From the NCBI RefSeq assembly GCF_024494645.1, contig NZ_JANHDJ010000014.1, positions 1 through 34,264 of the forward strand: a DNA stretch of 34,264 bases, written 5' to 3'. Each line of letters starts with the position of its first letter. The stretch's first letter is position 1. The translations under genes were made by a program, and so were the position numbers. Source of the DNA: Halohasta litorea (GTDB taxonomy: Archaea > Halobacteriota > Halobacteria > Halobacteriales > Haloferacaceae). The notes beneath the pieces were generated by a model. That model ran no database searches, was not told the DNA's origin, and worked only from the letters and a program-made list of their open reading frames with translations. This document shows, piece after piece, positions 1-34,264 of this stretch.

Positions 1-70
1 GCGTCTCGGTCTCCACGACATTGAAGAACGACTCTACCGAAGGATCATCTTGCAGGGTCGCTGAACTCAT
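1..70 (-). CDS. N-terminal start of an unidentified gene, cut by the window edge
   Basis: A minus-strand reading frame opens with ATG at 70 and reads MSSATLQDDPSVESFFNVV up to the window edge. A strong Shine-Dalgarno-like GAGGTG lies directly before the start, which makes this a plausible real gene start. Only about 23 residues are visible, so no family can be named. It is divergent from the membrane-protein gene that starts at 536. Confidence 0.45.
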   Translation of the reverse strand, partial: MSSATLQDDPSVESFFNVVETET

Positions 71-535
71 TCCACCTCAGCGTTCACCCTGCTCTTTGGT
101 GTGTTACTCGTTCTATGACACCCTCGACGTATAGGAAATATTTATCATGGTCTTCTACAATACTCCAATTGCTTCAGAAACCGAATCGCAGGAGTGGTTT
201 CTGATGGAGAAGAGTACATACCGTCACAAAGTGATGATATGGATGGATCCAGTACGTGATGCTGAAATACATCACCACAAAAAAGTAAGAACACAAAACA
301 TCGACTTCAATCAGATATAAAGACGGTCAAACATATCTGAGGGAAGTCTGGATAGTGTCATCCAGTCGGTAGCTGGATTGGAAACAATTGGGTTACCGAG
401 GATTAGAGACATAAATGTACACAAATACACAAATCAAAAACATGATAGTAAGAAATCGTATGAAACACCAAACGAACTGTATCGTTACTCAAATGGAGCC
501 ATCAACTACTCGGCTACCGAGAACAGGAGAAACCG
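71..535. other. AT-rich intergenic region between divergent genes
   Basis: No convincing gene is present in these 465 bases. The stretch is clearly more AT-rich than the flanking genes. Visible structure: a small hairpin (ATCCAG at 360-365 pairing with CTGGAT at 373-378) and two related copies of GGYTACCGAG near 391-400 and 512-521, the second just before the start of the next gene. It probably carries promoters for both flanking genes. Confidence 0.4.
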
Positions 536-1489
536 ATGGTTACTGAAGCCCTGATGGATCCGTCATTCTGGTTTGCCGCCTTTGCTGGAGGTGCTTTCGG
601 TGCAGCTATCGGTGGGCTTCCAGCGTTCATCTTTACGGGCTTCATTATCATCGCTGGTGAGGCTGCGGCCCTTGCTGGAGCTGACGGAAACATAACGAAC
701 CTCCTCGGCTTTGGACCGCTCTTTGGGCCACATGTCTCATTCGCCGGCGGTGCTGCTGCTGCCGCATATGCGGCTAAACAAGGCTATCTGGACGATGGGA
801 AAGATATTCTCTCACCACTCGGCACACATCATACTGACGTACTGCTTGTTGGAGGAATCTTTGGTCTCTTTGGTTTTGCCGGGACTGAACTCCTCAATTC
901 AGTACAGTTCGGGACGGATAACATTGCTTTGATGGTGTTCGTCTCTGCACTCGTTCACCGTGTCGTCTTTGGCTACAGTATCATCGGCGAGGTCTACGGG
1001 AACAACGTCTTCGATATGGGGCCGTTTGAACGGGGCGAGGAGGACGCTCCAGGAATCTGGCTGCCATGGCAGTACAAATGGGATGGTGTCGCTATGATTG
1101 GTGCCATTGGCGGATTGGTCGGTGGATTCACTTACGTTGCGACCGGGAGTGTTGCACTAGTCTTCGGTATCAGTGCAGCGAGTCTCATCATACTCAACGT
1201 TGGCATCGATAATTTCCCAGTCACCCATCACGCTACCCTGCCTGGTGCAGTCGGTGCAGTAAGTGCTGATGCCTCGGGATACAGTGTAACAATCGTCATG
1301 CTTGTTGCGCTCATGTTTGGTGTCTTCGGGACCGTAATCGGAGAGGTCGCTGAGCGGATCTTCTACGCTCACGGAAAGACACACGTTGATCCACCAGCAG
1401 CTGCAATTGTTGCGTCGGGTCTCCTTGCAACCGTGCTGGTTGCTACCGGTGTCTTTTCATCGACCTTTTGGCCTACCTTTGGCCTCTAA
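536..1489 (+). CDS. Multi-pass membrane protein (haloarchaeal family, probably DUF7973)
   Basis: A 317-residue integral membrane protein with roughly eight to nine hydrophobic segments. It is rich in small residues (repeated GGAFGA, GGAAAAAYAA and GGFTYVATG stretches) and has conserved-looking loops such as GPLFGPHVSFAGG, MGPFERGEE and PVTHHATLP. From memory this resembles a haloarchaeal family catalogued as DUF7973, which I cannot confirm here. The ATG at 536 is supported by AGGAGA at 525-530, an appropriate distance upstream. It lies 320 bases before a TIM-barrel/Tm-1-like gene pair on the same strand, and I infer that it acts with them, perhaps as a transporter for their small-molecule substrate. 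Histidines in the loops could bind a ligand. No direct functional evidence is visible. Confidence 0.75.
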   Translation: MVTEALMDPSFWFAAFAGGAFGAAIGGLPAFIFTGFIIIAGEAAALAGADGNITNLLGFGPLFGPHVSFAGGAAAAAYAAKQGYLDDGKDILSPLGTHHTDVLLVGGIFGLFGFAGTELLNSVQFGTDNIALMVFVSALVHRVVFGYSIIGEVYGNNVFDMGPFERGEEDAPGIWLPWQYKWDGVAMIGAIGGLVGGFTYVATGSVALVFGISAASLIILNVGIDNFPVTHHATLPGAVGAVSADASGYSVTIVMLVALMFGVFGTVIGEVAERIFYAHGKTHVDPPAAAIVASGLLATVLVATGVFSSTFWPTFGL

Positions 1490-1809
1490 CAACCCACACT
1501 AACGTTACCACACTCCTTTCCCGTTCTCTATGTGAGTACGGGCAACCGGCAGCATGATCACCTGTCGGTTTTGGCTGTCCTGATTCCTGTTTTCCATCAA
1601 AAATGGCTATCGAGAATGAAATAGCAGATATATCTGATCAATTTGAAATCGTTACCTGTTGTAATATTACTAACAGTAGTATGTGGTCTGTCTCATAGTT
1701 TGCTATTCACTGTTTTACACCCCTAATTGGATCCTACCTTATTACATAAATCCTCACTAACTATTGCAATGATCGTTACCTTCATATTCCAATACCATTA
1801 CCGATAACT
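1490..1809. other. AT-rich intergenic region, likely promoter of the TIM-barrel gene
   Basis: No gene is seen in these 320 bases. The sequence is much more AT-rich than the GC-rich gene that follows. TATA-like stretches occur near 1742-1749 (ACATAAAT) and 1782-1788 (TCATATT). The latter is about 25 bases before the GTG start at 1810, as expected for a leaderless haloarchaeal transcript. Confidence 0.4.
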
Positions 1810-2643
1810 GTGCAGTTTACACGAGAAGAGTCTACTAGCAGGCTCAAAGAACTGGCTGCAGCAGGAGAACCGATCATCGGCGCGGGAGCAGGTACAGGAA
1901 TGTCGGCGAAGTTCGCCGAGCGCGGCGGCGTCGATCTTCTGATCATCTACAACTCCGGGCGGTATCGGATGAACGGTCGTGGCTCGCTGGCAGGCATACT
2001 GCCGTATGGTGACGCCAACGAGATCGTCGTCGACATGGGCAGGCAGGTGCTGCCGGTCGTCGAGGACACGCCCGTGCTGGCAGGGGTCAACGGCACCGAT
2101 CCCTTTCGGCAGATGGACGTGTTTATCGAGGACCTGCGCCGTCAAGGGTTCTCGGGCGTTCAGAACTTCCCAACTGTCGGCCTGATCGACGAGGACAGCA
2201 GCTACCGCCAGAACCTCGAAGAGACCGGAATGGGCTACGACAAGGAAGTCGAGATGATCCGCGAGGCCGCTGATCAGGGCATGCTCACCTGTCCCTACGT
2301 CTTCACCGAGGAGCAGGCCCGCGCAATGACCGAGGCCGGAGCCGACGTGATCGTCTCCCACATGGGGCTGACCACCTCCGGCGACATCGGCGCGGAGACG
2401 GCCCTCGACCTCGAGACGGCTGCCGAGCGTGTCCAGGCCCACCACGATGCCGCCAAGGACGTCAACGAGGACGTCATGGTCATCTGCCACGGCGGCCCGA
2501 TCGCGTGGCCCGATGACGCCGAGTACGTGCTCAACAACACCGAGGGCGTCGTCGGCTTCTTCGGGGCTTCAAGTATCGAACGCCTCCCGACCGAGGAGGC
2601 GATCCAGGAGCAGGCCCGCGAGTTCAAGGAGATCGAGTTCTGA
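1810..2643 (+). CDS. PEP-hydrolase-family TIM-barrel protein
   Basis: A 277-residue TIM-barrel protein of the phosphoenolpyruvate-hydrolase-like family (PF09370 type). Visible family features are the N-terminal GAGAGTGMSAKFAERGG loop, DLLIIYNSGRYRMNGRGSLAG, the GFSGVQNFPTVGLID strand-loop near residue 117, and a C-terminal CHGGPIAWPDDAEYVL segment. The start is GTG at 1810; no Shine-Dalgarno sequence precedes it, consistent with leaderless translation. Its stop overlaps the start of the Tm-1-like gene by one base (TGATG), so the two are translationally coupled. In plants the same two domains form one protein (Tm-1), in the opposite order. The reaction in archaea is not established; the PEP-hydrolase name comes from few members. 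It is GC-rich with good haloarchaeal codon use, unlike the flanking DNA. Confidence 0.85.
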   Translation: MQFTREESTSRLKELAAAGEPIIGAGAGTGMSAKFAERGGVDLLIIYNSGRYRMNGRGSLAGILPYGDANEIVVDMGRQVLPVVEDTPVLAGVNGTDPFRQMDVFIEDLRRQGFSGVQNFPTVGLIDEDSSYRQNLEETGMGYDKEVEMIREAADQGMLTCPYVFTEEQARAMTEAGADVIVSHMGLTTSGDIGAETALDLETAAERVQAHHDAAKDVNEDVMVICHGGPIAWPDDAEYVLNNTEGVVGFFGASSIERLPTEEAIQEQAREFKEIEF

Positions 2644-3863
2644 TGACCGTTGTCATCATCGGCACGTTGGATACGAAACATGATGAGATTGGATTTGCAC
2701 GAGACGTAATTCAGTCTCAGGGTATTGACACACATGTCATCGACACGGGTGTTCTCGGTGAACCAGGATTCGAACCAGAGACCTCGGCCGATGAGGTCGC
2801 TGAGGCCGCCGGGACATCGCTCGAACACCTCCGAGAGGAGGCTGATCGTGGCGAGGCGATGGAAGCAATGGGTAAGGGGGCCGCCGAAATCACCGAACGT
2901 ATGTATGAGAAAGGAAGTCTCAAGGGTGTGTTAGGACTTGGCGGTTCGGGGAACACCTCGATCGCGACGACTGCAATGGGAAGGCTTCCAGTCGGCGTCC
3001 CAAAACTGATGGTGTCGACGGTAGCCTCTGGCGACGTCCAACCCTACGTCGGAATCAAGGATGTAATGATGATGTACTCGGTCGCCGACATCGAGGGGCT
3101 TAACCAGCTCTCTCGACAGGTGATCTCTAATGCTTCCCTCGCTATGGTCGGCATGGTCGAAAACGAGCCGAACGTCGAGGTCGAGGAGAAGCCGACCATC
3201 GGGATCACGATGTTCGGCGTGACGACACCGTGTGCCAAAACTGCACGGGCGTATCTTGAAGACCGTGGCTACGAAACCATCGTCTTTCATGCGACCGGGA
3301 CCGGCGGCCGGGCGATGGAGAACCTCATCCGCGAGGGGGTCATCGACGGTGTCCTGGATCTAACGCTGACTGAGTGGGCTGACGAGCTCGTTGGTGGTGA
3401 TCTCAATGCTGGGCCGGATCGACTCGATGCAGCTGCTGAGGAAGGCATCCCTCAGGTTGTTTCGACGGGCGCACTCGATATGGTTAACTTCGGGCCGCAT
3501 GACTCGGTCCCTGAAGAGTTTGAGGGGCGGACATTCCATATCCACAACCCACAGGTAACGCTCATGCGGACGACTCCGGAAGAAAATACTAAACTCGGCG
3601 AAATTATCGGCGAGAAGCTCAACACCGCAAATGGACCGACCGCACTTGCCCTTCCGCTCGAGGGGGTCTCGATGCTCGATGTAGAAGGCGAGGACTTCTA
3701 CGATCCTGATGCCGACGAGGCACTGTTCGACGCGCTTCGGGAAACCATCGACGACGGAGTCGAATTGATTGAGATGGAGACCGATATCAATGATGATGAC
3801 TTCGCCAAGAGAATCGCTGAAACACTCGATAAGTACATGTGCACAGATGAACCCCAGTTATGA
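2643..3863 (+). CDS. Tm-1-like ATP-binding protein (UPF0261)
   Basis: A 406-residue UPF0261/Tm-1-like protein of about the usual family length. The N-terminus VVIIGTLDTKHDE is the family hallmark strand and loop. Further conserved segments are GVLGLGGSGNTSIATTAM near residue 95, PKLMVSTVASGDV, and the second-domain start PTIGITMFGVTTPCA near residue 184. The family has an ATP-binding N-terminal domain; in tomato Tm-1 it binds a viral replication protein, but the native enzymatic role is unknown. The ATG overlaps the stop of the TIM-barrel gene, so both products are probably made in matched amounts and act as a complex. The operon ends here: 52 bases downstream lies an inverted repeat and then a decayed tnpB. 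Confidence 0.88.
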   Translation: MTVVIIGTLDTKHDEIGFARDVIQSQGIDTHVIDTGVLGEPGFEPETSADEVAEAAGTSLEHLREEADRGEAMEAMGKGAAEITERMYEKGSLKGVLGLGGSGNTSIATTAMGRLPVGVPKLMVSTVASGDVQPYVGIKDVMMMYSVADIEGLNQLSRQVISNASLAMVGMVENEPNVEVEEKPTIGITMFGVTTPCAKTARAYLEDRGYETIVFHATGTGGRAMENLIREGVIDGVLDLTLTEWADELVGGDLNAGPDRLDAAAEEGIPQVVSTGALDMVNFGPHDSVPEEFEGRTFHIHNPQVTLMRTTPEENTKLGEIIGEKLNTANGPTALALPLEGVSMLDVEGEDFYDPDADEALFDALRETIDDGVELIEMETDINDDDFAKRIAETLDKYMCTDEPQL

Positions 3864-3915
3864 ATCTATGAGGTTCCAAAAGGGTAGTATTCGAATTAAC
3901 TGATCCCATGCAAAG

Positions 3916-3972
3916 CTGAACTGTTACATCTATTTTTAGCTATTTTCGGTTACTGTTTCTGAAACAGTTCAG
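3916..3972. repeat. Nested inverted repeat downstream of the Tm-1-like gene
   Basis: CTGAACTGTT (3916-3925) pairs perfectly with AACAGTTCAG (3963-3972). Inside the right arm is a second perfect palindrome, ACTGTTTC-T-GAAACAGT (3952-3968). A T-run (TATTTTT, 3931-3937) lies in the loop. It could terminate the Tm-1 operon, or be the right-end hairpin of the IS200/IS605-type element whose degraded tnpB ends at 4009. Confidence 0.5.
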
Positions 3973-4008
3973 TAAGTGTATTATGTCTGGTTATTCCTGT
4001 GAATTACA

Positions 4009-4627
4009 CTACTCACTCACCGCTGATGCGGTTCCTTGAAGTAGAGCTTCCTGGTTCGATGACATTCTTTGTAGGAAACGTGGTGGTTCCCGTAGAGAGC
4101 GCAGTCTCCACGGCGTTTGTTTGGAGCATCCCACTCCTACATCTTCGATGTCGCGAGAAAGAATGTTTCACACTGCGTTCGTGTCCCAGTCCGCATCAAA
4201 CCCTCTGGTAGGATAGGAATGTTCACGAACCTACAACGATTTCTCCGTCAAGACACCACTGGACACCCATTCTTTAGTCGTCCCCTCCCGCTTACATTTG
4301 GATTCGAGTAACGAGAGAAACATCCGCCACGCAGCAGTGCGCGGTGTTGCGACTGTTCGACGCCAATTTGATTATTCTTTTCACGTTCATGTCTTCAACC
4401 GCTACGAGATCGTACCCTCTCGCATAGTAGTTCGGAAGTATATGCAAGAAGTCGCGGCGTTTCCGTCGGGGATCGGCGTGATACTCCGCGACCCGACGCC
4501 GTTGTTCCTCGTTGTTGTTCGATCTGTATTGCTTCCACGAGAGTTTCTGTTGCTCCCGTTCCAAGAGTTCGCGTTCGTCGAGTTTGCACGGACTAATGAC
4601 GTGAGTTAGAGGGTGATTTTCCTTCAC
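4009..4627 (-). pseudogene. tnpB: Degraded tnpB (IS1341-type, IS200/IS605 group), C-terminal half
   Basis: Reading the minus strand gives recognisable pieces of the haloarchaeal RNA-guided nuclease TnpB: KLSWKQYRSNNNEEQRRRVA, then RRKRRDFLHILPNYYARGYD, then LVAVEDMNVKRI and SNSRNTA. After a frameshift come KCKREGTTKEW, SGVLTEKSL, a stop, VREHSYPTRGFDADWDTNAV, a stop, and NILSRDIEDVGVG. The tail AVETALSTGTTTFPTKNVIEP runs into GTASAVSE and a stop at 4009. The zinc-ribbon cysteines of the family are mutated, the first half of the protein is missing, and about ten codons are deleted before the ribbon. The gene is dead. The 5' side stops next to the IS6-derived MITE at 4639. Confidence 0.85.
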
Positions 4628-4638
4628 CTACTCGGCTT

Positions 4639-4782
4639 GGCAGTGTTCAGATAAGGATTGAAGGATGAGGCGTTACGTTTTCAAAGTAATCTATGCCCGA
4701 AAACGAACGCCTCAGAAATAGTCTCGACCGCATCCAGTTTGATTTTGTGGAATGAGAAGAATCAGCTTATCTGAACATTACC
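4639..4782 (+). mobile_element. 144-bp MITE derived from an IS6-family element
   Basis: Imperfect terminal inverted repeats: GGCAGTGTTCAGATAAG at 4639-4655 and, reading inward on the other strand, GGTAATGTTCAGATAAG ending at 4782. Between them is a 20-codon reading frame from ATG 4693 to TGA 4755 reading MPENERLRNSLDRIQFDFVE, which matches the first residues typical of haloarchaeal IS6 (ISH14-like) transposases. The body of the transposase is gone. It looks like an internal-deletion derivative that would need a full IS6 element elsewhere to move. No clear target duplication is visible. Confidence 0.78.
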
Positions 4783-4799
4783 GGTGCATCCAACCGAAA

Positions 4800-5822
4800 T
4801 TAGAACAATATTTCAAATCGTGCTCCGCCTTCGTTACTTTCTGTTACTGATATATCCCATCCGTGCCCTTCGACGATTTGATTCACAATTGAAAGCCCAT
4901 AACCAGTCCCTTTCTGATTTGTCGAATAACCATGTTCGAATATTTTAGAAAGACCTGAATCCGAAATTCCAGAACCATCATCTGAGATATATATTCCATC
5001 CTTATTGGATATTTTTCCAATACGAACTGTAACATCTTTTCCAGCATGTTCAATTGCGTTGCGGATAAGGTTCTCTAGAATTTGACAAAATCTACTTTCA
5101 TCCGCCTCAATATCTCCTAAATCCCCTTCAATCTGTAGCGTAGCTTGATGTGTCTCGACTCGATTCCATGATTCTCGGACACTATTGTTGATATTGACCA
5201 ATTCAGTTTCTCCAATAAACTGACCTTCCTTTGAAAGTATGAGAATGTCATCGATGAGTTCGTCGATTCGGGATAGAGAATTTGAAACTTTCTCTAGTTC
5301 TGGCATATTTTGTTCTTGTTGAGCTATTTTAGTATATCCTTGTGCGACCGAAAGTGGATTACGGATATCATGTGCAAGAATGTCTGCGAATTCGTTTAGA
5401 CGATCTCTTTGTTTTTGGAGCTGTTTTTCTCGTTCTCGCCTCTCCGAGATGTCTCGAATAATTCCTGTGAAATACTGTTTATCGTCATGTTTGTGTTCAC
5501 GGAGGCTAATGAGTGTCGGTACTTCGTGCCCGTCTTTATGGAGGGCAGGTAATTCCATCCCATTCCAGTTGATGTTCCGATTTCCTGTTTCTACATATGA
5601 CTTAAGTGCTGCAGCATGTACTGGTTCGAGACGCTCTGGAATTATCTTCATTTTAGAGCTCCCGATAAGCTCGTCTGGTGTATATCCTAGAATATCTTCG
5701 ATAGCTGGGTTAGCGTAGACGATGTCACTATTTTCATCGATTGTAAGCATACCTTCCGCTGCATTTTCAACGAGCGTCTGAAAAAAGTCATTGGAAGAAA
5801 CGGGAAGTTGGTGTGGAGGCAT
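4800..5822 (-). CDS. PAS-domain sensor histidine kinase
   Basis: A 340-residue kinase with no membrane segments. A PAS domain occupies about residues 12-130 (ENAAEGMLTIDENSDIVYAN at the start, GIIRDISERRE at the PAC end). A short coiled coil leads to the HisKA H-box ADILAHDIRNPLSV, with the phosphoacceptor at H151. A complete HATPase domain follows, with N-box NLIRNAIEHAG, G1 DDGSGI and G2 GTGYGLSIV. The start is supported by GGTGA just before ATG 5822. No response regulator is adjacent, so it is an orphan, as is common in haloarchaea; the signal is unknown. The gene is distinctly AT-rich (AAT, AAA, ATA and TTT codons frequent) compared with the phn region, which suggests transfer from a lower-GC haloarchaeon. 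Confidence 0.92.
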   Translation of the reverse strand: MPPHQLPVSSNDFFQTLVENAAEGMLTIDENSDIVYANPAIEDILGYTPDELIGSSKMKIIPERLEPVHAAALKSYVETGNRNINWNGMELPALHKDGHEVPTLISLREHKHDDKQYFTGIIRDISERREREKQLQKQRDRLNEFADILAHDIRNPLSVAQGYTKIAQQEQNMPELEKVSNSLSRIDELIDDILILSKEGQFIGETELVNINNSVRESWNRVETHQATLQIEGDLGDIEADESRFCQILENLIRNAIEHAGKDVTVRIGKISNKDGIYISDDGSGISDSGLSKIFEHGYSTNQKGTGYGLSIVNQIVEGHGWDISVTESNEGGARFEILF

Positions 5823-6048
5823 TATCTCACCATTCTACTATGCAACATACATAGTACATCCTCCCCATACATTAAAATAATTGTGTTATATCATTCACAG
5901 TAATATTCGATCTGGCTGTCGATCTCTTAGTTCGGAAGCACTGTAGGACGCTATCTTGTTCACCACTCGAAAGTGCCTGCAATATTATGCCGGCTTGCCC
6001 ACTTTTTTGTGGATGCTTTGGTTTTCCTGCTATGAAGAGGGAAACTAT

Positions 6049-6648
6049 ATGTCACTTACCAATACACATCGACCGGCGAACATGCGTGAGCGATACCGCT
6101 TGATGGCTGATTCTGTCTCTCGACTGTTTGTAATCGGTGCTGTCGTAGTCCCCCTAGTATTTCCTATCTTGGGCTATCTTTCGAATGATCTCCGGGTCAT
6201 GTTTACCGTCCACCTCATCCTTGGTGCGTTCTGGTTCGGGACTGCCGTGCTGGGAGCTGTCGTGCTCGGCCCAGTCATGGGGAACCTCTCCGATGAAGCC
6301 AACGCCGAGTTCGCCGAAGGGTTCGTTCCGCGGATGAACCTGTTGATGGAACCGGTCTCGGTTGGTGCAATTGGCTCTGGCATCGGCCTTGCCGATATGA
6401 TGGGGTTGTGGGCAGCCCCGACATCGTCATTGTGGGCTTCGCTTGTCCTCGCCGTCGCTCTACTCGTGCTTGGGTTTGGCCCACTCCACAAATTCACAGC
6501 CGGGATGTTCGACGAAATTGCTGCCGACGAGACTGACCACGAGCGCCTCGCCTCCCTGAATAAGAAATATGGTATGCTGAGTCTAGTTGAACTCGTCCTC
6601 ATGATCGCTATCGTTGCAACGATGTCTGGCATCCGGTGGGGCTTCTAA
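6049..6648 (+). CDS. Small four-TM membrane protein (CopD/DUF2269-like)
   Basis: A 199-residue membrane protein with about four transmembrane segments: residues 25-44, 53-77, 125-145 and 178-198. The second segment, HLILGAFWFGTAVLGAVVLGP, resembles the histidine-containing helix of DUF2269/CopD-like proteins. I chose ATG 6049 because GAGG lies a few bases upstream and the frame before it lacks protein-like character, although an upstream extension to 5956 stays open. A histidine in helix 2 could bind heme or metal, but this is inference. It sits alone among pseudogenes, with no operon partner. Confidence 0.6.
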   Translation: MSLTNTHRPANMRERYRLMADSVSRLFVIGAVVVPLVFPILGYLSNDLRVMFTVHLILGAFWFGTAVLGAVVLGPVMGNLSDEANAEFAEGFVPRMNLLMEPVSVGAIGSGIGLADMMGLWAAPTSSLWASLVLAVALLVLGFGPLHKFTAGMFDEIAADETDHERLASLNKKYGMLSLVELVLMIAIVATMSGIRWGF

Positions 6649-6654
6649 TACTAA

Positions 6655-6957
6655 ACCGGACGTCTCGATCCGGGAAGGTACCTATACCGATCCGAGCGTT
6701 CGTCGAGGTGCCGCTGCCGTCGGTCAAGAAATCGGTGGCCGGTGTGTGTTCCGTCAGTGTGCGACCGGCGGCAGTGATGTCAAGAAAATCCGGGCGGCCG
6801 GGATTCCGGCCATCGAGTCTGCAGTCGGCAGCGAGACGGCCCATTAGGTAGACAAGTACGTCTCGGTCGACGCCCTTGAAGCAACGGTCGAGTGGTAAGA
6901 CGATATGCATCAGCTGGCTGCCCTCGGTAAGAACTATCAACAATGGCCGTCGATGTA
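6655..6957 (+). pseudogene. C-terminal remnant of an M20-family metallopeptidase
   Basis: The translation reads PDVSIREGTYTDPSVRRGAA, then ATGGSDVKKIRAAGIPAIES, AVGSETAH, an in-frame stop at 6845, and VDKYVSVDALEATVEW followed by another stop. This matches the C-terminal end of ArgE/DapE-type M20 peptidases: G-G-(S/T)-D-x-(K/R) near the metal site, GIPA(I/V), and the final AH-x-x-DEYV zinc-ligand motif, here KYV. The first three quarters of the gene are missing and the remainder has stops. It starts directly after the membrane-protein gene, so a deletion probably joined the two. Confidence 0.7.
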
Positions 6958-7020
6958 AGCAGAAATAAATTTAAAACATATGTGAAATTATAGAAAACTG
7001 GTGGTACGGTCTAGTTAGTC

Positions 7021-7505
7021 TCACCTCAGTTGGCATTCGATCAACTAGCGATTGATGCGGTCGCTAGCGGTTATAATATTGTGTAAATTTCAAATACAAT
7101 CGGCGAGCGATTGCCTGACTGTCCACTCACGAATTATGGCAGCAGTCGATCCTCATTTTGGGTGTGTAAAAACATTTTTGATAAGGTTTCGGTCGGTATA
7201 CTCACGCCGACTACTGAGCCATAATCAATCGAAAGAGAGTCTGAAAGTCAGAGGTATCAACGAGAAACACGGCTCCGGAGAGATCGTGTTTCTCGGAGAA
7301 TCTATGTAGAAACGCAGCAGATAGATCAGTGCCGTGAGTTCCAAACAAATCAACACTCAGAGTCAATTTGGCACCAAGGTATATTGTACTATACAGCCAA
7401 GACCGCTCGCCATTAATTTTGATAGTGGTTTCGTCTACAGCGACCCGCTTCGGCTGCGCCTCAGGCAGGTTGAGAACAGTATCTGTTACTTGTCACATCT
7501 ACTGG
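7021..7505 (-). pseudogene. Degraded IS6-like DDE transposase
   Basis: The minus strand reads VLNLPEAQPKRVAVDETTIK with INGERSWLYSTIYLG, then GTHGTDLSAAFLHRFSEKHD, LSGAVFLVD, then stops, KMRIDCCHNS, a stop, and ARRLYLKFTQYYNR, a stop, RPHQSLVDRMPTEV. This follows the catalytic domain of the haloarchaeal IS6-type transposases: VDET with the first Asp, FLVD with the second, and the YYN-RPHQ-L tail. At least four stops interrupt it, and the N-terminal helix-turn-helix is missing. It belongs to a different branch from the 4639-4782 MITE. Confidence 0.75.
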
Positions 7506-7582
7506 AAGATTGTCTAGTGAGACCGTTATACACCGAGTAATCGTAGATATGTTCGTGTATATCTGAACGAACAGCCGGTAAC

Positions 7583-8278
7583 ATGGCGACCGAACGCCGC
7601 TCAATCAGCATCACCGGTCTTTCGTCCGGTCGGGACACCGACAAGAGTTCGTCTACGTCCTCAGCACCCAGCGATGATCCGGCAGTTCGCCTCACTGCCG
7701 GAGACAGTGGGACAGCCGGTACGTGAACCGTCGACATCTCGGACCCCTCGACCGACGAGCCAGTCGAGATCTCACTTGCCGACGATACGACCGATAGCGA
7801 CGGCGAGCAGTCGATGGGAACGATCATCGTCGACCACACCGTTGCCGACGAGAACATCCAGGACGTAACGTTCAGCGTGAACCTCCGAAAGTCGCGGCTC
7901 GATGACTCGGGACTCGACCCTGAATCGGTTGCGCTCTACCGTGGTGAGACGACTCAGTGGAACCGGCTGCCAACGACTGTCGTCAAGGAGACCGACTCGC
8001 AGTACACGTTTGAGGCGATCTCTCCGAGACTGTCGACGTTTATCATTGGCGCGGTCTCGGTCGCAGACCAGCAGCCAGCGTCGTCAACTGATTCAAACAC
8101 AACTGACACGCCTGACGAACCAGCCACGACAGCTGATAACTCACCCGGCTTCGATGCCGGGCTTACAGTAATCACTATGCTAGTTGGGACCCTCACTGCC
8201 CGACAGGTTAGTTACTGGTGGAGGAGAACCCTGACTCGCCTTAAGAACGGTGACCTGTTGTTGCAACCTAGGCAATAG
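7583..8278 (+). pseudogene. Remnant of a PGF-pre-PGF / PGF-CTERM surface protein
   Basis: From 7814 the frame reads MGTIIVDHTVADENIQDVTF, then LRKSRLDDSGLDPESVALYR and SPRLSTFIIGA, the pattern of the PGF-pre-PGF domain that precedes the PGF-CTERM sorting signal on archaeosortase-A substrates. The C-terminus, after a Thr/Asp-rich linker, is SPGFDAGLTVITMLVGTLTA followed by RQVSYWWRR: a decayed PGF motif, hydrophobic helix and basic tail. Upstream, the same frame is open from 7583 but broken by TGA at 7724. The large N-terminal part of the surface protein is absent. The frame from 7814 has no Shine-Dalgarno sequence, so a functional short protein is unlikely. Confidence 0.65.
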
Positions 8279-8524
8279 TCTGAGGTGGGGGTTAACTTGG
8301 GTTGTGGAAGCAGTCTGAGCCAGCAAGGATTCAAATCAAAACACCTCCCTCGGCTTTTGAAAGAGACACAGCAGGAGTTGAGGCCGGTTGTCTCAATGCA
8401 TATAGCTCGTCATCGAGTTGGTTTGTGAAGTCTCAGTTGCCACAACATAGTAAGGATTGCTGAAGCAGACCGCCTTACACACGTATCGAAAAACCCCTAT
8501 GACAGCCTCTCTGATTGTTACGAG

Positions 8525-9504
8525 ATGTCTTCCCTCTCTCGCCGCCAATATCTTGCGGTATCAGCCGCGACAGCCCTTTCGATAACTGCCGGTTTCCAGA
8601 CGTCCTCCTGTACACTGACAAGCCCTGGCGTTGCCCGTTGGTCATAGGCACGCGGCATGCCGCAAAATACCAACGCTGTCCCCGATCAACCGACACTCAC
8701 AGCAGGTGGTAACTATTGGACGACAGCGTTTGAAGATGGTATCGAGATTACTGGTCTTGCTGCCACAGCTTCGACAGCCGTCGTCGTTGGCCATACCTCT
8801 GGTGACCACAATGGTAACTTGACTACACTCAATATCGACGATGGTAGCTCCGACACGACGCACGAACTTGATCGGACGCCGACAGGGCCACCAGCCCTCG
8901 CCGATTCAATCGCTGCCACGCCCGTACTCGGCGACGATCATCAGCGTGCACGTATCCCTGCATCGCCAGCTGTTGACAACAACTACGTGTACATCGCCGC
9001 AGATGGCTCTGCTGCCCAAGGAATTTACGCGCTGGATCGTGAGACTGGCGAGTCACAGTGGGAAATTCCAGGCCCAAATATTCCCGAACCAATGGTTCGC
9101 GTTGAAGATGTTGTCCTTGCGAGCTACGATCGCTATGAACTCGTGGCGTTCGATGCTGCAAGTGGAGAAAGACAGTGGGGGAAGGTGATGTACGATAGCG
9201 ACTTATTCGCGCCGGCAGTCGGACGTAGCCGCATCTTCAGTGGGACAAGGCAACAGTATATGCGCTTGCCATAGAAAATGGTGATATCCACTGGGAGCAG
9301 GATCTCGATATTACAGGGTCACCGTTAGTCGTTGGTCAGTCGGTTGTCGTGCCGACGCGCGACGGCCTCGTGAGTCTGCACGTTGAGGATGGCAGCGAAC
9401 AGTGGACCACGTCTGAGACACCCGATGGAGGATGTATCCCGGTTGGACGTGGGCTGCTGTACGCGTCAGAGAACACAGTATATCTGCAAACAAACTGTGA
9501 GTAA
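8525..9504 (+). pseudogene. PQQ-type beta-propeller protein with Tat signal, disrupted
   Basis: The frame from ATG 8525 starts MSSLSRRQYLAVSAATALSI, a twin-arginine-like export signal. An in-frame TAG at 8645 follows, then the same frame continues with repeats typical of PQQ-like/BamB-like propellers: [20 protein letters not shown] followed by [10 protein letters not shown], then [17 protein letters not shown]. It ends at 9272. A frameshift near 9245 moves the rest to another frame, [20 protein letters not shown], through [16 protein letters not shown] and [16 protein letters not shown], with a stop at 9502-9504. One nonsense mutation and one frameshift are enough to explain it. The former role was probably an exported propeller-fold binding or enzyme protein. 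Confidence 0.75.
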
Positions 9505-9630
9505 CCTCTTGTCGGTGCACGTCAGAGAAGTCATTGTTGACACCTATTCATTCAAGAGGATTTCCCATATTACTCATATTCACGGATTAGTTAGACGGAT
9601 TCTTGAGCGTGTCGTCACCACTATCATAGA

Positions 9631-11304
9631 GTGGTCCTGTCACGTGACTCGTGCCAAGCCGTCTTTCGACAGATTGCCCAGCAGCCGTACGTTGACTGGC
9701 CCGCGTATGAGTCCTCATCACTGTTCGATCGCTCCTCACTTCCCGCACTGGAATCAGACATCCGCGTCGTCGCAGAAGCGTGGTTCAATCACAACGAATA
9801 CGAGGCAATTGAACCGTTCATCCATTCACTGCCGCTTGCATACGTCCAGTTTGAAGCCTACGATTGCTATGGAGGTTCGACGAGCTATGAGATGCAGTCG
9901 CTGTTTCGCCTGTTCCTGCTGAAATAATGCCACGGCTGGGTCCACGAGACCCTCGTCGAGTACCTCTCGCAACACCCAGATCTCTGCAATCAACTCGGTT
10001 TGGGGACAGTACCGGACCAATCAACACTGTGGCGCAGCTGGCACCACCGCTTCACTACTGACCTCCGCGACACAGTCGATACAGCCGCTCGAACACTGCT
10101 TATCAAAGCGCAGAACGCCGGGGTTGCAGTTCCACGAGTACCAGAACAGAATATCCGCAGGCGCAGTGACGAGAGTGAGGCATCAAACTCTGATGACCAG
10201 ACTGTGTTAGAGGAAGTAGGGACAGTCACTGAGCAGGTGAGCCGTGTTGCTTTCCCAGCGTCTCACTTGGACCGTGGCGAGGGCTGTGAGATCCACGAAA
10301 ACGCCTACTGGGATCTCCAGACGCATCTCGGGCTTCGCGAGAACCTGGCTGCCAACGAGGGCGCTCGCAGCTTCATCCACGAATCCAATCCGGAGCGGAC
10401 ACCACTCGGTTATGCTCATCGTGAGCATGTACGCGACCTCTCAATACCGGAGATTCGCGAGATGTATCGACAGGCGGTCAGTCGCCTCCTAGACCGGGTA
10501 GCAGAAACGGAAGAGTTCTTCCGAGCTGGGATTGTCGCGATCGATATTACCGAGTCCGATCCGTTCACCGGAGATCGGACCGGGAACGAAGACGAAATCA
10601 TCGGGACGAAGGAGGAAACCCATGAGTACGCCTACCAGTAAGCGACAGTACAGCTGATTGGGAATGTTGTCCCGATTGTCTTGGATGCGCGGCCGGTACG
10701 GAAAGGGGATACACGTAAGGATATCGTCGAAGATCTCTTGGACTCGGCTGAGGCAGCTGTTCACGTCGATAACGTGCTAATGGATCGGGAGTTCGACAGC
10801 CAGCACATCCTGGAGATGCTGAGCCAGCGTGGGCTTTCCTATGTGGTTCCGAAGCGAATGCAGACCAGCGAGAAAGCACAGGCGAAACGTCTCCTCAAAT
10901 GGGGAAAGGACCGCTACGAGACTGATCGAAAGTTGCATCTCGGCGAAAACGAATGGCACTCAACGACGCTGGTCTATCGGCGCAAGGAGAACGCTGAGTA
11001 CGACAACCACCGGCAGTACTCAGTGTTCATGACGAATCGGGGGAGTGGCCACCTCTCCGAGTACGGGTATCGGTGGGAGATTGAGAGCGGCTACAAGTCG
11101 ATCAAACGCTTCCTGGCCGCCACGACATCGAAAGACTTCGGTCTCCGATTCTTCTACTTCGCGTTCGCCTGTCTGTTGTACTCGATCTGGCGAGCGGTCG
11201 ATCTGCTGGTCCAAGTCGAGTTGATGGGTGAGTACGAACACGCGCCGATTGTGACGGCTGATAACACGTTGACGCTACTGAAGAAGGAGACCGGAATCGG
11301 GTAG
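9631..11304 (+). pseudogene. Haloarchaeal DDE transposase with two in-frame stops
   Basis: One frame runs from about 9631 to 11304 (about 557 codons) with only two interruptions, TAA at 9925 and TAA at 10639, and homologous-looking sequence continues through both. Catalytic-core features are GIVAIDITESDPF (first Asp), VDNVLMDREFDSQHI (second Asp) and YRWEIESGYKSIKRF (Glu), followed by the FFYFAFACLLYSIWR helix. The N-terminal segment LGLGTVPDQSTLWRSWHHRF aligns with the fragment at 16725-17160, so the two are divergent members of one family. No clean terminal repeats or target duplication are evident. The upstream boundary lies just after the PQQ remnant. Confidence 0.8.
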
Positions 11305-11333
11305 ATAGCCGCTCAGTCTAGACTAGTGCCGAT

Positions 11334-11368
11334 TTTCTGAGTGGCAACGCTGACGGTAATCTCAGAAA
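11334..11368. repeat. Short inverted repeat after the transposase
   Basis: TTTCTGAG (11334-11341) pairs with CTCAGAAA (11361-11368) across a 19-base loop, about 30 bases after the transposase stop. It may be a terminator hairpin or part of the element's end. The remaining bases to 11535 hold no gene that I can support. Confidence 0.4.
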
Positions 11369-11535
11369 GCCCCCGATATAGTTGATAATACGCCAGGAAG
11401 GGGCGATTGAGAGTCGATCTGAAGCAGTTTCTGGTCGCGGATTCGGTCGAAATCACGCATCATAGCCCTGTTAACTCTCCTGTAGTCTCAACCTCCAACC
11501 TAGTATTATTGTACCCGTCTTTGAAATTATAGTGA

Positions 11536-11972
11536 ATGTACGACCGAATTCTGCTTTCGACAGATGGCACACTCGCGTCTGATTGATCTGAAGCGCACGC
11601 ATTCGACTTGGCGGCTATGCACGACGCTGTCCTCCATGTGCTCTACGTCGTCGACGAGGATGTCGTGACGGCCTACAGCGGTGACGAGTACGTCGACGAA
11701 GCCGAAGGCCCCGAACACGGTCTCGAAGAACACGGCGAAGAAACGCTTTCCGAGCTCCGGAGTCAAGCGTCGACATCGAGACAGCAATGCAACATGGTCA
11801 ACCCGCCGAGACCATCGTTGCGTACGCCGATACCCACGACATGGATTTGCTCGTACTCGGTACCAAACGCCGACCGGACGAATATCGCGCTCTACTCGGC
11901 AGTGTTACTGACCGCGTCCTCCGATTGACTATCAGGCCAGCGACCGTCGTGAAAACCGAAGTCAGCGAGTAG
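11536..11972 (+). pseudogene. Universal stress protein (UspA), broken
   Basis: The frame starts MYDRILLSTDGTLASD, the classic UspA beginning, and hits TGA at 11584. It resumes as SEAHAFDLAAMHDAVLHVLY followed by VVDEDVVTAYSGDEYV. After SELRSQA a frameshift near 11770-11790 moves the remainder to another frame: HGQPAETIVAYADTHDMDLL followed by VLGTKRRPDEY, then the modified ATP-binding end GSVTDRVLRLTIRPATVVKT. All parts of a roughly 145-residue UspA are present, so inactivation looks recent and due to two lesions. Confidence 0.82.
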
Positions 11973-12117
11973 CAACCAACCAATCGCTAGCGGCCATCGT
12001 CAGGTGTGAGACGAGCACAACGAACACTGCTCGGTCCTGTTGAATCCGACGAACGAGTATGGGCCTCCCAAGATAATGAGTAATGGCGAACTGTCGGTTT
12101 TGTATTCCGACATAGCC

Positions 12118-12124
12118 TATAAAG
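12118..12124 (+). promoter_or_regulatory. TATA box for copB
   Basis: TATAAAG sits 79 bases before the copB start. It would place transcription near 12145-12150, leaving a leader of about 55 bases that contains AGAGG (12191-12195) at a good Shine-Dalgarno distance from ATG 12203. Confidence 0.5.
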
Positions 12125-12202
12125 ATAGTCCGCTCAACGGGATCCAAACTGCCCACACACCCAACACCCTCCAGGTCGAACTACTGCCTAAGAGGCCAAT
12201 CA

Positions 12203-14464
12203 ATGGATGACCACGATCACTCAAAAGACACTGAGAAGTCGTCGGTTCAACCACCCGATGACGGTACCCAACACGACCATAATCCAGAACGTAATGCTGG
12301 CTCCGATGAGAGGGACTCTCGGACTGAGCAGGCTCTGCTTGAGGGAGAAGCCGAAGATACAGACAAGGCCGAACAGGAACTGAATGAACACTCCGAGCAC
12401 CAGATGGATCACGGAAATGGAGGAGACGGCCACGGAGATCACGGCGGTATGCATGAAGGACACGAACAGATGTTCCGCCGCCGATTCTTCGTTTCGATGG
12501 TTCTCTCAATTCCTGTCCTCCTCTACAGCGAGACACTTCAGGAGTGGCTCGGGTTCTCTGTCCCAGCGTTCCCTGGCAGCGAGTGGATCAACCCTGTCTT
12601 TGCAGTGATCGTCTTCGGATATGGTGGGATTCCGTTCCTCCAGATGGCAGTGCCGGAGCTAAAAGACCGGTCGCCGGGGATGATGACCCTCATCTCGATG
12701 GCGATCAGCGTCGCGTTTGTCTACAGCCTCGCCACAGTCATCTTCCCTGCACAATCGGCGTTCTTCTGGGAACTCGTCACGCTGATCGACATCATGTTGC
12801 TGGGCCACTGGATCGAGATGCGGTCGGTGCGGCGGGCTTCAAGCGCACTCGATGAACTGGCAAAACTGATGCCCGACACTGCCGAACGCATCACCGAGGA
12901 GGGTGATACTGAAGAAGTCCCTGTCAGTGAACTCTCCGAAGGGGACCTTGTTCTTGTTCGACCGGGCGCAAGCGTTCCTGCTGACGGTGTCGTTGAGAAG
13001 GGCGATTCGGACGTCAATGAGTCGATGATTACCGGCGAGTCGAAACCGGTCTCGAAAGAGCCGGAAGATAAGGTTATTGGCGGGACAATCAACGGTGACG
13101 GAAGCCTTCGGATTCGGATTGGTGCAACTGGTGAAGAGACGACACTTGCTGGGATAATGCGCCTGGTCGACGAAGCCCAGCAGAGCAAGTCTCAGACGCA
13201 GGTGCTGGCTGACCGCGCAGCTGGCTGGCTGTTCTACGTTGCTGTCGCAGCTGCTGGTCTGACTGCGATTGCGTGGACGGTTGCGGTGTCGTTCAATGCC
13301 ACAGTCATCGAGCGCGTCGTCACAGTTCTCGTCATTGCCTGCCCGCATGCACTCGGGCTCGCGATTCCACTGGTCGTCGCGATCAACACGTCACTCGCGG
13401 CTCGCAACGGGATGCTCATCCATGACCGGATCGCCATGGAAGAGGCACGGAACTTGGATGCGATCATCTTCGACAAGACAGGGACGCTCACCGAAGGCGA
13501 GCACGGCGTCGTCGACATGGCGACCGTCGACGGCGTCACCGAAGACAACGCACTCGCGTTGGCAGCGGCCGTTGAGAGCGATTCAGAGCACATGATTGCA
13601 CGGGCCATCCGCGAGGCTGCAGAAGAGCGAGACCTTACTGCTCCTGATGCAGCGGACTTTGAGGCGATCAAAGGCAGGGGCGTCCGCGCGAACGTCAACG
13701 GGAACGAGGTGTACGTCGGCGGGCCGAACCTGCTGACCCAACTCGACAGTGAGGTCCCCGCCCATCTCCAGCGATTTGCTGACGAAGCCGGCCAGAACGC
13801 CCATACAGTAGTGTATCTTGTTCGAGAAAGAGAGCTGATTGCCGCCTTCGCGATGGCTGACGTAATTCGCGAAGAGAGTTACCGCGTCGTCGACGCCCTG
13901 CACGACCTTGGCATTGAGGTGGCGATGTTGACTGGCGACTCCCAAGATGTTGCCAACGCCGTTGCCGATGAACTGGGCATCGATACAGTGTTCGCGGAAG
14001 TCCTCCCCGAAGATAAAGACGAGAAGGTACAGGAACTCCAAAATCAGAACAAGCTCGTGGGGATGGTTGGCGATGGGGTAAACGACGCACCAGCGCTGAC
14101 GCGAGCCGACGTCGGAATCGCTATCGGAAGCGGAACCGACGTTGCAGTCCAGTCAGCCGATGTCATTCTCGTGCAGAACAACCCGATGGATGTGGTTCGG
14201 CTCGTCAAGCTCAGCAAGGCGAGCTACCGGAAAATGAAAGAGAACATTGTTTGGGCGGCCGGATACAACGTCTTTGCGATCCCACTTGCAGCGGGCGTAT
14301 TGGCTCCGATAGGAATTCTGCTGTCGCCTGCTGTTGGCGCACTACTGATGTCGCTGAGTACGGTCATCGTCGCCATCAACGCCCAACTGCTCCGGCGAGT
14401 GGATCTATCGATTCCCGAGCTTCCAGGAGTAGCATCACCCACTGACGCTCAAGTTGCAGACTGA
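12203..14464 (+). CDS. copB: CopB-type copper-exporting P1B-3 ATPase
   Basis: A complete 753-residue P-type ATPase. The first 90 residues are rich in His and Asp/Glu ([23 protein letters not shown]) in place of a CxxC metal domain. Key motifs: TGES (277-280, actuator), CPH (380-382, metal-binding helix 6), DKTGT with catalytic D424, SEHM (461-464), TGD (577-579) and GDGVND (623-628). Helix 7 carries YN-x4-P and helix 8 carries MSLST. CPH, YN-x4-P and MS-x-ST together define subclass P1B-3, which exports copper or silver from the cytoplasm. The usual HP dipeptide in the nucleotide domain reads HM here. It is the only long intact gene in the decayed region, which suggests selection for metal resistance. 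The nearby SHOCT protein (opposite strand) may be related. Confidence 0.95.
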
Positions 14465-14541
14465 TGCGGTCGTATTGAATCAACTACAATTCCACCAAAC
14501 GACTATTTCAATCAGATAGTATTTCGACATAGGAGCTCACG

Positions 14542-14547
14542 TTTTTT
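14542..14547 (+). terminator. T-run terminator after copB
   Basis: Six consecutive T residues follow a GC-containing stretch about 80 bases after the copB stop, as expected for a T-rich archaeal terminator. The stretch from 14465 to 14655 otherwise holds no gene. Confidence 0.35.
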
Positions 14548-14655
14548 CGCGAAGTCCTGATTCAAAATCGTCTGTATCATCACGCGATATCGGCGTCTTC
14601 GATACCAACAGGACTGTTCACCTCAGTGGCTACTGTCGTTAGTATGGTCAGAGTA

Positions 14656-15012
14656 CTACGGTTCGTTTTCGAGTCGTTCTCGCCGGCGTTCGTATTCGTC
14701 GTCGCTCAGATCGCCGCGAGCGTAGGCGGCGCGTAACTCCCCGAGAGCCGGATCCGATTCACCTTCTTCGGAGCTACGGAGCACCCTATAGAGGAGATAA
14801 CCGAGTCCAACAACGATTATCAGTGGAACGAGCCACATAAGACTCCACATCCAAGTCGCTCCTGTGCCGTCGACCATGCCGCCATTCCACATATATCCGC
14901 CACCCCACATTCCCATTGCAGGCATCATGACTAGCATCATGATGAGAGGAAGGACGACAACTGCGATGACAACAATGAGCAGGAGTTTGAGAAGCGTATC
15001 AGTTGAAGTCAT
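14656..15012 (-). CDS. SHOCT-domain membrane protein
   Basis: A 118-residue protein starting MTSTDTLLKLLLIVVIAVVV. It has two membrane segments (about residues 8-31 and 54-75) separated by a Met/Gly/Trp-rich loop (MPAMGMWGGGYMWNGGMVDG), and ends in a SHOCT motif, ALGELRAAYARGDLSDDEYE. The frame is open 55 codons further upstream to 15177, but that extension is not protein-like, so I take ATG 15012. SHOCT is a short helix-turn motif often found after membrane segments and thought to mediate assembly. The Met-rich loop next to a copper ATPase gene fits a metal-related role, but this is inference. Confidence 0.72.
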   Translation of the reverse strand: MTSTDTLLKLLLIVVIAVVVLPLIMMLVMMPAMGMWGGGYMWNGGMVDGTGATWMWSLMWLVPLIIVVGLGYLLYRVLRSSEEGESDPALGELRAAYARGDLSDDEYERRRERLENEP

Positions 15013-15182
15013 GAGGTTCCATTTTCTGCTGTGAGAGTATAGTTCTGCTTGCCAATTGGAAGGTGGAATCAGCGGACGTGTGTATGGTGATCTTGGGTAA
15101 CTGTTCAGTGAGAAGTGCTCAATAAATAAGCAGAGGTCGCCAACGAGTGGATTATCCTCGTTCAAAAAGGTGTACATGAACG

Positions 15183-15935
15183 CTATTGTTTTGCGAGCAA
15201 CTGCTCTTCGCGTATATTTTCAAACCCGAGGATAACGATTATCGCGCTCATCACTAGCGTTCCTCCTAGAAGAAGCATCAAACTGAGATTATGTAGCAGT
15301 TCAATGCCATACGTGTGACTCACAGTTTTACTTGCCACCGAAACACTCCCAATGAGTAACATGACGCCGAAGGCTGTTTTGAGTTCAGCGTCGTCGAGAT
15401 AATCTGTGAGTCCAGCACCGATGCGGGTTCCGACCGTGCTACCGACGAGCAAGGGAAGTAACATCGCGAAGTGAATCGCTCCCCGTTGTCCGTATACGAA
15501 TGACCCATACGCACTGGAAATTGTGATCTGAAAAATATCTGTTCCGACAGCGACAGCTCCCGGCATCGTAAGGCCATACATGAGTGCGGGCACCATCAAG
15601 AACCCGCCACCGACACCAAGGAATCCCGAGAGGCTTCCAACTACCACTGCGATCAAGAGTATGATCCATACAGAGATTTCAACACCAGTATCGAACGACA
15701 GCATCGGCGGGATGGATACTTGTTCGAGATAGGATGTGACCGTTGACTGGTTCACAATTGTGCTCTCATTCTCGATCGCGGGATGTCGACCATCTTGGAT
15801 GACGAACACACCAACGGCCGCGAGAAGGACAATATACAACACACTCACTACGATATCTGCAAGTCCAATATCTACCAGTACAAGGAGCACTCGTCTTCCA
15901 ATTTCGATACCAGTTGTCATTCCTGCAATCAACAC
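15183..15935 (-). pseudogene. TauE/SafE-family anion exporter, N-terminus missing
   Basis: The sequence reads GIEIGRRVLLVLVDIGLADI, then GSLSGFLGVGGGFLMVPALM at the second repeat, and GTDIFQITISSAYGSFVYGQ, all typical of TauE/SafE (DUF81) permeases that export sulfite or related organosulfur anions. Haloarchaeal members have roughly 330-350 residues with two repeats. Here only 250 remain, and the first repeat with its own GFLG(V/I)GGG motif is absent. The frame starts at a TTG right at the junction with the transposase fragment at 15943, with no start signal. I infer that transposon insertion removed about 90 N-terminal residues, so the protein is probably non-functional. The C-terminal part is intact. 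Confidence 0.75.
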
Positions 15936-15942
15936 TCGGTGA

Positions 15943-16730
15943 TCAAATCTGAAGCTTCGTTCCGTCGACCAGTCACAGCTGCAATCGACATCACGACCGT
16001 GCCATACTACGGCGATGTCGACGGGATGCCGATGGTTAGTGGGCTTGATCAGGAGAACCGAGCGTTCAAATTCGCCACCCTGTCGATTGTCGGGCTGAAT
16101 ATTCCACTCGTACTGGCTGTCGAACCAGTTCAGGAAAGTTCAGCTTGGGACGATAACGCACCTAATCAAGTCTATCGTGTTGTTCGTCGGTTGGTACGAC
16201 GTGCTAAGAAGCACGTCTCCATCGAGACTGTCCTGTGCGACCGGGAGTTCGATTCTATGCGAGTGTTCCAGACGTTGTCAAATCCCGGTGTGAACTACCT
16301 CATCCCGAAACGGATTACCAATTCTGAACAGAACGTTCTCGATCATCTGGAGGAGGACGATCAAGAGGTCGCGGTTGAGTCGGCCTCCGTCCACGTCGAG
16401 ACGGGATCGAATCCGATGCGGTTCCTATACGTGCCGTCGACGAAAGGCGAAGGAATGGCGGTATTTGCGACAAATATGCAAGTAGGACCAGATGAGGCCG
16501 AAGCATTCTGCCACCGGTATAGTCGCCGATGGCAGATCGAAAACGAGTACAAATCAATCAAAGGTGATTTCTTAGTGAAGACCTCCTCGAAAGACTACCG
16601 TATACGGCTGTTCTATTTCGTGTTTGCCGTGCTATTGTACAATATCTGGCGGCTCACCGACTTTTTGCTGAAAGCCGGTATTGACGGTGAGATGGACTAC
16701 GCGCCGGTTCTGACGGCTGCCTCGTTATCC
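15943..16730 (+). pseudogene. C-terminal (catalytic) half of a DDE transposase, inverted
   Basis: From 15943 the plus strand reads KSEASFRRPVTAAIDITTVP, VETVLCDREFDSMRVFQTL-like sequence (here IETVLCDREFDSMRVF), then YSRRWQIENEYKSIKGDFLV and LFYFVFAVLLYNIWRLTDF. This is the catalytic core of the same family as 9631-11304 (DIT, DREFD and E-YKSIK acidic residues all present) but a divergent member. It has no N-terminal region of its own, and family similarity ends near 16720-16730 (DYAPVLTAAS). The frame is open further to 16826, but that part is antisense to the N-terminal half on the minus strand. The first codons abut the truncated TauE gene. Confidence 0.8.
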
Positions 16731-17160
16731 TCGATAGAATGGTTCTCTTCGTCGACAACCTCTGATTTCGGTCGAACACCAGGAGTCGAGAAATCACGGT
16801 CGTGGGCCTCTTTGACGACGAAGTGAGCAGCGGTCTGAACGAACTCGCGGACGCCGTCGTCGAAGCGTTTGCGCCACGTCCGAGACAGCACGGATTCATC
16901 TGGAATGTGATCTAAACCCAGTGGCTCAGCGAGTTCCTGCTATCGGGCCAACTGTCGCCCGTTATCTCCCGGTAGATGAGGGGTCGGACTATTCCGAGAA
17001 ACGAATATGGAGCAGGGTGCCACTTGGGATACCCGTCATGGAGTAGTTCAGTCCGAATCGAACTCTTGGTGATACTTGATACGAGCAGGTTTCCGGTCCG
17101 CAGTTGTGCTGTAATTTCGATACCAGTACTGTAGGCATCGGTCATTCGGCGGGTACGATC
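16725..17160 (-). pseudogene. N-terminal half of the same DDE transposase, opposite strand
   Basis: The minus strand reads TGIEITAQLRTGNLLVSSIT, then LLHDGYPKWHPAPYSFLGIV with RPLIYREITGDS, a frameshift near 16945, then ELAEPLGLDHIPDESVLSRT, WRKRFDDGVREFVQTAAHFV and DFSTPGVRPKSEVVDEEN. This aligns with the N-terminal third of the transposase at 9631 (LGLGTVPDQSTLWRSWHHRF). It stops where the inverted C-terminal half begins, so together the two fragments account for one complete transposase in two orientations. Confidence 0.7.
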
Positions 17161-17313
17161 TGAGAGTGGGCCCTGCGAATTCAATATTTAGTTATAGTCA
17201 CATCAGTGAGGCAGAAGCCAATGAGGTTCGTGTCGGTCTTGTTTTAGTATTTGTTGGCATTCTATATCTGAAATGGAATCACCCACACCGGTGAGTAATA
17301 AAGACCATCTGCC

Positions 17314-17499
17314 ATGCCAGAACACCTAAGCGACCTCCCGGCGAGCGTGCCACGAAAAGGAGCGTGTCTGGACCTATTTGATAGATCTGGCACTGAGGCC
17401 CGCAAAGAACGTTTGTGGGCTGTCGAAAACGTAGCCGATGGTTTAGTCAACAGAACCGACGACGACCGACTGACCGTCATGGGTAGTAGTACGGAGTAA
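17314..17499 (+). other. Short open frame, possible UspA-like fragment
   Basis: A 61-codon frame whose second half reads RKERLWAVENVADGLVNRTD, then DDRLTVMGSSTE. The VAD-x-(L/I)-V-x-x-x-x-x-x-DL(T/V)V(M/I)G(S/A) pattern resembles the nucleotide-binding part of universal stress proteins, often found as domains beside amino-acid transporters. The frame stops right after it, so if real this is only a remnant. The evidence is weak. Confidence 0.25.
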
Positions 17500-17510
17500 C
17501 AATTCCTTTC

Positions 17511-18290
17511 TTAAACGCTTAGATTGACACCTTCAACACACCGCACAACATCGTCGACTGATAACATCTCGAAGACAAAGTAGTCAGCCGGGACAGTCTC
17601 GACAACTTCTTTGTAGGCTTCGAGTGGCTCGTGCTGATCGCCGGTACCATCATTGGTGTGGAGGTGGCAGACACCGATACGGTCGCCGAAGGCCGAAACG
17701 AAGTCTTCCCATTCATGGCCACTAACCTTCGCATGGCCCACGTCTAGGGTCACTTTGAGGAACTCCTTGTCGACCGGAACATCAGCGAGGAAGTCAGCGA
17801 GGTCTGTTGGTGTAGTGGTATGCCGGCGCTTCGACTCGCTTGTCGGCTGGTTTTCGACACAGATCGGAACCTCGACTGCTTCGGCGTAGGTGGCACACTC
17901 GATGAGCGACTGGCGCGCGTTTGCGGCAGCCTTTGTTTGGACCCAATCGGGATACCGATATGGAACTGAACCACCGTGAAGGACGACTGCTCCGGCCCCG
18001 GCGTTCGAAGCATCGTCGAGCGTCCGTTTGACTAGGTCGACGCTCGCCTCTCGCACGTCGTCGTTGAAACTCCCCATGTTCCAGTCACGGAACGGGGCAT
18101 GGTAGGTCAGCGAGACGTTATACTGGTCGGTCAGCTCTCCGAGTTCGCTGGGCGTGGGTGTCTCCGGATACCCCTCCAAATACTCCTGTTTGAGTTCGAG
18201 GTGGTTTAGTCCGAGATCGGTCAGCGTCTCTAGGAACGTCTCGACGGGCGTGTTGAACCGGACATCCATCGCCGCCCCGAGCCGACTCAT
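17511..18290 (-). CDS. AP-endonuclease-2/epimerase-like TIM barrel in the C-P lyase operon
   Basis: A 259-residue protein of the xylose-isomerase-like TIM-barrel superfamily (sugar-phosphate isomerase/epimerase; AP endonuclease family 2). Likely metal ligands and active-site residues lie on successive strand ends: H64 (YHAPF), H105 (LHGGS), E146 (CVENQP), D183 and H186 (LDVGHAKVSG), H209/H211/D214 (HLHTND), and E241 (FVFEML). Its ATG overlaps the phnM stop by four bases (ATGA), so it is the last gene of the phn operon and is co-translated. Related enzymes isomerise sugars or hydrolyse phosphodiester bonds using divalent metals. No phnN or phnP is present here, so I infer that it may act on the phosphoribosyl product of the C-P lyase path. 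The exact reaction is unknown. Confidence 0.82.
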   Translation of the reverse strand: MSRLGAAMDVRFNTPVETFLETLTDLGLNHLELKQEYLEGYPETPTPSELGELTDQYNVSLTYHAPFRDWNMGSFNDDVREASVDLVKRTLDDASNAGAGAVVLHGGSVPYRYPDWVQTKAAANARQSLIECATYAEAVEVPICVENQPTSESKRRHTTTPTDLADFLADVPVDKEFLKVTLDVGHAKVSGHEWEDFVSAFGDRIGVCHLHTNDGTGDQHEPLEAYKEVVETVPADYFVFEMLSVDDVVRCVEGVNLSV

Positions 18291-19480
18291 GGCGTTCCCT
18301 CCGCGCGGTAGACCGGCTTCCCTGCGACGAACGCCCGTGTCACTGTCGGTGTCGGCTCTTCGTCGACGATCACGAGATCGGCCCGCGCACCCTCAGCGAT
18401 GCGCCCTCGGTCGGAGAGGCCGACAGCGTCGGCCGGGTCCTTCGTCACGCGAGCCACACGCTCGGGAAGCGAGTCGCCAGTCTCGACGAACGGTGTGGCC
18501 AAAAGCGAGATCGGGTGATAGTCGGCCACCAGCGCGTCGACGACACCCGCGTCGATGGCGTCTGCCGTCCGGAGGTTCCCCCACTGGCTCTCGCCGCGGA
18601 CGAGATTGGGTGCGCCCATCGTGACGGTCATCCCCAACTCGTTGGCTCGCTCGGCGGTGTCCAGAGTTATTGGATACTCGCTGATGTCGACGCCCACGTC
18701 CGCAAGCCGTTCGACCTCTTCGACTTCCTCGTCGTCGTGAGAGGCAGTCGGAATCCCGTGGTCGTGGGCAGTCTCGACGACGCGATCGATGCGCTCGCGG
18801 ATCGTGTCGAGTTCGAGGCTTCCTCGCTCTTTGATGATCTGTTCTGCCTCTGCGACCGAGTGGTTCTGTGAATCCCGGTAGTATTCGAGGAACGCCTCCC
18901 GGTCGCGGAACTGACCCTTGCCAGGGATATGGCTCATCACCGAGACGAGATCGGCGTTGCCTGCCGCGACGATTTCGGTAACGGCGTCGACACACCGCTG
19001 TTGGGTCACCTCACACCGGGCGTGAATCCGGTGATCGGCCATCAGGTCGTCGGCACGATCAACTGCCTCGGTGATCTCCGCACCCAATTCGGGTGAGCGA
19101 TTCTCGTCGGGGTCGACCTCAAAAGAGATGGCGTGAAACTTGGTAGTGATCCCGGCAGCGAGGTTCTCGCGGTCAGACGACGCCAGTGCCATGTGGGTAT
19201 CCATCTGTGCACCCGACCGTGGGTGAAGGTGTGATTCGATATCGTCGCCGTGGAGGTCGACGAGTCCGGGAAGCACGAGCCGACCCTTTGCGTCGAGGGT
19301 CTCGGCCCGCTGTCCCTCGACTCCATTGGTGGCAGGGAGGTCTTCAGGGTCACCGATACCGACGATACGGTTACCCTCGATCCGGATCGCACCCTCGATG
19401 ACGGCCTCGGGGGTGACGATCCGAGCGTTCTCGATAAGCCACGTCGACTCCTGGATCTGTTCCCCGCGCTGACTACTCAT
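18287..19480 (-). CDS. phnM: PhnM, ribophosphonate triphosphate hydrolase
   Basis: A 397-residue amidohydrolase-fold protein, slightly longer than the roughly 380-residue bacterial PhnM. PhnM removes pyrophosphate from ribose-1-phosphonate 5-triphosphate. The N-terminal beta domain starts STWLIENARIVTPEAVIEGA. The metal site begins with LVLPGLVDLHGDDIESHLHP near residue 69-88, and a second His/Asp cluster is at GIPTASHDDEEVEE. The C-terminal amidohydrolase signature is DRGRIAEGARADLVIVDEEP. The start overlaps the phnL stop (ATGA) and the end overlaps the TIM-barrel gene. Confidence 0.93.
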   Translation of the reverse strand: MSSQRGEQIQESTWLIENARIVTPEAVIEGAIRIEGNRIVGIGDPEDLPATNGVEGQRAETLDAKGRLVLPGLVDLHGDDIESHLHPRSGAQMDTHMALASSDRENLAAGITTKFHAISFEVDPDENRSPELGAEITEAVDRADDLMADHRIHARCEVTQQRCVDAVTEIVAAGNADLVSVMSHIPGKGQFRDREAFLEYYRDSQNHSVAEAEQIIKERGSLELDTIRERIDRVVETAHDHGIPTASHDDEEVEEVERLADVGVDISEYPITLDTAERANELGMTVTMGAPNLVRGESQWGNLRTADAIDAGVVDALVADYHPISLLATPFVETGDSLPERVARVTKDPADAVGLSDRGRIAEGARADLVIVDEEPTPTVTRAFVAGKPVYRAEGTP

Positions 19481-20211
19481 GCGACGACCACCCCTTCGTA
19501 CTCCTCGACTGGAACGATCCGCTGGAGCCGTGCCTCATCCAGAACAGCCACGCGGTCGGCGATGACTTCAACGACATCGGTGTTGTGGAAGACGCCGACG
19601 ACGGTTGTTCCATCGCCGAGATACTCCCGTAGGAGGTCGATAGCTGCCTGTCGCGTTTCGGGGTCGAGAGCACTCGTCGGCTCGTCGAGAAGAAGCAGAT
19701 CGGGCTGTGGAGCGATGGCCTGGGCGAGGTTGACCCGCTGTCGCTCGCCGCCGCTGAACGTCGCCGGATACGCCTCCCATAGCTCCTCGGGAAGTTTGAG
19801 TCGGGAGAGTAGCTCTTGGCTTCGCTCGCGGGCATCGGCGGTCGAGAGCCCGCCCTCGCGGAGCGGCCGTGCAACCACGTCGACCGCGGGCACACGCGGG
19901 ATCTCGTCGAGGAACTGTGAGGTATAGCCGATGGCGCTCTCCCGTAGCTGAATCATCTCGCGGTCGTCACACGATACGAGATCGACATCTCCCTCCGCAC
20001 CGTGGTAGACCACACGGCCAGCGCTAGGCTCGTAGGCCCGGTAGATACATTTCAGCAGTGAGGATTTGCCGCTGCCAGACTCACCGACGATGGCCAGAAA
20101 CTCGCCGTCGTCGACGGTGAACGAGACATCATCCAACCCGACGACCTGCGTATCGCCGAGGATGTGCATATCGAACGTCTTCCGTAGGTTTTCGATTGTA
20201 AGAACGGTCAT
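19477..20211 (-). CDS. phnL: PhnL, C-P lyase ABC-type ATPase
   Basis: A 244-residue ABC-type nucleotide-binding protein. Walker A is GESGSGKSS (43-51), the signature motif is FSGGERQRVNLAQAI, Walker B is LLLLDEPTSALD, and an H-loop motif reads VVGVFHNTD. PhnL lacks a membrane partner; in bacteria it supports the PhnI-catalysed transfer of phosphonate onto ATP ribose together with PhnG and PhnH. The ATG follows the phnK stop directly (TAAATG), and the gene runs into phnM by four bases. Confidence 0.93.
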   Translation of the reverse strand: MTVLTIENLRKTFDMHILGDTQVVGLDDVSFTVDDGEFLAIVGESGSGKSSLLKCIYRAYEPSAGRVVYHGAEGDVDLVSCDDREMIQLRESAIGYTSQFLDEIPRVPAVDVVARPLREGGLSTADARERSQELLSRLKLPEELWEAYPATFSGGERQRVNLAQAIAPQPDLLLLDEPTSALDPETRQAAIDLLREYLGDGTTVVGVFHNTDVVEVIADRVAVLDEARLQRIVPVEEYEGVVVA

Positions 20212-21039
20212 TTAAATCACCGAATTGATGAGTGTTTGTGTGTAGGCGTGGTGGGGATCCTCCATCACGCGGTCAGTGAGCCCCGACTCGATAACCCGTC
20301 CGTGGCGCATCACGAGCGTACGGTCGGCCAGCAGTCGAATCACCCCGAGGTCGTGGGAGACGACGACTGCGGCGACGTCTTCCTCGCGCTGGACGCGGCG
20401 GAACATATCCAGGACTCGCGCTTGGACGCTCACGTCGAGGCCAGTCGTCGGCTCGTCGAGGATGATCACGTTTGGGTCGTTTGCCAGCGCACGGGCGATC
20501 TGGACACGCCGCTGCATCCCACCGGAGTAGGTGTCGGTGGCGTCGTCCATCCGGTCAACCGGAATCTCGGTCGCCTCGAACAGCGAACCGACACGCTCGC
20601 GGATCTCCTCGTAGTTGCGCCAGCCCGCCGACAGCAGTTTCTCTGCGACGTTGCCGCCGCCGGAAAAGTCGAGTTCGAGCCCATCCCGGATGTGCTGGTG
20701 GACGAGGCTGATCTCGCCGTTCTGCAGCTCGTGGCGCGTCTGATAGTCGACATCCAGGAGGTTCCCCTCGTGATTCGCATAGCGAACCGCGCCGTCGGCG
20801 TGGCCCTCGTCATCGTCGAGCGCAAGCAGTTCGGCGACGCTCGACTTGCCGGAGCCGGATTCACCGACGATGCCGAGGACTTCCCCGGCTTCCACCGAAA
20901 GGTCGACATCCGCACAGGCAACGACGCTCCCGCAGATCGGACACTGGTTGGTTCCGGCACGGTCGCCTGTACGGTCCAGACAGACCGCACAGCCCTCGCC
21001 GTAGACCTTCGTCAGTCCCTCGGCCTCCAAGAGGCTCAT
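20212..21039 (-). CDS. phnK: PhnK, C-P lyase ABC-type ATPase with zinc-ribbon-like insert
   Basis: A 275-residue ABC ATPase that docks on the PhnGHIJ core in bacteria. After MSLLEAEGLTKVYGEG an insert carries four cysteines, C17-x2-C20-x12-C33-x2-C36 (CAVC and CPIC), which could bind zinc, before the strand entering Walker A GESGSGKSS (59-67). Further motifs are SLVHQHIRDGLELDFSGGG, signature YSGGMQRRVQIARAL, Walker B VIILDEPTTGLDVS and H-loop VVVSHDLGVIRLLADRTLVM, all characteristic of PhnK. Escherichia coli PhnK, from memory, is about 252 residues and lacks the four-Cys insert. The start overlaps the phnJ stop by four bases. Confidence 0.93.
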   Translation of the reverse strand: MSLLEAEGLTKVYGEGCAVCLDRTGDRAGTNQCPICGSVVACADVDLSVEAGEVLGIVGESGSGKSSVAELLALDDDEGHADGAVRYANHEGNLLDVDYQTRHELQNGEISLVHQHIRDGLELDFSGGGNVAEKLLSAGWRNYEEIRERVGSLFEATEIPVDRMDDATDTYSGGMQRRVQIARALANDPNVIILDEPTTGLDVSVQARVLDMFRRVQREEDVAAVVVSHDLGVIRLLADRTLVMRHGRVIESGLTDRVMEDPHHAYTQTLINSVI

Positions 21040-22076
21040 TCAGCATCACCGCCATGGCTGTCGACTGTCGCCTCAGGCGTGGCCGACTTCTCGTCATCCG
21101 GCGTCCCCGGCCCCCAGTCGACTCCCTCACGATCGAGGTGATAATCCTTCGGTAGTTCCTCGCTGTCCTGTCGTTTGAGACAAAACGAGGTATCGTTGCA
21201 GACGTACTGTCGGTCCCGATCGTCGGTTTCGATTTCAGTGAGATAGGTATCGGTCGACCCGCAGGCCTGACAGGACTGGTCGGGGAAGCGTTCGACCTGG
21301 AATGTCCGATCCTCGAAGGCCAACGGCTCGACGCTCGTATGGGGTGGAACGGCGTAGATTCGGGCCTCGCGTCCGGCGGCGAAGACGAACAGGTTGTCGG
21401 CGTCATCGAGTTTGGGGACGTCCCACCGGGGGATCGGCGAGGGGTCCATGAGATAGCGGCCACCGACCATCGTCGGGTAGCGTGCGGCAATATTGATCTC
21501 GCCGAACTCGACGACATTCTCGTAGAGATGAACCCACATCTTGCCGTAGTTTTTGTGGGCGTGTCGACGCCGGTTGGCTGCATCCGAGGAGTCGACCTTT
21601 CGGAGTGCATCTGTGATCGGCACCTGCAACACGAGGATCTGGTCGTCGGTCAGCACCTCCTCGGGAATCCGGTGGCGTGTCTGGATCACGTCGGCGTCAG
21701 TCGTATCGGTCGTCGTCTCGACATCGGCGGTGTCGCTGGCCAGTCGACGGATGTTGGCCGCGTTGACTGATTCGTCTGACCCCTGGTCGATGACTTTGAA
21801 CGTGTCGTCGGGACCGAGAATCGACAGCGAGGCCTGAATGCCGCCGGTCCCCCAGCCGCGGGCCAGCGGCATCGGTCGGGAAGCATACGGCACCTGATGG
21901 CCGGGGATGGCGATGGCCTTCAATATTGAGCGCCGGACCTCGCGTTTGGTGTGTTCGTCGAGATAGGCGTAGTTGTAGCCGTCGAGCCCGTCGTCTCCGT
22001 CGAGGCTGTCGAGGACAGCGTCGACGGAGTCGGTCGATACAGTTTGGCCTGTGGTTGGTGGCTCTGTTTCAGTCAT
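21036..22076 (-). CDS. phnJ: PhnJ, radical-SAM carbon-phosphorus lyase
   Basis: The catalytic subunit, which cleaves the C-P bond of 5-phosphoribosyl-1-phosphonate using a 4Fe-4S cluster and SAM. I take ATG 22076 (346 residues), which overlaps the phnI stop by eight bases; the frame is open to 22295 but that stretch is antisense-like. Conserved features: YAYLDEHTKREVRRSILKAI, IPGHQVPYASRPMPLARGWG followed by TGGIQ, and HAHKNYGKMWVHLYENVVEF. The cysteine motif is C269-x2-C272-x20-C293-x5-C299, matching the bacterial C-x2-C-x21-C-x5-C cluster and radical site with one residue fewer. A roughly 30-residue acidic N-terminal extension and an acidic tail are haloarchaeal additions. Confidence 0.96.
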   Translation of the reverse strand: MTETEPPTTGQTVSTDSVDAVLDSLDGDDGLDGYNYAYLDEHTKREVRRSILKAIAIPGHQVPYASRPMPLARGWGTGGIQASLSILGPDDTFKVIDQGSDESVNAANIRRLASDTADVETTTDTTDADVIQTRHRIPEEVLTDDQILVLQVPITDALRKVDSSDAANRRRHAHKNYGKMWVHLYENVVEFGEINIAARYPTMVGGRYLMDPSPIPRWDVPKLDDADNLFVFAAGREARIYAVPPHTSVEPLAFEDRTFQVERFPDQSCQACGSTDTYLTEIETDDRDRQYVCNDTSFCLKRQDSEELPKDYHLDREGVDWGPGTPDDEKSATPEATVDSHGGDAE

Positions 22077-23244
22077 CGTTGTTGATTTCCATCGGGGTCT
22101 GCTCGCTGTCGTCACGCTCGGTGTTCTCGGCTTCATCTCCGTTCTTGGCCTCGTCGTCGACGCCCGCTGCGGACCCCACGCCTGCCCGGTGTCGAATTCC
22201 ACGAATTCGGTCGAGAATCGACTGAAACGTGACGTAGTGGGGCAGTTTGAGGTGTTCAATGAAGCCGAACGAATCCATCCCGTCGACCACATCAAGGACG
22301 AACTCGGGGTTCTCGGCGGGCTCGGACTCGCTGTCGAGTTGGATCGAAGCGTCGAGAATCGTCATAGCGATGGCCTTGCGTTCGTTGCGACCGAAGGTCA
22401 GTCCGTAGCCGAAGGCGAACTGTGGATCCTCGCGCTTGGCGTACACCGGCACCACCGCCTCGCTCTCGCTGAGTTCGATATCGGTCACTCGAACCTCTTC
22501 GTCCGTGTATGGGTGTTCGATCTTCACGGGGAGCTTGCCGACCCGAACCTCGGCGAGCGTCGGGTGTACTTGGCCATAGCCCCGGAGCGCGGAGTAACCC
22601 AGCGCGGTCACTGCCCCCGTCTCGCCGCGGGCAAGCTCTTGAAGAACTTCGTCGCGGTCGACCGGATGGGTCACCGACTCGCGGGTGGTGTCGGCTGGCT
22701 CGCCGTCGAATTCGTGTTCGGGTTCGTGAACGAGGCCCTCCTCGCGGAGTACCTCCATCACGTTTGTGAGCTGTTCTGGCTCTGTCTCGTCGACCTCCCA
22801 GTCGGCGGTCGGATCGTCCGGCTCGTCGTCTTCGTGGTCGGTTTCGAGGTTGAAATCCAGGAGTCGCTGGGTGTAGTCCTTGGTTGGGCCGAGGATCTGG
22901 CCGCCCGGCACGTCTTTATACGCGGGTGAGACGCGTCGTGTAGCGAACATCTCAGAAGGATCGGCGGTAACCGTTTCGTCCCAGCGTTCTAGCGTCGACC
23001 GGTAGGCCCGCAGCAGAAACGCAGCTTCGACTGTATCGCCTTGTGCCTGTTTCACCGCAAGCGCGGCGAGTCGCGGGGCGTACAGCCCGGCCTCGCTCAT
23101 CGCTTGGGCGGTCAGGCGGTCGAGCTGGCCCTCGATCTGGTCGACCGATAGCGTCTCGTCCTCGCCGTCGAGTCGCTGTTTTTCGAACAGGTCCGCAGCA
23201 CGTTCGATAATCTCCTCGCCAGCTTTGACCGCAACGTACCCCAT
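22069..23244 (-). CDS. phnI: PhnI, C-P lyase nucleosidase/transferase subunit
   Basis: A 391-residue PhnI, starting MGYVAVKAGEEIIERAADLF, the canonical beginning. It holds the C-P lyase core and, with PhnG, PhnH and PhnL, swaps adenine of ATP for phosphonate. Recognisable segments are MSEAGLYAPRLAALAVKQAQ, LLRAYRSTLERW, RVSPAYKDVPGGQILGPTKD followed by YTQRLLDF, and FAFGYGLTFGRNERKAIAMT. Near the C-terminus are DSFGFIEHLKLPHYVTFQSI and an acidic tail. The ATG overlaps the phnH stop (TGATG); the end overlaps phnJ. Confidence 0.95.
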   Translation of the reverse strand: MGYVAVKAGEEIIERAADLFEKQRLDGEDETLSVDQIEGQLDRLTAQAMSEAGLYAPRLAALAVKQAQGDTVEAAFLLRAYRSTLERWDETVTADPSEMFATRRVSPAYKDVPGGQILGPTKDYTQRLLDFNLETDHEDDEPDDPTADWEVDETEPEQLTNVMEVLREEGLVHEPEHEFDGEPADTTRESVTHPVDRDEVLQELARGETGAVTALGYSALRGYGQVHPTLAEVRVGKLPVKIEHPYTDEEVRVTDIELSESEAVVPVYAKREDPQFAFGYGLTFGRNERKAIAMTILDASIQLDSESEPAENPEFVLDVVDGMDSFGFIEHLKLPHYVTFQSILDRIRGIRHRAGVGSAAGVDDEAKNGDEAENTERDDSEQTPMEINNDD

Positions 23245-23801
23245 CAGGCCACCTCCATCGACACTGAGCGGGGCACTGCGAGGAGCCGATCACCGGCCGT
23301 GAAGATCGCCTCGACGCCGCGAGGATACGTCGACTGGGTCGCGGTGATCGCATCGAGTTCCTCGGTCGGGAGTCCAACAGCCACCGATCGGGTGTCGGGG
23401 ATCCCCGGTCCCGAGAGGGTGATCGTCGTCAAATCGAGGTCAGCATCAGCGTCCGCAGACAGGCCGTCGACCCGGTAGATTACCGTCGCGCCCTCGCTGG
23501 GTTCGACGAGTGTCCCACGAGTGAGGTCGGCGACGTTCCATGTAGGCACGCCGTGGGTGTGGACGATATCGGCCGTCTCCGGCTCGGCGTCGTCGAGCCG
23601 ACCGTGACTCGCCAGTTTTTCCCGAAGCTCGGTGTCGGCTGTGGACAGCGACACCTCATGGTCGACCAGCGTGGCGACGACGGCGTGATCGGCCGGGTCC
23701 GTTGGAACCGCTTGAATCGTGCCGGGCCGACTCATCGCGTCACAGAGCGCCCGGAAAGTAGCCCGTGTGTCGGCGACGGGATCGAGTCCGAGGGATCTCA
23801 C
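23244..23801 (-). CDS. phnH: PhnH, C-P lyase core subunit
   Basis: A 185-residue PhnH, starting from a GTG at 23801 that overlaps the phnG stop (GTGA). The upstream-open frame to 23855 is antisense-like and is excluded. Conserved features are DTRATFRALCDAMSRPGTIQ near the start, VATLVDHEVSLSTAD, and the glycine-rich GPGIPDTRSVAVGLPTEELD, followed by YPRGVEAIFTAGDRLLAVPR, the usual PhnH ending. PhnH belongs to the PLP-transferase fold but lacks the cofactor lysine site in known structures; it dimerises in the PhnGHIJ complex. Confidence 0.94.
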   Translation of the reverse strand: MRSLGLDPVADTRATFRALCDAMSRPGTIQAVPTDPADHAVVATLVDHEVSLSTADTELREKLASHGRLDDAEPETADIVHTHGVPTWNVADLTRGTLVEPSEGATVIYRVDGLSADADADLDLTTITLSGPGIPDTRSVAVGLPTEELDAITATQSTYPRGVEAIFTAGDRLLAVPRSVSMEVA

Positions 23802-24241
23802 AGCTCGTCCTCCATCGTTTCGAACTCGACGGCGGTGTGGCGGCTCTCGGCCCACTCGCGGTCCCGGCTGGCGGCTCGTTGTTCACCGGCGGCTTCGAGT
23901 TCGTCGACCATCGCGGCCGTGCGATTGTGACCGCCAGCGACCGCCGCGTCGACGATGGCTCCCGACAGCGCTTCTCGTTCGGCCTTGCCGGGGCGCATGG
24001 CGAACCCGCGTTCGCCGTCGAGACTGACCTCGGCGGGTGTGACAACGACCTCACCGAGATTGAACGGTCGACGCTCGACCGGTTCGCGGACCTGCTGCAT
24101 GAGAAGCGTCGGTTTGGGCTCCTGTCGGATCGTCAGTGGTGGGTCGGATTCGAGAATTTCGTTGGCGAACCGGGCGAGTACGGACTCATCACAGGCCGCG
24201 ATGAGCTCGAACCGGTCCGAGCGGTTATGGGCATCCGTCAT
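23798..24241 (-). CDS. phnG: PhnG, C-P lyase core subunit and first gene of the operon
   Basis: A 147-residue PhnG, close to the bacterial length of about 150. ATG 24241 (MTDAHNRSDRFELIAACDES) is preferred to the longer start at 24268 because a TATA-like element lies at 24258-24265, close upstream, which implies a leaderless message. Family features are PPLTIRQEPKPTLLMQQVRE, then FNLGEVVVTPAEVSL and the helix EREALSGAIVDAAVA. It partners PhnI in the core complex. Its stop overlaps the GTG start of phnH. Confidence 0.93.
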   Translation of the reverse strand: MTDAHNRSDRFELIAACDESVLARFANEILESDPPLTIRQEPKPTLLMQQVREPVERRPFNLGEVVVTPAEVSLDGERGFAMRPGKAEREALSGAIVDAAVAGGHNRTAAMVDELEAAGEQRAASRDREWAESRHTAVEFETMEDEL

Positions 24242-24257
24242 ACAATCAAGTAGGGAA

Positions 24258-24265
24258 TCTCTAAA
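24258..24265 (-). promoter_or_regulatory. TATA-like box for the phnG operon
   Basis: TTTAGAGA on the minus strand, about 20-25 bases before ATG 24241. This is the usual position for leaderless haloarchaeal promoters. Confidence 0.45.
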
Positions 24266-24343
24266 CACCCGAATAAGGGTTCGCTGGGTACTCTCTATTC
24301 CTCCCTGTGAGGACCTGATCGAACACCCACCGAGATACGAGCG

Positions 24344-24361
24344 TCCGGACTAGTACAGACT
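24344..24361. promoter_or_regulatory. Candidate phosphate/phosphonate operator, copy 1 (phnG-phnD)
   Basis: GTCCGGACTAGTACAGAC; read on the minus strand it is GTCTGTACTAGTCCGGAC. It matches 17 of 18 bases with the element at 30238-30255. It consists of two 8-base units of the form GTCYGKAC spaced ten bases apart (one helical turn); one unit, GTCCGGAC, is a perfect palindrome. It lies midway between the divergent phnG and phnD starts (103 and 107 bases from them), where it could control both. Confidence 0.6.
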
Positions 24362-24437
24362 CAGTTACGCAATGGTCGACTGTGGCTGAAAACCAGCGTG
24401 GCGTCGTGGTTCCTTCCGGACTCTACGCAGCCAAGGG

Positions 24438-24446
24438 TTATTCTAT
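24438..24446 (+). promoter_or_regulatory. TATA-like box for phnD
   Basis: TTATTCTAT centred about 26 bases before ATG 24468, preceded by a purine-rich stretch (AAGGG) where the BRE would be. It suggests a leaderless phnD message. Confidence 0.45.
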
Positions 24447-24467
24447 CCCGTTAGTTCGACTCAGGTG

Positions 24468-25490
24468 ATGGCACCTACCAGTGAGGTCGACGCCTCTGAC
24501 GTACCGACGACGACCACGAGTACCGAGAAGCGAGCTCTGAGTCGCCGCCGGTTCGCCGCCGGCGCGCTCGGCGCAGCCGGACTTACCGGGATGGCTGGCT
24601 GTAGCAGCGTCTTGGGCAACGCAGATAGTAGTGAAACGATCACGATGCTACTGACGCCCGACACACCGTCGGACGTTCGGCCGCAGTATCAGCCGGTCCA
24701 CGATCTGCTCGAAGGCGAGATCGACGGCCTCGATCTCGAAATGAAGGTCCCACAGGACTACTCGGCTGTCAGACCGGCCCTGCGGAGCGAACAGGCCGAG
24801 ATCGGGATGGACGACGTGACGCTCATTTCGGACCCCGACATGATGGATCTGTTTGGAACGGCTGTCACTGGCGGGACGGCCTTCTACTTCTCGATGATGC
24901 TGACGAAACCCGAGTCAGATATCGACGAACGGACCGATCTCGAAGGCCGATCGGTCGCCTTCGCCGACCGCCTCTCAACGAGTGGTTCGATCTTCGCCGT
25001 CTATGCACTCAAGGAGGCTGGTCTTGACGTGGGCGACGCACCTGACGGCCCACCAGTCGACTTCGACGGGACGTGGTCGAACCACGAGGACGCCGTCCAG
25101 AAGGTGATCAACGACGACGCCGACGCCTGCTGTACGTGGACTGGCAACGGGATGGCCTACCTCGCTCAAGACCAGGAACTACCAGAAGAGGTAGCAAACC
25201 AAGATTCGTTCGTTGGCAACCGTGGCAGCGAATCCGAGACGCTTCGACCGTTCTGGTGGTCGTTCCCGATTCCGAAACAGCCGATCTACGCCCGCCAGTC
25301 GTGGGACTCGCCGATGAAAGAGGAGATCCGCCAAACCCTGATCGACTCCGACAGAGAGCTCATCGAAGAGTACCTTCCCGAGGATTACAACGAGGACGAT
25401 CTGCCGTTTAGCACGCTCCGAGAGACGACAATGGACAACTACGAACCCGTGATCACGCGGCTCAACGATCTCGGTATCGAACTCGGATAA
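24468..25490 (+). CDS. phnD: PhnD, phosphonate-binding lipoprotein
   Basis: A 340-residue periplasm-type binding protein of the phosphonate ABC importer. The N-terminus has a twin-arginine motif, LSRRRFAAGALGAAGLTGMA, ending in a lipobox with lipidated C45 (MAGC), so it is exported folded and anchored to the membrane. The mature part follows the PhnD pattern: ITMLLTPDTPSDVRPQYQPV (substrate-loop strand), FYFSMMLTKPESDIDERTDL, and EGRSVAFADRLSTSGSIFAV. A GTG lies one codon earlier (24465); ATG is chosen. It heads an operon running phnD-phnC-phnE-acyltransferase-MFS, with a 28-base gap to phnC. Confidence 0.93.
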   Translation: MAPTSEVDASDVPTTTTSTEKRALSRRRFAAGALGAAGLTGMAGCSSVLGNADSSETITMLLTPDTPSDVRPQYQPVHDLLEGEIDGLDLEMKVPQDYSAVRPALRSEQAEIGMDDVTLISDPDMMDLFGTAVTGGTAFYFSMMLTKPESDIDERTDLEGRSVAFADRLSTSGSIFAVYALKEAGLDVGDAPDGPPVDFDGTWSNHEDAVQKVINDDADACCTWTGNGMAYLAQDQELPEEVANQDSFVGNRGSESETLRPFWWSFPIPKQPIYARQSWDSPMKEEIRQTLIDSDRELIEEYLPEDYNEDDLPFSTLRETTMDNYEPVITRLNDLGIELG

Positions 25491-25518
25491 CCAGCTCACC
25501 ACGAAATTTTCAGTTATC

Positions 25519-26310
25519 ATGAGCACGCTTACAATCGAGAATCTGACAAAGGAGTACGGCGACGTGACTGCACTCGAAGACGTCTCCTTCGAGATCGATG
25601 ACGAGTTCGTCGTGCTGCTCGGCGAATCAGGGGCCGGAAAGTCGACGCTACTCCGGTGTATCAACGGCCTCACCGAGCCGACGAGCGGCGAGATACGGCT
25701 CGACGGCGAGCCGATCGTTGGCTCCCAGCCGGACGTGGGGATGATCTTCCAACAGCACAACCTCGTTGAGGGACTCTCAGCGTATGTAAACGCGCTGACC
25801 GGGTCTTTGAATAGCTCCTCGACGTTCGAGAGCCTCCTCCAACAGCAGGATCGGTCGACAAAAAAAGACGCGCTTGAAGCCCTCGAAACCGTCGGGCTTC
25901 TCGACGAAGCCCACCAGCACGTCTCCCAGATGAGCGGTGGCCAACAACAGCGGGTCGGCATCGCCCGCGCACTGGTCCAAGATCCACGGTTGGTGTTGGC
26001 CGACGAACCGGTCGCCAGTCTAGATCCCTCGAGTGCTGAGACCGTGATGGGTTATTTAAAAAAGGCTGCAGGGCTTCACGAGGTGACCGCACTGGTGAGC
26101 CTCCATCAGGTCAATATCGCCGCCCACTTCGGCGAGCGATTCATCGGGCTTCGAGACGGCCAACTGCTGTTCGATGTCGACCAGGATGGACTCACACCCG
26201 AACTCGTCGACGAACTCTACGGGAGTGTCGAGACGGTCGGACTTGCCCAGCAGACCGACCCGCCGGAGATTCCGTCGACCGACCAGCCCACACTGGGGGC
26301 CGAAACGTGA
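25519..26310 (+). CDS. phnC: PhnC, phosphonate ABC transporter ATPase
   Basis: A 263-residue ABC ATPase. Motifs are Walker A GESGAGKST (35-43), Q-loop MIFQQHNLVEGLSAYVNALT (the NAL-G pattern is typical of PhnC), signature MSGGQQQRVGIARAL (138-152), Walker B LVLADEPVASLDP, and H-loop VSLHQVNIAAHF. It powers uptake of phosphonate delivered by PhnD through PhnE. The GTG start of phnE overlaps its stop. Confidence 0.94.
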   Translation: MSTLTIENLTKEYGDVTALEDVSFEIDDEFVVLLGESGAGKSTLLRCINGLTEPTSGEIRLDGEPIVGSQPDVGMIFQQHNLVEGLSAYVNALTGSLNSSSTFESLLQQQDRSTKKDALEALETVGLLDEAHQHVSQMSGGQQQRVGIARALVQDPRLVLADEPVASLDPSSAETVMGYLKKAAGLHEVTALVSLHQVNIAAHFGERFIGLRDGQLLFDVDQDGLTPELVDELYGSVETVGLAQQTDPPEIPSTDQPTLGAET

Positions 26311-27305
26311 GTTCCAAACCTTCACGCATCGACGAACTCCGAACATATCTGGGGTTCGGTGAGGGAGGCTCGTCAGCAGTCGACAAAAAGCTCCAAGATA
26401 TCAAACGACGGAAGACGATCCGCCGGCTCTGGGGTCTCGTTGGCTTACTCGCGTTTGCCGCTGTCTTTAATTGGAGTCTCTCGACTGTCGGGTTTTCGCT
26501 GGCCGAGCTGTACCGTCAGCTGCCGGAGTTTGGCGAGGCGCTAACTGGGTACTTCCCGCCGACGCTCTACTTCGATCTCATTCCGTTCGTCGACGTGATG
26601 CAGTACTGGGAGTTCATGGTCGAAGCCGAACTGTTTGCAGCCTCGCAGGTGACAGTCGCTATTGCCATCGCGGGGACAGCGCTTGGTCTGCCGCTCGCGC
26701 TGTTTTTCGGTGTGATGGCCAGCGAGCGCGTCGTTCCCTACCCATTCAACTTCGCCTTCCGACTGACTATGAGTGTCATTCGGGCGATTCCGGCGTTGGT
26801 CTGGGTGCTCATCCTCATCCCGCTTGGGGGTGTCGGGCCGTTTACTGCGACGCTAGCAGTGATGATCGACACCGGTGGCTACCTCGGTCGACTGTTCACC
26901 GACGAACTCGAAGAAATAGCCGATGGGCCCATCGAAGGGATTCGCAGTACGGGAGCAAACAAGCCACAGATCATCTCCTTCGGGATGTTGAGCCAAGTGT
27001 TCCGGCAGTTTATCGCGTGGCTCGCCTTTGACCTCGAACACAACGTTCGGGTAGCCATTAGCCTCGGGCTCATCGGGGCTGGGGGGCTGGGACTCGAACT
27101 CAACGTCCAGCGGCGGACGTTCAACTACACCGAGATGATGGCCTGTATCATCCTCGTGATTCTGCTTGCCGGAACAGTCGAACTACTGAGCCAGCGGCTC
27201 CGCTCGTACCTCCGTGACGACGAGGAGGTAGAGCGAACCGGCATCCTCGAAGCGTTCGTCACCGCTCCGGCCAAGATCGCACGGTCGGCCATGGGGCGCC
27301 GGTAG
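26307..27305 (+). CDS. phnE: PhnE, phosphonate ABC transporter permease
   Basis: A 332-residue permease with about six membrane segments, starting from GTG 26307, four bases inside phnC (GTGA). It has a long cytoplasmic N-terminus (about 45 residues), a first helix LWGLVGLLAFAAVFNWSLST, and the BPD-transport domain with VTVAIAIAGTALGLPLALFF, LTMSVIRAIPALVWVLILIP, and the EAA-like coupling loop EGIRSTGANKPQIISFGMLS. IGAGGLGLELNVQRRTFNYT is the typical PhnE end. Only one permease gene is present, so it probably forms a homodimer. Confidence 0.94.
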   Translation: MSSKPSRIDELRTYLGFGEGGSSAVDKKLQDIKRRKTIRRLWGLVGLLAFAAVFNWSLSTVGFSLAELYRQLPEFGEALTGYFPPTLYFDLIPFVDVMQYWEFMVEAELFAASQVTVAIAIAGTALGLPLALFFGVMASERVVPYPFNFAFRLTMSVIRAIPALVWVLILIPLGGVGPFTATLAVMIDTGGYLGRLFTDELEEIADGPIEGIRSTGANKPQIISFGMLSQVFRQFIAWLAFDLEHNVRVAISLGLIGAGGLGLELNVQRRTFNYTEMMACIILVILLAGTVELLSQRLRSYLRDDEEVERTGILEAFVTAPAKIARSAMGRR

Positions 27306-27311
27306 CGACCA

Positions 27312-27995
27312 ATGACGACCTATATCGAGTCTTACGGACCGGACCGAACTCGGAAACTGGGTCCCGAGCCGACGATCCACGATCCAGTCGCGATCTCCGA
27401 GAGCGAACTCGGCGCGTGGACCGAACTCCGTCAGGGCTGTCGACTCAACGAATCGAAAATCGGAGATTACACATATCTGATGGAGCGCGTCCAGTTGGAC
27501 CACACGACCATTGGAAAGTTCGGTAACGTCGCCTCCGATGCCCGACTGGGACCGACTAACCACCCGATTGAGCGACCGACTGCCCACCATTTCACCTACC
27601 GAGCCGAGATGTACGACCTCGGAGAGGACGACGAGTCGGTTTTCGAGTGGCGGGCCGACCAGCCAGTTACAGTCGGCCACGACGTCTGGATCGGTCACGG
27701 TGCAACTGTGCTCCCCAGCGTCGAGATCGGAAACGGCGCAGTCGTTGCTGCTGGTTCGGTCGTAACGAAAGACGTCGACCCCTACACAATCGTGGCTGGG
27801 GTGCCCGCAGAGCCGATCAAAAGACGGTTTTCCGAGGAGATCGCCGCACGCCTCGATGCGACCGAATGGTGGCACTGGGACCACGACGTGCTGGCCGAGC
27901 GACTTGCGGCCTTCCGTGATCTCGACTCGTTCCTCTCGCGGTACGCGCCCGAAGTCCCTGTTAAACCCGTCGACGGCCACGCCGATCACGCGTGA
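27312..27995 (+). CDS. Phosphonate-locus hexapeptide acyltransferase
   Basis: A 227-residue left-handed beta-helix transferase of the family often found in phosphonate operons (phn_thr type). Hexapeptide-like turns appear at VAISESELGAWTELRQGCRL and SKIGDYTYLMERVQLDHTTI, and the acyl-acceptor region reads ARLGPTNHPIERPTAHHFTY. It ends with DVWIGHGATVLPSVEIGNGA and GSVVTKDVDPYTIVAGVPAE, the usual CoA-binding coils. It probably N- or O-acylates an aminoalkylphosphonate or related compound, as PhnO does with a different fold; this is inference. It starts six bases after phnE and overlaps the MFS gene by four bases (GTGA). Confidence 0.9.
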   Translation: MTTYIESYGPDRTRKLGPEPTIHDPVAISESELGAWTELRQGCRLNESKIGDYTYLMERVQLDHTTIGKFGNVASDARLGPTNHPIERPTAHHFTYRAEMYDLGEDDESVFEWRADQPVTVGHDVWIGHGATVLPSVEIGNGAVVAAGSVVTKDVDPYTIVAGVPAEPIKRRFSEEIAARLDATEWWHWDHDVLAERLAAFRDLDSFLSRYAPEVPVKPVDGHADHA

Positions 27996-29266
27996 GTCCC
28001 TCGTCGTCAGTCGACGGCCCGTCAGATGCTAGCAGCGCGTCGAATGCTGATGGCGTGGTAGATGTCGACGGCGTCACTGAGGTAGCCCACGTCCGTGACC
28101 GTCGACGCGTTCTGGCGGTGACTGCGACCACACTGTTTTGCTCGGCATTGATATGGTTCAATTACGCCGCCGTCCTACCGCAGGTGACCGAGGAGTGGGG
28201 GCTCACTGGAATCGAGGCAGGGGCTGTCTTCGGTGCGTTCCAAGCTGGCTATCTGCTCTCGATTCTCCCCGCTGGCTGGCTCGCTGACCGCTACTCGCCG
28301 CGGTGGGTGATCGCCGTTGGGGCAGCCGGGACCGCGCTCCCGAGCCTCGCGTTCGCCGCCCTCGCCGACGGGATCATCCTCGGAGTTGCCCTCCGATTTC
28401 TCTCGGGGCTCTTTGTGGCTGGCGTCTACGTTCCGGGAATGCGGTTTCTCAGCGATTGGTTCCCCAAGACTGTCCGGGGGCAGGCTCTCGGAGCTTACAT
28501 CGGGACGTTCGAACTCGGTAGCGGCCTCTCGTTCGTGTTCGCCACTGCAGTCGCCGAAGCAGTTGATTGGCGGGTCGCCATCGCCGCAACAAGTGTTGGT
28601 GGGTTGGTAATTTCGCCACTTATCGTGGTCGCAACGCGGGACGCCCCGAATCGTGTCGAACCCACAGCATCAGGGATCGGCTGGTCACTGTTCCGAAACC
28701 GACCGTATCTGCTGGCGGTCGGCATCTACGCGTGGCACAACTGGGAACTGTTCGGTGTCAGAGGCTGGCTATTAGCGTTTCTGGTCGCTACACCAGCCTT
28801 TGCGGCCACCGGGTCGACAGTTATCCCTGGCCTCGTCGTCGGGGCGATGATCGTCGCCAGCGGTGTGGGGAACCTCGCCGGGGGCTGGCTGAGTGATCGT
28901 ATTGACCGGCAAGCTGTACTCGCAATCGGTCTCGGGGCGAGCGCGTTTGTGAGTGCTGTCTTCGGCTTCATCGGAGGACTGACGACGCCACTGTTGGTTG
29001 GTGTAGTCCTCGTCTACGGGGTTGTCCTCGCACTCGACAGCGCGCCAACGTCGACGCTCGTGACCGAGGTCGTCTCCGACGAACACGTCGGGACAGCGCT
29101 CTCAGTGCAGTCGCTGGTCGGCTTTTCGACGACGATCATCTCACCTGTCGTCTTCGGGATTGCCCTCGACTGGGGCGGCTACACGGCTGCGTTCCCGATG
29201 CTTGCAGCCGGAGCCCTCGTCGGACTAGGGTTCGTCGGGCTATTGGGACGAACAGTCAGATCATGA
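27992..29266 (+). CDS. MFS transporter in the phosphonate operon
   Basis: A 424-residue major-facilitator protein with about twelve membrane segments. The start is GTG 27992, overlapping the acyltransferase stop. A 45-residue Ser/Asp-rich cytoplasmic N-terminus precedes helix 1 (VLAVTATTLFCSALIWFNYA). The A-motif loop between helices 2 and 3 is GWLADRYSPRWVIAVG, and a related loop between helices 8 and 9 is GWLSDRIDRQAVLAIG. Its substrate cannot be read from the sequence. Position suggests a phosphonate, its acylated form or the organic residue left after C-P cleavage. Its 3' end overlaps that of the regulator gene on the other strand by 11 bases. Confidence 0.88.
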   Translation: MSPSSSVDGPSDASSASNADGVVDVDGVTEVAHVRDRRRVLAVTATTLFCSALIWFNYAAVLPQVTEEWGLTGIEAGAVFGAFQAGYLLSILPAGWLADRYSPRWVIAVGAAGTALPSLAFAALADGIILGVALRFLSGLFVAGVYVPGMRFLSDWFPKTVRGQALGAYIGTFELGSGLSFVFATAVAEAVDWRVAIAATSVGGLVISPLIVVATRDAPNRVEPTASGIGWSLFRNRPYLLAVGIYAWHNWELFGVRGWLLAFLVATPAFAATGSTVIPGLVVGAMIVASGVGNLAGGWLSDRIDRQAVLAIGLGASAFVSAVFGFIGGLTTPLLVGVVLVYGVVLALDSAPTSTLVTEVVSDEHVGTALSVQSLVGFSTTIISPVVFGIALDWGGYTAAFPMLAAGALVGLGFVGLLGRTVRS

Positions 29267-30182
29267 CGTGATCCGGTTGGAGGCCCGAGTGGAGTCGGAC
29301 GGCGATCTCGGCAGCGTCGACCCAGTAGTAGATTGCCCGTTCGAGGGCACGAGTGATCGAAACGAGATAGCCGTACAGCTCCGGATCGTAGGCGGTCACC
29401 AGTTCGAACAGTTCGTCGAGATCCCGGTGGACCGTCTCTTCGAGCGTAATGAGCCTGTCGTGGGCGTCGAGATCGCATTCAAAGAGGATGGCTCCGAGTG
29501 CATCGTTGATCGATGCTCCCGCTTCGAAGATGTCGACGACGCGCTCCTCGATGACGCCCGTGGCTGGTCGGTGTTCGCGGTCGACCATATCGGCGATGAA
29601 ACAAGCACGGTCGCCAACGATTTCGAGGTTGGTGGCGATCGTCGAAAGATCGGCGGCGACGCGGTTACCGGGCCAGTCGGTCGTTAGCGTGTAGTTTTTG
29701 AGTTCACTCAAGACCGCCGAGTACCGCTCGTTGGCCAGTGATTCGAGCGTATCTGCCGACTGTTCGGGGTCCTCACCGACAAACGCCTCGTGGGCGGCGG
29801 CGTACTGCGCCGACGTAACGTCGTTGAGTCGTTCAAGAAGTTCCACGACGGTACGCCCGCGGTCGGCTGCCTCGGTCGACTGATCGATTTCGGGGACTGA
29901 CTCGTCCGTTGAGAGAGGATTCGATGTAGAGAGGTTCGAAATCCCTCGCGCCGATCTGTACAGTTGATCGTTGTCGACGACGTAGGCCTTCCGAACGATG
30001 TCTTCTCCTTTGAGTTCGCCGAGGAGTTCTGAGAGATACTGTTCGGAGATGCCGACCGTCTCGGCGAGCCGTGTTTTCGTGCCCGGTGCCGTGCGGTCGA
30101 TGGCTTCGATTACTTGGGTGAGTGTTGCATCACGGCCCTGATAGCCAGCGTTTCCCCGAGGGTGCCACATACGACGGGACAT
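29256..30182 (-). CDS. Winged-helix PhoU-domain regulator
   Basis: A 308-residue protein. Residues 18-75 form a winged helix (ATLTQVIEAIDRTAPGTKTR, LAETVGISEQYLSELLGELK, GEDIVRKAYVV), and a roughly 190-residue PhoU-like helical domain follows a Ser/Thr-rich linker. PhoU features are VVELLERLNDVTSAQYAAAH, NYTLTTDWPGNRVAADLSTI, ATNLEIVGDRACFIADMV and TLEETVHRDLDELFELV. It is likely a DNA-binding regulator of phosphate or phosphonate genes. A TATA box at 30205-30211 and the candidate operator at 30228-30255 sit right upstream, which suggests auto- or cross-regulation. Confidence 0.87.
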   Translation of the reverse strand: MSRRMWHPRGNAGYQGRDATLTQVIEAIDRTAPGTKTRLAETVGISEQYLSELLGELKGEDIVRKAYVVDNDQLYRSARGISNLSTSNPLSTDESVPEIDQSTEAADRGRTVVELLERLNDVTSAQYAAAHEAFVGEDPEQSADTLESLANERYSAVLSELKNYTLTTDWPGNRVAADLSTIATNLEIVGDRACFIADMVDREHRPATGVIEERVVDIFEAGASINDALGAILFECDLDAHDRLITLEETVHRDLDELFELVTAYDPELYGYLVSITRALERAIYYWVDAAEIAVRLHSGLQPDHVMI

Positions 30183-30204
30183 ACTCCCAACAATCCGATG
30201 CCCG

Positions 30205-30211
30205 AATATAG
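30205..30211 (-). promoter_or_regulatory. TATA box for the winged-helix PhoU regulator
   Basis: CTATATTC-like sequence on the minus strand, centred about 26 bases before ATG 30182, so the message is probably leaderless. The operator repeats begin about 17 bases further upstream. Confidence 0.5.
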
Positions 30212-30227
30212 CCGTGACCCACAGACT

Positions 30228-30255
30228 GTCTGTACCAGTCTGTACTGGTCCGGAC
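30228..30255. promoter_or_regulatory. Candidate phosphate/phosphonate operator, copy 2, three phased repeats
   Basis: GTCTGTAC (30228), GTCTGTAC (30238) and GTCCGGAC (30248) are spaced exactly ten bases apart. The last two form GTCTGTACTGGTCCGGAC, 17 of 18 bases identical to the phnG-phnD element. They lie between two divergent PhoU-domain genes, just upstream of the TATA box of the winged-helix one. Confidence 0.62.
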
Positions 30256-30353
30256 TACCGCGATCTAACCGTGGCCCTGTACACTCTAGAGACAGCAAGT
30301 AGATCCACCGTACCCATATCGCTATATATTGCTTACCATGTGAGTTGTTATCT

Positions 30354-30362
30354 CATATAAAA
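30354..30362 (+). promoter_or_regulatory. TATA box for the AbrB-PhoU regulator
   Basis: CATATAAAA centred about 23 bases before ATG 30381. This supports that start with a leaderless message rather than ATG 30396 or the more distal open frame. Confidence 0.5.
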
Positions 30363-30380
30363 CATCAAACAGTCGAACCA

Positions 30381-31409
30381 ATGAGTATATTCCATATGGA
30401 AACACGCAAGGTACAGCTATCCGGTGGCACAACATATACTGTTTCGCTTCCGAAGAAGTGGGCTCAAGAACACGGCATCGACGCTGGGTCCGTACTCGCG
30501 TTACATCCGAATGGGGACAGTTCCTTACTCATCGAAGCGACGACCGACCGATCGACTGCCGACCGAACAGTGACTGTCGATGTGTCGACGGCAACCGACA
30601 AGGCACTCCGCCAGCGGATTCTCGCCCTCCACGCGGTTGGTTTCGACTCGGTAACACTAACTGACTCGTCGGGACACGATCCCGAGCGGCGGCACGTAAT
30701 CGAAGAAACCCTCCAGGAGCTTTCGGGATTCGAACTCATGGAGGCGACGGATCATCGAATCAAACTGACGAACCTCATCGCCGCCGAGAACGTCGATGTC
30801 CGCAAGAGCGTGCTTCGACTTCGGTTGGTAATGCTATCGATGCACCGGGATGGCCTCGATGCGGTTATCAACGGCGATACGGAACTGGCTCGACGCGTCG
30901 TTTCCCGCGACAGCGAAGCCGACAAATTGTTTGCGATGATCACCCGCCATTTCCGGCGGTCGCTATCGAATCTCTACGAGGTCAAAAAACTGGAGCATAG
31001 CCGTGACGAACTGTTCGAGTACTACTATGCCGCCCGACAGTTTGAACGGATAGCCGATCACGCCGAGAAGATGGCGGGGTTCACACTCAACTCGGAGGCG
31101 TCGATACCCAAACAGTATGCCGAGGAGTTCGCTTCATTGGGAAAGTCGACTCGTGGGATCATTGACGATGCAGCCGATGCGATCCTGACCGGGGGTGGTA
31201 TCGAAGCCGCTAACGGAGCCCTTGGTAAGTACGACCGCTTACAGGACCAACTCGACGACGTAGACCGAGAGCTCTACGACCATGACGTGCCGGGTGAGGC
31301 GTATGTTCTCGGTCTCGTCCTCGATAGTCTCCGTCGAACTGCCGAATACGGCGTCAACGTCGCCACCATTGCTATCCAACAGTCGACCAGGCAGAATGCC
31401 GATACCTAA
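30381..31409 (+). CDS. AbrB/SpoVT-PhoU phosphate uptake regulator
   Basis: A 342-residue protein with an N-terminal swapped-hairpin AbrB-like domain (METRKVQLSGGTTYTVSLPK, then KWAQEHGIDAGSVLALHPNG) and a PhoU-type helical C-terminal part (VDVRKSVLRLRLVMLSMHRD, SRDSEADKLFAMITRHFRRS, and YYAARQFERIADHAEKMAGF). This architecture is the usual haloarchaeal PhoU-like regulator of Pst phosphate transport. It is divergent from the winged-helix PhoU gene, with the candidate operator between them. The start at 30381 is supported by a TATA box; a second ATG at 30396 is in frame. Confidence 0.9.
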   Translation: MSIFHMETRKVQLSGGTTYTVSLPKKWAQEHGIDAGSVLALHPNGDSSLLIEATTDRSTADRTVTVDVSTATDKALRQRILALHAVGFDSVTLTDSSGHDPERRHVIEETLQELSGFELMEATDHRIKLTNLIAAENVDVRKSVLRLRLVMLSMHRDGLDAVINGDTELARRVVSRDSEADKLFAMITRHFRRSLSNLYEVKKLEHSRDELFEYYYAARQFERIADHAEKMAGFTLNSEASIPKQYAEEFASLGKSTRGIIDDAADAILTGGGIEAANGALGKYDRLQDQLDDVDRELYDHDVPGEAYVLGLVLDSLRRTAEYGVNVATIAIQQSTRQNADT

Positions 31410-31456
31410 GTTGAAACCACCGTTAGGTGAAATATTTTCTTCTGATATTTATATGA

Positions 31457-31585
31457 ATGAATGATATAGAAGCTGAGGTGAGTCAAGATTTTGACCACAA
31501 CATCTTCATTGCTGATCGTCGGGGTATAACGTTACACCTAAAGGGCTCTGTTGAAATCCTATTGATCCGATACCTTTCCCGCTGA
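31457..31585 (+). other. Gene start fused to an insertion-sequence end
   Basis: A 42-codon frame, MNDIEAEVSQDFDHNIFIAD, continues RRGITLHL and then runs into GGCTCTGTTGAAATCC (31544-31559), which resembles the terminal repeat of haloarchaeal IS elements (TTTCAACAGAGCC on the other strand), and soon stops. I infer a gene fragment truncated by a mobile element of which only one end remains. No second terminal repeat was found. The 31410-31701 stretch holds no other gene. Confidence 0.35.
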
Positions 31586-31701
31586 AACAGCCGTCAGTTA
31601 GAACGGCATTCGGATTTATATTCTCGAATATTGTAGGAAACAAACATCGACGACATTGAATTAGCCAATACATCTTTTCAATGGTCGCCCATATATTGCC
31701 C

Positions 31702-32349
31702 ATGGCAATTGAAGCGACGTTCACTGCGACTGACGGTGAGTTTCCACTGGCTGCAGTCTTCTCGGAGTTTCCCGGCGCCGAAATCGAATTAGACCGCGTC
31801 GTTCCGACAAACGAATTTATTATCCCGTATTTCTGGGTTCGAGATATCGAAATCGAGAACATCTCGATGAAGAACGTCACGCACCCGGGTATCCGCGACA
31901 TTCGGGTGATTGATGACGTTGATGAGGCAGCGTTCATTCGCATCGACTGGGACTTGGAGTATGAGAGCGTCTTGACAGCAATTATCGAAACCAATGTGAA
32001 CCTGATTTCTGCGATTGGGAGAGAAAACCAGTGGTCGTTCGAATTTCGGGCCGATTCCCGACAGGATCTCGCCGACTTCCAGTCGTACTGTCGAGACCAT
32101 GACATCCCTCTGGAACTTACGAAACTTCACGCACTCTCACCAATAGAATCGGGCCAAGAGTACGACCTGACCGACGCACAGCGCGAAGCAATGACGGTCG
32201 CATACACGCTCGGGTATTATGATTCGCCGCGAGAGGCAACCCGGCAGGACGTAGCGAACGAACTCGGGATTTCACCGCAAGCTGTTGGGTCCCGGCTACA
32301 GAGAGGAACTCGACGGTTACTCTCAAGTACGATTATGCGACTTAAGTAA
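31702..32349 (+). CDS. Bat-like (HTH-10) transcriptional regulator
   Basis: A 215-residue haloarchaeal regulator with an N-terminal bacterio-opsin-activator-like sensory domain (MAIEATFTATDGEFPLAAVF, SEFPGAEIELDRVVPTNEFI) and a C-terminal HTH: DLTDAQREAMTVAYTLGYYD, SPREATRQDVANELGISPQA, VGSRLQRGTRRLLSS. The TxxQ-E/A pattern and the YYD-PR turn are hallmarks of the family. I prefer ATG 31702, because related proteins begin at this point, though the frame is open to ATG 31681. The neighbouring hybrid kinase on the same strand could feed into it, but this is inference. Confidence 0.88.
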   Translation: MAIEATFTATDGEFPLAAVFSEFPGAEIELDRVVPTNEFIIPYFWVRDIEIENISMKNVTHPGIRDIRVIDDVDEAAFIRIDWDLEYESVLTAIIETNVNLISAIGRENQWSFEFRADSRQDLADFQSYCRDHDIPLELTKLHALSPIESGQEYDLTDAQREAMTVAYTLGYYDSPREATRQDVANELGISPQAVGSRLQRGTRRLLSSTIMRLK

Positions 32350-32352
32350 TAG

Positions 32353-32360
32353 TATATAAA
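32353..32360 (+). promoter_or_regulatory. TATA box for the hybrid kinase
   Basis: TATATAAA lies 54 bases before ATG 32414, immediately after the HTH regulator stop. It gives the kinase its own promoter with a leader of about 30 bases. Confidence 0.5.
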
Positions 32361-32413
32361 AACAATTCTAACGAAAGGGCCAAACACATCCGTCCGGCTC
32401 TTCTATTTAGGGT

Positions 32414-34159
32414 ATGCAACGAACGCCCAGAGGTGACCACAAACCCGCGGCCAAGGCAGAACAACCTTTGGAAACGTTCCGCGTCCTTCACGTCGATGAC
32501 GAGCCCGACCTCTCGGAGATGGTCGGCATTTACCTCGAGCGTGCAGATGATCGATTCGAGATTGTGCAGGCAAACAGCGCCAGCAACGGTCTGGACCAGC
32601 TTTCCGAGCAGACGTTCGACTGCGTCATCTCCGATTACGACATGCCCAGCTGTAATGGCATCGAGTTTCTCGAAGAGCTTCGAGAAGAATTTCCCAATCT
32701 CCCGTTCATCCTGTTCACCGGAAAAGGCACCGAGGAAATTGCGAGTGACGCGATTTCGGCAGGAGTCACCGATTACCTTCAGAAACAAACGGGTACGGAT
32801 CAGTATACCGTGCTGGCCAATACCGTTTCGAACGCCATCGAGCATTACCGGGCTTCTCAGGCGGTTCGACAACGTGAGCAACGGCTCCAAACTGTCCTCG
32901 ATTGCGTAACCGATGCCATCGTCGAGGTGGATTCGGACTGGCGGTTCACCCTCGTCAATCAGCAGGCTGAGGAACTCTACGAGATGGATGAGGAGTATCT
33001 CCTTGGGAGGGATTTCTGGGAGGTCTTCAGCGAGGCGCTCGACACTCGATTCGAAGCGAAATATCGACAGGTCATGGAAACCCGAGAACCCACCTCGTTT
33101 GTCGAATACTTCTCCCAGCTCGACGGTTGGTTCGACATCGACATCTATCCGAAAAACGAAGGGGGGATTGGGTTCTACTTCGCCGAAGTCACCGAACAAC
33201 GTGAGCGCCAGCAGGAACTAGAACAGGCGAACGCCGTGCTCTCGACACTGTTCGAAACGCTTCCCGTCGGCGTCCTTGCAGAAGATGCCGACCGGAACGT
33301 GCTCGCGGTGAACAATCACCTGCTTGACCTCTTCGAATTTTCCGGACCACCGGAAGATGTCCACGGTACCGACTGTGTACAGTTGACTGAGCAGGTCAGC
33401 GATACGTTCGTCGAATCCAACCAGTTCGTTGAACGAACCAATCAGCTGGTGGCCGACCGTGAACCGATAGATAACGAACGATTAGTGCTCCATGATGACC
33501 GCATCTTCGAGCGCGATTACCGACCAGTCGAACTTCCGGATGGAGATGGTCACTTGTGGGTCTATAAGGATATTAGCGATCAGGAAGAACAGCGACGACG
33601 ATACGAGGCCGTTTTCAATCAGACCTATCAGTTCACTGGCTTGCTGGAGCCTGACGGAACAGTACTCGAAGCGAACGACACCGTACTGGAGTTCGCGGGC
33701 CATGACCGCAATGAGGTCGTCGGGCAAAAAATGTGGAAGCTACCGTTGTTCCAATATTCTCAAGAGACCAGAGAGCGGGCACAGTCCGCCGTTGAACGGG
33801 CGGCTGATGGAGACTTCGTCCATCACGAGCTGCACCTCCAGGGAGCCGACCGAGAGGCGATCATCGATTTCTCGGTACGTCCCGTGACCGATGAGCAAGG
33901 GAGTGTTAGATTTCTCGTTCCGGAAGGGCATGAAATCACGGACCGCAAAGAGCACGAGCGGTCCCTCCAGCGGGAACGGGATCGCCTCGACGAGTTCGCA
34001 GGCGTTCTCAGCCACGATCTTCGGAATCCACTGAACGTCGCTGAAGGGCGATTAGAACTCGCACAAGAAGAGTGTGACAGCGAACATCTCCTTGCTATCG
34101 AGACAGCATTAGACCGCATGGATCGCCTTACTGAGGATCAGTCGATCACATCGGGTTAG
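32414..34159 (+). CDS. REC-PAS hybrid histidine kinase, truncated by ISH3 insertion
   Basis: A 581-residue reading frame. Residues 20-135 form a receiver domain (VLHVDDEPD acidic pocket, phosphoacceptor D74 in VISDYDMPSC, FTGKGTEEIA). Three PAS-like domains follow, about residues 157-265, 275-390 and 395-515. A HisKA helix follows with H534 (FAGVLSHDLRNPLNVAEGRL). The native sequence ends at MDRLTED (codon 34136-34138), then QSITSG and a stop. The whole HATPase catalytic domain is missing, so it cannot phosphorylate itself. The break coincides with the left end of an ISH3-family element. A protein could still be made as a receiver/PAS sensor, but loss of kinase function is likely. Confidence 0.88.
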   Translation: MQRTPRGDHKPAAKAEQPLETFRVLHVDDEPDLSEMVGIYLERADDRFEIVQANSASNGLDQLSEQTFDCVISDYDMPSCNGIEFLEELREEFPNLPFILFTGKGTEEIASDAISAGVTDYLQKQTGTDQYTVLANTVSNAIEHYRASQAVRQREQRLQTVLDCVTDAIVEVDSDWRFTLVNQQAEELYEMDEEYLLGRDFWEVFSEALDTRFEAKYRQVMETREPTSFVEYFSQLDGWFDIDIYPKNEGGIGFYFAEVTEQRERQQELEQANAVLSTLFETLPVGVLAEDADRNVLAVNNHLLDLFEFSGPPEDVHGTDCVQLTEQVSDTFVESNQFVERTNQLVADREPIDNERLVLHDDRIFERDYRPVELPDGDGHLWVYKDISDQEEQRRRYEAVFNQTYQFTGLLEPDGTVLEANDTVLEFAGHDRNEVVGQKMWKLPLFQYSQETRERAQSAVERAADGDFVHHELHLQGADREAIIDFSVRPVTDEQGSVRFLVPEGHEITDRKEHERSLQRERDRLDEFAGVLSHDLRNPLNVAEGRLELAQEECDSEHLLAIETALDRMDRLTEDQSITSG

Positions 34160-34264
34160 AGGAAGTGTCTGCTTGGACGTAGTGTGAAACCAAACCAAGC
34201 AGACAATCAGATCGAAGAAGAGCACCTGCTTAATTTTGTCGTCAACACTCTCAACGAGGAGCTT
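34139..34264 (+). mobile_element. ISH3-family insertion sequence, left part, cut by the window edge
   Basis: The kinase similarity stops at about 34138. From GTG 34184 a frame reads VKPNQADNQIEEEHLLNFVV, then NTLNEEL to the window end, matching the start of haloarchaeal ISH3-type transposases (pattern KQAD-EIHED-LLNF-VN-L-EE). The bases from about 34139 to 34183 should hold the left terminal repeat and leader. The exact left boundary and target duplication cannot be set without the right end. Confidence 0.8.

Follow-up and report, generated by a model that had tools for sequence, protein, structure and literature searches.

A TIM-barrel protein encoded beside phnM as a probable replacement for PhnP in haloarchaeal C-P lyase operons

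The C-P lyase operon of the haloarchaeon Halohasta litorea ends in a gene for a TIM-barrel protein. Judged from sequence and gene context, this protein of predicted AP-endonuclease-2 fold is probably a phosphodiesterase that depends on metal ions and fills the role of PhnP in the C-P lyase operons of haloarchaea. It is the most likely filler of the empty diesterase step in the archaeal operons, and a non-homologous replacement within a known pathway is the best explanation for its presence there. C-P lyase is a main route by which microbes obtain phosphorus from phosphonates, and it is also a source of aerobic methane. In Escherichia coli, PhnJ leaves 5-phosphoribosyl 1,2-cyclic phosphate (PRcP), which PhnP converts to ribose 1,5-bisphosphate and PhnN further to PRPP (PMC10574752). 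The same review from 2023 states that haloarchaea lack phnNOP, lists archaeal operons with their core genes only, and notes no published archaeal phosphonate consumption.

The window analyzed here is the whole 34,264-nucleotide stretch of contig NZ_JANHDJ010000014.1. On its minus strand, a C-P lyase operon begins with phnG at 24268, continues with phnHIJKLM and ends in the barrel gene (Table 1). The initial annotation had described this gene as the last of a C-P lyase operon without phnN and phnP, overlapping phnM by four bases, and all of this holds. An open reading frame check returned the same coordinates and supplied the strand, which had not been given. The genes phnGHIJKLM precede it, neither phnN nor phnP is part of the operon, and the overlap with phnM is exactly 4 nt (ATGA; 18287–18290).

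Table 1 Phosphonate-related genes of the window
Feature	Coordinates	Strand	Evidence and remarks
AP_endonuc_2-type TIM-barrel gene, candidate PRcP phosphodiesterase (PhnP analogue)	17511–18290	-	259 aa, ATG start
phnM (RPnTP diphosphatase)	18287–19480	-	NF011990, 471 bits (cut-off 233)
phnL (ATP-binding)	19477–20211	-	TIGR02324, 249.8 bits, best family, just under cut-off 256.3
phnK (ATP-binding)	20212–21039	-	TIGR02323, 210.1 bits, best family, under cut-off 302.85
phnJ (C-P lyase radical SAM subunit)	21036–22076 (5' end approximate)	-	PF06007, 444.8 bits
phnI	22069–23244	-	PF05861, 462.4 bits
phnH	23244–23855 (start codon approximate)	-	TIGR03292, 153.4 bits, over cut-off
phnG	23798–24268 (start codon approximate)	-	TIGR03293, 100.1 bits, over cut-off
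Divergent phosphonate ABC importer	24465–27305	+	phnD 24465–25490, phnC 25519–26310, phnE 26307–27305
Phosphonate-associated hexapeptide transferase (phn_thr-fam)	27312–27995	+	TIGR03308, 305.8 bits (cut-off 201.65)
MFS transporter gene		+	With the divergent importer group

Some further features of this region can be described. Past the Pfam domain, haloarchaeal PhnJ ends in an acidic extension of about 40 residues (21036–21980 in the window). A divergent gene pair weakly similar to PhoU (29256–31409) lies beside the phosphonate genes and probably encodes phosphate-starvation regulators; the phn operon of Haloferax is likewise flanked by a PhoU pair (L113). Downstream of the operon end a DDE transposase gene is found (15783–16826).

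In a Pfam profile search the barrel protein matches PF01261 (AP_endonuc_2) with 96.6 bits against a cut-off of 31.1. This is its sole Pfam match, hence there is none to the metallo-beta-lactamase fold, and no kinase family was matched among the Pfam and NCBIfam profiles. The best NCBIfam match is the cobamide-remodelling phosphodiesterase CbiR (NF041277), at 63.6 bits below the cut-off of 105. AlphaFold predicts a (β/α)8 barrel (pLDDT 93.4). With this predicted model as query, the top solved structure in Foldseek is MJ1311 (PDB 3wqo; E 5e-17, 25% identity, TM 0.82), which is nearest by sequence as well as by fold, was deposited as D-tagatose 3-epimerase-like, and unlike the barrel gene has no phn operon context as far as examined. 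The matches also include E. coli endonuclease IV (15% identity), ranked below sugar epimerases, and a comparison with viral structures yields generic AP endonucleases and epimerases only. In RefSeq the operon-linked barrel proteins are labelled 'sugar phosphate isomerase/epimerase family protein', a public name that the phosphodiesterase reading, if true, would correct.

The metal-ligand residues provide a sharper picture. Across 29 aligned operon-linked proteins, among them a set of 28 sequences that are 54–70% identical to the window's protein, H64, H105, E146, D183, H186, H209, D218, H220 and E241 are invariant. All but D218 and H220, which had been overlooked, were already named in the initial annotation at their correct positions. 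Alignment with Nfo shows the nine to be the ligand types that make up the three-metal site in endonuclease IV. Eight of them fall in the same columns as E. coli Nfo H109, E145, D179, H182, H216, D229, H231 and E261, the equivalent of the ninth, Nfo H69, lies three columns off, and the first-ligand histidine aligns directly with the endonuclease IV of M. tuberculosis. Endonuclease IV has been cited as an example of three-zinc phosphodiester hydrolysis (PMC5301497), and CbiR, an enzyme of the same fold, uses metal to hydrolyse a phosphodiester other than DNA (PMC7733943). The E. coli isomerases/epimerases UlaE, FrlC and Hyi, again of this fold, each miss at least one of H64, H105, H186, D218 and H220; with all of these extra ligands in place, the barrel does not match a single-metal epimerase-type site. 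The invariance of the nine endonuclease IV ligands thus argues for a phosphodiesterase rather than an epimerase, and favours a putative site of the three-metal branch to which endonuclease IV and CbiR belong. The earlier description as 'epimerase-like' therefore understates the ligand set.

How tightly is the gene bound to phosphonate metabolism? A search with the window's PhnJ as query, one genome per species, gave 30 loci in haloarchaea and 50 in bacteria. Of the haloarchaeal phn loci that extend far enough, 29/29 have the barrel gene (52–71% identity) directly behind phnM, compared with 0/50 bacterial ones, so the arrangement is not a matter of chance, and the linkage proposed for checking in other haloarchaeal operons proves to be conserved. 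In 24 of the 29 the two genes share exactly 4 nt, and the other five have gaps of -1 to 49 nt. Public plasmids carry the same phnM-barrel arrangement, and a strain of Haloferax alexandrinus has a phn operon on plasmid NZ_CP106969. The gene phnJ is present in 30 of 322 Halobacteria genomes, and the barrel family occurs in 30/30 of these versus 16/292 phnJ-negative ones (Fisher p 6e-31), where its members score lower. The distance from phnJ to the barrel gene is 2.8–3.3 kb in 28 of the 30 phnJ-positive genomes. One genome is split over contigs and still has phnM and the barrel gene adjacent (L109), and another (G313, L108) has an operon in decay, with phnJ and the barrel gene both truncated and separated by 10 kb.

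The pairing extends to a non-haloarchaeal archaeon of the same phylum (G414, L119:3671-5857), in which a phnL fragment and a full phnM (426 bits) are followed by a barrel gene. Its product is 33% identical, keeps all nine ligands and is encoded with a 4-nt overlap with phnM. The 9.9-kb contig holds no phnGHIJ, and the locus may be a rearranged or fragmentary operon. A phnM-barrel pair outside haloarchaea indicates that this coupling is older or more widespread than haloarchaea. Genes for a metallophosphoesterase and a phosphate-binding-type protein precede the three genes.

The known enzymes for the steps after PhnJ were searched for in the same genomes. PhnN exceeds its cut-off in 0/30 phnJ-positive haloarchaea, which show only partial kinase matches of 20–28 bits; the window's genome gave one such match, of 25 bits, in the profile search. 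PhnP is likewise over the cut-off in 0/30, with remaining matches of 28–66 bits (65 bits versus a cut-off of 272 in the window's genome). Such sub-threshold matches are equally present in phnJ-negative haloarchaea and therefore look like housekeeping metallo-beta-lactamases. The PhnP profile is a weak discriminator that is not decisive alone, as housekeeping metallo-beta-lactamase matches of about 50–80 bits occur in haloarchaea with and without phnJ and in phnJ-positive bacteria alike, the highest bacterial score being 82 bits, and E. coli PhnP found no tblastn match in the 80 phn loci, bacterial ones included. Because the latter search is blank in bacteria too, it does not separate haloarchaea from bacteria, and the weight falls on PhnN, RcsF and linkage instead. 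RcsF, proposed from comparative genomics to replace PhnP in bacterial phn operons without phnP (PMC10574752), is represented by the 2H phosphodiesterase family TIGR03223, which occurs in 0/30 phnJ-positive haloarchaea versus 14/21 sampled phnJ-positive bacteria. The use of PhnP and PhnN, initially taken as the bacterial rule, is thus not universal, as many bacterial operons use RcsF.

Linkage to phnM, co-occurrence with phnJ and the absence of PhnN, RcsF and a recognizable PhnP all support, at the level of sequence, what had been suggested for this gene: a possible unrecognized archaeal step of phosphonate breakdown carried by a metal-dependent stand-in. PhnP and PhnN homologues elsewhere in the genome together with a loss of linkage to phnM would have spoken against it; what is found is the absence of PhnN and linkage in 29/29 loci. 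Where a stand-in for both PhnP and PhnN had been considered, the evidence points to the PhnP step only, since the fold gives no hint of a kinase reaction.

In the proposed mechanism, PhnGHI would load the phosphonate onto ribose, PhnM would remove pyrophosphate, and PhnJ would cleave the C-P bond and leave PRcP. This cyclic diester would then be opened in the putative three-metal site of the barrel to ribose 1,5-bisphosphate, and the barrel might in addition split off the 1-phosphate, yielding ribose 5-phosphate and Pi. We infer the metals, substrate, reaction and product of the protein; for PRcP hydrolysis the basis is the pathway position and the absence of alternatives. The archaeal pentose bisphosphate pathway is fed by R15P isomerase (PMC9700705), and where present this enzyme would drain ribose 1,5-bisphosphate into that pathway and make PhnN unnecessary. 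The window's genome has the isomerase (468 bits). Among phnJ-positive genomes, where a sink for this compound was expected to be enriched, it is over its cut-off in 15/30, no more often than in the others (196/292, p 0.07), so half of them have no known consumer of ribose 1,5-bisphosphate. The final product may be this compound or ribose 5-phosphate and Pi. Genomes without it would have either another consumer or a barrel that also removes the 1-phosphate. A tentative extension of the proposal is that the TIM barrel, with its putative three metals, acts as a dihydrolase and turns PRcP directly into ribose 5-phosphate and Pi, and this would explain the half of phnJ-positive haloarchaea in question. 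If true, it would be a new activity in an old fold, and the archaeal C-P lyase pathway would need neither PhnP nor PhnN. The archaeal endgame may therefore differ from the route to PRPP via PhnN, either by entry into the pentose bisphosphate pathway or by direct phosphate release.

Comparison with known systems puts this proposal into context. The barrel would share substrate and pathway place with E. coli PhnP, and both are encoded by the last gene of a phn operon; however, PhnP has a metallo-beta-lactamase fold without homology to the barrel, and in E. coli phnP lies several genes past phnM. The E. coli MG1655 record annotates phnE as a pseudogene. RcsF is a proposed operon-linked PhnP replacement as well, but of an unrelated family. 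A precedent for a two-step reaction is Elen0235 of Eggerthella lenta, a PHP-family three-metal dihydrolase that opens a cyclic phosphodiester and goes on to hydrolyse the monoester so formed (PMC11656708). It differs from the barrel in having a PHP rather than an AP_endonuc_2 fold, and a second step is only a possibility for the barrel. CbiR shares the fold, but the barrel gene is linked to phnM and not to cobamide genes. If the proposal is true, the barrel would add another unrelated solution to one chemical step beside PhnP, the proposed RcsF and the PHP-type Elen0235.

Could the barrel act after ring opening instead? It might isomerize or epimerize a sugar phosphate such as ribose 1,5-bisphosphate, with PRcP opened by an unlinked housekeeping phosphodiesterase, for which metallo-beta-lactamase or 2H (LigT-type) enzymes could serve. 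The shared fold family, MJ1311 and the tagatose/psicose 3-epimerases as nearest structures, the RefSeq name, and the half of phnJ-positive genomes without R15P isomerase would all fit such a role. We consider it unlikely, since UlaE, FrlC and Hyi miss extra ligands that are invariant in the barrel, the curated D-tagatose/psicose 3-epimerase family scores 36.8 bits, far under its cut-off of 300, and the barrel gene is there with or without R15P isomerase. An operon phosphodiesterase might also act on another diester, be it an ester-linked phosphonate that has to be trimmed ahead of C-P cleavage, or a cyclic phosphonate or cyclic nucleotide that PhnI/PhnM form as a dead end. The same ligand evidence would apply, and the phnM overlap together with the phnM-barrel pair on the contig without phnJ (L119) would suit it. 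This is quite improbable, as no enzyme would then remain for the PhnP step in any of the 30 genomes, which have no PhnN, RcsF or linked PhnP, and the operon in L119 may have been rearranged or be a fragment.

Much less credence can be given to two further ideas. A non-catalytic subunit or operon passenger is very improbable, given that the nine ligands are invariant among proteins that share only 54–70% identity with the window's and are kept even in the 33% identical copy. The ligand types, all nine of which match those of endonuclease IV, would allow an AP endonuclease or other DNA-repair enzyme hitchhiking with the operon. This appears hardly credible: similarity to Nfo is low, the endonuclease IV models are far under their cut-offs (NF002198, 40.9 bits versus 244; TIGR00587, 23.9 versus 129.65), and for a repair enzyme neither so close a translational overlap nor its unfailing co-occurrence with phnJ would make sense. 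The phosphodiesterase in PhnP's place thus stays the preferred reading.

The family is not confined to phosphonates, as close relatives stand beside ECF transporters in genomes without phnJ. An ECF transporter adjoins 14 of the 16 barrel copies of phnJ-negative haloarchaea, and 13 of these 14 also have a 2-phosphosulfolactate-phosphatase-like gene. These ECF-linked copies form a sister group of the operon-linked barrels, with the exact split moderately supported; a branch that sets off the operon-linked group appears in 74% of bootstraps. This ECF-linked sister group perhaps serves the salvage of a phosphodiester-containing vitamin. Its loci (L094–L107) encode an S component, fused ATPases and a CbiQ-like T component, and the S component of the one copy examined matches no Pfam or NCBIfam family. 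Among residues that might mark the linkage to phn genes, W70 is confined to the 29 phn-linked copies. R68 and N71 are found in all 29 linked copies and the L119 copy and are missing from the 14 ECF-linked ones, but were rejected as a marker because two non-phn copies (L092, L093) have both.

More distant paralogues occur in other contexts. One in the window's own genome (L003:1354-2154) is 33% identical, has all nine ligands and sits between apparent cell-envelope glycosyl- or glycerophosphotransferase genes. Another, on a megaplasmid of Halorubrum ezzemoulense (L114:1-6624), also has all nine ligands; the genes before it code for a glycerophosphodiester phosphodiesterase, a sugar ABC transporter and a HAD hydrolase, which places this fold in a second phosphodiester setting.
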